In this document: positions 1 through 64,000 of the stretch, in pieces
Layout: each line of letters opens with the position of its first letter
Numbering within the stretch: the first letter of the stretch is position 1
Origin: Coriobacteriaceae bacterium
Lineage (GTDB): Bacteria; Actinomycetota; Coriobacteriia; Coriobacteriales; Eggerthellaceae
Length of the DNA stretch: 64,000 nt
Reading direction: 5' to 3'
Assembly: GCA_015062685.1 (NCBI GenBank)
Contig: SUUE01000001.1
Span: forward strand, 23,704-87,703
Translations under genes and position numbers: made by a program
The notes under the pieces: model-generated
Told to the model about the DNA's origin: nothing
The model's database searches: none
What the model saw: only the letters and a program-made list of their open reading frames with translations

Positions 1-968
1 CGTCCTCGAAGGTGTTCCTGTTCCCGTTCGATTCCCCCGAGGTCGGCAACTACACGGCCATCGCCATAAGCAGCGTTACGGGCGCCGCGCCCGACGACGC
101 CCTGCTCAAGAAGAACTTCAACACGACGGTGTGCATCATCTCGCTCACCATGGCGGCATCGTGCGCCGGTATCGCGTCCGCGTTCAGCTTCGGAATGAAC
201 GAGGGCGGCCTGCGGGCGTCTGAGGGCTCTTCCAGCCCTGATGTGCTCGAACGCCCCATGACGCTCCCTGTGGTGGTGATCGCCTGCGTGTGCGCGGTAT
301 CCGCGGGCCTATCGACTTTACTGTATGGCGAGGTGCTGTTCTTCCGTTACACGGCAGGCCTCATCGGGCCCGTGGCGCTCGTCATGGCGTACGCCTTCGC
401 GCATACGCGAAAGGCATGGCTGGGCGTCGTCGCATGCTTGCTGAGCATCGCGTGCGGGTGCGCGGGGCTCGTGTCGCTGAACGCCTTGTCGCATTCCGAT
501 CACGCGGGCGAGACCAAAGAGCTCTACGAGAGCATGACTGCCGAGGCGCGTGCCTTGAACGACGGGAAGGACCCGCTCGTTCTCTGCACATCTGTCCCCA
601 TGGGCAGCATGGTAACCGTATTCGATTCCGAGCACGATGTCCATTACGTCTCCGAGTGCAACAAGCCGCAGGCCGAGGCGTTCGCACCGCAGTTCATCAT
701 AGAGAACGACGCGAGAGGCCTCATCGATGCCCACCGCGGGGCCGCTTTGGTGATTGGCCCACTCGACGATGCCGTCGCGTTGGCGGAAGCGCACAACGGG
801 CGCGTCGTCGAATACCACAACGCGCTGGACATCTATGCGAACGTCTACTCGAATGGCTGGTCGGATTACTCGATCGTCGTTTTTGACGATCCAAGGCTGG
901 CTGAAGCCAGTCAGGAGGAACCCGCTCAAGCAGAAGCCGAGCAAGAGGAAGATGGGCTCGAGGAATAG
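1..968 (+). CDS. GT-C membrane glycosyltransferase, C-terminal part (5' end outside window)
   Basis: The reading frame is open to the left edge, so only the last ~321 codons are present; the GTG at 12 is internal. The visible part begins with FPFDSPE, which matches FPFDSPE at about residue 260 of the next gene, and both continue with membrane helices, an R-Y-T/L segment and a C-terminal soluble domain of similar layout. I therefore read it as a tandem paralogue of the downstream GT39-like enzyme. The C-terminus ends in a Glu/Gln/Ala-rich tail not present in the paralogue. Its stop codon touches the ATG of the next gene, so the two are probably co-transcribed. The donor and acceptor cannot be told from sequence. 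Confidence 0.75.
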   Translation, partial: SSKVFLFPFDSPEVGNYTAIAISSVTGAAPDDALLKKNFNTTVCIISLTMAASCAGIASAFSFGMNEGGLRASEGSSSPDVLERPMTLPVVVIACVCAVSAGLSTLLYGEVLFFRYTAGLIGPVALVMAYAFAHTRKAWLGVVACLLSIACGCAGLVSLNALSHSDHAGETKELYESMTAEARALNDGKDPLVLCTSVPMGSMVTVFDSEHDVHYVSECNKPQAEAFAPQFIIENDARGLIDAHRGAALVIGPLDDAVALAEAHNGRVVEYHNALDIYANVYSNGWSDYSIVVFDDPRLAEASQEEPAQAEAEQEEDGLEE

Positions 969-2531
969 ATGAACGACAGGCGTCTCGACATACTGCATTT
1001 CGCCGTCATCATAGGCGGCTTCGCGATATTGCTCGCCAATGCGTTCCATGGGAACGTTTGGTACGACGAGACGTATTCCGTCGCAATCGCATGGCATCCG
1101 TTCGATGAGATTTGGCGCATCGGGGCCAAGGACGTCCACCCCGTGCTCTACTACTTCTTCCTGCGCTTCCTCTATCTTGCGTTCGGCACGAACATCGTGG
1201 CGTACCGCTTGTTCACCGTCGTGGGCGCGCTCGCGTTCTCGCTGCTGGGCTGGACGCACGTCAGGCGCGATACGGACCAGAGGACCGGCATAGTCTTTTC
1301 CCTGTTCGCGTACTTCTTGCCCTGGTGCGTAAGGATAGATTTCCAGATTCGCATGTACACCTGGCTCGCTGTCGTGGTCATGCTGGCGTTCATCTATGCG
1401 TGGAGGATCCTGAGGGAGCTGCGGGATTCGAAGCGCTCCGGGTGCGTTCCCTCGATACCGTGGCATTGGTGGGTGCTCCTCTTCGCGTGCAGCGCCATGT
1501 CGGCTTACCTGCACTACTACGGAGCAATGGCCGCGTTCACCATTCAAGTTTCCGTCATCGCAGGCCTCGTGTGGTCGCGCTGCCCCCGCAAGCTCATCGT
1601 CATCTGGCTCATCGGGGCCCTTGTGGCAGTTGCCTGCTATGTGCCTTGGCTTTCGGCTGCAGCATCCCAGGCGAAGATGGCGTCCGGCGGTTCGTACTGG
1701 ATCCACTTCACCGACGTCGGGACGACCGGCGAGATCCTCAAGTTCCCGTTCGATTCGCCAGAAATCGAGTTCATGCCGAACAGCATTGCGCTCATATCGC
1801 TCACGATGGCGGTTTGTCTCGTCGCTCTCTTCAGCTACGGCAAGGCACTCGGCTCGTCGGGCGCCGAAGGCGAAGGTGCGGAAACGAAGGGGCTCGTGCT
1901 CAGGAACCCGGCGTCCTACGGCCTCGCGATTTTCGTGGGGACGGGGCTCGTCGTCATGGCGGCATCGGTGGCGATCCAGGGGGCCGTGCTGTACTACCGG
2001 TACCTCACGGTGTGCCTCGGGCCGCTCGCCCTCGCAATGGCTTACGTGCTCACGAAGACGTCGAGCAGGAAGGTCGGCTATCTCGCGATCGCCCTCTGCC
2101 TCGCATGCGGGGCGATGGCGTACTACGAGCTGTACGAGCAATCGCACTCGCCGAAGAACGATGCCGTATTCGAAATGTACGCCGACATGCACGACCGGGC
2201 AGAGCAGATGAACGGGGGAGAGGAGCCCCTCGTAATAGGCACCTCCGTTTACACCGACGGCATCCTCGCCACGGGCGGCGCTGAGGGCGATATCACGTAC
2301 ATCCCCGAGTATGACATCGGCGCATACGAGGCCTACGAGCCTAAGTTCATTCGCGGCAAGAGCTTCAGCGAGGTGCTTACGGGCCACAAGGGTACGGTGC
2401 TCCTGCTCGCAAACGAGGAGATAGCGCAGAAGCTCGCGCAAGAATACGGGGGAGAGGTCGTGGCCCACGACTATGCGTACCACGAGTACTCGAGCCGCTG
2501 GTTCGATTTCTGCATCATCGACTTCAAATGA
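969..2531 (+). CDS. GT-C fold membrane glycosyltransferase, GT39/PMT-ArnT-like
   Basis: This 520-residue polytopic membrane protein has a first helix at about residues 10-26, followed by the acidic pair D33-E34 in the first outside loop (WYDE) and a D-V-H-P-V-L-Y-Y segment at 55-62. These are the hallmarks of GT-C enzymes of the GT39 type, which move a sugar from a polyprenyl-phosphate donor on the outer membrane face. About ten further helices and a ~130-residue C-terminal soluble domain follow. The start abuts the stop of the paralogue upstream. A role in cell-surface glycan or glycoprotein decoration is inference from the family. About 170 bp without a gene separate it from the ech operon. 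Confidence 0.75.
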   Translation: MNDRRLDILHFAVIIGGFAILLANAFHGNVWYDETYSVAIAWHPFDEIWRIGAKDVHPVLYYFFLRFLYLAFGTNIVAYRLFTVVGALAFSLLGWTHVRRDTDQRTGIVFSLFAYFLPWCVRIDFQIRMYTWLAVVVMLAFIYAWRILRELRDSKRSGCVPSIPWHWWVLLFACSAMSAYLHYYGAMAAFTIQVSVIAGLVWSRCPRKLIVIWLIGALVAVACYVPWLSAAASQAKMASGGSYWIHFTDVGTTGEILKFPFDSPEIEFMPNSIALISLTMAVCLVALFSYGKALGSSGAEGEGAETKGLVLRNPASYGLAIFVGTGLVVMAASVAIQGAVLYYRYLTVCLGPLALAMAYVLTKTSSRKVGYLAIALCLACGAMAYYELYEQSHSPKNDAVFEMYADMHDRAEQMNGGEEPLVIGTSVYTDGILATGGAEGDITYIPEYDIGAYEAYEPKFIRGKSFSEVLTGHKGTVLLLANEEIAQKLAQEYGGEVVAHDYAYHEYSSRWFDFCIIDFK

Positions 2532-2705
2532 CAACGATCCCCGCTCGCCGACCGTGAACGGTGTGCGGTACTTTGAAGAGGGCAAACGGCGAATCCCTTG
2601 CCGATTACCGAAGCTCCACGAGCGCTTTTAGGCAGAAAAGCGAATAGCCGACCCCCTTTGCATAAAATGGGACAACACTAGGTACATGCTTGAGGGGAGA
2701 TCATC

Positions 2706-4625
2706 GTGCATCTCATAGTTTTCTTGATACTCTTTCCTTTGGTGGCAGCCGGTCTCTTGCTGCTGTTGCGCTCAGACATAGCGCGCAATGCCGTGGTCTG
2801 CGTATCAGCGGCGGTCATCGCCGTCGTCTCCATCGTGCTTTCGGTGCAATACGTCGGCACGGGTTGGCAGGGCTTCGCGCTGTCGTCCGTCGTGATCGAC
2901 TTCGTGGGCATCGCCATAAGCGTGGCACTTGCCGCCGTGGTCATCTCGTTCGGCATCAAGTACGGTAACAAGATCGCGATTGCGCTCGCCGCCATCCAAG
3001 TGGTCGGTTCTCTCGTGTTCGAGTTCGGCTTCGCGCACGGCCTGCACGTGGAGACGGGGCTCTACATAGACTCGCTTTCGATAATCATGGCGCTCATCAT
3101 CGGCGTCATCGGGAGCGGCATCTGCGTCTACGCCCTCGGCTATATGGCTGATTTCCAGAAGCACGAGCCCGAAGGCACGAAGGATCGCCGCCCGACGTTC
3201 TTCGCGCTCATGTTCCTGTTCCTCTCGGCAATGTACGCCATCGTGTTCTCGAACAACATGGTTTGGGTCTTCACGGGGTGGGAGGTTACGACCGTGTGCT
3301 CGTTCCTGCTCATCGGCTTCACGCGCACCGAAGAGGCGATCGCGAACGCCTTCCGCCAGATCATCATGAACATTCTCGGCGGCATCGCGTTCCTCGTTGC
3401 GCTCTACGTAGCGGCCATCAACCTGCACACTCTCTCGTTCGTTGAATTTATTGCTGCTGGCGTGAGGGCCCCCCATCTCGCGAGCATCGCCGTGTGCGCT
3501 CTCGCGTTCGCCGGGCTCACCAAGTCCGCCCAGATGCCCTTCCACACGTGGTTGCTCGGGGCCATGGTCGCACCAACGCCCACATCCGCCTTGCTGCATT
3601 CGTCGACCATGGTGAAAGCGGGCGTGTTCCTGCTCGTCAAGCTGTCCCCGATGCTTCTCGTCTGCCCTCCGGCCCAGGAGATGACCATATTGGTGGGCGG
3701 CATAACGTTCATGCTGTGCTCGTTCATGGCTATTTCCCAGACAAATGCGAAGCGCGTGCTGGCATATTCGACGATTGCCAACCTCGGGTTGATTGTTTCC
3801 TGCGCCGCAGTCGGCACGCCCGAGGCCATATGGGCGGCCATACTTCTCGTCATCTTCCACGCCGCGGCCAAGAGCCTCCTGTTCCTGTGCGTGGGCACCG
3901 CCGAGCACCATATCGGCAGCCGCGACATCGAGGACATGGACCTGCTCTTCGACCGCATGCCGTTCCTCGCACGCCTCATGATGCTCGGCATCATGTGCAT
4001 GTTCATCGCGCCGTTCGGCATGCTCATAGCCAAATGGGCGACGCTCGTGTCATTCGTCGACATGCATCAGTTCATCCTCGTGCTGCTGCTCGCCTTCGGC
4101 TCGGCGGCCACGTTCATGTTCTGGGCGAAATGGCTCGGCAAACTCTCGGGCATTGCGGGCTCGCCCGAGAACGTGGAGATTACCGTCCACGCCACCGAAT
4201 GGGTCGCGATGTACGTCATGGCTGCGATCGCCTGCTTCGCGTGCATCCTCCTTCCCCTCGTGTCCGCCGCGCTCGTCGAGCCCTACATCGGCATGACGTA
4301 CGGTTCGGTTGTGCCGGGCATCACCGACGAGAACCTGTGGATATCATCAATACTCGCCGCCTTCGTGATCATCATCTTGTTCGCAGGCCTGGGGGCGTCC
4401 AAGAAGAAGCGCGTGGGCGTCTACCTTGCGGGCGTGAGCGTCGACTCCGACGCGCGCGTATACCGCAACAGCCTTTCGGGCGAGACCGAGGCAACGTCGC
4501 GCAACATGTATCTCGATTCAATATTCGGCGAGGGCAAGATCCGTCGCCCGGGCGAGATCATCTGCTCAGCAATCATCGTAGTCGCCCTCATCGCCAGCGG
4601 TTTCGTTCCGCCGGTGCTGCTGTAG
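2706..4625 (+). CDS. echA: Ech-type hydrogenase subunit A (NuoL/MrpA-like proton or sodium channel)
   Basis: This 639-residue protein is almost wholly membrane helices and carries the antiporter-family signature T-K-S-A-Q-x-P-F-H-T-W-L followed by A-P-T-P-x-S-A-L-L-H-S near residues 270-300. It would form the ion-translocating arm of a membrane-bound NiFe hydrogenase that couples ferredoxin oxidation to proton reduction. The start is GTG at 2706 behind a GGGGAG ribosome site. It is the first of six tightly packed genes whose order matches echABCDEF. A weak promoter candidate (TTGCAT at 2658) lies upstream, but I see no good -10 box. Without its neighbours it could equally be called NuoL or HyfB-like. 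Confidence 0.85.
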   Translation: MHLIVFLILFPLVAAGLLLLLRSDIARNAVVCVSAAVIAVVSIVLSVQYVGTGWQGFALSSVVIDFVGIAISVALAAVVISFGIKYGNKIAIALAAIQVVGSLVFEFGFAHGLHVETGLYIDSLSIIMALIIGVIGSGICVYALGYMADFQKHEPEGTKDRRPTFFALMFLFLSAMYAIVFSNNMVWVFTGWEVTTVCSFLLIGFTRTEEAIANAFRQIIMNILGGIAFLVALYVAAINLHTLSFVEFIAAGVRAPHLASIAVCALAFAGLTKSAQMPFHTWLLGAMVAPTPTSALLHSSTMVKAGVFLLVKLSPMLLVCPPAQEMTILVGGITFMLCSFMAISQTNAKRVLAYSTIANLGLIVSCAAVGTPEAIWAAILLVIFHAAAKSLLFLCVGTAEHHIGSRDIEDMDLLFDRMPFLARLMMLGIMCMFIAPFGMLIAKWATLVSFVDMHQFILVLLLAFGSAATFMFWAKWLGKLSGIAGSPENVEITVHATEWVAMYVMAAIACFACILLPLVSAALVEPYIGMTYGSVVPGITDENLWISSILAAFVIIILFAGLGASKKKRVGVYLAGVSVDSDARVYRNSLSGETEATSRNMYLDSIFGEGKIRRPGEIICSAIIVVALIASGFVPPVLL

Positions 4626-4641
4626 AGAAAGGTCGAGCATC

Positions 4642-5517
4642 ATGTCGTTTATCCCCGTACTCATCGGAACGGTGGCGTTCGCGGTTCTCGCGCCCATCCT
4701 GGGGTGCTTGCTCGCAGGCCTCGACCGAATAATATCGGCACGCATGCAGGGGCGCGTCGGCCCTCCGCTTCTGCAGCCATACTACGACGTCCGCAAGCTC
4801 ATCGAGAAGGACGACGTCACGGTCTCGGGCGTCGACGGCATCTACATGACCGCCGCACTCGTGTTCACCGCGTTTGCGGGAGGCATCTTTTTCTCGGGCG
4901 GCAACCTGCTCATGAGCGCCTTCGTCATCACGATGGCAGCGTTGCTCTTCATCATGGCGGCGTTCTCCTCCCGAAGCCCCTATGCAGAGGTCGGCGCGAG
5001 CCGCGAGACACTGCAGGTCATGTCCTACGAGCCGATGGTGCTCCTCATGGCCGTATGCTTCTACATGGCAGCGGGGTCGTTCATGGTGGGCGACGTGTTC
5101 CAGCGCAACGTGCCAGTCATCGTCTACACGGTTCCCGCATTCGTCGGGTTCCTGTTCATTCTCACGATCAAGCTCCGAAAATCGCCGTTCGACATTTCCA
5201 CGTCGCATCACGCGCACCAGGAGATTGTCCGCGGAACCACGACCGAGATGAGCGGCAAGACGCTTGCGAAGACCGAGGTCATGCATTGGTGCGAGACGGT
5301 TCTCTTCCTGGGCTGGACGGGCATGTTCTTCCTCTGGAGCAACCCCGGTTCGATCGTGATCGCGGTCATCGCCGCGCTCGCGGCCTGGTTCCTGGAGATC
5401 TTCATCGACAACAATTTCGCCCGCGTGAAGTGGCAGGCGATGCTCAAGTGGGCCTGGGTCGTGGCACTGGTCGCAGGTGGCATCAACATCGTCGTGCTCA
5501 TGGGCGTCGTGTTCTAG
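4642..5517 (+). CDS. echB: Ech-type hydrogenase subunit B (NuoH-like membrane anchor)
   Basis: This 291-residue membrane protein has about eight helices. The first cytoplasmic loop reads G-x-x-x-R-x-Q-G-R-V-G-P-P, and the region K-S-P-F-D-I-S-T-S-H-H-A-H-Q-E about residues 180-194 is the NuoH/EchB quinone- or coupling-site loop. In Ech it anchors the hydrogenase module to the ion-pumping arm. An AGAAAGG ribosome site precedes the ATG, 16 bp after echA. Its 291 residues are close to the usual EchB length. Confidence 0.88.
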   Translation: MSFIPVLIGTVAFAVLAPILGCLLAGLDRIISARMQGRVGPPLLQPYYDVRKLIEKDDVTVSGVDGIYMTAALVFTAFAGGIFFSGGNLLMSAFVITMAALLFIMAAFSSRSPYAEVGASRETLQVMSYEPMVLLMAVCFYMAAGSFMVGDVFQRNVPVIVYTVPAFVGFLFILTIKLRKSPFDISTSHHAHQEIVRGTTTEMSGKTLAKTEVMHWCETVLFLGWTGMFFLWSNPGSIVIAVIAALAAWFLEIFIDNNFARVKWQAMLKWAWVVALVAGGINIVVLMGVVF

Positions 5518-5532
5518 CAGAAAGGCTGAGAG

Positions 5533-5976
5533 ATGGGTTTTGCATCAAAGTCACCGTGGGTAATCCATTACGATGCCTCGAGCTGTAATGGCTGCGACAT
5601 TGAGGTGCTCGCGGCACTCTGCCCCGGGTTCGACGTCGAGAGATTCGGCATCATAAACACGGGCAATCCGAAACATGCAGACATCTTCCTCGTGACGGGG
5701 TCGGTGAACGAGCGCAACATTTCCGTAGTCAAGCAGATCTACGACCAGATGGTCGAGCCGAAGGTCGTGGTCGCTTGCGGCACGTGCGCGTGCTCGGGCG
5801 GGATCTTCCACGATTGCTACAACGTCATCGGCGGCGTCGACAAGGCTATTCCCGTGGACGTGTACGCACCGGGTTGCGCCGTCCGCCCCGAAGCAATCAT
5901 CGACGGCGTCGTTCAGGCGCTCGGGATCCTCGAAGAAAAATCGAAGGCCCTCAAGGCATCTAAGAGGGGAGCATAG
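5533..5976 (+). CDS. echC: Ech-type hydrogenase small subunit C (NuoB-like)
   Basis: This is the small electron-transfer subunit that holds the [4Fe-4S] cluster next to the nickel site. The 147 residues include C18-x-x-C21, C82-G-T-C85 and P-G-C115, the cysteine layout of NuoB and group 4 hydrogenase small subunits. There is no export signal, so the module faces the cytoplasm. A GGCTGAGAG stretch precedes the ATG. It lies 15 bp after echB and 4 bp before echD. Confidence 0.9.
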   Translation: MGFASKSPWVIHYDASSCNGCDIEVLAALCPGFDVERFGIINTGNPKHADIFLVTGSVNERNISVVKQIYDQMVEPKVVVACGTCACSGGIFHDCYNVIGGVDKAIPVDVYAPGCAVRPEAIIDGVVQALGILEEKSKALKASKRGA

Positions 5977-5980
5977 CATC

Positions 5981-6889
5981 ATGGCAATTAACTCCGAGTT
6001 CGTGAACCTCCCGCTCGAGAGGCTTCACGCCGAAGCGGCGATCATGAAGGGCGAGAACTGGCGCTTCATCCAGACGCACGCCGTAAGCACGGACGAAGGC
6101 ATCGACCTGTACTACTCGTTCATGAAGAACGGAATGACAAGGAATTACCGGGTCAAGGGCGTTGAGAAGGGCACGCCGGTGCCCTCGATCACCGACCTGT
6201 TCCTCGCTGCTTTCGTGTTCGAGAACGAGGCGCGCGAGCTCTTCGGCGTCGACATGCGCGATATTGCGATCGATTTCCACGGCGGCCTGTATGCCCCCGC
6301 CGAGCAAGAACCTATGACGGTCATCACCCCGGAGCAGAAAGCGGCGCGTGACAAGGCGCGCAAGGCGATGCTCAAGGCCTCTGCGGCAAAAACGGACGAG
6401 CCGAAGGAGCAATCGCAAGGGGGCTTCGTCATGACGCCCGAGCGCCAAGCTCGGCTCGACGCGAAGATGGCAAACATGTCGCCTGAAAAAGCCGAGAAGG
6501 TGCGCGCTGCGCTGGCGGCACGTGCAGCCGAGGCGGCTTCGTCCGGCGCGAAGCCTGCGGATGCCGGCGGCAAGAAGGAGACCGCCGCGAAGGCCGAGGT
6601 GCCCAAGGCGGAGGCCGCCGATCCTGCGGATAACGTAGACGAAGCGCTTGAGGCGAAGATCGCGGCAATGGACCCCGAGAAGGCCGAGAAGGTGCGCAAG
6701 GCACTCGGCATGGTGGGCGAGGACGTTGCGGAAGAGCCCGCGAAGGCGCCCGTCGCGGAGGAAGCCCCGGCCACGGAGGATGCGCAGCTCGCAGACAAGC
6801 TGGCGCACATGGACCCCGCCAAAGCAGAGAAAGTTCGCGCTGCCCTGGAGGCGCGCGGTAAGGGCATAGCGTCCCTGGGAGGGAAATAG
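5981..6889 (+). CDS. echD: Ech-type hydrogenase subunit D (NuoC-like) with repeat-bearing tail
   Basis: Residues 1 to about 115 match the compact NuoC/EchD domain (for example F-E-N-E-A-R-E-L-F-G-V-D at 80-91), which packs against the large subunit. Usual EchD proteins are little longer than this; here there are 302 residues. The extra ~185 are Ala/Lys/Glu/Pro-rich and look flexible, apart from three copies of a 20-residue helix-like motif ending in K-A-E-K-V-R-x-A-L (residues 159-178, 223-242, 270-289). A fourth copy ends EchF. Two degenerate relatives may sit at about 121-140 and 151-165. The gene ends one base before echE. What the tail binds is unknown. Confidence 0.88.
   Translation: MAINSEFVNLPLERLHAEAAIMKGENWRFIQTHAVSTDEGIDLYYSFMKNGMTRNYRVKGVEKGTPVPSITDLFLAAFVFENEARELFGVDMRDIAIDFHGGLYAPAEQEPMTVITPEQKAARDKARKAMLKASAAKTDEPKEQSQGGFVMTPERQARLDAKMANMSPEKAEKVRAALAARAAEAASSGAKPADAGGKKETAAKAEVPKAEAADPADNVDEALEAKIAAMDPEKAEKVRKALGMVGEDVAEEPAKAPVAEEAPATEDAQLADKLAHMDPAKAEKVRAALEARGKGIASLGGK
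6455..6514 (+). repeat. EchD tail motif, copy 1 (KAEKVR repeat)
   Basis: Encodes residues 159-178 of EchD, core M-S-P-E-K-A-E-K-V-R-A-A-L. The related copies are at 6647-6706, 6788-6847 and 8450-8509. The DNA differs at many third positions between copies while the protein motif is kept, which suggests selection on the peptide rather than a recent duplication. Confidence 0.85.
6647..6706 (+). repeat. EchD tail motif, copy 2
   Basis: Encodes residues 223-242 of EchD, core M-D-P-E-K-A-E-K-V-R-K-A-L, identical to copy 1 at 10 of the 12 core positions after the first Met. Confidence 0.85.
6788..6847 (+). repeat. EchD tail motif, copy 3
   Basis: Encodes residues 270-289 of EchD, core M-D-P-A-K-A-E-K-V-R-A-A-L, thirteen residues before the protein ends. 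Confidence 0.85.
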
Positions 6890-6890
6890 C

Positions 6891-7979
6891 ATGGGCAAGA
6901 AGACCGTTATCCCATTCGGGCCGCAGCACCCCGTCTTGCCGGAGCCGCTGCACCTCGACCTTGTCGTGGAAGACGAGAAGGTGCTCGAGGCAACGCCCCA
7001 GATCGGATTCATTCACCGCGGGCTCGAACGCCTCGTTCAGACGCGCGATTACAACCAGTTCATCTACGTTGCGGAGCGCATCTGCGGCATCTGCGCGTTC
7101 GGGCACTCCATGGGCTACGCGGAGACCGTCGAGAACCTCATGGGGGTGGAGGTGCCCAAGCGCGCCGAATACCTGCGCGTCATATGGCACGAGCTTTCGA
7201 GGATCCATTCGCACATCCTCTGGCTGGGCCTTGCCGCCGACGCCTTCGGCCATGAGGCCCTGTTCATGCATTGCTGGCGCCTGCGCGAGCGCGTGCTCGA
7301 CCTGTTCGAGAAGACGACGGGCGGCCGCGTGATATTTTCCGTCGTCAAGGTGGGCGGCGTGCAGCGCGATATCGATGCCTCCATGTTGAACCAGTTCATA
7401 TACGTGCTCGACGGCATCATGGACGAATACAAGCAGATCTGCGACGCGTTCCTGAACGACGCATCCGTGCGCAACCGCACCGAGGGCGTCGGGGTCATAC
7501 CCACCGAAAAGGCGATCGACCTGAGCATGGTCGGCCCGTTCGGTCGTGCCTCAAACGTGCCATACGACGTGAGGTCGCTCGGCAACGGGGCCTACGGCGA
7601 GCTCTCCGATTTCCAGCCGATCGTCTCGGACAAGTGCGACTGCTACGGGCGCATGGAAGTTCGCGCAGCAGAAGTCATCCAGTCAATCGCGATCATCAAG
7701 GAACTCGCGGCAAAGATCCCTGCAGGCGACATAGCCGTTTCCGTCAAGGGCGCGCCGGCCGTCGATTCCGAGGCGTGCAACGTCGTGGAGCAGCCGCGCG
7801 GCGAGTGCTACTACTACGCCAAGGGCAACGGCACGAAGTACCTGGACCGCATGCGCATGCGCACGCCAACTTCGCAGAACCTCGCCGGCATGGCCGTGGC
7901 GCTCAATGGCTGTGACATCGCCGACGTGAACATGATCGTGCTGACCATCGACCCCTGCATCAGCTGCACGGAAAGGTAG
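6891..7979 (+). CDS. echE: Ech-type NiFe hydrogenase large subunit E
   Basis: This is the catalytic subunit, making or consuming H2 at a NiFe centre. Both nickel-binding pairs are present: R-I-C65-G-I-C68 with H72 near the N-terminus, and D-P-C356-I-S-C359 at the C-terminus. That separates it from the NuoD subunit of complex I, which has lost them. The protein stops three residues after the last cysteine, so it has no C-terminal extension for a maturation protease to remove, as expected for the Ech type. The 362 residues are normal for the family. Nickel insertion would need Hyp proteins; only hypA (23816) is in this window. Confidence 0.93.
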   Translation: MGKKTVIPFGPQHPVLPEPLHLDLVVEDEKVLEATPQIGFIHRGLERLVQTRDYNQFIYVAERICGICAFGHSMGYAETVENLMGVEVPKRAEYLRVIWHELSRIHSHILWLGLAADAFGHEALFMHCWRLRERVLDLFEKTTGGRVIFSVVKVGGVQRDIDASMLNQFIYVLDGIMDEYKQICDAFLNDASVRNRTEGVGVIPTEKAIDLSMVGPFGRASNVPYDVRSLGNGAYGELSDFQPIVSDKCDCYGRMEVRAAEVIQSIAIIKELAAKIPAGDIAVSVKGAPAVDSEACNVVEQPRGECYYYAKGNGTKYLDRMRMRTPTSQNLAGMAVALNGCDIADVNMIVLTIDPCISCTER

Positions 7980-7987
7980 GGATTGCA

Positions 7988-8524
7988 ATGGGAGCATTCA
8001 AACTGGGAAACATGACGTTCGGGTCGCTGTTCAAGAAACCCGAGACGGTGCTTTACCCCATCGAGAAGAAACCGCAGCCGGAGGGCCTCAAGGGGCATAT
8101 CGAGATCGTCGCATCCGATTGCATCCTCTGCAGCATGTGCGAACGATCCTGCCCCACGAGCTGCATCACCGTGGACAAGAAGGAATCTTACTGGGCCATC
8201 GACCGCTTCGCCTGCATCCAATGCGGCTACTGCACCACGGTCTGCCCGAAGAAATGCCTGCACATGAAGCCCGGATACGCCGCGCCCGAAGCCAACAGGC
8301 ACGAGGTGCGCGTGACGGTAGAAAAGGCTCCTGCGCCCGCGAAGAAGAAGGCCGAGGCACCTGCCAAGCAAGCTGCTGCGGAGAAGCCCGCAGCCACCGC
8401 GGCCCCCTCGGCCAACCAGGTTAATGCAGTCGAGAGTCGCGACGAGCTGCTGGAAAGCAAACTCGCGACTATGGACCCCGAAAAAGCCGAGAAGGTGCGT
8501 GCAGCGCTCAAGGCGAAGGCGTAA
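7988..8524 (+). CDS. echF: Ech-type hydrogenase subunit F, 2[4Fe-4S] ferredoxin-like, with repeat tail
   Basis: This polyferredoxin subunit passes electrons between soluble ferredoxin and EchC. Two cluster motifs are visible: C45-x2-C48-x2-C51-x3-C55-P and C76-x2-C79-x2-C82-x3-C86-P. After residue ~110 there is an Ala/Lys/Pro-rich linker and a final copy of the motif found three times in EchD (residues 155-174), so the tail makes this 178-residue protein longer than ordinary EchF. It is the last gene of the operon and is followed by a strong inverted repeat. Confidence 0.9.
   Translation: MGAFKLGNMTFGSLFKKPETVLYPIEKKPQPEGLKGHIEIVASDCILCSMCERSCPTSCITVDKKESYWAIDRFACIQCGYCTTVCPKKCLHMKPGYAAPEANRHEVRVTVEKAPAPAKKKAEAPAKQAAAEKPAATAAPSANQVNAVESRDELLESKLATMDPEKAEKVRAALKAKA
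8450..8509 (+). repeat. KAEKVR motif in the EchF tail (copy 4)
   Basis: Encodes residues 155-174 of EchF, core M-D-P-E-K-A-E-K-V-R-A-A-L. Its core is the same as EchD copy 2 except for one residue (Ala for Lys), although it lies in a different protein of the same complex. Confidence 0.85.
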
Positions 8525-8548
8525 ACAACGAGCATCGTGGCACCGTTT

Positions 8549-8595
8549 CGGGGCCTCATGTCCATGCATGTTAGCCATGTGGACATGAGGCCCCG
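8549..8595 (+). terminator. 16-bp perfect inverted repeat after echF
   Basis: The arms CGGGGCCTCATGTCCA (8549-8564) and its exact complement (8580-8595) enclose a 15-base loop that can itself pair CATG with CATG. It sits 24 bp after the echF stop, where an operon end is expected. There is no U-run after the stem, so it may be a Rho-dependent end or an RNA 3'-stabilising hairpin rather than a classic intrinsic terminator. Confidence 0.55.
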
Positions 8596-8702
8596 AATGC
8601 TATATACCGCGATTAACCTGCTAATATATTCCTTTGAGTAAAAGCAGCATGAAATGCAGCGGCAGCATCCGAAGCTGCCGGGTTTTGTGGAGAAGGACGT
8701 AC

Positions 8703-9350
8703 GTGTTGGAAGAGGAACAGCAGAACTCACCTGAAACGGAACAAGTCTCCTCGCGCGTTATCACGATTCCCAACGTCATAACGTTCATCAGGCTTTGCAT
8801 GGCGCCCATAGCCTTTGCGCTCCTCGTTGGAGGCAACAACCTGGCGGCGTGTGCCGTGTTCTCGGCATCCGCGGCCACGGATTTCCTGGACGGGCTCATC
8901 GCGCGCAAGACGAACACGGTCTCCCGCGTGGGCCAGTTGCTCGACCCCATGGTCGACAGGCTCCTCATGATATGCGCCGTGCTCGGGCTCCTCATCATCG
9001 GGTGGCTGCCGGTGTGGATCGTCGCCCTCGTGCTCATCCGCGATGCTGTGCTCGTGATAGGTGCCGCCTACCTCTTCAAGCGCTATAAGATCCGCGTGCC
9101 CGTCGTCTATGCGGGCAAGGTGGCCACGACGTTCCTGTTCGTGGGCCTCGCCGGGATCATGCTCAACATGCCCCTCGTGAGCGGGCTGGGGTGGTGCGAC
9201 ATAGCGTGGCTGCCCGGTTTCAACAACGCGATGTGCTCGTGGGGTATCTGGTTAATTTACATTGGGTTGTGCATTGGCGTATGCACGACCATATATTATG
9301 TGGTCAAAGCATATGGCGAGTTTAGGAAAGCTCGTCTCGAAAGGCGATAA
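8703..9350 (+). CDS. CDP-alcohol phosphatidyltransferase (PgsA-like, first of two)
   Basis: This membrane enzyme displaces CMP from a CDP-lipid. The family motif D-G-x2-A-R-x8-G-x3-D-x3-D is intact (D-F-L-D-G-L-I-A-R ... G-Q-L-L-D-P-M-V-D), with about six helices. Upstream in-frame TTG (8634) and ATG (8649) codons exist, but only the GTG at 8703 has a good ribosome site (GGAGAAGG at 8689-8696), giving 215 residues. A second PgsA domain lies in the fusion at 44139-45278, so this copy may use another alcohol or make cardiolipin-type lipid. Its stop overlaps the next start by one base (TAATG). Confidence 0.8.
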   Translation: MLEEEQQNSPETEQVSSRVITIPNVITFIRLCMAPIAFALLVGGNNLAACAVFSASAATDFLDGLIARKTNTVSRVGQLLDPMVDRLLMICAVLGLLIIGWLPVWIVALVLIRDAVLVIGAAYLFKRYKIRVPVVYAGKVATTFLFVGLAGIMLNMPLVSGLGWCDIAWLPGFNNAMCSWGIWLIYIGLCIGVCTTIYYVVKAYGEFRKARLERR

Positions 9351-11692
9351 TGGCACAAAGCTCGAACAGGAAACCGAGCACGCGGTCCGAGTCGAGCGCC
9401 AGCAGGCGCTCCCGTTCCTCGGCGAGCTCGAGGTCAACTAGCTCGTCGCGCTCGGGCGGTTCTCGCTCGCGCTCCAACTCCACCGGCGCGAAGAAGACCT
9501 CTTCCCAGCGAAGGAGCTCTTCGAGCGCTCAGTCCGGGAGAAAGGCGCAGGGCAACCGCACGGCCCAGAAGGGCAGGGCGGGGGCCAGCGCAGGTTCGCA
9601 ACGCCGCGCGAGCCAGCAACGCGGCCGCGGCTCTTCGGGTAACGGCGCGCGCTATTCGAAGAAGCATGCGCCCGTTTCGGCGTATTCCCTCGGCGGGGCC
9701 GCTACGATGGGCGACAAGGCGAGGAACCTCGCGTCGTCGATCTTCGAAAACAAGATCGTCACGGCCGTAATCGCGGTCGTGTTGGTGCTCCTGCTCGCGG
9801 GCGCGGTGGACGCCATCGCGAACAACGGCAAGGCTTACGGCAACGTCTCGATCAACGGCATGGACGTCGGGGGCATGAACAAGGAGCAGATGAAGTCAGC
9901 CCTCGAGCAGTCGTTCGGCGAGCGCGTCAAGGCAACGGAGGTGACCCTCAACGCCGATGAGCAGAGCTCGAGCGCGTCGAGCAGCAAGGAGCTGAGCGGC
10001 GAATCGGACCGCGACCTGCTCGCCGAGTCAGTCGAGCCCGAGTATTCCGAGAAGACGACGACGTGGATGGCGACAGCCGATTCGCTCCAGGCCGGGTTCG
10101 ACTACGATGCCGCCATCGACGAGGCCATGGCGGCGGGAAGGGCAGGGGGCCCGTTCGGCCGACTTGCGCTCATGCTCACCAAGGCCGACGTGCCCATGGA
10201 CGTTCGCTTCGACGGCAAGTCGTTCGAATCGCTCGCCTCCAACATCGATAAATCGATTGGCGACACGCGCGTGGACGCTACGGCCATCATCGAGGACGGC
10301 GAGGCGCGTGTCCTGCCGGGCCGCGATGGCAAGATGGTCGATCGAAACTGGTTGGACAGCGAGCTGAAGAAAGCGTTCATGTCCGAGCAGAACAAGGTCA
10401 GCCTCGTGGTATCCGCCGTGCCGGCGGCTTCGCGCACCTCGACGGAGCAGGCCCAGGCCGCATGCGACGCCATCAACCGCGCGCTCGACGCCAACGTCAC
10501 GTTCACGTACCAGTCGAGCAATTGGTCTCCCGACCATAACGACCTGGCATCATGGACCAGGGTGAACGTCGTGACCGATAACGGGAACAGTAGGCTCGAA
10601 ATCGTCATCGACCCGTCGGTGGCATCGCAGGACCTCGTAAAGGGCCTCAACGCCACGGTGTCCTCCGATGACGTCGTGGTCAAGTTCGAGGTGAACGGCG
10701 ACGACGTGCGCGTTCACACGAGCGGTTCGGGCATGATCCCCGAAATCGATTCCGCCATCAAGGAGCTCGAGGACAAGCTCTACGGGGAAAACGGCTACGG
10801 CTGGAACACCAAGGTCTCGCCCGACATCCAGATTGCAGTCGGGCAAACGGACGCCCCCGAGTCGCTCACGTTCGACGAGGCGCTCAGCCTGGGCCTCATC
10901 ACGGTGATCGGCGAGTACACGACCGAGTTCTCAGACTATGAAGGCACCGAGAACAGGAACCATAACATCAAGCTGTGCGCCGACCTGCTCAACAACACGG
11001 TCGCGGAAGCTAACGGCGGCGTCTGGAGCTTCAACGACCATACCGGCGACACCAACCAGGACCCGCCGTTCGCTTCCGCTGGCTCCATCGTCAACGGCGA
11101 GTACGTCGACTCGGTGGGCGGTGGCGTCTGCCAGGTGGCGACGACCGTCTTCAACGCCGTGTACGAGGCCGGCCTCGAGGTGAAGATGCGCTTCAACCAC
11201 ACGCTGTACATCGCGAGCTACCCAGACGGCCGCGACGCCTCTGTGAACTACCCCGACCGCGACTTCATCTGGATCAACCAGCTGCCGAGCGACGTGCTGC
11301 TCAAGACATCGCACACCGACACCTCAGTCACCGCGCAGCTCTACAGCGTCTACACGGGCTACCGCGTGGAGACCGAAGAGGGCACGTGGGAGGAAGGAGC
11401 GAAGTTCGGAACGTCGTTCGAAACCGACGCCAACCTCGCGAGCGGTCAGTATTACCAGAAGAAGAACGGTAAGGACGGCAAGAAGTACTCGGTTACAAGG
11501 TACGTCTACGACAAGGACGGCACCTTGATCGCGAAGAACCTCTTCACTTCCGACTACACGCCGGAGGACGAAGTGTTCGTGGTCGGCCCTGGCACCGACA
11601 CGAGCAAGCTGGGCAGCCACGCCGCCGCCGAAGCCGCGACCGCGACTGGAAGTGACGCCTCGCTCAACGGCGGCGCCACGTCGATTTACTAA
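9350..11692 (+). CDS. VanW-family membrane-anchored cell-wall protein
   Basis: This 780-residue protein has a Ser/Arg/Gly-rich, probably disordered cytoplasmic segment (1 to ~115), one membrane helix (~135-155) and a large outside part. Residues ~510-640 form the VanW domain, recognised by S-x-N-D-H-T-G ... G-G-G-V-C-Q-V-A-T-T-V-F-N-A. Two peptidoglycan-binding-4-like repeats probably precede it, as is common in the family. VanW proteins are surface proteins of uncertain biochemistry, some linked to glycopeptide resistance clusters; no van ligase genes are near. It is translationally coupled to the phosphatidyltransferase and followed by a D,D-carboxypeptidase, which supports an envelope role. 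Confidence 0.8.
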   Translation: MAQSSNRKPSTRSESSASRRSRSSASSRSTSSSRSGGSRSRSNSTGAKKTSSQRRSSSSAQSGRKAQGNRTAQKGRAGASAGSQRRASQQRGRGSSGNGARYSKKHAPVSAYSLGGAATMGDKARNLASSIFENKIVTAVIAVVLVLLLAGAVDAIANNGKAYGNVSINGMDVGGMNKEQMKSALEQSFGERVKATEVTLNADEQSSSASSSKELSGESDRDLLAESVEPEYSEKTTTWMATADSLQAGFDYDAAIDEAMAAGRAGGPFGRLALMLTKADVPMDVRFDGKSFESLASNIDKSIGDTRVDATAIIEDGEARVLPGRDGKMVDRNWLDSELKKAFMSEQNKVSLVVSAVPAASRTSTEQAQAACDAINRALDANVTFTYQSSNWSPDHNDLASWTRVNVVTDNGNSRLEIVIDPSVASQDLVKGLNATVSSDDVVVKFEVNGDDVRVHTSGSGMIPEIDSAIKELEDKLYGENGYGWNTKVSPDIQIAVGQTDAPESLTFDEALSLGLITVIGEYTTEFSDYEGTENRNHNIKLCADLLNNTVAEANGGVWSFNDHTGDTNQDPPFASAGSIVNGEYVDSVGGGVCQVATTVFNAVYEAGLEVKMRFNHTLYIASYPDGRDASVNYPDRDFIWINQLPSDVLLKTSHTDTSVTAQLYSVYTGYRVETEEGTWEEGAKFGTSFETDANLASGQYYQKKNGKDGKKYSVTRYVYDKDGTLIAKNLFTSDYTPEDEVFVVGPGTDTSKLGSHAAAEAATATGSDASLNGGATSIY

Positions 11693-11709
11693 CGGGAGAC
11701 AGTATTCAG

Positions 11710-13116
11710 GTGCTTGAAAACAGTTCCATATCTCGTAATGTCAAGGTGGCCGCAGTCATCGCATGGGCGCTGCTCGCGGCCCTCGCCTTGGCCCTCGTCA
11801 TGCCGCGCATCGCGCAGGCCGAAGTTAAGAGGGCGGACGTCATCGCGGGCAAAACCGTGGAGGAGCGAGACCTCAGCGTTGCGGATTGCCCCTCGATTGA
11901 CGCGAAGTTCGCAGCTCTCGTCTCGTCCGATGGCTCAGTGCTCTTCGCCCGAAGCGCCGACGAGCAATCGCAGATAGCTTCCATCACGAAGGTCATGACG
12001 GCCATCGTCGCGCTCGACAACGCGAAGGAAGGCACGCGCGTCGTGGTGAGCGAACGCGCAGCGACCGTCGGCGAATCGAGCGCGAACCTGATAAAGGGCG
12101 ACTCGATGGACCTCGATTCGGCATTGAAAGCGTTGCTCGTGCCCTCGGGCAACGATGCAGCCATCGCCATTGCCGAGACCGTCGGGAGTCAGATGATAGC
12201 CGCCAACCCGTCGCTGGGTTCCGACCCGGTGCAGGTGTTCGTCGACGCGATGAACCAGAAAGCGGCCTCGCTCGGGTGCACCGACACGCTGTACGAGAAC
12301 CCCCACGGCCTCGATGACGGCGAGTTCGCCGGGAACCTCCACAGCACGGCGAACGACCAGGCGAAAGTGGCCCAATGCGCCATGACGTACGATGCCATCC
12401 GCTCGATCGTCGGCGGCGGTTCCACCACGATCACCGTCGATAGGGACGGTTCCAAAGCGGCGGTCGAGCTCGAGACGACCGACGAGCTGCTCGAGATGTA
12501 CGACGCCGCCATTGGCATCAAGACCGGCGTAACCGACCTTGCGGGTCCATCGTTCATGGGCGCAGCGAACAAGGACGGCCGCGAGCTTTACGCGATCGTG
12601 CTCGGGTCGAGCGACGAACTACAGCGCTTCCGCGATGCGAAGACGCTCTTCGAGTGGGCATACGAGCATGTGAGCGAAGTAAAGCTCTCCAACACGTCCG
12701 AGAGCACGAGCATGAACGCCGCGGGCCTGACCGGAAACGTTCCCGTGTTCGCGGAGGTGTCGCACGGCGACTGGATCGACAAGACGATCAAAGCCACGCT
12801 CGCGACCCCCGATGCGGGCATTACCGTGTTCGACTTGGACGGCAACGTGACGCAGTCGGTGACCCTAGACGACCTGCACGGCAACGTGAAGGCAGGCCAG
12901 AAGGTGGGCGAGGTCGTGTTCTACCAGAAGAACAGGGAAGTGGCAAGGCAGGACCTCGTGGCCTGCGAGACCGTGGAGGCCCCGAATGCCATCGACGCGC
13001 TGTCCGTATCTTGGGACCGCTTCATCGGCGGCTTTAGCGGCAAGGCCGAACGGGCCGATTCCAAAATCTACAGCGTGATGCCCATCATCAGCAATCACAG
13101 ATCGAACGCAGCGTAG
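11710..13116 (+). CDS. Serine-type D-Ala-D-Ala carboxypeptidase (peptidase S11, DacF-like)
   Basis: This enzyme trims the terminal D-Ala from peptidoglycan stem peptides outside the membrane. All three penicillin-binding motifs are visible: S91-I-T-K94, S146-G-N148 and K271-T-G273. An N-terminal signal helix spans ~12-37 and ends A-Q-A. The C-terminal ~110 residues fit the PBP5_C-type beta domain. The start is GTG at 11710, 17 bp after the VanW gene. The 468-residue length is slightly above the usual ~400-440. Confidence 0.9.
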   Translation: MLENSSISRNVKVAAVIAWALLAALALALVMPRIAQAEVKRADVIAGKTVEERDLSVADCPSIDAKFAALVSSDGSVLFARSADEQSQIASITKVMTAIVALDNAKEGTRVVVSERAATVGESSANLIKGDSMDLDSALKALLVPSGNDAAIAIAETVGSQMIAANPSLGSDPVQVFVDAMNQKAASLGCTDTLYENPHGLDDGEFAGNLHSTANDQAKVAQCAMTYDAIRSIVGGGSTTITVDRDGSKAAVELETTDELLEMYDAAIGIKTGVTDLAGPSFMGAANKDGRELYAIVLGSSDELQRFRDAKTLFEWAYEHVSEVKLSNTSESTSMNAAGLTGNVPVFAEVSHGDWIDKTIKATLATPDAGITVFDLDGNVTQSVTLDDLHGNVKAGQKVGEVVFYQKNREVARQDLVACETVEAPNAIDALSVSWDRFIGGFSGKAERADSKIYSVMPIISNHRSNAA

Positions 13117-13147
13117 CCCGGTTTACGCACCATTGGAGGAGAACGAT

Positions 13148-13591
13148 ATGACGCAGACATGCCCAATTTGCAACAACGCGATCGAGGACGGAGCCTCGAA
13201 GTGCCCGGCATGCGGTTACCACATCATGGGGTCCACGGAGAGCTTCAAGCCCGTCTTCCTCACGACGGGTTCCGAGCTTCCGCGCTCTGACGTCGAGGAG
13301 CGCTTCGAGCTTCGCGTCGTGAGGGGCCCGCAGACGGGCATCGACATCAGGCTTCACAAGGGAGAGCTGAGCGTGGGGCGCGATCCCAACTGCGACATAT
13401 TCCTCAACGACATGACGGTTTCGCGCCTGCATGCTCATATTGAGGTTTCGGCCGACGGTTGCATCATCCGCGATGCGAACTCCTTCAACGGGGTGTGGGT
13501 GAACGACCGCATGACGGATACGTGCCTGCTCAGGTCGGGCGACGTCGTCCAGATCGGCGCTTTCTGCCTCGTGTACAGGGAGCGTCCGTAA
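13148..13591 (+). CDS. Zinc-ribbon plus FHA-domain protein
   Basis: The N-terminus has a short zinc ribbon (C-P-I-C ... C-P-A-C in the first 20 residues) and residues ~50-140 form a forkhead-associated domain, with G-R-D-x-x-C-D-I near the phosphothreonine pocket, then S-R-L-H-A and N-x-F-N-G-V-W-V-N. Such domains bind phosphothreonine made by Ser/Thr kinases; none is seen here. The ATG at 13148 is chosen over the in-frame TTG at 13133 because GGAGGA (13135-13140) sits 7 bases before it. A GC-rich hairpin without U-run (13605-13626) separates it from iorA. Confidence 0.85.
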   Translation: MTQTCPICNNAIEDGASKCPACGYHIMGSTESFKPVFLTTGSELPRSDVEERFELRVVRGPQTGIDIRLHKGELSVGRDPNCDIFLNDMTVSRLHAHIEVSADGCIIRDANSFNGVWVNDRMTDTCLLRSGDVVQIGAFCLVYRERP

Positions 13592-13655
13592 GCATGAACA
13601 GCTCGCCCCGGTGCGTTTCCCGGGGCGGTCGAGATAAAAGAGAGGGGCGGCATCA

Positions 13656-15419
13656 ATGCAGCTGATGTCAGGAAACGAGGCAATAGCTAGGGGAGCATGG
13701 GAGGCAGGCGCGTCCGTTGGCGTGGCGTACCCCGGCACCCCGTCCACCGAGACGCTCGAGGCGTTCGCGCGCTACGAGGACGTTTACGCCGAGTGGTGCA
13801 CGAATGAGAAGGTGGCCGTGGAAGTGGGCGTCGGCGCGTCCGCGGCGGGCGCGCGCGTCCTCGCCACCATGAAGCACGTAGGCGTCAACGTCGCGGCCGA
13901 CCCGCTCCTGACCGCCGCGTACACAGGCGTCAACGGGGGCTTCGTAATCCTGGCTGCAGACGACCCCGGCATGTACTCCTCGCAGAACGAGCAGGACTCG
14001 CACTTCTACGGGCTCGCCGCGCACATCCCCGTGCTGGATCCCGCGGATTCGCAGGAGGCGCTCGAGTTCACGAAGGCCGCCTACGGCCTCTCCGAGCGCT
14101 TCGACGTGCCGTTCATCATCCGCTCGACCGTGCGCGTCTCGCATACGAAAACCCCCGTGGAGCCGGGGGAGAAGCTCGCATACGAGATGCCCGAGTACGA
14201 GAAGGATCCCGCGAAGTGGGTCATGATGCCCGCATTTGCCAAGCCCCGCAGAAAGGTTCAGCTCGAACGCGACGAGGAGCTGAGGGCCTTTGCGGATAGC
14301 TGCGAATTCAACAAGGTCATCGAGAAGGGGAGAGCAGTTGGCGTCGTCTGCGCGGGCGCCGTTTACCAGCACGTAGTCGAGGCCCTGCCCGATGCAACGG
14401 TGCTCAAGCTCGGCATGACCTGGCCTCTTCCCGAGAACACGATCCGCGAGCTCGCCAAGAGCGTCGAGAGGCTCTACGTCATCGAAGAGGGTTCCGAGTA
14501 CCTGACCAACCAGGTGCGCTCGCTCGGCGTCGCCGTGAGCGCATTCGAGAGGGAGCTGCCCCGCGACGGCGAGCTCTCGCCCGGCCTCATAAGCTACGCA
14601 TTCGGCGTGGACGTGCCGGGGCACATCGAGACCCCGGGCGACGTTCCGGGAAGGCCGCCCGCGCTTTGCGCCGGCTGCCCCCACCGCCTCGTGTTCAAGG
14701 AGCTCTCGCGCATAAAGGCAATCGTCACCGGCGACATCGGCTGCTACACGCTCGGCGCGCTTCCGCCCCTCGCCGCCATGGACACGTGCGTGGACATGGG
14801 CGCTTCGGTATCGATGTCGCATGGGTTCGAGATCGCCCTCGCCCAGAAGGAGCATAGGCCTGTCGTGGCAGTCATCGGCGATTCCACGTTCGCTCATTCG
14901 GGACTGTCGTCGCTCATAACGACGGTTTACAACAGGGGAGCAGGCACCGTCTGCATCCTCGACAACAGAACGACGGCTATGACGGGCCGCCAGGGCAACC
15001 CCTTCAACGGCGTGACGCTCCAGAACCGGCCGAGCAGGGAGCTCGACCTCATGGGCATCCTCCAGGCGCTCGGCATCGAGCACGTTTCCCTCGTTGACCC
15101 GCATGACGCCAAGGCTGTGCGCCAGGCGCTCAAGACCGCCACGAAGGACCAGGCCGACGAGCTTTCGGTCATTGTGTTCAAGGCGCCCTGCGTGCTCCTG
15201 CACCGCGAACGGAAGCCGTATTACTACGTGAACGCTGACTGCCGAGCATGCGGCGTCTGCACGGGCCTGGGGTGCCCCGCCATTTCGAAAGACCCCGAAT
15301 CGGGCTTCGCGAGCATCGACAGCCTTCAGTGCATCGGCTGCGGCCAGTGCGCACAATACTGCGGCTTCGACGCCATTGAGCAAATACCAGCATCTTCGGC
15401 AAAGGAGGTGGCACGATGA
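13656..15419 (+). CDS. iorA: Indolepyruvate:ferredoxin oxidoreductase, alpha subunit
   Basis: IorA oxidises aryl-pyruvates from aromatic amino acid transamination to aryl-acetyl-CoA and passes electrons to ferredoxin. The 587 residues hold the pyrimidine-binding half (A-Y-P-G-T-P-S-T-E at the start), a central C-x-G-C-P-H segment, the TPP-binding half with G-D-I-G-C-Y and G-D-S-T-F, and two C-terminal [4Fe-4S] motifs (C-R-A-C-G-V-C and C-I-G-C-G-Q-C-A-Q-Y-C). It overlaps iorB by four bases (ATGA). The reduced ferredoxin could feed the Ech hydrogenase nearby, which is inference. Confidence 0.95.
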   Translation: MQLMSGNEAIARGAWEAGASVGVAYPGTPSTETLEAFARYEDVYAEWCTNEKVAVEVGVGASAAGARVLATMKHVGVNVAADPLLTAAYTGVNGGFVILAADDPGMYSSQNEQDSHFYGLAAHIPVLDPADSQEALEFTKAAYGLSERFDVPFIIRSTVRVSHTKTPVEPGEKLAYEMPEYEKDPAKWVMMPAFAKPRRKVQLERDEELRAFADSCEFNKVIEKGRAVGVVCAGAVYQHVVEALPDATVLKLGMTWPLPENTIRELAKSVERLYVIEEGSEYLTNQVRSLGVAVSAFERELPRDGELSPGLISYAFGVDVPGHIETPGDVPGRPPALCAGCPHRLVFKELSRIKAIVTGDIGCYTLGALPPLAAMDTCVDMGASVSMSHGFEIALAQKEHRPVVAVIGDSTFAHSGLSSLITTVYNRGAGTVCILDNRTTAMTGRQGNPFNGVTLQNRPSRELDLMGILQALGIEHVSLVDPHDAKAVRQALKTATKDQADELSVIVFKAPCVLLHRERKPYYYVNADCRACGVCTGLGCPAISKDPESGFASIDSLQCIGCGQCAQYCGFDAIEQIPASSAKEVAR

Positions 15420-15994
15420 GCGCTACGACGGTTCTTCTTTGCGGCGTGGGTGGCCAGGGAACGATTCTTGCTGCAGACCTGCTTGCGCGCGCGGCGCTCG
15501 AGGCCGGCTTCGAGGTGAAGGTGAGTGAGATCCACGGCATGGCCCAGCGCGGCGGTGCTGTGACGACGGTGGTGCGCTTCGGCGACGAGGTGTCGACGAT
15601 GGTCGCCGATACGGGCGCAGCGGATTGCATCGTGTCGTTCGAGACCACCGAGGCGCTAAGGAACATATCCTTCCTCAGGGAGGGCGGCTATCTTCTCGTT
15701 GCCGACGAGACAATAAAGCCGCTTCCGGTTGCGTGCGGGCGCGCGAGCATGCCCGCAAACGCCCGCGGAAAGCTCGACTCATGGAACGCCGTCCTCATTC
15801 CTGCGCATGACCTCGCCGTGAAGGCAGGCAACGCGAAATGCGAGAACGTGGCCATCCTCGGCGCACTCGAGTCGCGCCTCGGCTTCGGTTCCGATATATG
15901 GGCCCACGTCATCGAGGGCCGCGTGCCCCCGAAGACCGTGGAGGCGAACTTGACCGCTTTCGAGCTCGGATTGGGTTTCGCGAATGGGCGATAG
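15416..15994 (+). CDS. iorB: Indolepyruvate:ferredoxin oxidoreductase, beta subunit
   Basis: This is the gamma-type partner of IorA that completes the 2-oxoacid:ferredoxin oxidoreductase. The N-terminus reads G-V-G-G-Q-G-T-I-L-A-A, followed by E-I-H-G-M-A-Q-R-G-G, both typical of the POR/KOR gamma family. The length of 192 residues is normal. It overlaps iorA by 4 bp and the following gene by 11 bp, so the three are one transcription unit. Confidence 0.94.
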   Translation: MSATTVLLCGVGGQGTILAADLLARAALEAGFEVKVSEIHGMAQRGGAVTTVVRFGDEVSTMVADTGAADCIVSFETTEALRNISFLREGGYLLVADETIKPLPVACGRASMPANARGKLDSWNAVLIPAHDLAVKAGNAKCENVAILGALESRLGFGSDIWAHVIEGRVPPKTVEANLTAFELGLGFANGR

Positions 15995-16901
15995 CCAGCT
16001 CGTCGGCAGGTTCGCCCCGTCCCCGACGGGGCGCATGCACGCTGGCAACATCTTTGCGGCGCTCATGTGCTGGCTCATAGTGAAATCGCGCGGTGGCCAG
16101 GTCGTGCTGCGAATCGAAGACCTCGACGTGCAGCGCTCCAAGCAGAGCTTCGCCGACCAGGTCATGTCGGATTTCGAGCTGCTCGGTCTCACGTGGGACA
16201 AGGGGCCGTTCTACCAGCAGGGCAGGGACGAAGCTTATAGGGCGGCATACGCAAAGCTCGAGGCCTTGGGCAAGGTGTATCCGTGCTTCTGCACCCGCGC
16301 CGACCTGCATGCTGCATCGGCTCCCCATAGGGGCGAGAAGCTCGTGTATCCGGGCACCTGCAGGGATCTCGGGGCCGATGAGGTCTCCAGACGATCCGAG
16401 GTGCGTGCACCCGCTTGGAGGCTCCGCGTCGATGACCGCGTGTATTCCTTCGACGACATGGTACAGGGCGGGTTCTCTCAGCAGCTCGAGCGCGATTGCG
16501 GCGACTACATCGTCAGACGCTCGGACGGCCTCTTCGCCTATCAGCTCGCCGTGGTGGTGGACGATGCGGAGCAGGGCGTCAACTGCGTCGTGCGCGGCAT
16601 GGACCTGCTCGTGAGTACGCCCCAGCAGATGTACCTCCAGGACTTGCTCGGCTACGAGCGCTGCTCGTATGCGCACGTTCCCCTCATAGTAGGGGAGAAG
16701 GACAGGCGGCTCTCGAAGCGCGACCACGACGCGGCGTTGGACGAGCTGCTCGCGCGCTTTGGATCCGCTGAAGGCGTCATAGGCCACATTGCATGGCTGG
16801 CAGGGCTACGCAGCGTTGACGAGCCGGTTTCGTGCGAGGAATTGCTCGAAGGGTTCGAGATCCCGAAGTTCCAGGACAACGTGCAGATTCTCTGGCGCTA
16901 A
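15984..16901 (+). CDS. gluQ: Glutamyl-Q tRNA(Asp) synthetase
   Basis: This truncated class I synthetase-like enzyme loads glutamate onto queuosine of tRNA(Asp) rather than onto a tRNA end. The F-A-P-S-P-T-G-R-M-H-A-G start is the HIGH-box region, L-S-K-R-D near residue 238 is the KMSKS equivalent, and the zinc site C-F-C ... Y-P-G-T-C is intact near residues 95-120. It lacks the anticodon-binding domain of true GltX (305 against ~480 residues). Overlap with iorB shows translational coupling. Confidence 0.88.
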   Translation: MGDSQLVGRFAPSPTGRMHAGNIFAALMCWLIVKSRGGQVVLRIEDLDVQRSKQSFADQVMSDFELLGLTWDKGPFYQQGRDEAYRAAYAKLEALGKVYPCFCTRADLHAASAPHRGEKLVYPGTCRDLGADEVSRRSEVRAPAWRLRVDDRVYSFDDMVQGGFSQQLERDCGDYIVRRSDGLFAYQLAVVVDDAEQGVNCVVRGMDLLVSTPQQMYLQDLLGYERCSYAHVPLIVGEKDRRLSKRDHDAALDELLARFGSAEGVIGHIAWLAGLRSVDEPVSCEELLEGFEIPKFQDNVQILWR

Positions 16902-16922
16902 ACGCGCCCTATGGTCCCTCGT

Positions 16923-17864
16923 TTAAAGGGCCAAAGTCATCGCGCCGCTCGCGAGGATGCCCGCCGCGTAGAACGCTCCGAGCACAATGTTCACGCTCAA
17001 GATCTGCGGCATTGCCTGCATCCTCCGCTCGGCGGTGAACGTGTTCGCGAACAGGGCCTTCAGGAGCGGGTAGGCTGCGAGGAGCATGAACGGCACGATG
17101 AGAAGCCCCGCGGTGAACCAGATTCCCAAGTTGAGGGCGATATCCGCCATCCAAACCACGAGGAAGGCCTTGTAGAGCAGAACCGATCGCTCGCGGCCGA
17201 GCAGCACGGGCAGCGTCTTTCTGCCGGCTGGCACGTCGCGCTCGATGTCACACGTGTTGTTCGTGAACATGATAAGCCCGATACCGATGATCGTTGGCAC
17301 CGACCAAAGGAGGACGGTGAAGTCGAGGACGCCCGTGAGCACCTGGTAGACCGCGAGAGGGATGAGGCCGCCCATGACCACGCCGCTCACGAGCTCACCA
17401 AGCGGCAGATAGGAAATCGGCGACTTCCCAGCCGAATAGAGGACGACGAACAGGGCACCTACGAGCGCTATGAAGAGCGGAACGAACCCCGCGTTCACGA
17501 TGGCGTAAACGCCCAGGACGAAGGCCACGGCGAGCATGCCGATGGCAAGGGCCAGGGCCGATTTCGGGTTCACGTTGTTGTAAACGAGCACGGCGTCAGA
17601 CGCGTCGACGTTGTCCTCCTCGGAGTCGGTGCCCTTCACGTAATCGTAGTAGTCGTTGAACGTGTTCACAGCCGATTGCATGAGCACGACGATAACGAGG
17701 AGGACTACGGCCATCGTGACGGAGACCTTCGAAACGAGCGAAGCCGCGCAAACCGCGATGAGCGTGGGCATGATCGCCGCCGGCCACGTGTGCGGGGCAG
17801 CGAGATTAAGCGCCATCTTAGCAGTAAGGCGCTCGTAAGATGTGTGGTTCGTTGATTGAGGCAT
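16923..17864 (-). CDS. menA: 1,4-dihydroxy-2-naphthoate polyprenyltransferase (menaquinone synthesis)
   Basis: This UbiA-family membrane enzyme attaches the isoprenoid tail to dihydroxynaphthoate. About nine helices are visible, with the first Asp-rich motif N-D-Y-Y-D-Y-x-x-G-T-D near residue 72 and the second, C-D-I-E-R-D-V-x-x-G-R-K-T, near 210. Conserved T-L-P-V-L-L-G follows. The 313 residues are normal. It stands alone and is convergent with gluQ, with only ~20 bp between the two stops. It implies a menaquinone-based anaerobic respiratory chain. Confidence 0.88.
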   Translation of the reverse strand: MPQSTNHTSYERLTAKMALNLAAPHTWPAAIMPTLIAVCAASLVSKVSVTMAVVLLVIVVLMQSAVNTFNDYYDYVKGTDSEEDNVDASDAVLVYNNVNPKSALALAIGMLAVAFVLGVYAIVNAGFVPLFIALVGALFVVLYSAGKSPISYLPLGELVSGVVMGGLIPLAVYQVLTGVLDFTVLLWSVPTIIGIGLIMFTNNTCDIERDVPAGRKTLPVLLGRERSVLLYKAFLVVWMADIALNLGIWFTAGLLIVPFMLLAAYPLLKALFANTFTAERRMQAMPQILSVNIVLGAFYAAGILASGAMTLAL

Positions 17865-17950
17865 AAGGGAATTCTAGCAATTTTCTCGCGGGCGTATAGA
17901 TATAATTCGAAATGTGATTGTTGTGCTTCGCATCATAGGGGTGTCTTTAG

Positions 17951-18769
17951 ATGGATGAACAGCAAGAATCGATCGGCGCTACTCAAGACGTATCCATCGC
18001 GAGCAAGTTCATCAAGAAACGGCCCGTCGCGATCGTCAACATGACCGCCATCACGCTCGCGCTTATTCTCTGCATTGCTTCGGGGCTGCTCTGCGTGGAG
18101 CTTTCCGACGCAAATGCCGACCTTGAGCGCGCGAACGCCCAGTTCACAAAGCTCGACGAAGCCGCAAACAGCTTCCTAGCCGCATCCGACTACCTCACGT
18201 CGGAATCGCGCATGTACGTGGCCACGGGCAACGTGAACTACCTCGCCAACTACATCACAGAATACGAGGAGACGAAATCGAGGGACGCGGCTGTTGCGAC
18301 GCTGAAGAACGAATCGGGCAACGTCGAGGCCGCGATGCAGCTCGACGATGCGCTCAACCGTTCGAACCGGCTCGCAGAGGACGAGTTCTACGCCATGCGG
18401 CTCAAGGCTGACTCAGTAGGCGGCAGGAAATACCCCGCCGCGATCGAATCCGTGACCTTGAGCGCAGAAGACGCGGCGCTTTCCCCCGAGGGCAAAGACG
18501 CGATAGCGCACGACATCATGTTCGGCGAGAACTACAACGAATTAAAGTCGGGCATTATCGCGGACGTCGAGCAATGCAGCGGGGAGCTGTCCATGGACCT
18601 CAAAGGGCAGATCGAGGCCCTCGACCATCGCTCGGCCACGTTGCTCGCCATGACCATCGCCGTTTCCATCGCCTTGGCCTTGCTGGTCATACTGGTCGCG
18701 TTCGTCAATTACTATCTGCTCGTCATTCGCCCCCAGAAGAAGCAGGCTTGGGAAGACTACGTGTCGTAA
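17951..18769 (+). CDS. Membrane protein with outside helical sensor-like domain, no output domain
   Basis: I do not recognise the family. The 272 residues show a cytoplasmic start, one helix at ~30-52, an outside helical segment of ~170 residues rich in Asn/Ala/Glu, a second helix at ~230-255, and then only ~15 residues ending shortly after V-I-R-P-Q-K-K. That topology and the I-R-P ending look like the input half of a chemoreceptor, diguanylate cyclase or histidine kinase that stops where HAMP would begin. A hairpin terminator follows directly, so it appears to be a complete gene and not a frameshifted one. Confidence 0.6.
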   Translation: MDEQQESIGATQDVSIASKFIKKRPVAIVNMTAITLALILCIASGLLCVELSDANADLERANAQFTKLDEAANSFLAASDYLTSESRMYVATGNVNYLANYITEYEETKSRDAAVATLKNESGNVEAAMQLDDALNRSNRLAEDEFYAMRLKADSVGGRKYPAAIESVTLSAEDAALSPEGKDAIAHDIMFGENYNELKSGIIADVEQCSGELSMDLKGQIEALDHRSATLLAMTIAVSIALALLVILVAFVNYYLLVIRPQKKQAWEDYVS

Positions 18770-18801
18770 AGCTACGCCGCGCGCCGCTTTGACGGCAAAA
18801 T

Positions 18802-18836
18802 AATGATGGGACGGGTCTTGGACCCGCCCCATCATT
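18802..18836. terminator. Bidirectional terminator hairpin between convergent genes
   Basis: The 16-bp arms 18802-18817 and 18821-18836 pair with one mismatch around a TTG loop (stem begins AATGATGGG). The hairpin lies between the plus-strand sensor-like gene and the minus-strand membrane gene, so it can end both transcripts. Confidence 0.8.
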
Positions 18837-18875
18837 TGAGAGAAGCTTCTCACGCGATACTGATACGACCCAGAG

Positions 18876-20021
18876 CTATGCAGCCTTCGGGGCATCGAGA
18901 ATCTTGTGGGCGCGCTCGTACTCGGCCACCTCGTGCTCGGGAAGCTCGCCGTCGGCGATGCGGGCACGTGCGGTCTCGTAATCGCGCGTTCCGATGAAGA
19001 CCTCCTGCTTGTACGGGTTCACACCGAGCTTCTTGGCGCGGTAGAAGATGTACGCAATGGCTGCAACGTTCGCGACGAGCGCGATGACAGAGACGACGGT
19101 GTTGGTGGTGGTGTTCAGCGTGGAGTTGACGGCGAACACGCTATCGAAACCGAACTCTGGGAACGAATCCTGGAACTGCGGGAACACCTGAGCGAACATG
19201 CACCAGATAGCGAGCGTGTTCGCGCGGTTCTGGATCCAACCGCCCTTGTTCCAAATGGCCGCGGCCACGGTGGGGGCGAGCAGCAGCGCCAGGCCGCAGT
19301 ACCAAGCGTGGTTCGGCAGGCAGTTGTAGGTGTAGCAGAAGTTCCAGAGGTCGTACGCGATGACGAAGACCCACGTCATGTCGGCCCACACCATGTCGTC
19401 CTTCTTCTTGGACGTGTAGACGGCCCACCAGCCGGTCATGCAGAAGATGTCAATGAGCCCCGCAATGCCGTTGAACAGGTTGTTGAAGCCCGCGATCTGC
19501 GTGGCGTGCTCGGACGTCACCCACACGATCGAGCCGGTTGCTGCGTCGACGAACGCGCCGTCGGAACCCGGCATGCTCGGATCCTGAATGATGCCCGCGT
19601 TGTACTGCATGAGGTGGGCGAAGCTCTCGAAGTCGCTCACGACGGCGATCAGGATGTTGATGCCCACGATGATGAACGGGAAGCACTTGAACCAGTTGGC
19701 CTTGCCGAGCTTGCCCCAGTGGTACTTGATGATCATAAAGCCGATGCAGCCGGTGAGCGCCGCATACACCTTCGCATAATGGAACCAGCCGTTCTGGAAC
19801 AGCACGGTCGGGTTGTTCTGCGCCCACGGTGCGCCAGCGCCTGCGGCGACGGTAACGGCAATGCAGTAGATGGTCATGGCAATGGGCAGCGCGATGAACA
19901 TGATGATACCGCCCGCCTTGCTCCTGCGAGCGAACTCGTTGAGCAGGATAAGCCCGATGAACACCATTGCCCACCCGAGCCATTGGTAAAGCGCATTTGG
20001 CCCGTAAACATCGAATAACAT
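18876..20021 (-). CDS. Polytopic membrane protein, possibly DUF5692 family
   Basis: This 381-residue protein has about ten membrane helices with many Trp, Tyr and Phe residues and a ~50-residue charged cytoplasmic C-terminus. I believe it belongs to a family of uncharacterised membrane proteins seen mainly in Eggerthellaceae (DUF5692), but this is from memory. Its ATG follows an AAGGAGGAT ribosome site. It lies 40 bp downstream of a TetR gene on the same strand, so repressor and membrane protein are probably one operon; a transport or tolerance role is inference only. Confidence 0.6.
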   Translation of the reverse strand: MLFDVYGPNALYQWLGWAMVFIGLILLNEFARRSKAGGIIMFIALPIAMTIYCIAVTVAAGAGAPWAQNNPTVLFQNGWFHYAKVYAALTGCIGFMIIKYHWGKLGKANWFKCFPFIIVGINILIAVVSDFESFAHLMQYNAGIIQDPSMPGSDGAFVDAATGSIVWVTSEHATQIAGFNNLFNGIAGLIDIFCMTGWWAVYTSKKKDDMVWADMTWVFVIAYDLWNFCYTYNCLPNHAWYCGLALLLAPTVAAAIWNKGGWIQNRANTLAIWCMFAQVFPQFQDSFPEFGFDSVFAVNSTLNTTTNTVVSVIALVANVAAIAYIFYRAKKLGVNPYKQEVFIGTRDYETARARIADGELPEHEVAEYERAHKILDAPKAA

Positions 20022-20061
20022 TACAATCCTCCTTATCTCTCAACGAGCAGCTAACCTCTTG

Positions 20062-20655
20062 CTACTCGTCATCCCCTAAGTCGAGGTGAAGCGTCTGCGC
20101 TACCAAGCGCTCGAGCACTTCGTCCGGTGCGTCCGGATGGCTCCTTACGTAACCGACCATGCCAGTGATGAGCACGTAGAACATCTCGTAGAGATGGTCG
20201 ATCTCCATGTCGTGCATCTTCACGTAGTCGACCGCGGTCGTGTCCGTGAAGTAGCGGGCGAGGACGTCGGCCGATCGCGCGAGAAAGCGTAGGTAAAGGC
20301 TCGCGTTCTCGTTATGGGCGAGATCGGACCTGAACGAGCCGTTGTCGAACACGCCACGGCGAAGCATTCGGATACAATCGTGGAGCGCCTTGCGCACGTT
20401 GCCGGGCTCGCGCCCCTCGTTCCAGTGCTCAACCATCTCCCGGAACTCTTCGACGTAGTCGTCGAGCACCGCTTCGGTCACGGCATCCTTGTCGGGGAAG
20501 TAGTGGTAGAACAGGCTGCGCGTTACGCCCACCGATGCAGTAATGTCCTTGACGGTCGTGTGCGCCATGCCGCGCTCTTCGTAGAGCGTCCGTGCTGCAG
20601 AGACGATCTCGGCGCGGCGCGATGCCGCATCGAAGCTCTCAGTTTGCTGCACCAT
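20062..20655 (-). CDS. TetR-family transcriptional repressor
   Basis: Residues ~12-60 form the TetR DNA-binding domain, including T-V-K-D-I-T-A-S-V-G-V-T-R-S-L-F-Y-H-Y-F. The remaining ~140 residues would be the ligand-binding, dimerising part, and no ligand can be guessed. The length of 197 residues is usual. Two 15-bp dyads lie between it and the divergent flavoprotein gene, so it likely represses itself, the membrane protein downstream and perhaps the flavoprotein-hypA operon. Confidence 0.88.
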   Translation of the reverse strand: MVQQTESFDAASRRAEIVSAARTLYEERGMAHTTVKDITASVGVTRSLFYHYFPDKDAVTEAVLDDYVEEFREMVEHWNEGREPGNVRKALHDCIRMLRRGVFDNGSFRSDLAHNENASLYLRFLARSADVLARYFTDTTAVDYVKMHDMEIDHLYEMFYVLITGMVGYVRSHPDAPDEVLERLVAQTLHLDLGDDE

Positions 20656-20672
20656 CGTCGTGGTCCCCTTCC

Positions 20673-20731
20673 TTGACGCCGTGTCAACCCTGATGAGCCG
20701 AATGCTACGCCCCGCATTGACGCCATGTCAA
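20673..20731. promoter_or_regulatory. Twin operator-like dyads for the TetR repressor
   Basis: TTGACGCCGTGTCAA (20673-20687) and TTGACGCCATGTCAA (20717-20731) are both TTGAC-N5-GTCAA palindromes differing at one base, with centres 44 bp apart (close to four helical turns). They lie just upstream of the tetR start and about 110 bp before the flavoprotein start. Confidence 0.75.
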
Positions 20732-20842
20732 TCGACACTTCGCGCGAAACGTCAACGCGCTTGGGCGTACAATAATGGCTCGGGAGGCCGGCCGCTTTCT
20801 GCGGAGCCTCCGCCCATCGGAATGGCGGAAGGGGAGAGGGCC

Positions 20843-23812
20843 ATGACGAGAAAGCCTTTCAACGGCACGATTACGCGAATTGCGGAACCTTACGGTGGCT
20901 CGACGGTCAAGCAGCGCAAGGATGCCATGCTGCGCGGCATAGGCGACGAAGAGCGCGTTGAGCGCAACAGGATTCCCGACAGGGCTCCTAACGGCGACCC
21001 GCACCGCATAATCGCCGAGGAGGCCTTCTCCGAGAACGACACCTTCGTGCATTACTGCCCGGGCGCGCCCGATGCGCCGGGCCCTGCTTCGCGCGAGCCG
21101 CTCAGGCCGGGTGTGCTGCGCGAGGGTCAGAAGATAACCGATCGCATAGGTGTGAAGGTGACGCCCGAAGACCCGGACTATTGGGGCCTCGCGAGCGTGA
21201 TGACCGAAGACGAGGCGGCGCTGACGGCGTACATGAAGGTCAGGCGCCCAATGACGTTCGCGCAGATACAGGACGCGAGCGGAATGGAGCCCAGCAAGCT
21301 GCAGGAGCTCCTGGACGCGTTGAGCTTGAAGGGCGTTATCGAGTATAACTGGGAGAACCTGGACGGCAAGAACCCCGAGCACGAGAAGCGCTACGTCCTT
21401 CCCATGTTCGTTCCAGGGTCGGCCGAGTTCACAGTCATGAACCAGAGCCAGCTCGAGGAGCATCCCGAAATCGGTACCTTCTTCGAGCGCATGACATTCC
21501 TGCCACTCGAGAAGGTGACCAAGATGGTGCCGCAGGGCGGCGCAGGGGTCGGAATGCACGTCATACCCGTCGAGCGAGCCATCGAATGCGAGAACGAGGC
21601 CGTTGACATCGAGCACATATCGCATTGGCTCAAGAAGTACGACCGGTACGCCGCGGGCGCGTGCTCGTGCCGCTTGAGCCGTCGCGTGCGCGGCGAGAAC
21701 GCGGGAAGCGACCCGCAGAACTGGTGCATCGGCGTCGGGGACATGGCGGACTTCCTCGTCGAGACCGGGCGAGGCCATTTCGTGACGCTCGACGAGGTCA
21801 TGGACATCCTGGTCCTGGCCGAGAAGAACGGCTACGTCCACCAGATCACGAACATCGACGGCGAGGACAAGATCTTCGCCATATGCAACTGCGACGTAAA
21901 CGTCTGCTACGCGCTGCGCACCTCGCAGCTCTTCAACACGCCCAACATGAGCCGCTCGGCGTACGTGGCGCATATCGAGCGCGAGAAGTGCGTGGCATGC
22001 GCGGGCTGCGTCGAGGTGTGCCCGGCGGGCGCAGTGCAGCTCGGGCAGAAGCTGAGGACGATCGACGGGGAAGTGGAGTACCCGCGACAACCCCTGCCGA
22101 CGCTCTCATGGGGCGAGGACGACTGGGATTTCGACTACCGCGACAACAACCGCATCGAGTGCCACGACACGGGCACCTCACCCTGCAAGACGGCATGCCC
22201 AGCCCATGTATCGGTGCAGGGCTACCTGCGCATGGCGGCCCAGGGGCGCTACCGCGACGCCCTTGCGCTCATCAAGAAGGAGAACCCGTTCCCGGCCATC
22301 TGCGGGCGCGTCTGCAACAGGCGCTGCGAGGCGGCGTGCACGCGCGGAGCCGTGGACGAGGCCGTGGCTATAGACGAGGTGAAGAAGTTCATAGCCGAGA
22401 AGGACCTCGAAGCCGAGCACCGCTACGTCCCCGAAATCGTGCCGCCCAGCACGCGCGGCCGTTTTTCGGACAAGATTGCTGTTGTCGGCGCGGGGCCGGC
22501 GGGGCTGTCTTGCGCGTACTACCTCGCGACGCTCGGCTACGAGCCCGTCGTGTTCGAGCGAAACGAGAAACCGGGCGGCATGATGACCTACGGTATTCCC
22601 GCCTACAAGCTCGCAAAGGACGTCGTGGATACTGAGATAGACGTGCTGCGCGAGATGGGCGTCGAGATTCGCTGCGGCGTCGAGGTCGGGCGCGACGTGA
22701 GCCTCGACGAGCTCCGTGAGCAAGGATTCAAGGCGTTTTACCTAGCCATCGGGTGCCAGGGCGGGCGCCGCGCCGGCGTGGACGGTGAGGACCTGGACGG
22801 CGTCGTCACGGCAGTTGACTTTCTGCGCGGAGCGCTTGCGGATCCGAATTCTGAAGTCACGGGCAGCACGGTCGTCATCGGCGGTGGCAACGTTGCCATC
22901 GATGCCGCGCGCGTAGCGCTGCGCTGCGGTTCCGAGAGCGTCACAATGGTGTGCCTCGAGCAGCCGGGGGAGATGCCCGCGCTGCCCGAGGAAATCGCCG
23001 AGGCAGAGGAAGACGGCGTGCGCATCGTGAACGGATGGGGCCCGAAACGCATCGAGGAGGGCGAGGGCGGCCGCGCGGGCTGCGTCGTGTTCAAGCATTG
23101 CGATAGTGTATTCGACGGAGAAGGCAAGTTCGCGCCCGTTTACGACGAGGAGAACGAACTGCTCGAAGAAGCGCAGAACATCGTGCTCGCCATCGGCCAG
23201 TCCATCGAATGGGGTGGATTGCTCGATGGGTCGCGCGTTGAGCTCGGCCGGGGCAACGGCGCCGTAGCCGACCCTGTTACGTACCAAACGGGCGAGCCTG
23301 ATGTGTTCGTCGGCGGGGACGCGTTCACAGGCCCGCGCTTCGTCATCGACGCCATCGCCGCCGGTCATGAAGCTGCAATTTCCCTGCATCGTTTCGTCCA
23401 GACAGGCTCCTCGCTTACGATCGGCCGGAACAAGCGTCATTACGTCGAGCTCGACAAGCGGCGAATCGCGCTCAACCCCTACGATTACGACCATGCCGGC
23501 CGTTGCGTTCCCGAGTGCGCCCGCACCGGCGACAAGCTGCACAACTGGGACGACCCGCGCCGCTGCTTCACCGAAGAGCAGATTCGCATCGAGACCGCGC
23601 GCTGCCTATCGTGCGGCGCGTCAGTCGTAGACCCGAACAAATGCATAGGCTGCGGTCTCTGCACGACGCGCTGCGAATTCGACGCGATTCACCTCAAACG
23701 CGACAACCCCGACTGCTCGACCATGGTGAAGAGCGAGGACAAGCTTAAGAAGATTCTCCCGAACGCCGGCAAGATGCTCGTGAAGCGGATCTTGCCAACG
23801 GGGAAGAGGTAG
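20843..23812 (+). CDS. Large multi-[4Fe-4S] NAD(P)/FAD oxidoreductase with GltD-like core
   Basis: This 989-residue cytoplasmic protein has several parts in order: a small winged-helix-like stretch (~115-180), a cysteine-rich region (~275-365, C-S-C and C-N-C pairs), a ferredoxin motif C-V-A-C-A-G-C-V-E-V-C-P at ~383, a GltD/NfnB-type domain with N-terminal Fe-S cysteines (~450-510), FAD-binding V-G-A-G-P-A-G at ~546, NAD(P)-binding G-G-G-N-V-A-I-D at ~680, and a last ferredoxin motif C-I-G-C-G-L-C at ~934. ATG 20843 is used because GGAAGGGGAGAGG precedes it; a longer frame opens at 20660 but covers the operators. It probably moves electrons between NAD(P)H and ferredoxin; the exact partner is unknown. 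hypA follows after 3 bp. Confidence 0.78.
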   Translation: MTRKPFNGTITRIAEPYGGSTVKQRKDAMLRGIGDEERVERNRIPDRAPNGDPHRIIAEEAFSENDTFVHYCPGAPDAPGPASREPLRPGVLREGQKITDRIGVKVTPEDPDYWGLASVMTEDEAALTAYMKVRRPMTFAQIQDASGMEPSKLQELLDALSLKGVIEYNWENLDGKNPEHEKRYVLPMFVPGSAEFTVMNQSQLEEHPEIGTFFERMTFLPLEKVTKMVPQGGAGVGMHVIPVERAIECENEAVDIEHISHWLKKYDRYAAGACSCRLSRRVRGENAGSDPQNWCIGVGDMADFLVETGRGHFVTLDEVMDILVLAEKNGYVHQITNIDGEDKIFAICNCDVNVCYALRTSQLFNTPNMSRSAYVAHIEREKCVACAGCVEVCPAGAVQLGQKLRTIDGEVEYPRQPLPTLSWGEDDWDFDYRDNNRIECHDTGTSPCKTACPAHVSVQGYLRMAAQGRYRDALALIKKENPFPAICGRVCNRRCEAACTRGAVDEAVAIDEVKKFIAEKDLEAEHRYVPEIVPPSTRGRFSDKIAVVGAGPAGLSCAYYLATLGYEPVVFERNEKPGGMMTYGIPAYKLAKDVVDTEIDVLREMGVEIRCGVEVGRDVSLDELREQGFKAFYLAIGCQGGRRAGVDGEDLDGVVTAVDFLRGALADPNSEVTGSTVVIGGGNVAIDAARVALRCGSESVTMVCLEQPGEMPALPEEIAEAEEDGVRIVNGWGPKRIEEGEGGRAGCVVFKHCDSVFDGEGKFAPVYDEENELLEEAQNIVLAIGQSIEWGGLLDGSRVELGRGNGAVADPVTYQTGEPDVFVGGDAFTGPRFVIDAIAAGHEAAISLHRFVQTGSSLTIGRNKRHYVELDKRRIALNPYDYDHAGRCVPECARTGDKLHNWDDPRRCFTEEQIRIETARCLSCGASVVDPNKCIGCGLCTTRCEFDAIHLKRDNPDCSTMVKSEDKLKKILPNAGKMLVKRILPTGKR

Positions 23813-23815
23813 CGG

Positions 23816-24160
23816 ATGCACGAGCTCGGCATCGTGTTCCACCTGCGCGACTTGCTCCAGGAAGTTGCAGGGGAGCAGGGCCTCGCGCATATCGCGAAGG
23901 TCAACGTCGATCTCGGCGAGGTCTCCGGAGTCATGACCGACCTGTTCGAGGAGGCATGGCGCTGGGCAGCCGACAAGACTGACCTGCTTCGAGGCTCCGA
24001 GCTCGTCATAACGTGCGTCGAGGCCGTCACCATTTGCAACGACTGCGGGAGGACGTACCGCACCGTCGAGCACGGGCTCACCTGCCCGCATTGCAATAGC
24101 TCGCACACAGAGCTCCTTCGCGGAAAGGAGCTGGAAGTGCGCGAGATCGAGGCCTACTAG
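23816..24160 (+). CDS. hypA: Hydrogenase nickel-incorporation protein HypA
   Basis: HypA hands nickel to the large subunit of NiFe hydrogenases. The N-terminal M-H-E nickel site and the zinc finger C74-x2-C77 ... C90-x2-C93 are intact; 114 residues is normal. It is coupled to the flavoprotein (3-bp gap, GGGGAAGAGG site) rather than to the ech operon 15 kb away, and no hypBCDEF genes are in the window. Its 3' end overlaps the convergent radical SAM gene by 4 bp. Confidence 0.93.
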   Translation: MHELGIVFHLRDLLQEVAGEQGLAHIAKVNVDLGEVSGVMTDLFEEAWRWAADKTDLLRGSELVITCVEAVTICNDCGRTYRTVEHGLTCPHCNSSHTELLRGKELEVREIEAY

Positions 24161-25500
24161 AAACAGAATGTGGCAGGAGAGCGGCTCGCGTTAGCTCTTC
24201 GGCGCTTTATGCGAGAATGCATGGCCAAAACGAAGGTGTCTGGATCAAACTTGTAGGCAGGGCACTCGGGCTTGCCGAACAGGCGCAGCTGCGGGCATCC
24301 GCCCCCGCAATGGGGAAGCCACACGCAGTTGTAGCATTTGTCGGTGGGAGAGGGGACGCACGTGTTGAGGAACTTCGAGAGCATATCTGGGTTACTAGCC
24401 GTTTGCAGGGGGTTCGCAGGGTTCCACTCGCGGGCGCTGCCGTACGCGAACTCTTGCTGGCCGCAGAGCTTGCCGCCGCATTTATAGAGGTAGCCCTTAT
24501 CATCAATGGCAACCATCCAAAGGTTCTGGCCTACGCACGAATGGTCCTTCCCGACGATGACATGGCGCGAATCCGGACGCAGCGCGACTTCAATTCCGTG
24601 GAAAGCGTATTCCGCCATGGGGCTATCGAGCTCGTCCGCTGGGCTTACGTCCACGAGTGACGCGGCGTAGAAATCTAGCCTGGTTCCCGCCTCTTCGGCC
24701 CTCGCGAGCACGCATCCCTTCAACTCGTCGACCTCATGCACGTTGCGCTCGTGCGTGTTAGCTCGGATGAGCGTCTTGATAGGGGGTTTGAGCAAGCCAA
24801 GGTTGTCCATGATCCTCTGGTAGGTTGGGCCGCCGCCTACGAGCCGGCGCGTGGCGTCGTTGGTGGCGCCGATGCCGTCCAAGGGAATATGGACTTTGGT
24901 GATGCGACACCTCAGCAGGAGATCGACAACCTCTTCATCGATCAGGTACCCGTTCGTGAAGATCCATGCCTCGTACTCGCAGCCGCGTTCTTCAGCCAGG
25001 CTGATGAGCCTCGGCGAGAGCGACTCTATCACGCTTGTGGCCATGAGCGGCTCGCCGCCGAACCAAGTTATGGTGAGCGTTTTTGGTTTTGCCGCATCGA
25101 GCATGCGGGCGGTCAAGGCCACGACGTCGTCCTGGACGTCAGGGGCCATCATGCCCTTGCCGAGCGTTGCGAAGCAGTATGGGCACTCGAAGTTGCAGGC
25201 TAGGGTAGGGCAGATGGTTATGCTCACGCTGCCGCCGCGCGGATGCGCGCATTCGAGCTTGCGTTGCATCTCGAATGCCTCGCGTTCGTCGTAATTTACG
25301 ATGGCACCGCGCCTTGCGAGACGCTCGATAAGAGGATTGTCAACAGGCACTGTGTCAAGCTCGTTCATGATCAAGAGCTCGATGGGCGAGTACTCGCCGC
25401 ATTTATGGCTATAGGTGTTGTAGATTGCCGTCATGTCAGAGCCGGGGATACTGGTCATGACGTTGTAGCGCGAAGGCCTCCAGCCGGCCTCTCCAGCCAT
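24157..25500 (-). CDS. Radical SAM/SPASM-domain protein
   Basis: A [4Fe-4S]-SAM site, C-x3-C-x2-C within L-A-C-N-F-E-C-P-Y-C-F, lies near residue 100. The C-terminal ~80 residues carry a SPASM-type cluster set (C-G-G-K-L-C ... C-Y-N-C ... C-G-G-G-C ... C). The N-terminal ~85 residues resemble the lead-in of peptide-modifying SPASM enzymes (S-R-Y-N-V ... Y-N-T-Y-S). Such enzymes install thioethers or other crosslinks in peptides, or activate sulfatases. No precursor peptide or sulfatase is adjacent, so the substrate is unknown. ATG 25500 is preferred (AAGAAGAG upstream); an in-frame GTG at 25566 would add 22 residues but has no ribosome site. Confidence 0.82.
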   Translation of the reverse strand: MAGEAGWRPSRYNVMTSIPGSDMTAIYNTYSHKCGEYSPIELLIMNELDTVPVDNPLIERLARRGAIVNYDEREAFEMQRKLECAHPRGGSVSITICPTLACNFECPYCFATLGKGMMAPDVQDDVVALTARMLDAAKPKTLTITWFGGEPLMATSVIESLSPRLISLAEERGCEYEAWIFTNGYLIDEEVVDLLLRCRITKVHIPLDGIGATNDATRRLVGGGPTYQRIMDNLGLLKPPIKTLIRANTHERNVHEVDELKGCVLARAEEAGTRLDFYAASLVDVSPADELDSPMAEYAFHGIEVALRPDSRHVIVGKDHSCVGQNLWMVAIDDKGYLYKCGGKLCGQQEFAYGSAREWNPANPLQTASNPDMLSKFLNTCVPSPTDKCYNCVWLPHCGGGCPQLRLFGKPECPAYKFDPDTFVLAMHSRIKRRRANASRSPATFCF

Positions 25501-25560
25501 GCGCTCTTCTTGCGAGCTTCCAGGACTCACCGCGAACTCCTTTGCCTCGAAGCGAATCGG

Positions 25561-25919
25561 ATGCACGTGCCCGATGTTTTAGGTGAAGCCTTCCATAAGT
25601 TTAACGAGAGACTGCAGGCAGCGCTCATAAGCAGCGAAGCCGTTACGAAAACGTCTCGCAGGCGCAGTGTCCGCTAGACGTAAGAGCAATATGACCATCC
25701 GCGTGCGCCGCATGTCCGAGAGGCGAGGGGCGCGACCTTGCAGGCGGTCGCCTTGCAGCGGAGCTCTGCGGTCTGCTGTATGGGCAAGATGCCCACCAGC
25801 CCCTAAACGTCGTGGAGCGCTTCGGCAAGCGCTTTGCTTCAAGCCCGTTAATGCTCGGCTGCGACGAAGAACTCGTGCAGGAGATGAGACTCTTCGCGAT
25901 GGGGGACTTCCTTAATTGA
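25561..25919 (+). pseudogene. Degraded ORF, two frames
   Basis: A 38-codon frame starting at ATG 25561 (M-H-V-P-D-V-L-G-E-A-F-H-K-F) stops at 25677, and a second, shifted frame of ~75 protein-like codons runs to TGA 25917-25919, ending F-A-M-G-D-F-L-N. The pieces read like helical protein sequence and might be one gene with a frameshift, but I recognise neither. The second piece ends inside the first few bases of the 46-bp repeat. The segment could instead be chance frames. Confidence 0.35.
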
Positions 25920-25956
25920 CATCTCATTTGTAGGTTTCTTGCGTTTAGCCTGGCAA
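25911..25956 (+). repeat. 46-bp direct repeat, copy 1
   Basis: Starts CTTAATTGACATCTCATTTG and ends TTAGCCTGGCAA. It is repeated with four differences at 27717-27762 in the same orientation; the two copies bracket the DUF4236 gene and a recombinase remnant. Parts of the same sequence recur in 31429-31629. Confidence 0.85.
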
Positions 25957-25999
25957 TGAAAAGAGCGTCAACGTCGAGACTAAAGCCCACGCTCGAGCG

Positions 26000-27316
26000 T
26001 CACTCGAAAGGCTCTATCGCCTTGAAAACTTTCGTAGACGTGACGTTACAGCGGTTCTCGAATCGCAGGCAGAACTCCTCAGGGTCTATCTCCTTGAAGT
26101 CGACGCAATAGAAGCCCTCGCGCTCGAACCTGACCGACACGATGTACTCGTCGACAACATCCCCCGCCTTGTCGCGGCGCTGAGTGTAACCGGAGATCGT
26201 GATCTTCTTGATGACGGGGCTTATGTTGAACAGGTTAGCTGCGACGTAGACCGTGATGCCGAACACGCACTCGGCGTACTCCATCCGCAGTGCCTTCTGC
26301 GTCTTCTCCTTCATCTTCATGTTCCCGTTGGCGAGCTGCACTGCAGTCTCGGTCGGGAGGTCCTCTATCTCGGGAAGGTCAAGGTCGACCATGAGCAGAC
26401 TGTCCTCGGCGCGGTACTCGAACTGGGTGTCGATGTCGACGGGGAGCTCGACGCCCTCGATCCAATCGCCGCATGCAGCCTCTATATACTCGACATCCCC
26501 TCCGAGCGCGGCTTCCAACGACGCCTTCGCCTGATTGTAGGCTTCCAACTGCTCGGCATTGAACTTGGACGACCTGGCTTCCTCGGAGGCCTCGAAACGG
26601 TCCTTCTCGGCACACCATCTCGCCTTCTCCTCCTGGAGCCTCGCGGGCAGGTTGTCTTCTACGTACTTCTGGCGCAGCTTCTTTACCTTCCAGGGCATTC
26701 CGCTCACGGCGAACTCGGATTCCCGGGCGAGCTCTTCCTCCACGTCTTGCCTCGAAGGCTCCGGCACGGTGTAAGGCTTAGGCGAGGAGGTCTCAGGGGC
26801 GAGCCGGGCCAGCTTCGCCTCGTAGAACTTTTGCTTCACGACGTTGGGCGAAGACTTGTAGATCTGGGTGAACGAGGCGCTTTCACGCTCAATCTCACCA
26901 ATCTTCTCGAGGACTGCGGCCCGGTGGTCATCCCTCAGCTTCGGCAGCATGGCTTTGTACTGATCCGTCCTCTTGATGGCCGCGATGACCGAAGAGTCGG
27001 TCACCTCGGCGTCGCCGTTGAAGAAGCGCATTGTCCCGTCGGCGTCGTACTCGATTCGGACCTGCGACGAGGACAGGCCTGCTAACGCATTTGGCCCCGT
27101 CCCGGACAAGCTCCCAGAATTCGACGAGGACCCGCCCGATAGCTTGGTGCGCATCGAAAGCCCCGTGCCCGGTATGCCGGCGTTGTGGTACACGCCCTTC
27201 TTGCCGATCGACACGCTGTTGCCGCGGGGCCCGATGGTGGTGCTCAACCCCGATTTCGAGACGTTCACCCTGATGCCGGGGCCTAGCTTTTTCGATTTTC
27301 GGAACCTGACGGCCAT
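26000..27316 (-). CDS. DUF4236-domain protein
   Basis: The first ~55 residues match DUF4236: R-F-R-K-S, then G-I-R-V-N-V-S-K-S-G-L-S and a run of short glycine-rich strands. The middle (~100-260) is charged and probably coiled-coil, and the last ~130 residues look like a compact alpha/beta domain. DUF4236 proteins have no known biochemical role and are common in accessory and phage-related regions. The gene stands alone on the minus strand between the two 46-bp repeats. 438 residues. Confidence 0.75.
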   Translation of the reverse strand: MAVRFRKSKKLGPGIRVNVSKSGLSTTIGPRGNSVSIGKKGVYHNAGIPGTGLSMRTKLSGGSSSNSGSLSGTGPNALAGLSSSQVRIEYDADGTMRFFNGDAEVTDSSVIAAIKRTDQYKAMLPKLRDDHRAAVLEKIGEIERESASFTQIYKSSPNVVKQKFYEAKLARLAPETSSPKPYTVPEPSRQDVEEELARESEFAVSGMPWKVKKLRQKYVEDNLPARLQEEKARWCAEKDRFEASEEARSSKFNAEQLEAYNQAKASLEAALGGDVEYIEAACGDWIEGVELPVDIDTQFEYRAEDSLLMVDLDLPEIEDLPTETAVQLANGNMKMKEKTQKALRMEYAECVFGITVYVAANLFNISPVIKKITISGYTQRRDKAGDVVDEYIVSVRFEREGFYCVDFKEIDPEEFCLRFENRCNVTSTKVFKAIEPFE

Positions 27317-27531
27317 GGCTGCTCCTCACGGGTAACGAGCGCGGATTATACTGCAGCGATTATACCGCCGGGAGATCCGTATGCCGAAAATGGCAACCGA
27401 ACGAGTATCGCCATCGACCAAGCAGGAACCATGCCATGTACGGTATCAGGAAGCGCATATACGAGGAGCAAGAAGACGGTGCGGATTGAGCAGTGCGAGG
27501 CTCAAGCGTGCCCCGGGCTTTCATTCCGGCA
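27317..27531. other. Gap upstream of the DUF4236 gene
   Basis: About 215 bp with no convincing gene. It must hold the DUF4236 promoter (minus strand). A 17-codon frame at 27436-27489 (M-Y-G-I-R-K-R-I-Y-E-E) looks like the start of a protein cut short just before the recombinase remnant, but is too short to assign. Confidence 0.4.
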
Positions 27532-27717
27532 TCATCTCAGCGTTTCCAGATGCGGAGACACGACGAAGCTACCGTCTACCGCAACAGCCGCTGCAAGAGG
27601 CTCGTCGTCCGGCAGCCCTTCCAGCATCGACCCCAGCTCGCCGACCGTGACGTCTACCAGTTTCACTTCCCCGAGGCACCTGGAAATCGCGTCGACCACC
27701 GGCCTGCTTCGCCACCC
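27532..27717 (-). pseudogene. Remnant: C-terminal piece of a recombinase
   Basis: The minus-strand frame reads R-P-V-V-D-A-I-S-R-C-L-G and later D-D-E-P-L-A-A-A-V-A-V-D-G-S-F-V-V, ending with TGA at 27532. It aligns with the last ~55 residues of the recombinase gene at 30220 (V-V-D-A-I-A-K-R-M-G; D-D-E-P-L-S-A-A-V; D-G-S-F-V-V). The frame is closed upstream by a TAA formed by the 46-bp repeat, so only ~60 codons remain. Confidence 0.8.
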
Positions 27718-27762
27718 TTAATTGACATCTCATTTGCACGTTTCATGCGCTTAGCCTGGCAA
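27717..27762 (+). repeat. 46-bp direct repeat, copy 2
   Basis: Same orientation as copy 1 (25911-25956), 1.8 kb away, with four substitutions. Its left end coincides with the point where the recombinase remnant is truncated. Confidence 0.85.
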
Positions 27763-27763
27763 A

Positions 27764-27844
27764 GAATTCCCGAGAACAACGCATGGGCAACAGTCTATTC
27801 TCGGGGAATTCTATCATACAAATATCACTATACCGTGATATAAT
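27764..27844 (+). promoter_or_regulatory. Hairpin plus operator-like dyad overlapping a -10 box
   Basis: An inverted repeat (GAATTCCCGAGAA at 27764-27776, complement at 27798-27811 with one bulged base) may end transcripts coming from the left. It is followed by ATATCAC-TATACC-GTGATAT (27822-27841), a perfect 7-bp dyad whose right arm runs into TATAAT (27839-27844). The -35 region is poor. A repressor bound at the dyad would block this promoter of the DUF4160/DUF2442 pair. Confidence 0.6.
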
Positions 27845-27873
27845 CCTTTTTGAAAGAGGGGGGAGGGTCGAGC

Positions 27874-28128
27874 ATGCCCACATTGGCAAGGTTCTACGGA
27901 ATAGTGATCAGGATGTACTTCCTCCAGGCGGAGCATAACCCGCCACACATACACGCGATATACGGAGAGGACGTCGCCGCCTTCAACATCAGGAACGGCG
28001 AGATCATAGACGGGGACCTGCCGGCCAGGGCGGCAGACCTTGTCCGTGAGTGGATATCGAAGAACGAGCGCGACCTGCTCGAGATGTGGGAGACGCAGGA
28101 GTTCAAGAAGCTCGACCCGCTCGACTAA
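27874..28128 (+). CDS. DUF4160-domain protein
   Basis: This small protein of 84 residues matches the DUF4160 pattern: an N-terminal G-I-V-I-R-M-Y-F, then H-N-P-P-H-I-H-A-I-Y-G and a closing W ... L ... L-D-P-L. Genes of this family are usually paired with a DUF2442 gene, as here, and the pair is suspected to be toxin-antitoxin-like; no activity is established to my knowledge. ATG 27874 follows a strong GAGGGGGGAGGG site; an in-frame TTG at 27850 is less likely. Confidence 0.82.
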   Translation: MPTLARFYGIVIRMYFLQAEHNPPHIHAIYGEDVAAFNIRNGEIIDGDLPARAADLVREWISKNERDLLEMWETQEFKKLDPLD

Positions 28129-28144
28129 GGAAAGGGTACTGACG

Positions 28145-28585
28145 ATGTTTCACAAGGTGAAGGGAGTGGCGGCTCTTCCCGAGCATAAGCTCAGCGTCGA
28201 GTTCGCTGAGGGCGTCACGAAGATCTACGACGCAGCACCGCTCATGGAGAGGATACCCGTGCTCAAAGAACTCGAGGACGAGGCGTTGTTCGGCAGCGTG
28301 CAAGTCGACGCGGGCGGCTACGGCATCGTCTGGAACGACGACATCGACCTGTCCTGCGACGAGCTCTGGGACAACGGGGAGGAAGTGAGCACCCCGTTCG
28401 ACGACCTCATGTCGTTCGCCGACGCCACTGAGCTTTGGGGCTTGAGCGAGTCCACGCTTCGCAAGGCAATATCCTACGGGAAGATCGTCGCCGGCGTTGA
28501 CGCGAGGAAGTACGGCAAGCAGTGGATCGTTACCCGAGACGCCATGGAGAGGGAGTACGGCGATCGGGTGGGAGCCGAACGGTAG
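28145..28585 (+). CDS. DUF2442-domain protein with C-terminal helix-turn-helix
   Basis: Residues ~1-80 match DUF2442 (L-S-V-E-F-A-E-G-V-T-K-I-Y-D ... L-F-G-S-V-Q-V-D-A-G-G-Y-G-I-V-W-N-D-D-I-D). Residues ~92-140 resemble an excisionase-type DNA-binding helix-turn-helix (A-T-E-L-W-G-L-S-E-S-T-L-R-K-A-I ... W-I-V-T-R-D-A-M). With the operator-like dyad upstream this suggests autoregulation, the usual job of an antitoxin; that is inference. ATG 28145 has AGGAAAGG upstream and lies 16 bp after the DUF4160 stop. 146 residues. Confidence 0.8.
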   Translation: MFHKVKGVAALPEHKLSVEFAEGVTKIYDAAPLMERIPVLKELEDEALFGSVQVDAGGYGIVWNDDIDLSCDELWDNGEEVSTPFDDLMSFADATELWGLSESTLRKAISYGKIVAGVDARKYGKQWIVTRDAMEREYGDRVGAER

Positions 28586-28605
28586 CGGGCGGGTGTCGCA
28601 GGAAC

Positions 28606-30204
28606 ATGGCCCGAAAATCGCATGAGCAGTTCTTATCTGACTTGGCGCGGGCGAACCCTTCGGTCAAGCCGATTGGCGTGTACGTTCACAGCAAAGAGCC
28701 TATAGAGGTCGAATGCCGCGTATGCGGCAACCGATGGACGCCAACCCCTAACATGCTGCTGCGAAAGAGCGGCTGCCCCGAATGCGCAAGGAAGCACCTG
28801 GGCGACGCAAGGAGGAAGACAAACGAGCAGTTCGTCGCTGAACTAGAGCAGGCAAATCCGAATGCCGTCCCGCTCGATGCGTACGTGGACTGCACAACCC
28901 CGATCAACGTGCGATGCAGGGCATGCGGGACGATCTGGAAGTCAACGCCGACGTCATTGCTTAAAGGCGTTTTGTGCCCTCGATGCCGTCACGAACGCAA
29001 GAAGGCCATCAGGAGGAAGAGCAACAATGACTTCCTGGAAGACATGTCGACGAAGCATCCTGATATCCAGGTCTTAGGGAGCTACCAGGGGAGCAAGGTC
29101 GGCATCCCCTGCAAATGCATGAAATGCGGATTCAAATGGTTTCCGAGGCCGAACGACCTCATGGACGGGCACGGCTGCCCGAAATGCGGTGGAAGCCATC
29201 GCAAGACCCATGGCGAATACGTAGCGGAGTTGCAGAAGAAGTTCCCTAACCTCGAGGTCACGAGCAGGTACATCAGCGATTCGAAGAGGGTGCGGGTGCG
29301 CTGCAGGGTTTGCGGCCACGAGCGAGACGCCATAGCGAACAGTCTTCTCAGGCAGAACGAGGGAGGGGCGAACTGCCCGAACTGCGCGGGGACGAGGAGG
29401 CTCACCGACGAGGAGTTCAGGGCAAGGCTGGCGGAGGCCAATCCTCAAATCGTTGCCATCGGCGAATATCGGAACATGAACACCGGAATCGAAGTCGAAT
29501 GCAAGCTTTGCGGATACCGATGGCATCCGACACCGGCCAGCATAGTCCACATGAAATCGGGTTGTCCGCGTTGCCGTCATGGAACGACATCCGTGATGGA
29601 GCAGTTCTTGTATCATGCGTTTTCGCATATACTCGGCTCGGACGCCGTCTTATCGAGGGACAGAAGCCTTGGAATCGAACTCGACGTCTACGTCCCAAAG
29701 CTCAAGTTGGCGATAGAACCCGGGAGCTGGTTCTGGCACGAGGCGAAGCTCGGAGCCGACGGGGACAAGCGAGTGCTCTGCTCGTCGAACAGGATCAGAC
29801 TCATTACGATTTACGACCAATGCCCTCTCTCGGAACCGCCGTTCGATGAAGACTGCATGGTCTTCGATTACGCTCTTGCGACCGAAAAGGGCATGGAAAC
29901 GCTCAAATCAATCGTGGTCGGGATACTTGAGGACTACGGAATCGATGCCGCATGCTCAGAAGGCGACTGGAACGCCATAAGCAGAAAGGCGCGGCTATCC
30001 TCGAGGAGGATGACTACTGACGAGTTCAGAAAGCGGCTTGCAGCCATCAGCCCTTCCGTCGAGCTTTTGAGCGACTACGCTGGATCGAAAACGAGGATGC
30101 ATTGCCGCTGCAAGGACTGCGGGAACGAGTGGCAAACAGCCGCAGGAAACCTGCTCTATCAGAAGACAAGATGCCCTCGTTGTTCACACAAGAAGAGAAC
30201 GTAA
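28606..30204 (+). CDS. Six zinc-ribbon repeats with an inserted Vsr-like nuclease domain
   Basis: Five tandem ~65-residue repeats (about 5-63, 72-128, 139-195, 202-261, 267-324) each run E-x-F-x2-x-L then N-P ... Y ... C-x2-C-G-x2-W ... L-L ... C-P-x-C, a DUF723/DUF4379-like zinc ribbon. Residues ~328-420 hold an endonuclease-like core, L-D360-V-Y-V-P-K-L-K-L-A-I-E371-P-G-S-W-F-W-H378, close in layout to Vsr-type nucleases. A sixth repeat (about 470-527) closes the protein. The likely activity is nicking or cutting DNA that the ribbons bind; this is inference. ATG 28606 has only a weak AGGA site, 20 bp after the DUF2442 gene, so it may belong to the same operon. 532 residues. Confidence 0.72.
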   Translation: MARKSHEQFLSDLARANPSVKPIGVYVHSKEPIEVECRVCGNRWTPTPNMLLRKSGCPECARKHLGDARRKTNEQFVAELEQANPNAVPLDAYVDCTTPINVRCRACGTIWKSTPTSLLKGVLCPRCRHERKKAIRRKSNNDFLEDMSTKHPDIQVLGSYQGSKVGIPCKCMKCGFKWFPRPNDLMDGHGCPKCGGSHRKTHGEYVAELQKKFPNLEVTSRYISDSKRVRVRCRVCGHERDAIANSLLRQNEGGANCPNCAGTRRLTDEEFRARLAEANPQIVAIGEYRNMNTGIEVECKLCGYRWHPTPASIVHMKSGCPRCRHGTTSVMEQFLYHAFSHILGSDAVLSRDRSLGIELDVYVPKLKLAIEPGSWFWHEAKLGADGDKRVLCSSNRIRLITIYDQCPLSEPPFDEDCMVFDYALATEKGMETLKSIVVGILEDYGIDAACSEGDWNAISRKARLSSRRMTTDEFRKRLAAISPSVELLSDYAGSKTRMHCRCKDCGNEWQTAAGNLLYQKTRCPRCSHKKRT

Positions 30205-30219
30205 CAAATAAACGCCTAT

Positions 30220-31224
30220 TCATTGGGCGACGTATAACGACACGACGAAGCTGCCATCGCTTTCAACAGCTGCGGACAGAGGCTCGTCATCGTCTAGACC
30301 CTGCAACATTCCCCTTAGCTCGCCTGCGGTCGTGCGAGCAAGGCCCACATTCCCCATGCGCTTCGCTATGGCGTCGACCACGGACGTGCTCCTCCTGACG
30401 AGGGCCTTTTCGCCCTGAAAAACGAGGTCGTAGCCCCTCAGCCTCGCGAATTCCCTTACGTCTTCCTCGGGAGCCCCGCCCGCCAACGCCGCCTCGATCG
30501 CCGTCCTCGCGAAGTTGACCTCACCCGGCTTCTTGCCGACGGGCTCGAGGGCGTTCGCAAGGATACGGCTCACCGACCTTGCGGTCAGCCTGCCGCCGTA
30601 GTTGCGGGGAGCGGCGGAGGCGAACAGCGGATCGCAAGCGGAAACGTCTCGCATCGAGAGGTAGGCCTCCAAGCGCGATGCAGTCTTGGCCTCGAGCATG
30701 ACCGGTATGCCCGAGGCCATCACGGCTTTGAAAACCGGGTCTTCCACGAAATCGGCGACGTTGGCGACGACGGCCTCCTTGATCCTGACGCAGCAGAGCA
30801 TCAGGCAGCGGACGAGAGCGAGGTCGCGCAAGCCGGAGAGCGTGCCCGACCGCTCTTCCAGACGGCTGATCACGATGGCGGCCTCGGAGGGGGAGAGGGC
30901 TGGCTTTCGCTCACGCTCGCGGCTTGCAGTCCCTATGCCCACGCGGGCCGCCGGGCTGGGCACTCCCGTCTCGTCCTCAAGCCATGCGAGGAAGGGACGC
31001 GCCGAGGAGAGGTACATCCTGGCCGTCGCCGGGGCGAGCCGTCCGAGCATGCCCTCTGACCATGCTTCGATGTCATGGGACGTGGCATCGAAGACGCCTG
31101 TTCCCCTCGCGTCGAGGAACGAGACGAGATCCCTTATCCCGCAAAGGTAGTTCGCCGCGGAATCGGGCTGCTACGCTGCTGCCGACGCGTAATCGTCCAG
31201 TAGGGATTTCAGATTGCGATCCAT
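30220..31224 (-). pseudogene. Tyrosine recombinase-like gene with an in-frame amber codon
   Basis: The frame opens with ATG 31222-31224 behind an AGGGGG ribosome site and reads M-D-R-N-L-K-S-L-L-D-D-Y-A-S-A-A-A, then TAG at 31171-31173, then continues in the same frame as a SAM-like core-binding domain (F-L-D-A-R-G ... A-P-A-T-A-R-M-Y-L-S-S-A-R). The catalytic half keeps V-R-I-K-E (box I Arg), but box II reads N-F-A-R where H-x-L-R is usual and no clear G-H/W motif follows. A ~50-residue C-terminal extension is shared with the remnant at 27532. A restart at ATG 31050 would give only 276 residues, without most of the core-binding domain. Confidence 0.75.
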
Positions 31225-31428
31225 ACCGCCCCCTTTCGGTGATGGCAGCATTATCCGCTTGAGATGGCGAAGTAGAGGAAAGTTGAGGCGAGGCGGGGGA
31301 TAGGCCGCACTCAAGCGCAGCTGCTCGATGAGCCCAAGCCTTATCGGGCTTTGACAGAAGTGAATATACTGGCTTGCCTGGGAGGGTCATTCATAGCGTT
31401 ACCAAATTAGCCTTATCCAGTCGATTGC

Positions 31429-31629
31429 TGCATTTAGTTTGGCAATGGGTATCTAGGGAGGTGTACCCAGCTCATGTTGCGTACACGGCTCCTACATACC
31501 GTGTGGAGACAGATATATCGTTGCCAGACTAAATGCAGTAGTGAAACGCCAGGAGAAACAGTGTTCTGCCAGACTAAATGCATTTCTCCACATCAGAGGG
31601 GAGAACCCTGCATTTGAGATGACAATTAA
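31429..31629. repeat. Cluster of four related ~17-21 bp repeats
   Basis: TGCATTTAGTTTGGCAA (31429-31445), its near-complement TTGCCAGACTAAATGCA (31521-31537), TGCCAGACTAAATGCA (31567-31582) and TGCATTTGAGATGACAATT (31609-31627). The first three match the right end of the 46-bp repeats and the last matches their left end. Mixed orientation and spacing recall recombinase arm-type sites or transposon-end repeats. Confidence 0.75.
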
Positions 31630-32086
31630 CCGATGGGGGGCTTCAATTATTCATGCTCTCTAGTTCACATAACATGTGTTATCAGTCGGTATAGAATTTT
31701 GAACTGTTATACAAGGCGCCACAGGGTTCGTAAACATTCTAGTAGCTCTTGGCTTCTGAGTCGCGCTTCAAGCAAGCGTGCACTCGGGTTGTTATCTGCC
31801 AGACCCCTCCGTCATCGATTCGTGCTTCATTAATTCGCTTGCTGGTTTAGATTACCTTTGCAGCCAATTACCGCGCCGATGCGCCGAGCGTTGGGTCGAG
31901 CTCGCTGCGCGATGCTCATCCAAGTGCCCTATTCCCTGCATCTTATTATTTGACGTAAATTGCATAGCGCTCTGACCTGGGCATATGTAATATGAGGCTC
32001 TGAGACGCTCTCTAAGCCCCGCAAAGCTGGTTTTCGACTACTTACTCGTCAAATCGGCTGAAAATCAGCGGGCTGTCATCCAAAGG
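31630..32086. other. AT-richer gene-free stretch
   Basis: No frame here looks like protein, and I see no tRNA or known RNA. Two weak dyads are present: ATAACA/TGTTAT around 31675, and GCTGGTTTTC/GAAAATCAGC around 32028-32068. With 31225-31629 it makes ~860 bp without a gene, between the broken recombinase gene and the housekeeping block; it may be the right boundary of the island. Confidence 0.45.
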
Positions 32087-32122
32087 AACGGCGCATGGGC
32101 TCAAGAGAACCCATGCGCCGTT
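32087..32122 (-). terminator. Hairpin terminator of the nrdR-dut unit
   Basis: A 16-bp stem with one mismatch (AACGGCGCATGGG at 32087 pairing to 32110-32122) around a 4-base loop, lying 25 bp after the stop of the minus-strand gene at 32147 and followed on that strand by CCTTTGG. Confidence 0.75.
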
Positions 32123-32146
32123 GAGTATTGGCTATGCAAGCGAGCG

Positions 32147-32740
32147 CTAACCGAAGATGGGGCCGCCTCCGGTCGTGGTGGGCTGCTGCACGAACGGAAG
32201 CAGGCTTGCGATGTCTCCGCTCTGGATGGCGGACACGATAATCGGAGCAAATGCGATGAGCGACATAACGTTGAGCGCAAGAACCACGCCGCACGCCGCC
32301 ACTACAATGGTCCCCGCATTGCGCAGTGCCTTCATGGCGGATTCCCTGAATTGCTCGCCAGCCACGATGAGGAACTTCTTGCGCGCGAAGATGGCCAACA
32401 CGAGCGCGATCAAGCCCAGACTCACGCCGCCGATGAACAGCGACACGAACGCGATCGCGTACGCAGCGAGGTGCTGCCTGCGCGCGCTCTCGTAGATATC
32501 GATGGCCCTGCCCGTCAGGTATATGGGCACGCCGCTGATGTAACCGACCTCTATATCGTCGACGAACGACGAGGCGCTACCCTGCTGGTTCGAAGAAACC
32601 GTAGAGTTAACCGAAGGTAACCCATTCATGAAGCCGTCATCGAGTTGGTAAGGCGCACTGCCCATATGGTGGTCAGTTGCCGCATACACGTCGATCGTAC
32701 GGCGCTCGTCGCTCCTGTAAGGATCGCGTTCTAGCGTCAT
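32147..32740 (-). CDS. Membrane protein of unknown function
   Basis: The first ~90 residues are polar and probably cytoplasmic. Two membrane helices follow, at ~92-117 and ~143-170, separated by a short basic loop (A-R-K-K), and the C-terminus is Gly/Pro/Thr-rich. I do not recognise a family; the layout vaguely resembles two-helix DUF4190-type proteins. The start overlaps the dut stop by four bases (ATGA), so it is translated with dut. 197 residues. Confidence 0.65.
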   Translation of the reverse strand: MTLERDPYRSDERRTIDVYAATDHHMGSAPYQLDDGFMNGLPSVNSTVSSNQQGSASSFVDDIEVGYISGVPIYLTGRAIDIYESARRQHLAAYAIAFVSLFIGGVSLGLIALVLAIFARKKFLIVAGEQFRESAMKALRNAGTIVVAACGVVLALNVMSLIAFAPIIVSAIQSGDIASLLPFVQQPTTTGGGPIFG

Positions 32741-33183
32741 GATGCCACCCCGCTACTCCCGAAACCACCAGCACCGCGCTCGGTTTCGGCCAGGTCATCC
32801 ACCTCTTCCAGGATTACAGGCGGCGTCGCCATGATCGTGAGCTGCGCGATGCGATCGCCATGGGCGATCTCGAACGGCGTCTCGGGGTCGAGGTTTATCA
32901 AAATGGCCTTGATCTCGCCGCGGTAGTTGCTGTCGATGAGACCCGGTGCATTGACGATGGATATGCCGTGCTTGGCGGCAAGGCCGCTACGCGGCAGGAC
33001 GAACCCGGCGTAACCCTCGGGGATGGCCATCGCGATGCCGCAGGATACGAGCTTTCGCTCGAACGGCTTGAGGACGGCGTCTTCAGCGGCCCGCAAGTCG
33101 AGCCCCGCATCGCCGACATATGCGTACTCGGGCATTTCAAGCGTCTCGTCGAGTCGCTTGATGGGAACGGTGATGTTTTGCAT
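32737..33183 (-). CDS. dut: Deoxyuridine 5'-triphosphate nucleotidohydrolase
   Basis: dUTPase converts dUTP to dUMP, keeping uracil out of DNA and supplying thymidylate synthesis. Motifs are visible in order: Y-V-G-D-A-G-L-D-L near residue 25, R-S-G-L-A near 66, N-A-P-G-L-I-D-S-N-Y-R-G near 80, G-D-R-I-A-Q-L near 110, and the C-terminal P-loop-like R-G-A-G-G-F-G-S-S-G. Length 148, normal for the trimeric type. The nrdR stop is 2 bp upstream. Confidence 0.95.
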   Translation of the reverse strand: MQNITVPIKRLDETLEMPEYAYVGDAGLDLRAAEDAVLKPFERKLVSCGIAMAIPEGYAGFVLPRSGLAAKHGISIVNAPGLIDSNYRGEIKAILINLDPETPFEIAHGDRIAQLTIMATPPVILEEVDDLAETERGAGGFGSSGVAS

Positions 33184-33185
33184 GA

Positions 33186-33632
33186 TTACCTCAGCTCCTC
33201 GAGCGCCGATGCGAATTCCTCGATGTTCTTGAAGTCCTTGTAAACGCTTGCGAAGCGCACATAGGCCACGTCATCGAGTTTCTCGAGGCGGTCGAGCACC
33301 TTGTTGCCGAGGTCTTTCGAGGTAATCTCGTTGCGAGGAACCGCCCTGAGGTCCTGTTCGATATCGTCGATGAGGCTGGTGATCTGGTCCGGCGTAATCG
33401 GGCGCTTGGCGCACGCGACGGTGACGCCGCGGAGCAGCTTGTTCCGATCGTAGGTTTCCGACGATCCATCGGACTTCGTGACGAGCAGCGGCGTGTCGCC
33501 GAGCCTCTCGTACGTCGTGAAGCGATGCTTGCAATTCAGGCACTCGCGGCGGCGGCGGATGGTCCCGCCGTCATCGGAAGGCCTCGAATCGACCACTTTT
33601 GATTCCGGGAAATCACAGGACGGGCAACGCAT
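33186..33632 (-). CDS. nrdR: Ribonucleotide reductase repressor NrdR
   Basis: NrdR senses ATP/dATP and represses ribonucleotide reductase genes. The N-terminal zinc ribbon (M-R-C-P-x-C ... C-x-N-C) and R-R-R-R-E-C-L-N-C-x-x-R-F-T-T-Y are intact, followed by the ATP-cone domain. Length 148. Its operon with dut makes a small nucleotide-pool unit. About 130 AT-richer bases upstream must hold the promoter; I could not recognise an NrdR box with confidence. Confidence 0.95.
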   Translation of the reverse strand: MRCPSCDFPESKVVDSRPSDDGGTIRRRRECLNCKHRFTTYERLGDTPLLVTKSDGSSETYDRNKLLRGVTVACAKRPITPDQITSLIDDIEQDLRAVPRNEITSKDLGNKVLDRLEKLDDVAYVRFASVYKDFKNIEEFASALEELR

Positions 33633-33763
33633 GGCGGTTCTCCTTCGTTTATGGTGCGTTTAATAGTGTGTTTGTGTTTGGTTATGCGTTAACCCGTAGC
33701 ATAGCACTTCACGTCGTGCTTATTCGACACGATATACAAGATATTGACTGTTTTGGGGCGAAA

Positions 33764-34102
33764 TTACGCTCCGGCGACTATGGAGAGCGTGGCCACGCAG
33801 CACGAGACGGCGGAGAGCGCCGCGATTCCCCCTCGCGTGAAGACGCCGTAGGCGCACCCGCGGAAATCCTCGTATTTCAGGCTGCAGTACATCTCGCTCG
33901 ATTCGAGCACGTTCCGGAAGGCGCGCGATGCGCGAGCCTTGAGATCCTCCGGTTCGGCCGCATGGGCACCGCGCCCGCGGACGGCCTTCTTGCCGGTGCG
34001 CACGGCGACGATGCCGAGGTCGGAAGCAGATAGCCCCGTACGGCCCCGATGGATGTCGATCGCTGCTGTTCCCTCGATTGCGTAAGTCTCGATGGCGCGC
34101 AT
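33764..34102 (-). CDS. Small membrane-tailed protein divergent from lexA
   Basis: This 112-residue protein has a polar first ~85 residues and one C-terminal hydrophobic helix (~88-110, A-A-L-S-A-V-S-C-C-V-A). ATG 34100-34102 is clear, with AGGAGA upstream. It shares a ~105-bp intergenic region and an SOS-type box with lexA, so DNA damage induction is likely. Divergent partners of lexA in other Gram-positives (YneA in Bacillus, DivS in Corynebacterium) are SOS division inhibitors; this one lacks a LysM domain and I see no sequence match, so the analogy is positional only. Confidence 0.68.
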   Translation of the reverse strand: MRAIETYAIEGTAAIDIHRGRTGLSASDLGIVAVRTGKKAVRGRGAHAAEPEDLKARASRAFRNVLESSEMYCSLKYEDFRGCAYGVFTRGGIAALSAVSCCVATLSIVAGA

Positions 34103-34116
34103 TTTTTCTCCTGAAC

Positions 34117-34146
34117 TTGCATAGAACCTTTGTTCGTGTGTATAAT
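34117..34146 (+). promoter_or_regulatory. lexA promoter with SOS box
   Basis: TTGCAT (34117-34122) and TATAAT (34141-34146) are spaced by 18 bp, and AGAACCTTTGTTCG (34123-34136), a GAAC-N4-GTTC dyad, fills the spacer. A weaker CAAC-AAAT-GTTCG half-match is at 34180-34192, and AATATTCC/GGAATATT (34144-34151 and 34171-34178) form another dyad in the leader. Position and sequence fit LexA autoregulation. Confidence 0.8.
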
Positions 34147-34207
34147 ATTCCGTACAAAAGTTCTTGTCAAGGAATATTGCAACAAATGTTCGAGAAAGGT
34201 AAGCGTC

Positions 34208-34849
34208 ATGGCTGAGAAACTGACGAGGAAGCAGCAAGCCGTCATGGACAGCATCGAACGGTGCATCCGCGACAAGGGCTACGGCCCGACGGTGCGCGAG
34301 ATCTGCTCCGACCTGGGGCTCTCCTCCCCTTCCACCGTCCACGTTCACCTGAAGACGCTCGAGCAGAAAGGCTACATCGTCCGCGACCCGCTCAAGTCCC
34401 GCTCGATTTCCCTGCCTCCGGAGCGCAAGGCTGAGCTCGAGGGCCTGAACGACGTCGTTCGCCCCAGCTTCAGCAAGCTCGTCGACGTTCCGCTCGTCGG
34501 CAACGTCGCCGCTGGCGAGCCCATCCTCGCCGAGGAGAACATCACCGACGTCATCACGCTCCCCACGGACATCGTGGGGGACGCGCCCTCGTTCCTGCTC
34601 TCGGTGCGTGGCGAGTCCATGATCGAGGCGGGCATCAACGACGGAGACTACGTCGTGGTGAAGGAGCAGCCCGTCGCCAACAACGGCGATATCGTCGTAG
34701 CGATCATCGAAGACGGCGCAACAGTGAAGCGGTTCTACAAGGAGAAGGACCACATCCGCCTGCAACCGGAGAATTCCTCCATGGAGCCCATCATCACGAC
34801 GAACTGCTCCATTGCGGGCAAGGTGGTGGCGGTGTTCAGGCGCCTATAG
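34208..34849 (+). CDS. lexA: LexA repressor
   Basis: LexA represses SOS genes and cuts itself when RecA filaments form. The winged helix-turn-helix covers residues ~1-68, the cleavage site is A102-G103 (V-A-A-G-E-P), and the Ser/Lys dyad is S137 (R-G-E-S-M) and K174 (T-V-K-R). Length 213. ATG 34208 is chosen (GAAAGG upstream); the frame is open back to 34130, but that would place the start inside the promoter. The last 6 bp overlap the convergent hflX gene. Confidence 0.96.
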   Translation: MAEKLTRKQQAVMDSIERCIRDKGYGPTVREICSDLGLSSPSTVHVHLKTLEQKGYIVRDPLKSRSISLPPERKAELEGLNDVVRPSFSKLVDVPLVGNVAAGEPILAEENITDVITLPTDIVGDAPSFLLSVRGESMIEAGINDGDYVVVKEQPVANNGDIVVAIIEDGATVKRFYKEKDHIRLQPENSSMEPIITTNCSIAGKVVAVFRRL

Positions 34850-36118
34850 GGCGAAACCCTTGAACAGATGAGCACAATCGGGCGGGGCGTAGAGAGTGAT
34901 CTGCGTCCCGCTTTCCGTATGCTCTTCAGACACGATATGGCAGCGCTTGTGAGCGAGCGCCACCAGGTCTCCCCTATCATACGGCACGAGCGCCTCGATG
35001 TAATCGTCACGCGATGACGCCACCTGGGCTATGCGCTCGATCAGCTCGTCGATCCCCTCGCCCGTCACCGCCGATACGATGGCCGCTTCGGGGTGCGTCC
35101 CCTTCAGCCGCTGGAAGGCGTCCTGCGACTCGATGAGGTCGCATTTGTTGAACACCGTCAGCCGCTCGATTCTCTCCGCGCCGATCTGGCCGAGCACTTC
35201 CTCGACGGTCTCGATCTGGTAGGAGAGTTCCTTGGACGAGCCGTCGATTACGTGAAGGATGAGGTCGGCGCCGTTTATCTCGTCGAGCGTCGACTTGAAG
35301 GATTCCACGAGCGTGGTCGGGAGCTTTCTGATGAAGCCGATCGTGTCCGTGACGGTGACTTCCCTGCCCTCCGGCAGCCTGAGCTTTCGGGTGGTCGCAT
35401 CGAGGGTCGCGAACAGCTTGTCGTAGCTGAGCACGTCGGAGCCGGTGAGCCTGTTTATCAGGCTCGACTTTCCCGCGTTCGTGTAGCCTGCCAGCGCGAT
35501 CTTGAACGTGCCGCTCCTGTAGCGGCTATCGCGTTGAACGCCCCTGACGTCGTCGAGGTGCGCGAGTTCGCGCTTGATCGAGGATATGCGCTTTCGCACC
35601 ATGCGGCGGTCCACCTCGAGCTGGCTCTCGCCCTCGCCGAACCTCGAGCCGACGCCGCCGCCCATGCGGTTCGACGCGAGGTGGGCCCACATGCCCCTGA
35701 GCCTGGGGTAAAGGTACTGGTTCTGGGCAAGCCTCACCTGCAGGCGCCCCTCGCGCGTCGTCGCGTGCAGCGCGAAGATGTCGAGGATGAGCGCCGTGCG
35801 ATCGATAACCTTGACGCTCTTGTCCACGACGCGTTCGAGGTTTGCCTGCTGCGACGGTGTGAGCTCGTCGTCGAACACGACGACATCGGCCGCGTAGGCG
35901 CGGCACATCTCCGCGACCTCCTGGGCCTTTCCGGAACCGATGAACGTTCGCGGATTGGGCGCGTCTATCTTCTGGGTCGTCCTCCCGACCGTCTCGGCGC
36001 CAACCGTGTCTACGAGCCTCTGGAGCTCGTCCAGGGACGATTCGACGCTCCAAGTATCCCCCGGCCTCTCGACACCGACGAGGATCGCGCGCTCCATTAT
36101 TTCATCGTTCTCGTGCAT
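34844..36118 (-). CDS. hflX: Ribosome-splitting GTPase HflX
   Basis: HflX binds stalled or stressed ribosomes and splits them using GTP. The N-terminal HflX domain includes P-N-P-R-T-F-I-G-S-G-K near residue 55, and the G domain shows G-Y-T-N-A-G-K-S near 210, D-T-I-G-F near 257 and N-K-C-D near 320. Length 424. The ATG directly abuts the miaA stop, and miaB-miaA-hflX form a run, as miaA-hfq-hflX does in other bacteria. Confidence 0.94.
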   Translation of the reverse strand: MHENDEIMERAILVGVERPGDTWSVESSLDELQRLVDTVGAETVGRTTQKIDAPNPRTFIGSGKAQEVAEMCRAYAADVVVFDDELTPSQQANLERVVDKSVKVIDRTALILDIFALHATTREGRLQVRLAQNQYLYPRLRGMWAHLASNRMGGGVGSRFGEGESQLEVDRRMVRKRISSIKRELAHLDDVRGVQRDSRYRSGTFKIALAGYTNAGKSSLINRLTGSDVLSYDKLFATLDATTRKLRLPEGREVTVTDTIGFIRKLPTTLVESFKSTLDEINGADLILHVIDGSSKELSYQIETVEEVLGQIGAERIERLTVFNKCDLIESQDAFQRLKGTHPEAAIVSAVTGEGIDELIERIAQVASSRDDYIEALVPYDRGDLVALAHKRCHIVSEEHTESGTQITLYAPPDCAHLFKGFAL

Positions 36119-37078
36119 CTATCTCATATTACCTCGTTGCGAAGGCTGCTCGTCGCCGTGCTCCTCGATTATCGCGAGCGCATCAACGAGCAGCTCCTCC
36201 GAATGCCCGCTGTTCGCATCTATCCACCGTATGCGCTTGTCCTTGCGGAACCACGTTCGCTGCCTCTTGGCGTAACGGTGCGTCGCGACCTTTATCTCGT
36301 CAACCGCCTCGGCGAGCGTCACCTCCCCGTCCAGCGCCTTGACTATCTCCTTGTACCCGATCGCCTGAGGCGCCGTGACGCCCTCCCTGAAACCCGCCGC
36401 GAGCAGGCTCTCCACCTCTTCGACCAAGCCGGAGCGAACCATCTCGTCCACCCGCTCGTCAATCCTCGCGCGCAGGACGTTCGGGTCGACGCTCAACCCG
36501 ATGAAGCAAGCGGGAAGCAGCTGCGGGATCGTGGCGAGCTTGCGCTTCTGCTCGGCGTAGCTCTCCCCCTCGTCGAGCAGCTCGAAAGCTCGCACGACGC
36601 GCTTCACGTCGTTCTCGGGAATTATGCCCGCACTTTCCGGATCAACCTCCTCGAGCATGAGCCAGAGCGCATGCGCGCCCTCCTGCTCCGCAACGGCGAG
36701 ATAGCGTTCGCGAATGGGGTTGTCCACCTGCTCGCCCTTCGGGAATTCGTAGTCGTCGATAGCTGCGCGCACGTAGAAGCCCGTCCCGCCGCAGAGCACG
36801 GAGCGCTTGCCCCTGCCGTCGATGTCGTCGAAGCATGTGCGCGCGTATTCCTGGAAGAGCGCTGCGGAGAACGGCTCGCCCGGTTCAACGAGGTCGAGGC
36901 CGTGATGCGCAACCACGCGCTCCTCGCTGGGAACCTTGCCTGTTCCGATGTCCATGCCCCGGTATATCTGCATGGAGTCGGCGCTCACGACCTCGCCGTC
37001 AATTCGCTCAGCTATGGCTTGCGCCAGCGAGGATTTACCCGATGCGGTCGGGCCCACTACGCAGATGACCGGCTTCAT
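36119..37078 (-). CDS. miaA: tRNA dimethylallyltransferase
   Basis: MiaA adds a dimethylallyl group to A37 of tRNAs reading codons that start with U. The P-loop G9-P-T-A-S-G-K-S16, S-A-D-S-M-Q-I-Y-R near 35 and the C-terminal R-x-T-W-F-R-K segment are present. Length 319. It lies 22 bp downstream of miaB, whose product acts on the same base next. Confidence 0.95.
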   Translation of the reverse strand: MKPVICVVGPTASGKSSLAQAIAERIDGEVVSADSMQIYRGMDIGTGKVPSEERVVAHHGLDLVEPGEPFSAALFQEYARTCFDDIDGRGKRSVLCGGTGFYVRAAIDDYEFPKGEQVDNPIRERYLAVAEQEGAHALWLMLEEVDPESAGIIPENDVKRVVRAFELLDEGESYAEQKRKLATIPQLLPACFIGLSVDPNVLRARIDERVDEMVRSGLVEEVESLLAAGFREGVTAPQAIGYKEIVKALDGEVTLAEAVDEIKVATHRYAKRQRTWFRKDKRIRWIDANSGHSEELLVDALAIIEEHGDEQPSQRGNMR

Positions 37079-37100
37079 ACCATCACCGCCGCTTTTGCCA

Positions 37101-38474
37101 TTACGCGTTGTCGAAATGACCGCGCAGATACCAGGTCTTCGCCTCGTCGATGCTCACGTCGAGAATCTTGCCGACGCATTCATGGGCGTTGGAGCCCTCG
37201 GGCGCCGCCACGTGGACCGTGATGTTCTCGGGGCTGCGCCCCGTGAGGATGCTCTGCTCCTTCTTCGAGTAGCCCTCGATCAGCACGGGAAGGGTCTTGC
37301 CGAGGCTCGCCTGGTTGTAATCGTAGGCGCCCTTTTCGACTACTTCCCGCAGCCTGTCGAAACGCTCTTGTATGACGCTCCTGGGCGTGTTGTCTACCAT
37401 CTTCGCTGCGGGCGTGCCCTCGCGCTTCGAGTAGATGAAGGTGAACACCTGCGAGTAGCCCATGTCCTTAACGAGCTGGTAGGTGTCCTCGAAGTCTTCC
37501 TCGGTCTCTCCGGGGAATCCGACGATGATGTCGGTCGAGAGCGCTATGCCGGGGCAAGCCTCTCGAAGCTTCGCAACGAGCTCACGGTAATGCTCGATCG
37601 TGTAGACGCGGTGCATCGCCTTGAGCACCCTGTTCGACCCGGCCTGCGCGGGCAGGTGCAGCGCCGGCATGAGGTTGGGCAGCGTCGCGAACTTCTCGAT
37701 GACCTCGTCCGTGAGGTCCTTCGGGTGGCTCGTGGCGAAGCGTATGCGCTCGATGCCCGTCTCGGCAACCGCTTCGAGCATATCGGCGAACCTCGGCTTG
37801 CCGTAGAGGTCCCTGCCGTAAGAGTTCACGTTCTGGCCGAGCAGGGTGATTTCCTTCACCCCGGCCGCGACGTAGGACTGGGCCTCCTTGACCACGTCCT
37901 CGAAGGGGCGCGATTTCTCCCTGCCCCTCACGTAGGGCACGATGCAGTAGGTGCAGAAGTTGTTGCACCCGATCGTGATGGGCAGCCATGCAGCCCATTG
38001 GTGCTCTCGCACCGTGGGAAGCTCCGTCGGGAACATGGTCGATTCCTCGACCGTCTCCGCAAGGCGCTCGTGGTCGTTGATGGCCGAATCGAGCAGGCTC
38101 GGCAAAGACGCAAGGTTGTTCGTGCCGAACACGACGTCCACGTGGTCGAGGTCGTCGAGCAGCTTCTGGCCGTCGCGCTGGCCGATGCACCCGCCGATGG
38201 CTATGATGCGCTTGGATACAGGCGAGCCCTTGCGAAGCGGGATGTTCTTCATGCTCGACACCTGCCCGATAAGGCGGATGTCAGCAGCCTCGCGGACGCA
38301 GCACGTCATGAACACCACGAGGTCGGATTCCTCGATGGTCTCCACGGGAAGCGCGCCGAGGCTCTCGAGCATGCCGGCGATACGTTCGGAATCGTGCTTG
38401 TTCATCTGGCACCCGAACGTCTTTATGTGGTATTTGAGGTTGAAAAACTGGTCGGTCCTGAGATTACCGCTCAT
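37101..38474 (-). CDS. miaB: tRNA-2-methylthio-N6-dimethylallyladenosine synthase
   Basis: This radical SAM methylthiotransferase works on i6A37 made by MiaA. The N-terminal domain has F-G-C-Q-M-N and C-C-V-R-E cluster cysteines, the radical SAM site is C-x3-C-x2-C in G-C-N-N-F-C-T-Y-C near residue 170, and a C-terminal TRAM domain ends the protein. Length 457. It lies 8 bp after spoVS. Confidence 0.95.
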   Translation of the reverse strand: MSGNLRTDQFFNLKYHIKTFGCQMNKHDSERIAGMLESLGALPVETIEESDLVVFMTCCVREAADIRLIGQVSSMKNIPLRKGSPVSKRIIAIGGCIGQRDGQKLLDDLDHVDVVFGTNNLASLPSLLDSAINDHERLAETVEESTMFPTELPTVREHQWAAWLPITIGCNNFCTYCIVPYVRGREKSRPFEDVVKEAQSYVAAGVKEITLLGQNVNSYGRDLYGKPRFADMLEAVAETGIERIRFATSHPKDLTDEVIEKFATLPNLMPALHLPAQAGSNRVLKAMHRVYTIEHYRELVAKLREACPGIALSTDIIVGFPGETEEDFEDTYQLVKDMGYSQVFTFIYSKREGTPAAKMVDNTPRSVIQERFDRLREVVEKGAYDYNQASLGKTLPVLIEGYSKKEQSILTGRSPENITVHVAAPEGSNAHECVGKILDVSIDEAKTWYLRGHFDNA

Positions 38475-38482
38475 CCAAGATC

Positions 38483-38824
38483 CTAGTCGTGTAACGCGTC
38501 GAGCAATCCATCATCTATATCCGCCGTGCCATGGAGATACTGGGCGCGGATGGCGAAGTGGATGGCCGTCCGGTATTCGCCGTCGATGATGATGTCGGCG
38601 AACGACGGAACGCAGGATATCTCGATGCCAACAGGCGAAAGGAAGCCGCGCGAAATGGCGATAGCCTTGACCGCCTGGTTGACGGCGCCAGCGCCCACGG
38701 CCTGCATCTCAACGGGCACGCCGTCCTTGACCATGCCGGCAATTGCGCCTGCAACGGACGCCGGGGACGACTTCGAAGAAACCTTCAAACAGCTGAGACC
38801 TGAATATTGATCGTTACCCTGCAT
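38483..38824 (-). CDS. spoVS: SpoVS-family protein (Alba-like fold)
   Basis: The 113 residues match stage V sporulation protein S: L-K-V-S-S-K-S-S-P-A-S-V-A-G-A-I-A, then G-A-G-A-V-N-Q-A-V-K-A-I-A-I-S-R and a closing I-D-G-E-Y-R-T-A-I-H-F. SpoVS has an Alba-like nucleic-acid-binding fold and also occurs in bacteria that do not form spores. An AAAGGA site precedes ATG 38824. It has the same neighbours (rny upstream, miaB downstream) as in Bacillus. Confidence 0.9.
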   Translation of the reverse strand: MQGNDQYSGLSCLKVSSKSSPASVAGAIAGMVKDGVPVEMQAVGAGAVNQAVKAIAISRGFLSPVGIEISCVPSFADIIIDGEYRTAIHFAIRAQYLHGTADIDDGLLDALHD

Positions 38825-38956
38825 ATCTATCCTTTAAGCTTATGGCGTTTCGAGTACGAATTTTTTTCGTTCGATATGCTCTCTACCTGTGTAATTGCAT
38901 ATTGTACGTGTAAATACACCATGTTTCAACAGGGAAAATTGCTCCCTCGCGCACTG

Positions 38957-40039
38957 TTACTGTTTCGGCACGACGGGGATCGTGATGGTGATGCGGTTCT
39001 GCCGCGACATGACCTTCGGCACGACGTCTCCCTCGACGTAGTAGGCATCGGCGATTTCGGAGAATGCCTTGACCGTGGCATCCTGAAGCAGGCGCACGTC
39101 ATCTGCGCCGAGCCTGATGCCCTTCGAGGATCCAGACCTCTTAGCACCTCGCCTCTGACCTCCTGCAATCGCATCTTCCGGCGAGAGCACAACCCGCTCG
39201 AGGACGGGTTCGATGTCCTCGATCTCGCCGTCGATGATCCTCCGCGCCGTGCGCTCCGAGAGCTCGATGCCCATGCTGCTCGCGATAGCCGCGAAAGAAG
39301 CCGGGTCCGCAGCCGTGGCCAGCCGCTTCGTGATGGGAAGCTGCTTCTCGTCCTTGCAGAACAGCCGGTCGATCGATGCGAGCGTCGCGACGCCGTACGC
39401 GTAGAGCGTCGCAGCGATCTCGGATGGCGACCCCACGAACACGGAGCAGCTCGAGCGCTCCTGGATCGCGAACTCGCATACCGTCCGCAGGATGTTCTTG
39501 GGGCCGCGAACGTTCACGGACCCGTCCTCAGCCACCCTGAACTCGGGGAAGCTCGACTGGTCCGTCTTCTCGGGGAGCTTCCGTAGGTCGGAGACCACCT
39601 TTATCGCACACCCCTTGTTCGCGTCGGAATCGGCGACTTCCGCGCTCAGCGTGTTGACGGCGATCGAATAGAGCGCCATGCCCCTGCCGTGGAGCCCCCA
39701 GGCATCCATGTGCGACGTGTCGAGCTTCGACGTGACGCGCGGCTCGAAGACGATGCCGTGCATCGATGCCGGGATGCCGCAGCCGTCGTCGATGATCACG
39801 ATCTCGCGCTTCTCCCCCTCTCGGGCAATGGCGACGAAGATGTGCGACGCCCTCGCGTCGCGGGAGTTCCTCAGCATCTCGAGGACGATGTTCTCAGAGC
39901 AGCGGATGTCCTGAGCGGCCTGCCGGCGCTCGGCTTCGGACGTCTGAAGACGGACGAAGCCATCCCCGAAATCGTGCTCGATTCGGAGATGGCCCGTTCC
40001 GTTTACGTCCTCAATGAAGTCCTGCAGGGAGCCTTCCAT
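38957..40039 (-). CDS. Stand-alone GHKL-type ATPase domain protein
   Basis: Residues ~40-130 form a Bergerat ATP-binding fold: the N box E54-x3-N58-S-R-D-A, G1 box I-D-D-G-C-G-I at 83-89 and G2 box G-L-H-G-R-G at 115-120. The next ~220 residues have no motif I know. It resembles the N-terminal part of Hsp90, MutL or histidine kinases, but has no kinase dimerisation helix and no MutL dimer domain that I can see. It begins 9 bp after rny, so it is translated with RNase Y. 360 residues; function unknown. Confidence 0.75.
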   Translation of the reverse strand: MEGSLQDFIEDVNGTGHLRIEHDFGDGFVRLQTSEAERRQAAQDIRCSENIVLEMLRNSRDARASHIFVAIAREGEKREIVIIDDGCGIPASMHGIVFEPRVTSKLDTSHMDAWGLHGRGMALYSIAVNTLSAEVADSDANKGCAIKVVSDLRKLPEKTDQSSFPEFRVAEDGSVNVRGPKNILRTVCEFAIQERSSCSVFVGSPSEIAATLYAYGVATLASIDRLFCKDEKQLPITKRLATAADPASFAAIASSMGIELSERTARRIIDGEIEDIEPVLERVVLSPEDAIAGGQRRGAKRSGSSKGIRLGADDVRLLQDATVKAFSEIADAYYVEGDVVPKVMSRQNRITITIPVVPKQ

Positions 40040-40048
40040 AGGTTCACT

Positions 40049-41581
40049 TTACTTCGCGATGCCTATTGCGCGGCTTTCCCTGATGACGATGACCTTCACC
40101 TGGCCCGGATACTGGAGCTCGTTCTCGATGCGGCTCGCGATATCGTGCGCGAGGACGACCGTGCGGTCCTCGTCAACCTTCTCGGGCTCGACCATGACGC
40201 GCACCTCGCGACCCGCCTGGATGGCGAACGTGCGCTCGACGCCCTCGTAGGACATGGCGATTTCCTCGAGCTTCTCGAGGCGCTTGATGTAGGCGTCGAG
40301 CGTTTCCTTGCGCGCACCGGGGCGAGCGGCGGATACGGCGTCCGCAGCCTGCACGAGCACGTCGAGCACGCTGTTGGGTTCGATGTCGTTGTGGTGCGCC
40401 TCGATGGCGTGAACGATGGCCTCGCTCTCGCCGAACCTGCGGGCAAGGTCAGCGCCGATCACAGCATGGTTGCCCTCGACCTCGCGGTCGATGGCCTTGC
40501 CGATGTCATGCAGGAGGCCCGCGCGCTTAGCGGTGACGGGGTCGAGGCCGAGCTCGCTGGCCATGACGCCCGTGAGGTAAGCGACCTCGAGCGAATGGTT
40601 GAGCACGTTCTGGCCGTAGGAGGTGCGGTAGCGGAGCCTGCCGAGCGTGTGGACGAGCTCCGGGTGCAGGTCGTGAATGCCCGTGTCGAAGGTGGCCTGC
40701 TCGCCTGCCTCCTGCACGCGCTGGTTCACGAGCTTCTCCGCCTTGTGGAACATCTCCTCGATGCGGGCCGGGTGGATGCGGCCGTCGGAGATCAGGTTCT
40801 CCATGGTCACGCGGCCGATTTCCCTGCGCACCGGATCGAAGCACGAGATGGTCACGCACTCGGGGGTGTCGTCGATGATCAGGTTCGTGCCGGTGATCTG
40901 CTCGAAGGAACGGATGTTGCGGCCTTCCCTGCCGATGATGCGGCCCTTGAGGTCGTCGGACGGGATCTGGATCGTGGAAACGGTGTTCTCGATCGTGTGC
41001 TCGGAGGCGATGCGCTGCATTGCCTGGCTCAGGATCGAACGGGCGGTCTTGTCCGCCTCGGCGCGGGTGCGGGCCTCGGAGTCGCGGATGATCGTCGCGC
41101 TCTCGTGCGCAACCTCGTCCTTGAGGTTGTTGAGCAGCTCGGCCTTCGCCTGGTCGGGGGTCATGCCCGCGATGCTCTCGAGTTTGCGGTTGACCTCCTG
41201 CTCGGCTTTCGTGACGTCGCGCTGGCGCTTCTCCACCTGGCCCTGCAGGGACGAGATCTGGTGCTCCCTCTGGTCGAGCGAGTTAGTGCGGCGATCGAGG
41301 GATTCCTCGCGCTGCTGCACGCGGTGCTCCGCTTCGCGCACCTCGCGCTGGCGCTCCTTGCGCTCGTTCTCGATCTCGGCCTTGAGCTTGAGCGCCTCAT
41401 CCTTGGCCTCGACCTCGGCCTCGCGCCTGATGGTTTCCGCCTGACGCTTTGCGTCGGCCAGGACGAGCTCCGCTTCCTCTTCCTTGCGCTTCTGAGATCC
41501 GCTGGTCAGGAAGCGGGCAACACCGAAGCCAATAGCGATACCGACAATGGCGCCGATAATCGCAAAGACAATTTCTGGCAT
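40049..41581 (-). CDS. rny: Ribonuclease Y
   Basis: RNase Y is the membrane-bound endonuclease that starts mRNA decay. An N-terminal helix (residues ~3-26) is followed by a long coiled coil (~30-200) rich in Arg/Glu/Gln, a KH domain (I-G-R-E-G-R-N-I-R near 215) and an HD domain with H-D near 360 (L-L-H-D-I-G-K). Length 510. ATG follows GAAAGGGG, only ~30 bp from a strong hairpin, so its own promoter must lie in or before that hairpin. Confidence 0.95.
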
Positions 41582-41611
41582 CTTTGCCCCTTTCGTTTTC
41601 GTTTACATGCC

Positions 41612-41782
41612 AAAAAGCCTTGTGATTCTTAAATCACAAGGCATGAGAATTTCGTTCTCACCATGGTGTCGATATTCATCTGGTTATATAAACACCCTTT
41701 GCGGGTACGTATTCTCATACTGGGTATATATTACGCTTGAATTACGAAGGGAATCAATCTGTAAAAGACTCGACATAAAAAG
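41612..41782 (-). promoter_or_regulatory. Putative rny leader or small RNA ending in a terminator
   Basis: On the minus strand GCCTTGTGATT and AATCACAAGGC (41632-41642 and 41617-41627) form a perfect 11-bp stem with a 4-base loop, followed by TTTTT (41612-41616). This classic terminator is ~30 bp before the rny start and ~140 bp after the recX terminator. The interval is AT-rich and has no gene. Either a short RNA is made here, or rny is controlled by read-through of this hairpin. I could not settle on a promoter. Confidence 0.55.
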
Positions 41783-41807
41783 ACCGTCGCCCCTCTTGGG
41801 CGACGGT
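41778..41807 (-). terminator. Terminator of the recA-recX operon
   Basis: On the minus strand ACCGTCGCCC (41798-41807) pairs with 41783-41792 around a 5-base loop and is followed by TTTTT (41778-41782). It lies 24 bp after the recX stop. Confidence 0.9.
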
Positions 41808-41830
41808 TGCTATCACGGAACAGGTGAAGC

Positions 41831-42466
41831 TCACTCGGACTCTTGACGTTCGAACCACATGCGCGCCGCCGACGAGGCGACGGACGACGTGAACCCCTTC
41901 TGCATGAGCTTTCGATAAGCGCCCTCGCGCAGGTTCTTCGACCTCGGGGGCTTCCTCTCCAGGAACGAGAGCGCTCGGTCCAGCTCGCTTTCCGAATCGA
42001 TGCCGTATTCGTAGGGCCAGCCGGGCACATCGTTGGGATCGATGTCGTGGCTCGCGAGCTCGCGCTCTATGCCCGCGGTTCCCTTCCCCTGCGAGATCCT
42101 GCTTCTAATGAGCACGTCCGCGAAGCGCCTGTCGTCTATGAACCCATACGACTTGGCCCGCTCTATGGCCTCCTCGACCGCCCGCTCGTCGAACTCATCG
42201 CGCGTAAGGCGCTCGCGCATGGCCTTCTCGGAACGGTCGCTGACATTCACCAGGTCCACGAGCTTCCTGAAAGCGCGCTCGGCTTCGGTTGCTTCGCCTT
42301 GCTCAGCTGTGCCAGACGAAGCGTTCGAGCGTCGGGTGCCACCCCCTTCTGAGGGGGCCGTTCCGTCATCTCCCTTTGAAGAGAACGGGACAGGTTGCCC
42401 CGCCCCGCTCTCGCTCATGTCAGCGATCCTCCTGCGAAGATCGGCGATGACATCTGCGTTCCCCAT
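41831..42466 (-). CDS. recX: Regulatory protein RecX
   Basis: RecX caps and limits RecA filaments. After an acidic, low-complexity N-terminal ~75 residues, the three-helix repeats are visible (A-M-R-E-R-L near 105, I-D-D-R-R-F-A near 140, and a C-terminal L-x-R-K-P). It begins 5 bp after the recA stop and ends before a strong terminator. 211 residues. Confidence 0.9.
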   Translation of the reverse strand: MGNADVIADLRRRIADMSESGAGQPVPFSSKGDDGTAPSEGGGTRRSNASSGTAEQGEATEAERAFRKLVDLVNVSDRSEKAMRERLTRDEFDERAVEEAIERAKSYGFIDDRRFADVLIRSRISQGKGTAGIERELASHDIDPNDVPGWPYEYGIDSESELDRALSFLERKPPRSKNLREGAYRKLMQKGFTSSVASSAARMWFERQESE

Positions 42467-42471
42467 AGGCC

Positions 42472-43530
42472 CTAGCGCTTCTTCGTCGGCTTATCGACGG
42501 GCGTAATGGCCTCAGCCTCTTCCTTCGAACGCTCGATGATTGGGATGCCGAAATGCTCGCGCACCTTCTTCTCGATCTCATCGCGCGTGTTGGGATTGTT
42601 CGCCAGCGTCTGCTTGGCTGCCTCGCGCCCCTGGCCGAGCCTCTCCTCGCCGTAGGTGTACCAAGCGCCGCTCTTCTTCGCGATGCCCGCCTCGACGGCC
42701 ATGTCGACGATGCAGCCTTCTTTGGAGATGCCGGTACCGTACATCAGGTCGAACTCCGCCTGGCGGAATGGCGGCGCCACCTTGTTCTTGACGACCTTGG
42801 CGCGGACGCGGTTGCCGACGATCTCGCCGTTGGCCTTGATCGAATCGATGCGGCGAATGTCGATGCGAACGCTCGAGAAGAACTTCAGCGCGCGGCCGCC
42901 CGTAGTGGTCTCGGGGTTACCGAACATGACGCCGATCTTCTCGCGCAGCTGGTTGATGAAGATGCACGTCGTGTTCGACTTGGAGAGCGAACCCGCGAGC
43001 TTCCTCAGCGCCTGAGACATGAGCCTCGCCTGAAGGCCGACAGTCGTATCGCCGATCTCGCCCTCGATCTCGGCGCGCGGAACGAGCGCCGCGACGGAGT
43101 CGACGACGATGCAGTCGATCGCACCGGACCTGACGAGCATGTCGCAGATCTCGAGCGCCTGCTCGCCGTAATCGGGCTGCGCGATCAGCACCTCGTCGAT
43201 GTCCACGCCGAGTCGAGCGGCGTAGACAGGGTCGAGCGCGTGTTCCGCGTCGATGAACGCGACGATACCGCCGAGCGCCTGCGCCTCGGCGAGAATCTGC
43301 AGGGCGAGCGTCGTCTTACCGCTCGATTCGGGGCCGTATACCTCGATGATCCTGCCCCTGGGGACGCCGCCGATGCCCAACGCGGCATCGAGCGGAAGCG
43401 AACCGGTCGGGATAGCGTCGACCGTGAGGTCCTTCCCGCTATCCCCGAATTTCATGATGGCGCCTTTGCCAAACTTAGTTTCGATCTGGTCGGTCGTGAC
43501 TTTGAGTGTGCTCGTTTTATCTTCGGCCAT
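42472..43530 (-). CDS. recA: Recombinase RecA
   Basis: RecA carries out strand exchange and triggers LexA self-cleavage. Walker A is G66-P-E-S-S-G-K-T73, followed by D-A-E-H-A-L-D near 100 and the L1/L2 DNA loops ([14 protein letters not shown] near 200). Length 352. An SOS-type promoter lies directly upstream, and recX follows in the same operon. Confidence 0.98.
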
Positions 43531-43560
43531 GTTCCTTCTCTTCCTCGCGACAATGACTTC

Positions 43561-43588
43561 ATTATACCGAACAGATGTTTGGCGTCAA
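43561..43588 (-). promoter_or_regulatory. recA promoter with LexA box
   Basis: Read on the minus strand: TTGACG (43583-43588), a 16-bp spacer and TATAAT (43561-43566). On the plus strand CGAACAGATGTTTG (43568-43581) fits the Gram-positive LexA consensus CGAAC-R-N-R-Y-GTTYG at every position and fills the spacer. LexA bound there would exclude RNA polymerase. Confidence 0.9.
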
Positions 43589-43792
43589 CAACAAGTTCGG
43601 CATTTCCCGTTTATCCTAAAACCCCATTCCAACAAGGCATTCTCCCCCAAACCCTCAGCCAGTCGCGCAACCCCGACACCCGTCCAACACGAACGAACAA
43701 ACCATCTGACAGAGAGGCACGTCCCCGTTGTAGCGTTTCTTACACGGATGAGATAACGAGCGAGAAGAGGCTTGTTGGGCGAAGGGAAAGCA

Positions 43793-43932
43793 GCCCCGAA
43801 TAATGCCCTAACGGGCGTAGCGAGGTCAAGCCAAAGGAGGAGCGAGATCCACTTTCCCGCCCGTTTTTGGCGGGAAAGTTAGCTCGCGACGACGACGCGG
43901 CGAGCGTAGCCCGTTCGGGCATTATTCGGGGC
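43793..43932. repeat. 24-bp inverted repeat with an inner hairpin
   Basis: The arms 43793-43816 and 43909-43932 match at 23 of 24 positions (GCCCCGAATAATGCCC is the shared outer part). Between them CTTTCCCGCC (43852-43861) and its complement (43869-43878) form a second 10-bp hairpin. The 608 bp between recA and the pgsA-cinA gene hold this element and the tandem repeats below and no gene. Confidence 0.8.
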
Positions 43933-44125
43933 GGACGGGCGCTCGGGGAGCGCCCCTACAAAGGATTCTCGCGAGCGTAGCCCGTGCCCGGCAACTCTCC
44001 GCGGCGGACGGGCGCTCGGGGAGCGCCCCTACAAAGCGTTACGGCGAGCGTAGCCCGTTCGGGCGTGCGTCGGGGCGGACGGGCGCTCGGGGAGCGCCCC
44101 TACAAAGCGTTACGGCGAGCGTAGC
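43933..44125. repeat. Imperfect ~72-bp tandem repeat, three copies, palindromic core
   Basis: The core GGGCGCTCGGGGAGCGCCC (8-bp arms, 3-base loop) followed by CTACAAAG occurs at 43937-43955, 44010-44028 and 44081-44099, each with flanking GGCGAGCGTAGCCCGTTCGG-like sequence. Single copies of the core also occur at 53552 and 55411. This fits a dispersed REP-like palindromic element. Confidence 0.85.
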
Positions 44126-44138
44126 CGTTTGGGTATGT

Positions 44139-45278
44139 TCAGAGATTCTCGACGAGCATGGAGAGCGCACGGCAGACGGTTTGCTCGCGCACCGCTTCCC
44201 TATCGCCTTCGAAATGGCATTCCTCTGCAAAGGACTTGCCTTCGCGCGAAACGCCGACCCATACAGTTCCAACGGGCTTGCCGGGCTCCGCGCCTCCGGG
44301 GCCTGCGATTCCTGTTACGGCGACGGCTACATCGACGCCGAGCTTCTCGCGTGCGCCGTCCGCCATCATGACGGCGGTCTCGCTCGAGACCGCTCCCTCG
44401 CTCTCGAGCACGTCGGCGCTCACCCCGAGCACGCCGTTCTTGACCTCGTTCGTGTAGCTGATGATGCCGCCCTTGAACACCTCGGAAGAGCCGGCAACCG
44501 AAGTTATGGCAGCGCCGATGAACCCGCCGGTCAGGCTCTCAGCGGTGGCGCACGTGGCACCAGCGGCGGCGTAGGCCCTGACGACGTCCTCCGCGAGCTT
44601 CCTCACGTCGGCTTCCGCTTCCACGGACTCCTGACTTCTCGCCCCGCCGAAGCCAATGAGTTCGCGCGCCTTGTAGAGGTAGTCGATGAGCGAAGCGATG
44701 GTCAAGCCCACGGCGATGAGCATCACGATCCAGCTCACGACCCACAGCTGGTCGGCGAGCGCATCGCTGAACGCGCCGATCATGTGCGAGTCCTTTATGG
44801 TGAACAGAACGATCGCGATCATCTGGAAGACGGTCTTGAACTTTCCGAGCATGCTCGCAGCGATGACGACGCCCTTGCTCGCGGCCATCATGCGCACGCC
44901 TGAAACGATGAACTCGCGCGCGAGGATTACGAGCACGACCCAAGTGGGCAGGGACCCGAGCTCCACGAGCGCGATGAGCGCGGCGGCGACGAGGATCTTG
45001 TCCGCGAGCGGGTCCATGAACTTGCCGAAGTCCGTGACCTCGTTCCTGCTGCGCGCGAGGTAGCCGTCGAGCCAGTCGGTGCACGATATGAGCACGAAGA
45101 TGCCCGCGGCGACGAAGCTCTTCCACTCGCCCACGGTCAGCGCGTTCTCGCCGAACCATTCGGGCCAGGGCGCGAGAAGCGCCGCGACGAAGACAGGCAC
45201 GAGGAGGATCCTCGTGATCGTTATGATGTTGGAAGGGGTCCAAATGCGCTGGGATCCCGATTCGCCCGCGTTGCTCAT
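44139..45278 (-). CDS. Fusion: phosphatidylglycerophosphate synthase (PgsA) + CinA/PncC amidohydrolase
   Basis: Residues ~10-215 form a PgsA domain with D-x2-D-G-x2-A-R-x8-G-x3-D-x3-D (D-W-L-D-G-Y-L-A-R) and about six helices. After a short linker, residues ~225-379 match the CinA C-terminal domain (C-A-T-A-E-S-L-T-G-G; V-A-V-T-G-I-A-G-P-G-G), which deamidates nicotinamide mononucleotide. The two are separate adjacent genes in Bacillus; here one uninterrupted frame covers both. ATG 45278 overlaps the rimO stop (ATGA); the frame upstream is rimO shadow. 379 residues. Confidence 0.88.
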   Translation of the reverse strand: MSNAGESGSQRIWTPSNIITITRILLVPVFVAALLAPWPEWFGENALTVGEWKSFVAAGIFVLISCTDWLDGYLARSRNEVTDFGKFMDPLADKILVAAALIALVELGSLPTWVVLVILAREFIVSGVRMMAASKGVVIAASMLGKFKTVFQMIAIVLFTIKDSHMIGAFSDALADQLWVVSWIVMLIAVGLTIASLIDYLYKARELIGFGGARSQESVEAEADVRKLAEDVVRAYAAAGATCATAESLTGGFIGAAITSVAGSSEVFKGGIISYTNEVKNGVLGVSADVLESEGAVSSETAVMMADGAREKLGVDVAVAVTGIAGPGGAEPGKPVGTVWVGVSREGKSFAEECHFEGDREAVREQTVCRALSMLVENL

Positions 45279-46621
45279 GCGACGATCGTTCCTTCCATCT
45301 CGTAGAACAGCGTGTCGTCGATGCGAACGCGCACGACGTCGCCGATCTCCGCGCCGTCGACATACGTCACGCCATCGACCTCGGGCGCCTGGCACATGGC
45401 CCGCCCGTACATCTGGCCATCTTCCTCGATGCCGCACACGAGCACGTCGAAGGTGCTCCCGACGCGACGCGAAATGCGCGAGGAGCTTATGGCGTCGGCC
45501 AGGTCGCGCACCTCCTGGGCGCGCCTCACCTTGTCCTCCTCGTCCACCTGCCCGGGCAGGTCGTACGAGCGCGTGCCCTCCTCGCGGGAGTACGGGAACA
45601 CGCCCACATAATCGAGGTCGGCGTCCTCAACGAACTCGAGCAGTCCCTCGAAATCCTCCTCGGTCTCGCCGGGATATCCCGCAATGAGCGTCGTCCTGAG
45701 CGTGACGCCAGGGATCTCGCGCCTGATCTTCTCGATCAGCGCCAGGTATTCGCCCGCCGAGCCCCTGCGGTTCATCGAGCGCACGATGCGCTCGTTGGAG
45801 TGCTGGAACGGAATGTCGAAGTAGCTGCACACGTTATCGTGCGCAGCGACGCTCGCGATGAGCTCGTCGGTCACACCCTCGGGCTGGATGTACATGACGC
45901 GGAACCACGTGTCCTCGAAGCGCTCAGCCAGGTGGCCGAGCAGCTTCGCGAGGCTCGAGGGTTCCTCGAAATCACTCCCCCACCTGCCCGTATCCTGGGC
46001 GATGAGCACAATCTCGCGAGCGCCCAGCGCACGCTGGCGCTCCACCTCCGCGACGACGTCCACCAACGGGAAGGAGTGGTAGCGGCCGCGAATGAAGGGA
46101 ATGGTGCAGTACGCGCAGAACCGGTCGCACCCATCGGAGATCTTGACGTACGCCGAGGGCTTCACGAGAGAGGCGTCATGCGACAGCTCGACGGCCAGGT
46201 CGCTTCCGGGCATGCGCTCGACGCCGAGCATGCCGTCCACGGTCTCCACGATGTTCGCCTCGTCTGCGCACGGCACGAATGAATCCACTTCGGAAAGCTC
46301 GGATTCGAGGTCGCTCCCGTATCGTGCGGGCATGCAGCCGGCCACGACGATCTTGGACGACCCGGAAGCCACGGACTCGTAACCCGCCACCTCGAGGATG
46401 GCGTCGATGCTCTCCTCGGTGGCTGATTGGATGAAGGAGCATGTGTTCACGATCACGACGTCAGCGCGCTCGGGGTCTTCCTCGATGCCGTAACCCGCGG
46501 CCGCGAGACGGTCCATCATGTGCTCGGAATCGACCTCGTTCTTCGCGCAGCCCATCGTGACGAAGGCAACGCTCCTACCGACAAGGCTGCCGGCGCGGTT
46601 ATCGCTAACGGTAGTTGACAT
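45275..46621 (-). CDS. rimO: Ribosomal protein S12 methylthiotransferase RimO
   Basis: This radical SAM enzyme methylthiolates Asp of ribosomal protein S12. The N-terminal M-G-C-A-K-N-x-V-D-S-E is the RimO version of the UPF0004 domain, the radical SAM site is C-x3-C-x2-C in G-C-D-R-F-C-A-Y-C near residue 165, and a TRAM domain closes the protein. The K-N-x-V-D-S-E signature separates it from MiaB at 37101. Length 448; its first 17 bp overlap yajQ. Confidence 0.95.
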   Translation of the reverse strand: MSTTVSDNRAGSLVGRSVAFVTMGCAKNEVDSEHMMDRLAAAGYGIEEDPERADVVIVNTCSFIQSATEESIDAILEVAGYESVASGSSKIVVAGCMPARYGSDLESELSEVDSFVPCADEANIVETVDGMLGVERMPGSDLAVELSHDASLVKPSAYVKISDGCDRFCAYCTIPFIRGRYHSFPLVDVVAEVERQRALGAREIVLIAQDTGRWGSDFEEPSSLAKLLGHLAERFEDTWFRVMYIQPEGVTDELIASVAAHDNVCSYFDIPFQHSNERIVRSMNRRGSAGEYLALIEKIRREIPGVTLRTTLIAGYPGETEEDFEGLLEFVEDADLDYVGVFPYSREEGTRSYDLPGQVDEEDKVRRAQEVRDLADAISSSRISRRVGSTFDVLVCGIEEDGQMYGRAMCQAPEVDGVTYVDGAEIGDVVRVRIDDTLFYEMEGTIVA

Positions 46622-47102
46622 ACTGCAGCGGCTGCCCGTAGTCGTTGCCCTTCAGGAAGGCGATGACCTCCTGAAGAGTATCGCGCGAGGCCGAGCTCAC
46701 GCGAAGGTGGTCGCCTTCGATCTGCACCTTCACCTTGAGCTTCTGCGCCTTGATGTCCTTGTTGATCTTGCCGGCGGTGTCGCGGTCGATGCCCTCGATG
46801 ATCGTGGCGGTCTTCACGACCGACTGCCCGGCGGACGCCTGCGCGTCGCCCCACTTGACGGCCGTGAGGTCGATGCCGCGGCGGACGAGCTTAGAGCCGA
46901 TGATGTCGACGACCTGGCCCGCCACGAAATCGCTCGGCGCCTTGATGGTCATGGTCTTGGCGTTCTTGTCCAGCGATATCTGCGCGCCGGAATCCTTGAG
47001 GTCGTAGCGCTGCGCAAGCTCCTTCTTCGCTTGCTGGAACGCGTTGTCCACTTCCTGCATGTCGATCGTCGAGACGACGTCGAACGAGCTCTCCTTAGCC
47101 AA
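46605..47102 (-). CDS. yajQ: YajQ-family nucleotide-binding protein
   Basis: The N-terminal S-S-F-D-V-V-S-x-x-D-M-Q-E-V-D-N-A and R-Y-D-L-K-D-S mark the YajQ (UPF0234) family, some members of which bind cyclic di-GMP. The start is TTG at 47102, supported by a strong AAGGAGG six bases before it. Length 165. The job in this organism is unknown. Confidence 0.92.
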   Translation of the reverse strand: MAKESSFDVVSTIDMQEVDNAFQQAKKELAQRYDLKDSGAQISLDKNAKTMTIKAPSDFVAGQVVDIIGSKLVRRGIDLTAVKWGDAQASAGQSVVKTATIIEGIDRDTAGKINKDIKAQKLKVKVQIEGDHLRVSSASRDTLQEVIAFLKGNDYGQPLQYVNYR

Positions 47103-47153
47103 GGCTGCCTCCTTCTCGCCGCTCGCCAGTTCGGCGCGGGCGGCGTCTATCGC

Positions 47154-48476
47154 TTAATACGTCTGACCAGTGTAGCCACTGTTCGCGTTGGTGTTCGTGT
47201 AATCCGCGTAGTCTTCGGTGTAATACTGCGTTTCGCCATACGACTGGCCGTACACGTTTCCTTCTTCGGACACCTGCTGCTGAGTCTCGCTTTCAGTAGC
47301 CGCGCTCGCGCTCGAAGACGAGCTGCTCTCGGGCGTGGTATTGCCGGCCTCAGCAACCGCCGCCTGGCGCTTCGCGTCGCGCGACGAGTGCGTCTGGCGC
47401 CATTTCTCGAGGTACGTCGCGAACTCCACCTCGTAGGCGTACATGCCATCGTATTCCGTGCTGGGCTTCAGCTCCACGGCTTGCCCGTCAACCGTGACGG
47501 TCAGGTTCTCGGGATCGCTCGGGGTTGCAATGACAAAGGTGCCGGTCACGTCAACCTTGCGCTCGGAATTAGCCTGCAGCTCCTCCTCGGAGCGCTTGCC
47601 GTCGTTGATCGTGACAATGTAGCACGAGCCGTTCTTGCCCACCGTGTAGACAACGGGCACGCTCGTCGGAGCGGCTTCCGTTGCCTCCGCGGAACTGGAG
47701 CCGACCAACTCGGTGGCCGTGTTGGGCATGCCGGTGATGTTCGGCGTGCTGCTTCCCGTTGACGTCTCCTTGCCTCCCGTGAGCACCACGAAGAGCGCGA
47801 TGATTATGATCAGCACGATGATCGCGACGGCGATGATGATGCCCTTCGACTGCAGGAACCCCGGCATGCGCGACGGGGTGTACTGCATGCCCGTCTGGCC
47901 TGCGTAGATGTTCTTTCCGCTTCGGCGGCTCGGGCTGTTCTCGATGAAGTTGAACTGGTTCGTCGAGTAGCCCGAATGATGGCTCGAGAAATCGCGGTCG
48001 GAGCGCCCCGCCTTGTTGGTGCGCTCGCGCGTGATACCGTAATCGTCGCGCGAGAAGCGCGTGCTGTCGTCGTAGAGGCGCCTCGTGTACTGCGTCACCC
48101 CGGTCTCGTCGAGCCTGTCCTCGACGGCGCCGGACCCGATACCCACGCGCGAGCGCGAACGGCGCGTCTCCCGCTCCATGTGGAACCCACTCGACGGGCC
48201 GTTGTCCCGCGCCCTCTCCACCTGCTTGGCATATGCCTCGTCCAGGTACATGTTCACGATTTCGGTCGGGTTCAAGCCGAGGAGGCGCGCGTACGCGTTC
48301 ACCATGTTGCGCGTATAGCCGCGTGGCGGCATGGACGAGAAGTCGTTCGCCTCGATAGCGCGTAGAATATCGGGCCTGATCCGCAGCCTCCGGGCCACGG
48401 TCGTCAAATCGTAGCCCTTGCGCTCGCGCGTTTCCCTCAGGACTCTACCAGATGTCATTTGAGCCACGTCAGTCAC
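47154..48476 (-). CDS. RodZ-like protein: cytoplasmic HTH, membrane helix, outside domain
   Basis: Residues ~10-80 form the HTH_25 domain (G-R-V-L-R-E-T-R-E ... R-P-D-I-L-R-A-I-E ... R-G-Y). A polar linker leads to one membrane helix (~209-236), and the outside part includes a DUF4115-like stretch followed by a Ser/Thr/Tyr/Asn-rich tail. RodZ links MreB to cell-wall synthesis in rods; no mreB is in the window. The GTG at 48476 has only a weak ribosome site and ATG 48458 is a possible alternative. 440 residues. Confidence 0.82.
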   Translation of the reverse strand: MTDVAQMTSGRVLRETRERKGYDLTTVARRLRIRPDILRAIEANDFSSMPPRGYTRNMVNAYARLLGLNPTEIVNMYLDEAYAKQVERARDNGPSSGFHMERETRRSRSRVGIGSGAVEDRLDETGVTQYTRRLYDDSTRFSRDDYGITRERTNKAGRSDRDFSSHHSGYSTNQFNFIENSPSRRSGKNIYAGQTGMQYTPSRMPGFLQSKGIIIAVAIIVLIIIIALFVVLTGGKETSTGSSTPNITGMPNTATELVGSSSAEATEAAPTSVPVVYTVGKNGSCYIVTINDGKRSEEELQANSERKVDVTGTFVIATPSDPENLTVTVDGQAVELKPSTEYDGMYAYEVEFATYLEKWRQTHSSRDAKRQAAVAEAGNTTPESSSSSSASAATESETQQQVSEEGNVYGQSYGETQYYTEDYADYTNTNANSGYTGQTY

Positions 48477-48483
48477 CCCATCC

Positions 48484-50967
48484 CTACTGCTCGTCTGCCT
48501 GTTCGAAGGCCTTGAGCGTCTCGAGCTCCATAGCGTCTACGAGCACGTCTCGCGGCTTGCTGCCGTTCGGCGGCCCCACAACGCCTTTCTCCTCGAGCAT
48601 GTCCATAATTCTGCCAGCGCGCGAATAGCCCACTTTGAGCTTGCGCTGGATGTTCGACGTAGAACCGAGGCCGCTCGCCACGACGATCTCCGCGGCTTCC
48701 CAGATGAGCGGGTCGTCCGAGCTGGCTGAACCGCCCGACCCGTCCGGCATCGAGTCGCCGAGCGTGATGAGGTTCGTCTTGAGGATCTCGGAGTGGTACT
48801 CGGGCTCGCCCTGCGATTTCACGGCCTCGACCACAGACGCGATCTCCTCGTCGCTCGTAAAGCAGCCTTGGATGCGCAGCGGCTTCTGATACTCGGGCTT
48901 GGAGAGCAACAGGTCGCCGTTGCCGATCAGGCTCTCGGCGCCGGAAGTGTCCAGGATGACGCGGCTGTCGAGGCCCGAGGCTACATTGAACGCGATGCGG
49001 TTCGTGATGTTCGCCTTGATCAGGCCCGTGACGACATTCGCGGAAGGACGCTGCGTCGCGACGATGAGGTGGATGCCCGCTGCTCGCGCGAGCTGCGCGA
49101 TCCTGCTGATCGAGAACTCGACCTCCTTGCCCACGTTCATCATGAGGTCCGCTAGCTCGTCGATGATGATCACGATGTAGGGCAGCTCGTCCGTGCCGTT
49201 AACGTCGTCTGCGCTCGGGAGCTCGCCCTTGCGCGCCTTCTCGTTGTACGTCGAGATGTTCCTGACGCCCACCTTGGAGAACATCTTGAGCCTTCGCTCC
49301 ATCTCGGCCACGCCCCACGACAGGGCGCTCGCGGCTTCCTTCGGCTCCGTGACGACGGGCACGTAGAGATGCGGGATGCCGTCGTAGGGCGCGAACTCGA
49401 CGCGCTTCGGGTCGATCATGATGAAGCGCACCTGCGAAGGCGTTGCGCGCATGAGCATTGACATGATCATGGCGTTGATGCCCACGGACTTGCCCGAGCC
49501 GGTTGTGCCGCCAATGAGCAGGTGCGGCATTTTAGCGAGGTCGCAGATGATCGAGTTGCCCTCGACGTCCTTGCCGATGGCCATCTCGAGCGGGCCGCCC
49601 TTGACGTCCTTGAGCACGTCGGCCAGAAGCACGTTCTCGCGCTTCGCGTTCGGCACCTCGATGCCCACGTAATGTGTGCCCGGAATCGGGGCGAAGATCC
49701 TCACGCCGGGCGCCGCGAGCGCCAGGGCGATGTCATCGTTGAGCGCCATGATGCGGCTGACGCGCACGCCCGGGGGCAGGTCGACCTCGAAGAGCGTGAC
49801 GGTGGGACCGGCGATCCAGTCGACCACCTCGGCCATGATCCCGAAATCGGCCATGGTCTGCTGCAGGCGCGCGGCCGTGTCGGCGAGCTCGTTGTCGAGC
49901 ATGCGCGAGCGCTTCTTCTCCTTGCTCGCCTTGAGCAAGGTCATCTTGGGCAGCTTGAAGTCGTCGTCGGGCGCCACGGCCAGCACGGGTTCCTGCTGCT
50001 CGGCCTTGACGGGCGCCTTCTCGTCCTTAGCGCCGTCAGCGCGCGAGCTATCCTTGCCGAGCCTCCTCGTGAACGATTTTGTCTCGTTGCCGAACTCGAG
50101 CGATGCGGAGCGCTTCTGCGAGCGCGAACCAGCCTGGTCGTCCAGGTCGGCGGAGTTCCTCCTGGGGCGCTCGTTTTCGGAGGCGATGACCTCGGTCCTC
50201 GCGGAATGGTCCACGGAAGACCTCCTCGGTGCCTTGATTTGGGATGCCGGGATGTAAGGGCTATCGGGAGCGACGGAGAGCTCTTCCTCCTCGCGCGCCA
50301 GGGCCTCTTCTTTCCTCTCCCTGATCGCGCCCACCAGACCGCGAATCGAGAACCCGATGATGGCGAGGCCGGATGCCATGATGCCCACGGCGATGACGAC
50401 TGCCACCGGCAGGCCGAAGAGCGTCAGCCCGACCCAGGCGGGGCCCGCACCGAGGTAGCCTCCCCTGTGGAGCACCTGCTCGCTGTCGAACAGCTCGGCG
50501 GTCACGCCGGAATCGCCGACTGCGTTGGGCGTGAACAGCGCCATGAGCACGAGGAACGCGACGAACATCATTGAGAGGCCTATGATCACTCGGGCGGGCA
50601 CGCGCTCCGCGTCGAATCGCGCGACGAACGTGCCGGCAACCACGATGAGCATGATCGGGAGGATGTATGCGCCGACGCCCAAGCCGAGCCTGAGCGCGCG
50701 CGAAAGGAACACCGTGACGACAGCGTTCGTAGGCCATGCGACGATGAGGATGAGCGCGAGGGCCACAACCGCGCACACGATGCCCACGAGGTTTCGCTGG
50801 GTGCCGTTGTCAATAACGGGCTGCCTCTCAGCCGCCTGGCGCGGCTGCGTGCGAACCTGCCTCTTTCCGCTCTTCTCGGAGGGCGAAGACGCGCGCTTGC
50901 GCTGAGGCGCGCCCGAAGAGGACGGCCTTCTATTACCCGAATTGCGAGATGACGTGCTTCTGGCCAA
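48484..50967 (-). CDS. ftsK: DNA translocase FtsK/SpoIIIE
   Basis: This motor clears chromosomal DNA from the division septum. A basic Ser/Arg-rich start is followed by four helices (~50-180), a linker, the ATPase with Walker A G-T-T-G-S-G-K-S near residue 490 and I-I-I-D-E-L-A-D-L as Walker B, and a C-terminal gamma winged helix (Q-R-x-L-K-V-G-Y-S-R-A). The start is TTG at 50967 because AAGGAGG lies six bases before it; the nearer ATG at 50971 is in another frame and closes after 12 codons. 827 residues. Confidence 0.95.
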   Translation of the reverse strand: MARSTSSRNSGNRRPSSSGAPQRKRASSPSEKSGKRQVRTQPRQAAERQPVIDNGTQRNLVGIVCAVVALALILIVAWPTNAVVTVFLSRALRLGLGVGAYILPIMLIVVAGTFVARFDAERVPARVIIGLSMMFVAFLVLMALFTPNAVGDSGVTAELFDSEQVLHRGGYLGAGPAWVGLTLFGLPVAVVIAVGIMASGLAIIGFSIRGLVGAIRERKEEALAREEEELSVAPDSPYIPASQIKAPRRSSVDHSARTEVIASENERPRRNSADLDDQAGSRSQKRSASLEFGNETKSFTRRLGKDSSRADGAKDEKAPVKAEQQEPVLAVAPDDDFKLPKMTLLKASKEKKRSRMLDNELADTAARLQQTMADFGIMAEVVDWIAGPTVTLFEVDLPPGVRVSRIMALNDDIALALAAPGVRIFAPIPGTHYVGIEVPNAKRENVLLADVLKDVKGGPLEMAIGKDVEGNSIICDLAKMPHLLIGGTTGSGKSVGINAMIMSMLMRATPSQVRFIMIDPKRVEFAPYDGIPHLYVPVVTEPKEAASALSWGVAEMERRLKMFSKVGVRNISTYNEKARKGELPSADDVNGTDELPYIVIIIDELADLMMNVGKEVEFSISRIAQLARAAGIHLIVATQRPSANVVTGLIKANITNRIAFNVASGLDSRVILDTSGAESLIGNGDLLLSKPEYQKPLRIQGCFTSDEEIASVVEAVKSQGEPEYHSEILKTNLITLGDSMPDGSGGSASSDDPLIWEAAEIVVASGLGSTSNIQRKLKVGYSRAGRIMDMLEEKGVVGPPNGSKPRDVLVDAMELETLKAFEQADEQ

Positions 50968-51036
50968 CCATGGCCTCCTTTTGCTGCGTTTTTGGTGCGT
51001 TTTGCTGGAATTATACCCTATATAGTGCGGTCAATA

Positions 51037-51067
51037 CAAAAGAACCAGCCCCTCAGGGGGCTGGTTC
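51037..51067 (-). terminator. Terminator of the mihF transcript
   Basis: GAACCAGCCCC (51042-51052) pairs with GGGGCTGGTTC (51057-51067) across a 4-base loop; on the minus strand TTTT follows the stem. It lies 29 bp after the mihF stop and ahead of ftsK. Confidence 0.9.
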
Positions 51068-51095
51068 ACATAAGCTTCCTATTGGAATTGCGAGA

Positions 51096-51404
51096 CTAGT
51101 CGAGAGCCTCGATCAGCTTGGCGACCTGGTTCTCGCCGAGGCCCTTCAGACGGCGATCCTCAGCAATGCCGATCTCGGCCATGATCTTGTCGGCCTTGGC
51201 CTTGCCGAAGCCCGGGAAGGACTGGATGAACTGGTTGACCTTGATCTTGCCAACGATGGGATCGTCGCGCTTGGCGAGAGCCTTCTTGGCAGTGATCTTG
51301 CCGGCCTTGATCTGGGCACGGAACTCGCTGCGAGCCTTACGGGTTTCGGCAGCCTTCTTGAGCGCCTCTGCGCGCTGCTCTTCAGTCATCTGAGGAAGTG
51401 CCAT
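51096..51404 (-). CDS. mihF: Integration host factor, actinobacterial (mIHF) type
   Basis: This 102-residue DNA-binding, nucleoid-associated protein starts M-A-L-P-Q-M-T, has a helical basic N-terminal half and a C-terminal helix-two-turn-helix (V-N-Q-F-I-Q-S-F-P-G-F-G-K-A-K-A ... I-G-I-A-E-D-R-R-L-K-G-L-G). This family is an actinobacterial marker and is unrelated to HU/IHF. ATG 51404 has AGGAG upstream; the longer frame lacks one. It stands as a single gene with its own terminator. Confidence 0.9.
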   Translation of the reverse strand: MALPQMTEEQRAEALKKAAETRKARSEFRAQIKAGKITAKKALAKRDDPIVGKIKVNQFIQSFPGFGKAKADKIMAEIGIAEDRRLKGLGENQVAKLIEALD

Positions 51405-51507
51405 ACATTTACTCCTATCGAAATCGGAACTAACAGTCGATGATGATACCAGAATACAACGCTCAGGGCACGAAAAAGTTCTAAGCATCACATTCGGGAA
51501 CCCTATA

Positions 51508-53400
51508 TTACACCTCGAGAATCGTCGCTATGGCCATCGGTCGCTGCTTCGTGCGCTCCCACAGAAGGTTGAGGAGCGTGTCGCGGGCGATCTTCTTCAA
51601 CTCGACCGCCGTCGCGCCTTTGGCCAGGTTACGCTGCAGGGCGCTCTCGACAGCGTCGACGGCCTCCGCGGCCACGTAGGGGTCGTCGCCGCCCGTGATG
51701 CCGTGCATCTCCACGGCCACCGGAGCCTTGAGCTTCTTGTCGGCCATGGAGACCGCCGCAGACACCGAGGCGAACCCCTGGGCGCCGAGCGTCACCCGCT
51801 CGTCGAGGACGTCCTGGGACGTGTCGCCCACGGACAGGCCATCCACGTAGACGACGCCGCTCTGGACGGTCTCGCCATGACGGACGCCGTCCGCATCGAG
51901 CACGAGGCTCTCGCCGTTCTCGCAGATGAAGATGTTCTCCGCGGGCACGCCTGTCTGCTCTGCGAGCTTGGCATGGGCGCGCAGGTGCGTCGCTTCGCCG
52001 TGGACGGGCATGAACGCGCGCGGCCGCGCGATGGACAAAACGAGCTTGAGCTCCTCGGCGCCCGCGTGGCCGGACACGTGCACGAGCGCACGGGACTTGT
52101 CGTAGACGTCCGCTCCGATCTTCGAGAGCATGTTGATGACGCGCGTAACGGCCTTCTCGTTGCCCGGGACCGGCGTGGCCGAGATGATCACGGTGTCGCC
52201 CTCGTCGATCTCGATGGTCTTGTGCAGGCCGCCCGCGATGCGCGAGAGTGCCGAGAGCGGCTCGCCCTGCGAGCCCGTGCACATGACGACGATCTTCTCG
52301 GGAGGGATGCCCGAGAGCTCGTAGGCGTCCACGAGGTCGCGGTCGTCGATGTTCAGATAGCCGAGGCGTCGCGCGATATCCGTGTTCTGAATCATCGAAC
52401 GGCCGGTCACGACCACCTTGCGGTCGCACGCTACAGCCGCGTCGCAGATCTGCTGCATGCGGTGAATGTGGCTCGCGAATGAGGCGATGACGACGCGGCC
52501 CTTGGCCTGCGCGATGATCTTGCGCAGCGTCTCGCCCACCTCGCTCTCAGACTTGGTGAACTTGGGGTTGTTCGCGTTTGTCGAGTCGGAAAGCATGAGG
52601 TCAACGCCCACCTCGCCGAATCGCGCAATGGCCCCGAAGTCCGTGTGCACGCCGTCGATGGGGCTCTGGTCCAGCTTGAAGTCGCCCGTGTGCAGGATGT
52701 TGCCCGCGGGGCTCGTGAAGAAGATGCCCACCGCTCCGGGAATGGAGTGATTCACCGAGAAGAACTCGGCCTCGATGCAGCCGAGGTTGATCTTCTCGCC
52801 CGGCTTGATCTCTATGAGCTTCGCGTTCTTGATGCGGTGCTCCGCGAACTTGCCCTCGATCAGGCCGAGCGTCATCTTCGTCGCGTAGATGGGCACCGGC
52901 ACGTCGAGGTCCTTGTAGAGGTAGGGCAAGCTGCCCGTATGGTCCTCGTGCCCGTGCGTGATGACGATGCCGCGGAGCTTGTGGGCGTTCTCCAGCACGT
53001 ACGTGTAATCCGGCAGGATCAGGTCGATGCCGGGATGGTCGTCGTCCGGGAACATGAGCCCCGCATCGTCGAGCACCATGTCGTTGCCGCACTCGAGTAC
53101 GGTCATGTTCTTGCCGATGGCGTCGAGGCCGCCCAGCGGGATTACCTTGAACTGGGCATCCGGCTTCTTGCCCTTGCCGCTCCCCCGCTTCCGCGAGTTC
53201 TTCTTCTGCGATTCGCCCTTCTTGACGTCGCGCGTGAGCGACGGGCGCTCCTTCTCGAGCTTCACGTACTTGATGGACTTAGTGCCCTTGCCCGAGCCCT
53301 TGCCCTGCTTCTTCTGCTGAGAATCCTTCTGCGATTCCTCTTTAGGCGTACTAACGCCATGACGCCTCCTAGGCGTCTTGCTGCCGTTTGCTTCTGACAT
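51508..53400 (-). CDS. rnj: Ribonuclease J
   Basis: RNase J is a metallo-beta-lactamase/beta-CASP nuclease with endonuclease and 5' exonuclease action on RNA. The zinc motif H-G-H-E-D-H is near residue 145, and the beta-CASP and C-terminal domains follow (H-V-S-G-H-A near 450). The first ~85 residues are an added Lys/Ser/Gly-rich, presumably disordered arm, making 630 residues against ~555 in Bacillus. Such basic arms are seen in actinobacterial RNase J and may bind RNA. GGAGAA precedes the ATG. Confidence 0.93.
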   Translation of the reverse strand: MSEANGSKTPRRRHGVSTPKEESQKDSQQKKQGKGSGKGTKSIKYVKLEKERPSLTRDVKKGESQKKNSRKRGSGKGKKPDAQFKVIPLGGLDAIGKNMTVLECGNDMVLDDAGLMFPDDDHPGIDLILPDYTYVLENAHKLRGIVITHGHEDHTGSLPYLYKDLDVPVPIYATKMTLGLIEGKFAEHRIKNAKLIEIKPGEKINLGCIEAEFFSVNHSIPGAVGIFFTSPAGNILHTGDFKLDQSPIDGVHTDFGAIARFGEVGVDLMLSDSTNANNPKFTKSESEVGETLRKIIAQAKGRVVIASFASHIHRMQQICDAAVACDRKVVVTGRSMIQNTDIARRLGYLNIDDRDLVDAYELSGIPPEKIVVMCTGSQGEPLSALSRIAGGLHKTIEIDEGDTVIISATPVPGNEKAVTRVINMLSKIGADVYDKSRALVHVSGHAGAEELKLVLSIARPRAFMPVHGEATHLRAHAKLAEQTGVPAENIFICENGESLVLDADGVRHGETVQSGVVYVDGLSVGDTSQDVLDERVTLGAQGFASVSAAVSMADKKLKAPVAVEMHGITGGDDPYVAAEAVDAVESALQRNLAKGATAVELKKIARDTLLNLLWERTKQRPMAIATILEV

Positions 53401-53551
53401 GCATTCTCCGTTTCTAATAGCAAACCATATGAGGCCCCGTGGGCCTATTTGTTATTCACACGCCTCTCGGCGTAACGTCCTCTGTCGGGGCGCATGCGGT
53501 GGCATCCGCCTTGTTGGGGCGCGCTCCGCGCATCCCTCAACCTTTGTTTGC

Positions 53552-53570
53552 GGGCGCTCGGGGAGCGCCC
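53552..53570. repeat. REP-like palindrome, dispersed copy
   Basis: Same 19-base core as in the recA-downstream tandem repeat, here followed by CTACGGGG, between dapA and rnj. A second small dyad (AGGCCC/GGGCCT near 53432-53446) is also in this 200-bp gap. Confidence 0.85.
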
Positions 53571-53604
53571 CTACGGGGCACAACCCTGCGCCCCGGGCAA
53601 TTAT

Positions 53605-54495
53605 TTACAGCACGCCCACTTCGCGCATGGTGGCTTCGAGCTTCGCGATCTGCTCCTGCGTCGCGTCGACGAGGGGCAGACGCACGCCGCCGACGGGGAA
53701 ACCGTCGAGCGCGAGCGCGGCCTTCACGAGAATTGGGTTCGTCGTCTCGAACAGGCCGTTCATGAGCGGCAGCAAGCGCTCGTTCGCAGCAGCCGCTTCG
53801 TCCCACTTGCCCGCCGCGCAGAGGTCCACGACCTCCTTCATGCGGGCCGTCGCCACGTTCGAGATGGTCGAGATGACGCCCGTGCCGCCCGCCTGCATGA
53901 GCTGGAAGGTGAACGAGTCGTCTCCCGAATAAACCTGAAAGCCCTCGGGGGCGTCGGCGAGGATGGCTTTCACCTGCTCGATGTCGCCGGAAGCTTCCTT
54001 GATTGCCGTAATGTTTGGGCACTCGTGCGCCAGGCGAAGCGTCGTCTCCGCCTTCATGTTGATGACGCAGCGGCCTGGGATGTTGTACAGGATGATCGGC
54101 AGGTCGGTCGATTGCGCGATCGCCTTGAAGTGCTGGTACAGACCCTCCTGCGGGGGCTTGTTGTAGTACGGCACGACGCACATGAAGCCGTCGACGCCGA
54201 GCTTGGCAACATCGGCCGCGAAGTCGATCGTGTCCGCCGTGCAGTTGTCGCCGACGTTCGCTATGACGGGAACACGACCCGCCGCAGCCTCGATGACACG
54301 CCGAATGACCTCGATCTTCTGGGGATAGAACACCGTGGGGCTCTCGCCCGTCGTGCCGCAGACGATGATCGAGTCGGTGCCGCCTTCGATGAGGCGGTTA
54401 ACGAACTCGTCGGTGCGCTTGAGGTCGATGTCGCGGTTCTCGTCGAACGGCGTGATCATTGCGGTTACAAGTCGACCAAACTGCGGCTCAGTCAT
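53605..54495 (-). CDS. dapA: 4-hydroxy-tetrahydrodipicolinate synthase
   Basis: DapA condenses pyruvate with aspartate semialdehyde in lysine and diaminopimelate synthesis. Visible motifs are C-G-T-T-G-E-S-P-T near residue 44, Y-N-I-P-G-R near 135 and the Schiff-base lysine in A-I-K-E-A-S-G near 164. Length 296. The ATG follows AAAAGGAG. dapB lies 113 bp upstream on the same strand. Confidence 0.95.
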   Translation of the reverse strand: MTEPQFGRLVTAMITPFDENRDIDLKRTDEFVNRLIEGGTDSIIVCGTTGESPTVFYPQKIEVIRRVIEAAAGRVPVIANVGDNCTADTIDFAADVAKLGVDGFMCVVPYYNKPPQEGLYQHFKAIAQSTDLPIILYNIPGRCVINMKAETTLRLAHECPNITAIKEASGDIEQVKAILADAPEGFQVYSGDDSFTFQLMQAGGTGVISTISNVATARMKEVVDLCAAGKWDEAAAANERLLPLMNGLFETTNPILVKAALALDGFPVGGVRLPLVDATQEQIAKLEATMREVGVL

Positions 54496-54608
54496 GCGAT
54501 GCTCCTTTTAACAGCGTTTATCTGGTGCCTTCATTATGGCACGCGAGAAAGTGACGTTGTTGCTCATTCATTAAAACTGCTGCCCCCGACAGCACTGCCC
54601 ACTAGCTC

Positions 54609-55373
54609 TTACAGCATGAAGTTCTCGAGGCCGATGACCAGGCCCTCGAGGTCGCCGACGTTGCGAATCCCGAGCAGGACGCCGGGCATGTAGGACGTGC
54701 GGTCCCACGAATCGTGCTTGATGGAGAGCGTCTGCCCCATCGAGCCGAAGATGACCTCCTGCGTGGCCACGTAGCCCATGGAGCGCACGGAATGAACCGG
54801 CACGCCGTCGACGAGCGTCCCGCGAGCGCCCTCGTAGCCCTCGATCTCGGTTTCCTTGCCGGGGGCCTTGCTCTCGAAGTCGCGTGCATCGGCGATCATC
54901 TGAGCGGTGCGGACGGCCGTGCCCGAAGGCGCGTCTTTCTTGTTGCAATGGTGGAACTCGATGACCTCGGCCTCGGGGAAGAACGGCGCTGCCGCCTTGG
55001 CGAACTGCATCATCAGCACGGCGCCCGTCGTGAAGTTGGGCGCGTAGAAGAGGCACGTCCCCTCGGGCGCGAGCTTCGAGAGCTCCTCGAGCTTCTCGTT
55101 GGAAAGGCCCGTGGTTCCCACGACGCAGTCGACGCCCGCGGGCAGCGCCACCTCGAGGTTGCCTGCAACCACGTTTGGCGCCGTGAAGTCGACGAGGACG
55201 TCGAACTCGCAACCGTTCACCGCGTCCGCGATCGACGTGAACGTCGGGAAAACGGCGGCCTTCCCATACGGGTCGATTCCGCAAGCTACCGTCATGTCGT
55301 CAGCAGCCGAAACGGCATCCACGACAGCAGACCCCATGCGCCCAGCATACCCAGCAACAGCAACCTTGATCAT
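54609..55373 (-). CDS. dapB: 4-hydroxy-tetrahydrodipicolinate reductase
   Basis: DapB reduces the DapA product with NAD(P)H. The dinucleotide-binding start G-Y-A-G-R-M-G and the catalytic H-H-x3-K-x-D-A-P-S-G-T-A near residue 150 are present. Length 254, normal. Together with dapA it supplies meso-diaminopimelate for peptidoglycan. Confidence 0.95.
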   Translation of the reverse strand: MIKVAVAGYAGRMGSAVVDAVSAADDMTVACGIDPYGKAAVFPTFTSIADAVNGCEFDVLVDFTAPNVVAGNLEVALPAGVDCVVGTTGLSNEKLEELSKLAPEGTCLFYAPNFTTGAVLMMQFAKAAAPFFPEAEVIEFHHCNKKDAPSGTAVRTAQMIADARDFESKAPGKETEIEGYEGARGTLVDGVPVHSVRSMGYVATQEVIFGSMGQTLSIKHDSWDRTSYMPGVLLGIRNVGDLEGLVIGLENFML

Positions 55374-55410
55374 TCTTCCTTCTTTCCACGATAGTCGCGC
55401 CTACCAGCGC

Positions 55411-55429
55411 GGGCGCTCGGAGAGCGCCC
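55411..55429. repeat. REP-like palindrome, dispersed copy
   Basis: GGGCGCTCGGAGAGCGCCC, the same core with a changed loop, followed by CTACAG and a run of T. Upstream of dapB. Confidence 0.8.
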
Positions 55430-55473
55430 CTACAGTTTTTTAAAGCGCCCCAACGGTTCGTTCAAACAGAGTA

Positions 55474-55589
55474 GCCCCGCTTGCTTCGGGGAGGGGTGTT
55501 AGCCGCTTCCGCGGGCACCAACTAGCTCTTAATACCAAAGCTAGCCGAGGACGCCGTAGGCGAACACCCCTCCCCGAAGCAAGCGGGGC
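55474..55589. repeat. 27-bp perfect inverted repeat between pnp and dapB
   Basis: The arms 55474-55500 and 55563-55589 are exact complements (outer part GCCCCGCTTGCTTCGGGG), with a 62-base spacer that holds a shorter CTAGCT/AGCTAG dyad. It could end the pnp transcript or mark a mobile miniature element; no terminator U-run follows on the minus strand. Confidence 0.85.
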
Positions 55590-55610
55590 GGAGAAACTCG
55601 TTAGACGAGC

Positions 55611-57800
55611 TTACGCGTCATGCGAACGGCGCGGACGACGCTCGCGGTTGCTGCGGCCCGGCTTGCTGTCGCGGTCGCTGTGCTCGCGACGAGCGGGCGC
55701 ACTCCCCTCGGGGGCATCGGGCTTGTCCAGACGGTCGAGCGAGATCTTGCCCGTCTTCGGATCGACCTCGAGCACCTTCACCTTGACGATGTCGCCCAGG
55801 TTCAACACGTCCTCGACCTTCCCGACGCGGCCGTTGGCAACGCGCGAGATGTGGAGCAGGCCGTCCTTGGCGGGCGTCAGCTTGACGAACGCGCCGAAGT
55901 CCTTGATGCCCACGACTTCGCCCTCGTACTCCTCGCCCTCTTCGGGCTCCTTGACGATGCCGAGGATCATCTGCTTGGCAGCCTCGCCAGCATGGCCCTC
56001 GACCGCGGCGATGTGGATCGTGCCGTCCTCCTGGATGTCGATGCTCGCGCCGGTCTCCTCCTGGATGCCGCGGACGACCTTGCCGCCGCTGCCGATGACG
56101 TCGCGGATCTTGTCCACGGGAATGTGGATGGTCTCGATGCGCGGAGCGTAGTCCGAGAGCTCCTCGCGCGGTGCGGGAATCTCCTCGAGCATGGCCTTGA
56201 GGATGTGAGCGCGGCCGCGCTTGGCCTGCTCGAGCGCGCGGGCCAGGATCTCGACGGACAGGCCACGGGCCTTGTTGTCCATCTGGAGGGCGGTGATGCC
56301 CGTCTCGGTGCCCGTCACCTTGAAGTCCATGTCGCCGAGGAAGTCCTCGATGCCCTGGATGTCGGAGAGGATGACGACATCGTCGCCTTCCTTGATGAGG
56401 CCCATGGCAATGCCGGAAACGGGCGCCTTGATGGGCACGCCCGCGTCCATGAGGGCCAGGGTCGAACCGCAGGTGGAAGCCATCGACGAAGAGCCGTTGG
56501 ATTCCAGCACCTCGGAAACGACGCGGATCGCGTACGGGAACTCGTCCTCGCTCGGCAGCACGGGAATCAGGGCGCGCTCAGCGAGAGCGCCATGACCGAC
56601 TTCGCGGCGCTTGGGGGCGCCCATGCGGCCAACCTCGCCCGTGCAGTAGGGCGGGAAGTTGTACTGGTGCATGTAGCGCTTGCCCTCGACGGGCTCGATG
56701 GTGTCGAGGCGCTGCCACTCGTTGAGCATGCCGAGCGTGGCGATGGAGAGCACCTGCGTCTGGCCGCGCTGGAAGAGGCCGGAGCCGTGCACGCGCGGCA
56801 GGTAACCGGGCACGATGTGCAGCGGGCGAATCTCCTCGGGCGTACGGCCGTCGGCGCGCTCGCCAGTCTCGATGACCATGGCGCGCATCGCGTGCTTCTC
56901 GAGCAGCTTGAGCTCGGCGGCGATGTCGGAACCCCAGGCCGCGAGCTCCTCCTCGGTGAACTTCTCGGCCTTGATGCGATCCTTGAGCTCGGCAACCTTG
57001 CCCATGCGGGCCTGCTTGTCGGCGTCCTTCAGGGCGGCGGACATCTCAGCCGCGAACGGCTCGATGCGCTCGGCGATGGAGGGATCGGCCTGATGGATGG
57101 GCCACTCGCGCTTCTCGATCTCGCAGCGGTCCAGGAAGCGCTGCTGCGCCTCGCAGAACTTGGCGATGGCGGTCTGGCCGAAGGACATCGCGGCGAGCAT
57201 GTCCTCTTCGGAGATCTCCTTGGCGCCGGCCTCGATCATGCTGATGTACTCAGTGGTGCCAGCGATGATCAGGTCGAGGTCGGAGTTTGCCTGCTCCTCG
57301 TACGTCGGGTTGCAGATGAAATCGCCCGTGGTGATGTCGCGGCCTACGCGCACGCAGGCGCAAGGGCCGTCGAACGGAGCATCGCCGATCATGAGTGCCG
57401 CGGAGGCGCCCATGACGCAGATGTTGTCGATCGGGTTGACCTGGTCGGCGACGAGCGTCGTGGCCACGATGTGCACCTCGCGCTTGAAGCCGTCGGCGAA
57501 GCCGGGGCGGATCGGTCGGTCGATCATGCGAGCGGTCAGCGTGCCCTTCTCGGACGGACGAGCCTCGCGCTTGAGGTAGCCGCCCGGGATGCGCCCGACA
57601 GCGTACATCTTCTCGATGTAGTCAACGGTCAGCGGAAAGAAATCGTAGTTCTTTTCCTCGCCCGAGATGACGGCGGTGACGAGCACCGTGGTGTCGCCCT
57701 GGCCGACGAGCACCGCGCCCGTCGTCTGCTTGGCCAGCTCGCCCGTCTCGAGGCGATATTCCTTGCCGTACAGCTCGAACTTTTCGACGATCTTGTTCAT
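55611..57800 (-). CDS. pnp: Polyribonucleotide nucleotidyltransferase
   Basis: PNPase degrades RNA from the 3' end with phosphate. Two RNase PH-type domains (~10-230 and ~330-560), a KH domain ([10 protein letters not shown] near 575) and an S1 domain (~640-705) are followed by a short Arg/Ser-rich tail. ATG 57800 with GAGGAAGAG upstream is preferred; the frame runs on to 57884 but lacks homology there. 729 residues. Confidence 0.95.
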
Positions 57801-57886
57801 GTTTCTCTCTTCCTCTTTTTCCTCTTGCGGCGAAACGGGAGCCTGTCCCCCGCTTTCACCATGCGCTCCTCGCGCATTTTTCAAAA

Positions 57887-57907
57887 GAACCCGCTGGAAG
57901 CGGGTTC
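57887..57907 (-). terminator. Terminator or attenuator between rpsO and pnp
   Basis: GAACCCGCT (57887-57895) pairs with AGCGGGTTC (57899-57907) around GGA; TTTT follows on the minus strand. It is 8 bp after the rpsO stop and 87 bp before pnp, so rpsO would end here while some transcripts read on into pnp. Confidence 0.8.
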
Positions 57908-57915
57908 CCTTTCAC

Positions 57916-58203
57916 CTAGATGTTGTCGCGGATGCCGAGCTTCTTCACGAGTGCGCGGTATTCGTCGATATCGCGGTTCTTGATGTACTTCAGGAGGCCG
58001 CGGCGCTTACCGATGAGCTTCATGAGGCCTCGGCGAGTGTGGTTGTCCTTCTTGTGCACCTTGAGGTGCTCGGTGAGGTTGCGGATGCGCTCGGTCAGGA
58101 TGGCCACCTGAACCTCGGGGCTGCCCGAATCGTTCGCGCCCTTGCCGTACTCGGCGATGAGCTCTGCAGTGCGCTCCTTGGTGATGCTCAGCTTTTCAGC
58201 CAT
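57916..58203 (-). CDS. rpsO: 30S ribosomal protein S15
   Basis: S15 is a primary 16S rRNA-binding protein of the small-subunit platform. The sequence shows [11 protein letters not shown]-x-[13 protein letters not shown] and the closing L-L-K-Y-I segment. The 95 residues include an N-terminal stretch slightly longer than the usual 88-89. The promoter must lie in the ~217-bp gap upstream, where I see no other feature. Confidence 0.95.
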
Positions 58204-58420
58204 GTTCTTCCACCTTTCGTAATTCCCTTGCGGGACCCTTCCGCTTTCAACCGGGTTACCATGCGGTGGTGCATGACGACCAAGTATGAAGCGACCGCGC
58301 TTTTGCGCAGCCCGTCCATATTAAGTAAACGCAGCTCCAGCGGCAAGAAACGCTCGTTAACCAACAGATTTTGCACACGAATCGTCCCAGATGGCTGCCC
58401 CGGCGCACGCTTCGCGGCCC

Positions 58421-59194
58421 TTAGAACAGCCCGCCCGTGAACACGAAGTCGAGCGATTTCACGTCCCTGCCCACGTGGGTCCTCGCCCATTGCCGCGCGA
58501 AATGGAGCACGTCGAACAGCACCGCATTGTCAATTTCCATTGCGGAAATGTCGTCGAAACGTGCGTAGAGCAGGGCTTTCGCCCAAGCGAGCGTGTTCGC
58601 GGCGTACATGAGCGCGTCAGCGGGACGACAGCACGAACCGCATACGACGCCTCCGCCCTCCAACGAGAGAGCCACCTTTCCCGGCCCGCCTTCGAGCGGA
58701 ATAGCGTTCCCGCACGAAACGCACTCGTCGAAGCTCGGCCTGAAGCCCGCCATCGCCATCGTCTTGAGCATGGCGGCGGCTGCGGCGGCGAGCGCCCCAT
58801 TCGGCTCCGCAGCCCCAATTGCGTCGAGCGCCGTCTTGGTCATGTCGAACAAACGCGGCTGCTCGAGGCCCTCTTGGGCGACGAGGCACACTATCTCGGC
58901 CACTACGGCCGCGCAAGATGCCTGCTCGAGGCCGAACGGATCATGGCGCTCGCCCTTTGCCAGGCGCGCGTCAGAAACCACGTCGAGACTCCTGCCTTTG
59001 GCGATGAGCGCGTCTGCGATGCAGAAGAGGTCGAGGCGGCCCGCCATGGACCCACCTGGCTTGCGGGCGCCTTTCGCAACTGCGCGAACGAGGCTCCCGT
59101 CTTCCCCGAGAATGGTTACTATCAAGTCCTTTTCGGCAAGCTTGGTCTTGCGCAGCACGATGCCTCTAGTCTTGTAGGTGCGCGATGCTGCCAT
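58421..59194 (-). CDS. recO: DNA repair protein RecO
   Basis: RecO loads RecA onto SSB-coated DNA with RecR. The N-terminal OB fold starts T-Y-K-T-R-G-I-V-L-R-K-T-K-L-A-E-K-D, and the zinc finger C-x2-C ... C-x2-C (C-V-S-C-G-N ... C-G-S-C-C) is near residues 150-180. ATG 59194 is chosen; the longer frame upstream reads inside the neighbour gene. It begins 7 bp after the PASTA gene. 257 residues. Confidence 0.9.
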   Translation of the reverse strand: MAASRTYKTRGIVLRKTKLAEKDLIVTILGEDGSLVRAVAKGARKPGGSMAGRLDLFCIADALIAKGRSLDVVSDARLAKGERHDPFGLEQASCAAVVAEIVCLVAQEGLEQPRLFDMTKTALDAIGAAEPNGALAAAAAAMLKTMAMAGFRPSFDECVSCGNAIPLEGGPGKVALSLEGGGVVCGSCCRPADALMYAANTLAWAKALLYARFDDISAMEIDNAVLFDVLHFARQWARTHVGRDVKSLDFVFTGGLF

Positions 59195-59201
59195 GCGAGC
59201 G

Positions 59202-60596
59202 CTAGCCGATAGGCTGGTTGCTGTCCGTGAAGGAGATGACGCTGTTGATCGTCGTGGGCGTGCCGTACACCGTCTCGCCGGCAAGCTGCGTGAACGCGCG
59301 GGCCGAAGCGGAATACGAGACGGTCCCGTTGCCCTCGTAGTGCACGGAGTTGAGCGAGTCGATTATGAAGTTCGTGCCGTTGACGTTGATCGTCGTGCCG
59401 GGCGCGAGCGACGAGCGCGCCAGGTTCTCAAGGTAGGTGGCACGTGCCTGAGCTATCTGGATATAGACGATCTCGCCCTTCGCAACCTTCGTGCCAGCGG
59501 CGGGAGACGTGCCTATCATGCTGCCGTCCGCATAGCTATCGGAAACGATGTAGACCACGTCGTAGCCGAGCCCAGCGTCCTCGAGCGCCTTGATTGCGTC
59601 ATCGAGGTACATGCTGCTCACATCGGGCACCGTGTAAGGAGCCGCAACCTTGACGACCACCTCGGACGTGCCCTTCGCGCGGGAGCCGGGCTCCGGAGAC
59701 ACGGAGAGCACCTTGCCCTCGGGCTCCTCGGAGCTCTGCTTCTCGAACTTCACGTTCTTGAAGCCCTCTTCGGCCAGGGCAGCGGCCGCGTCTTGCTGCG
59801 TCATGCCAACGATGTTCGCCGGTATCGTGCGCGCCGTGGCAATGTGGATGTTGACTTCCGAGCCCTCGCTCGCACGATTGCCCGCCTCGGGGTCGGTGAT
59901 GAGCACGAGGCCCTCGGTATCGTCGGATTTCACCTGCTTGGAGCTGACCTTGAAGCCCTGCCCCTCGAGGACGCTCGTCGCATCGGCCTCGGTCATGCCG
60001 GTGACGTCGGGGATGGTGCGGCCGCCCCACATGCCCATCTGGAACGTCACGAGGGCTATAGCCGCAACGGCCACGACAACAATCGCGATGGCAATCGGTA
60101 TGATCTTCTTGCTCGGCTTCTTTTTCTTGGTGGAAGACGCGAGGAAGTCCTTGCTCTTCTCCTTCTCGCCGTCGCCGATGGGCGCCATCTGCATGGTGTT
60201 GCCATCGCGCCAGTTCGGCTCGGGAGCCTCATAGGATGGATCGACGAGGGTCTCGCCGTATTCGTCGGCCGGCACTTCGAGGCCCGATAGGTCTATGCCG
60301 ATCTCAGCCGTGCGGTTCTCCGGGGTTTGCTCTTGGAAATCGTCGAAGTCGTCCAGATCGAAGAGCTCCTGCGTCTTGAGCGCCTCGTCATCTCGCTCGA
60401 TCGAAGCGTCGATGTTGCCGTCGCTCTCGGGCTTGACTTGGCTGGCATCTTCCCCAGCACCTTGCTCGTGTTCTTCCTGCATGTTCAGGAGGAACTCCTC
60501 GGACTCGAGGTCGAGGCCAACAAGGGGGAAACCACACTCGTCGCAGAACTTCGCGCTTTCCCTGTTCTCTGTTTGGCAATTAGGACATACCAACAT
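59202..60596 (-). CDS. Zinc-ribbon, membrane-anchored PASTA protein without kinase
   Basis: The N-terminus is a zinc ribbon (C-P-N-C ... C-D-E-C-G, residues 4-22), followed by an acidic linker, one helix (~164-186) and three outside PASTA repeats (~193-400; P-D-V-T-G-M-T-E-A-D-A, V-G-M-T-Q-Q-D-A, V-P-D-V-S-S-M-Y). A further ~70-residue beta-rich tail ends the protein. PASTA repeats bind muropeptides or beta-lactams and normally cap Ser/Thr kinases or PBPs; here there is neither. 464 residues. Confidence 0.85.
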   Translation of the reverse strand: MLVCPNCQTENRESAKFCDECGFPLVGLDLESEEFLLNMQEEHEQGAGEDASQVKPESDGNIDASIERDDEALKTQELFDLDDFDDFQEQTPENRTAEIGIDLSGLEVPADEYGETLVDPSYEAPEPNWRDGNTMQMAPIGDGEKEKSKDFLASSTKKKKPSKKIIPIAIAIVVVAVAAIALVTFQMGMWGGRTIPDVTGMTEADATSVLEGQGFKVSSKQVKSDDTEGLVLITDPEAGNRASEGSEVNIHIATARTIPANIVGMTQQDAAAALAEEGFKNVKFEKQSSEEPEGKVLSVSPEPGSRAKGTSEVVVKVAAPYTVPDVSSMYLDDAIKALEDAGLGYDVVYIVSDSYADGSMIGTSPAAGTKVAKGEIVYIQIAQARATYLENLARSSLAPGTTINVNGTNFIIDSLNSVHYEGNGTVSYSASARAFTQLAGETVYGTPTTINSVISFTDSNQPIG

Positions 60597-60750
60597 GGAC
60601 CATTCCCCTGTTCGTTTCTACTAAGGGCATTCTAGAACAAACGCAGGCGAAGCACAGTATATGCACATCAACACGAACTCGGATACACAATATCTAGATG
60701 CCGCCAACCGGAGCGCGAAACACGGCACGACCTGCGATCACTTGCCCTAC

Positions 60751-61227
60751 CTAAGCGAACTTGGCCTCGAGCGCCCGCGCGACATGCTCGGGAACGAACT
60801 TCTCCACGGAGCTGTGGAGGCTCGCGAGCTCGCGGACGATCGACGAAGACAGGTACATGTACTGCGGCGGCGACATGATGAACACCGTCTCTATCTCGCG
60901 GCCGAGCTCGTAGTTGAGCGCCGCCATCTGGAACTCGTACTCGAAGTCCGTGATGGCTCGCAGCCCTTTCACGAGCACCTGCGCGTTCTTCTCGCGCGCG
61001 AAGTCTACGAGCAGCCCTCCGAACGGCTCGGCGTCGGCGTTGTCGATATCCTTGATGGCCTCGCGCACGAGGGCGGTGCGCTCATCGAGGCTGAAGATGG
61101 GGTGCTTTCCCGCAGACGCGGCGACCGCGACGGTCACCTCGTCGAAAAGCTGCGCCGCGCGCTTGATGACGTCCAAGTGCCCGTATGTGATCGGGTCGAA
61201 CGTGCCGGGGATGATCGCTCTTCTCAT
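60751..61227 (-). CDS. coaD: Phosphopantetheine adenylyltransferase
   Basis: CoaD makes dephospho-CoA in coenzyme A synthesis. The nucleotide-binding G-T-F-D-P-I-T-Y-G-H-L-D is at residues 8-19 and the family's S-S-S-I-V-R-E-L is near 130. ATG 61227 follows GAGGAG and leaves 158 residues, the normal length. It is two bases after the rsmD stop. Confidence 0.95.
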   Translation of the reverse strand: MRRAIIPGTFDPITYGHLDVIKRAAQLFDEVTVAVAASAGKHPIFSLDERTALVREAIKDIDNADAEPFGGLLVDFAREKNAQVLVKGLRAITDFEYEFQMAALNYELGREIETVFIMSPPQYMYLSSSIVRELASLHSSVEKFVPEHVARALEAKFA

Positions 61228-61229
61228 GC

Positions 61230-61808
61230 TTAGCTCCTCGTCTGCAGGATTGCGACGGACGTCTTTCCGTATTTCTTCGCCTTGAGCACCTCTATGCCGA
61301 GCTTCTCGCACGCACTGGCAACGGCATCCCCGTCCTTCAGCGCGTGCTCGTAGACGATGATGGCGCCGTCGGCGATCGTCCCCTCAGGCCACGCGAACAC
61401 AGAGCCGAGCACCTCGCCGCAATCGTAGCTGTACGGCGGGTCGAGGAAGACGAGGTCGAACCCCGCGCCAGCGGGCGGCTTGCGCATGTGCGCCATGGCG
61501 TCGGCCTCCACGACGTGCGCTTGGTCGGCCGAAAAGCCGAGCGACTTCGCGTTCTTCCTGACGACGTTGGCGGCGCTGCGCGACTTCTCGTAGAACACCG
61601 CGCAGGCAGCGCCCCTCGACAGCGCCTCGAAGCCGAGCGCGCCCGACCCTGCGAACGCGTCGAGCACGACGGCGCCGTCGAAGCCCCCGCGGATGCTGAA
61701 CAACGTGCTGAAGAGCGCTTCACGAACGCGGTCCGTCGTCGGCCTCGTATCCGACCCGTCGGGCGCGTCGACCACGCGGCCGCGGTGGGTTCCTGCAACA
61801 ATGCGCAT
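61230..61808 (-). CDS. rsmD: 16S rRNA (guanine-N2)-methyltransferase RsmD
   Basis: RsmD methylates G966 of 16S rRNA. It opens M-R-I-V-A-G-x-H-R-G-R, then R-P-T-T-D-R-V-R-E-A, the SAM-binding D-A-F-A-G-S-G-A-L-G-F-E-A near residue 50 and catalytic D-P-P-Y near 125. Length 192. The recG-rsmD-coaD order is common in bacteria. Confidence 0.95.
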   Translation of the reverse strand: MRIVAGTHRGRVVDAPDGSDTRPTTDRVREALFSTLFSIRGGFDGAVVLDAFAGSGALGFEALSRGAACAVFYEKSRSAANVVRKNAKSLGFSADQAHVVEADAMAHMRKPPAGAGFDLVFLDPPYSYDCGEVLGSVFAWPEGTIADGAIIVYEHALKDGDAVASACEKLGIEVLKAKKYGKTSVAILQTRS

Positions 61809-61812
61809 CTTG

Positions 61813-64000
61813 CTATCCTCCCGTCACTTCGTCCGCATGACGGTACACGACACGTGCCTCCCGCGCAAGGGGGCGATACTGGCTGCTCGTGAGATCCGGG
61901 TCCTCGGCCAGGATGCTCTCGGCGTCGGCGTGCGCGGCCTCGATGATCGCGCTGTCCCTCATGACGTTCACGAGCTTGAGCAGCGAGGCGCCGTGCTGCC
62001 TGTTGCCGAGGATGTCGCCTTCGCGCCTCAGCGAGAGGTCGTAGGACGCGAGCTCGAAGCCGTCGTCCGTGCGCTCCATGGCCGACAGCCTGTCGAGGGC
62101 GCTCTCCTTCCGCGTGCCGGAAATGAGGTGAACCTCCCCCGGCAGGCCGCCGCGCCCTACGCGCCCGCGCAGCTGGTGGAGCTGCGACAAGCCGAACCTA
62201 TCGGCGTCTTCCACGATCATGACCGTCGCATTGGGCACGTCGACGCCCACCTCGATGACGGTCGTCGCCACGAGCACGTCCACCTCGCCTGCCCTGAAGC
62301 GGGACATGACGTCTTCCTTCTCCGCCGCCGAGAGCTTGCCGTGAACGAGCCCCACGACGTTATCGGTGAACACCTTGGCCTGGAGGAACGCCGCCTCGCT
62401 CTCCGCGGCGCGCGCGTTGCCGCCCGCCATGTCCTCGTCGCCCTCGATCACGATGTCGGCATACTCGTACGCGTCGTCCTCTTCGGACGGCTTCGTTTTC
62501 TTCTTGCCGTCGTCGCTTCGCTTCTCGCCCACGAGCGGGCACACGACGTAGACCTGCTCGCCGCGCGCGCACGCGGCGCGCGCGGCATCGTAGGCTTTGC
62601 CCTTGTCTGAGAGCGTGTGCAGGAACGTCTTTCGCGGCGCGGTGGCGTTCGGCCGTTCCTTGATGTAGGAGAGCGACAGGTTTCCGAAGAGAGCGAGCGC
62701 CAACGTGCGCGGGATGGGCGTTGCGGTGAGGAAGAGCGCGTCGGGGCACTCCCCTTTCGCGATGAGACCCGCGCGCTGCTCGACGCCGAAGCGTTGCTGC
62801 TCGTCTATTACGACGAGCGTGCAGTTCCTGGCGGCCACGTCCGGCTCCAGGAGGGCATGCGTCCCGAAGAGCACGTCGATGCTCCCTTCGGCGAACGCGG
62901 CGATGGCCTTCTCGCGCTCCTCCGGCATGGTTGAGCCGGTCAGCAGCGCCGATGTGACGCCCGCGCCCTCGAGAATCGGGCCCAGGCTCGCCGCATGCTG
63001 GCGCGCGAGGATCTCGGTCGGGGCCATGAAGAGCGCTTGACCGCCTGAGTCAGCCGCGCACGCGAGCGCGAACGCGGCAACGATGGTCTTGCCCGTGCCG
63101 ACGTCGCCGAGCAGCATGTGGTTTGCCGCCTTGGGCGCCGCCATGCGGCCCAGGATGTCGTCGCGCGCCGCAGCCTGCTCCCCCGTCAGCTCGAAGGGGA
63201 CAGCGCCCGCAAGGGCCTTCACGCGCGGGCCGTCCGAAACGTGCTGCACGGCTGTCTTGCCCGCGCTCCTCTCCGAAGAGTCGCGCATGAGCATGAGCTC
63301 GAGCAGCAGGATCTCCTCGTAGGCGAGGCGCCGGCGCGCTTCCTCCTGCTCCTGCATGGAGTGCGGAAAGTGGATGCACGACAGGGCCTGGTTGCGGCTC
63401 ATGAGACGGTACTTGACGCGCAGCGGCAGCGGTAACGGGTCGATGACGCCCTGCACCTCCTCGAGCGCGTTCGAGACGAGGCGCCTCATGAGGCCCGCCT
63501 TGATGGCTCCAGTGAGCGGGTGCACGGGGATGATCATGCCGTGGAAACCGGCGTCGGCCTCCAGCTGCTCGATGTAGGGGTTCGTCATGCGCTTGAAGCC
63601 GTAGTCGAACTCCACCTTGCCCGATACCGCTACCGTCATCCCCTTGGACAGCTGGTCCATGAGCCAAGGCTGCCTGAACGCGGTGACCATGAGGGTGCCG
63701 CTCTCGTCCACGAGCGTTATCTCGACGAGCGGAAGGTTGGGCCTCGGGCGCTTGAGCTTCATGTCGTGGATGCTCGCGCGGATGGTGCACGCCTCGCCGA
63801 TGACCGAGGTTGCCACCGTCTTGACCTGAGACATGTCAATGTATCTGCGCGGGAAGTTGCCCACGAGATCGCGCACGGTCGTGATGCCGAGTTTGCCGAG
63901 CGCCTGCGCCCTCTTGGGGCTGACCATGTTCACCTTCGTGACGGGCGTGTCCAGGGCGAGCGTGGCCTGCAGGCGGTCTACGGGGGGCTTGTTCTTCTTG
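61813..64000 (-). CDS. recG: ATP-dependent DNA helicase RecG (5' end outside window)
   Basis: RecG remodels stalled forks and Holliday junctions. The wedge domain precedes the helicase core, which shows G-D-V-G-T-G-K-T (Walker A), D-E-Q-Q-R-F-G (in place of DEAD/H), T-A-T-P-I-P-R-T, and later G-R-V-G-R-G. The frame stays open past the GTG at 63933 to the window edge, reading A-L-D-T-P-V-T-K-V-N before the first ATG, which is normal RecG sequence, so the true start lies beyond 64000. About 729 codons are visible. Confidence 0.95.
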   Translation of the reverse strand, partial: KKNKPPVDRLQATLALDTPVTKVNMVSPKRAQALGKLGITTVRDLVGNFPRRYIDMSQVKTVATSVIGEACTIRASIHDMKLKRPRPNLPLVEITLVDESGTLMVTAFRQPWLMDQLSKGMTVAVSGKVEFDYGFKRMTNPYIEQLEADAGFHGMIIPVHPLTGAIKAGLMRRLVSNALEEVQGVIDPLPLPLRVKYRLMSRNQALSCIHFPHSMQEQEEARRRLAYEEILLLELMLMRDSSERSAGKTAVQHVSDGPRVKALAGAVPFELTGEQAAARDDILGRMAAPKAANHMLLGDVGTGKTIVAAFALACAADSGGQALFMAPTEILARQHAASLGPILEGAGVTSALLTGSTMPEEREKAIAAFAEGSIDVLFGTHALLEPDVAARNCTLVVIDEQQRFGVEQRAGLIAKGECPDALFLTATPIPRTLALALFGNLSLSYIKERPNATAPRKTFLHTLSDKGKAYDAARAACARGEQVYVVCPLVGEKRSDDGKKKTKPSEEDDAYEYADIVIEGDEDMAGGNARAAESEAAFLQAKVFTDNVVGLVHGKLSAAEKEDVMSRFRAGEVDVLVATTVIEVGVDVPNATVMIVEDADRFGLSQLHQLRGRVGRGGLPGEVHLISGTRKESALDRLSAMERTDDGFELASYDLSLRREGDILGNRQHGASLLKLVNVMRDSAIIEAAHADAESILAEDPDLTSSQYRPLAREARVVYRHADEVTGG

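Follow-up and report, generated by a model that had tools for sequence, protein, structure and literature searches.

What are the alanine- and lysine-rich tails of two Ech hydrogenase subunits for? The operon that raises this question lies in a 64,000-nucleotide stretch of a Coriobacteriaceae bacterium genome (contig SUUE01000001.1; the window), where EchD and EchF, the NuoC-like and ferredoxin-like subunits, both run on past their expected ends. An original prediction, made from the DNA letters alone, proposed that the two tails share a repeated helical motif that docks a partner or the membrane, or holds hydrogenase complexes together. Here we ask whether the motif is a genuine module, which proteins carry it, and what it is likely to do.

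The ech operon and its surroundings

The window contains echABCDEF complete and in order at 2706-8524 of the forward strand, the six-gene set by which Ech is recognised (Table 1). Judged from its genes, the operon encodes a regular group 4e [NiFe] hydrogenase (Ech), because EchE has both NiFe CxxC pairs, ICGIC (C65, C68) and DPCISC (C356, C359), with cysteines invariant among 18 homologues, and EchF has both cluster motifs, two CxxCxxCxxxC stretches (C45/48/51/55 and C76/79/82/86) whose eight cysteines are invariant in 34 sequences. EchD matches Pfam Complex1_30kDa (2e-6), and Foldseek places NuoC/Nqo5 chains on top, as expected from its core. The source genus belongs to the Eggerthellaceae and includes rumen members, and its EchE is 85-88% identical to that of the metagenome-assembled genomes RUG14206 and RUG12446.

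Several neighbouring features are recorded here in their own right. Right after echF, a strong inverted repeat (TCGGGGCCTCATGTCCA ... TGGACATGAGGCCCCGA) occupies 8545-8600 of the forward strand; the RNA of 8525-8630 folds with -50.2 kcal/mol (z = -7.0), a clear T-run is absent, and the repeat is probably the operon-end structure, acting as a terminator or a bidirectional end. About 5 kb downstream of the operon, 13656-15419 encodes the alpha subunit of an indolepyruvate-type, ferredoxin-reducing ferredoxin oxidoreductase. The 1050-residue product of 20660-23812 is a flavo-iron-sulfur oxidoreductase (Fer4_20, Pyr_redox_2 and Fer4, with the N-terminal half unannotated), presumably reminiscent of YgfK-type selenate reductase subunits. 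On the other side of the operon, 12-2531 holds two neighbouring membrane proteins that are alike in sequence type, have no Pfam match at E<=1e-4 and are possibly glycosyltransferase-like.

TABLE 1. Positions of the Ech subunits and tail elements in the window, and of the NfnA genes that carry the same repeat.
Feature	Position	Strand	Description
EchA	2706..4625	+	antiporter-like membrane subunit; Pfam Proton_antipo_M 1.6e-50
EchB	4642..5517	+	NuoH-like membrane subunit; Pfam NADHdh 2e-42
EchC	5533..5976	+	small hydrogenase subunit, NuoB-like; Pfam Oxidored_q6 2.1e-28; NuoB family
EchD	5981..6889	+	302 aa; NuoC-like core, residues 1 to about 112, and ~190-residue tail
EchD linker helix PEQKAARDKARKAMLKASAAKTD	6329..6397	+	residues 117-139; AlphaFold2 helix
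EchD hairpin repeat 1	6437..6544	+	residues 153-188; HMM 46.5 bits
EchD hairpin repeat 2	6635..6718	+	residues 219-246; HMM 44.6 bits
EchD hairpin repeat 3	6776..6877	+	residues 266-299; HMM 47.7 bits; co-varies with the EchF copy
EchE	6891..7979	+	[NiFe] large subunit, without repeat
EchF	7988..8524	+	178 aa; two [4Fe-4S], ferredoxin-like, tailed; Pfam Fer4 matches
EchF hairpin repeat	8420..8518	+	residues 145-177; HMM 48.2 bits
Tagged NfnA, L137	1600-2802
Tagged NfnA, L210	3589-4809
Tagged NfnA, L211	2305-3525
Tagged NfnA, L212	1500-2675
Tagged NfnA, L216	1416-2618

The repeat unit

The unit is about 30 residues long, with the consensus DAxLEAKLAxMDPEKAAKVRAALxA. As predicted, it is present three times in EchD (ARLDAKMANMSPEKAEKVRAAL at 6449, EALEAKIAAMDPEKAEKVRKAL at 6641 and AQLADKLAHMDPAKAEKVRAAL at 6782) and once in EchF (ELLESKLATMDPEKAEKVRAAL at 8444). 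With a profile from which they were left out, the four copies score 44.6-48.2 bits; among 10,000 composition-preserving shuffles of the tails, the highest score is 12.6 bits. When the full 2.5 Mb genome is searched for the unit at E<=10, these four copies are the only hits, all four in Ech. The shuffle scores and the genome-wide search together rule out a low-complexity artefact, and the motif is not a generic sequence scattered over unrelated proteins of this genome. A Pfam search with the repeat gives Emfourin alone, under its cutoff, and the repeat profile finds no relative among PDB sequences, where the best hit is an unrelated chain (E 0.3). The original prediction knew of no description of the motif; the open-access literature, to which our search was confined, likewise yielded no account of the EchD or EchF tails or of the unit, which has probably not been described before.

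Predicted fold and helix properties

In the AlphaFold2 predictions every copy in the window folds into a helix-turn-helix hairpin attached to a disordered or low-confidence linker, in EchD as in EchF. The EchD prediction, run with relatives, places the NuoC-like core first, then the linker helix 117-139, which the alignment shows to be common to Eggerthellaceae and Coriobacteriaceae EchD, and finally three two-helix hairpins split by disordered linkers. The helices span residues 153-164 and 168-188 in repeat 1 (pLDDT about 80-95 by block), 219-229 and 232-246 in repeat 2, 266-275 and 279-299 in repeat 3 (about 95 over most of its length), and 145-161 and 164-177 in EchF (91-96 over most), values that describe the hairpins themselves and carry no information on partners. 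Over 131 units the best-conserved columns are A25, K18, V22, A19, R23 and K10, a pattern that, read onto the helices, suggests a small hydrophobic seam with exposed basic residues.

The copies had been called amphipathic helices, a description that is right about the helices but finds no support for the amphipathicity. The hydrophobic moments (muH) of the EchD hairpin helices are 0.12-0.47, none above those of shuffled helices (p 0.17-0.85), and the EchF helices have low values (0.09 and 0.15). Mean hydrophobicity is negative in nearly all of the helices. The high moment expected of a membrane-binding amphipathic helix is thus not found in the EchD or EchF hairpins. The hairpins are helical and Lys-rich, in keeping with a tether from the cytoplasmic arm to the bilayer, but since the helices are not significantly amphipathic membrane binding is unlikely, and with the unit also carried by NfnA, which belongs to a soluble enzyme, we consider this option of the original prediction extremely improbable.

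The charge pattern bears on a second explanation, namely that K18, K21, R23 and K10 capture acidic ferredoxin and concentrate it in the vicinity of EchF. These four positions are among the well-conserved columns, the second helix is basic (net +1 to +3), and all carriers among the matches listed belong to ferredoxin-linked enzymes. However, net charge is mostly negative in the first helix, the unit as a whole is near neutral, and K10 is replaced by leucine in some species; we regard ferredoxin capture as unlikely.

Distribution across genomes

In the Coriobacteriaceae the unit follows Ech closely: 57 of 67 genomes have it, and it is present in 57 of 58 EchE-bearing genomes but in none of the nine that lack EchE (Fisher p 2e-10, with kinship ignored). 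All 70 places where it occurs adjoin echE, in EchD just before it (57) or EchF just after it (13). For the Eggerthellaceae, the matches listed place the unit in at least 110 of 138 genomes, and EchE is present in 126 of the 138. Because some Eggerthellaceae have Ech and lack the repeat (again among the matches listed), the repeat is dispensable for Ech. Among the named taxa that carry the unit are Eggerthella sinensis, Gordonibacter, Berryella, a Slackia assembly, Collinsella and Enorma. Copy number per EchD ranges from one to five (five in G160) and reaches three in EchF (in G507); in most Eggerthellaceae and in Collinsella the copies are confined to EchD.

The unit was not found in the sampled Actinomycetota outside the Coriobacteriia, in 348 Bacillota genomes searched with the same profile that finds its targets in the Coriobacteriia, or in 25 Ech-bearing clostridial genomes. 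Ech also occurs in other Coriobacteriales families, some of them with Ala/Lys-rich tails, but there the unit itself is absent. These sequence searches mark the unit as a lineage-wide module of the Coriobacteriia, and the tails do not belong to every Ech operon. The claim that ordinary EchD and EchF lack them holds for clostridial EchD, but not for two families of the Coriobacteriia: nearly every Coriobacteriaceae genome with Ech carries the unit, and so do most Eggerthellaceae.

Two further observations concern individual loci. In other Coriobacteriales families, the EchF of L028, L030, L033, L057, L061 and L062 ends in a simpler Ala/Lys helix tail, LTPEEKAAKAAAEAEKAARIAAAKAA, which may be the ancestor of the second helix of the hairpin. 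One genome (G493, with a contamination estimate of 5%) has two distinct Ech operons with hairpin tails on both (L213 and L214), reflecting either a second operon or mixed strains.

A third carrier, NfnA

The original prediction suggested a search for the genes that carry the motif. Among the matches listed every unit-bearing frame read is EchD, EchF or NfnA; 19 frames that the sorting script had left unclassified proved on inspection to be EchD, whole or in fragments. NfnA, which is the FAD/NAD subunit of ferredoxin:NADP+ oxidoreductase, bears one C-terminal copy in two Eggerthellaceae genera (five genomes read) and is the sole carrier found outside the ech operon among the matches listed. The identity of these frames is supported by NF004862 (about 1e-114) and by matches to the structures 5jca and 4ylf, and at L211 a GltA-like (NfnB-like) gene lies directly downstream. 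NfnA orthologues from other genera, 77-79% identical, end without the unit. The sequences thus indicate that the copy on NfnA is an addition, with the unit recruited to a second ferredoxin-linked enzyme. Tagged Nfn is absent in most genomes, and the source genome is without a close NfnA.

Evolution of the copies

The four copies in the window differ pairwise at a pS of 0.57-0.74 and a pN of 0.16-0.27. Because pS is near saturation while pN is low, these values point to old copies under purifying selection. It had been claimed that the DNA diverged more than the peptide, which is true of synonymous sites (pS > pN) but not of raw identities, which are similar (62-71% for nucleotides and 64-77% for amino acids). 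Selection also bears on the proposal that the tails are a neutral, functionless Ala/Lys-rich expansion in GC-rich genomes. Although the tails are indeed rich in Ala and Lys, with differing lengths and numbers of copies, pS lies far above pN, columns are conserved over 131 units, unrelated proteins are free of copies among the matches listed, and the copies score far above shuffles, making a neutral origin very improbable.

We compared the EchD and EchF copies across 12 related genomes of the source genus. The EchF copy resembles the last EchD copy at 0.67 within the same genome and at 0.55 between genomes, a difference reached in none of 20,000 permutations, while the first and middle EchD copies show no excess for their own genome (p 0.96 and 0.13). 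At unit position 10, the last EchD and EchF copies are K/K or L/L in 12 of 12 genomes. On the EchE tree the L state needs three changes, although strictly it may have had a single origin; with the K10L genomes set aside, the effect stands at p 0.023. In G507, a V to F change is common to all four copies, across EchD and EchF. Recent gene conversion between the EchD and EchF copies is unlikely at their nucleotide identity of 0.52-0.74. These patterns fit co-evolution, through contact or a shared partner, and they also fit old copying between the genes.

One form of contact would be internal to the enzyme, with the EchD and EchF hairpins packing together or only on the Ech arm, stabilising it as accessory subunits do in complex I. 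While the presence of the unit in both adjacent subunits and the way the EchF copy co-varies with the last copy of EchD are in line with such a staple, the NfnA copy in two genera, the confinement of copies to EchD in most Eggerthellaceae and in Collinsella, and the very long and variable linkers speak against it, and we judge it unlikely.

A proposed docking function

The reading we prefer, at about an even chance of being correct, is that the unit is a small helical-hairpin protein-interaction module, a tag for docking or assembly carried by ferredoxin-coupled enzymes. This reading is suggested because the unit is folded, multi-copy, tethered, apparently on the electron-entry side, and reused on another ferredoxin-linked enzyme; because it is rare outside Ech except on that one enzyme, it is probably a plug joining electron-transfer enzymes. 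The hairpins would hang on long disordered linkers from EchD (NuoC-like) and EchF (2[4Fe-4S]), subunits of the cytoplasmic arm, which the known architecture of Mbh and complex I would place near electron entry. Several copies per complex could allow avid, flexible docking, and the tag would gather ferredoxin-linked enzymes in one place: hairpins might pair with hairpins (EchD with EchF, Ech with Ech, or Ech with tagged Nfn), or they might bind one common soluble partner. The outcome would be a local hand-over of reduced ferredoxin. The docking function, the electron-entry position and the partner are what we infer here. The general idea of docking or assembly in the original prediction gains from the conserved folded hairpin, flexible tethers, selection, tie to Ech and recruitment to NfnA. 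A narrower version is possible, though we hold it only tentatively: a modular plug system of the Coriobacteriia in which the hairpin tag assembles Ech, joined in some genera by Nfn, into an electron-transfer supercomplex, and the last EchD hairpin pairs with the EchF hairpin.

Ech determines both the energy yield that gut and rumen anaerobes obtain from ferredoxin and their output of H2. If Ech and Nfn truly share a dedicated tag, this would suggest that low-potential electrons are physically channelled, something that to our knowledge is frequently supposed and seldom shown. As a short handle, the unit also lends itself to pull-downs from culturable hosts (Eggerthella, Gordonibacter and Collinsella). 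A 2025 gut study describes group 4e hydrogenases as moderately abundant and in need of better characterisation (PMC12578642).

Comparison with known systems

No solved Ech structure was found; the closest are Mbh (6cfw) and FHL-1 (7z0s). The window shares with the group 4e Ech of Methanosarcina, Desulfovibrio and Clostridia the echABCDEF order, the EchE CxxC pairs and the two [4Fe-4S] motifs of EchF. Clostridial EchD, the comparison used here, stops directly behind the NuoC-like core and is free of hairpin repeats, unlike EchD of the window.

Escherichia coli RsxC, of the Rnf family, likewise is a membrane electron-transfer subunit whose tail carries C-terminal repeats (DPRKAAVEAAIARAKARK), Ala/Lys-rich with DPxKAA. 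These repeats lack the LEAKLAxM first helix and are an analogy only; homology to RsxC/RnfC repeats finds no support in the repeat profile, with the best RsxC domain at -1.6 bits (E 0.15, single-sequence search).

HDCR filaments are an example of tail-mediated enzyme assembly, in which electron-carrying subunits may assemble enzymes via terminal helices. Different protein parts are involved in HDCR and in the putative Ech tag, and filaments are not implied here. A further parallel comes from NfnAB, the NADH-dependent ferredoxin:NADP+ oxidoreductase, where two Eggerthellaceae genera carry the same hairpin on an NfnA whose orthologues elsewhere do without it.
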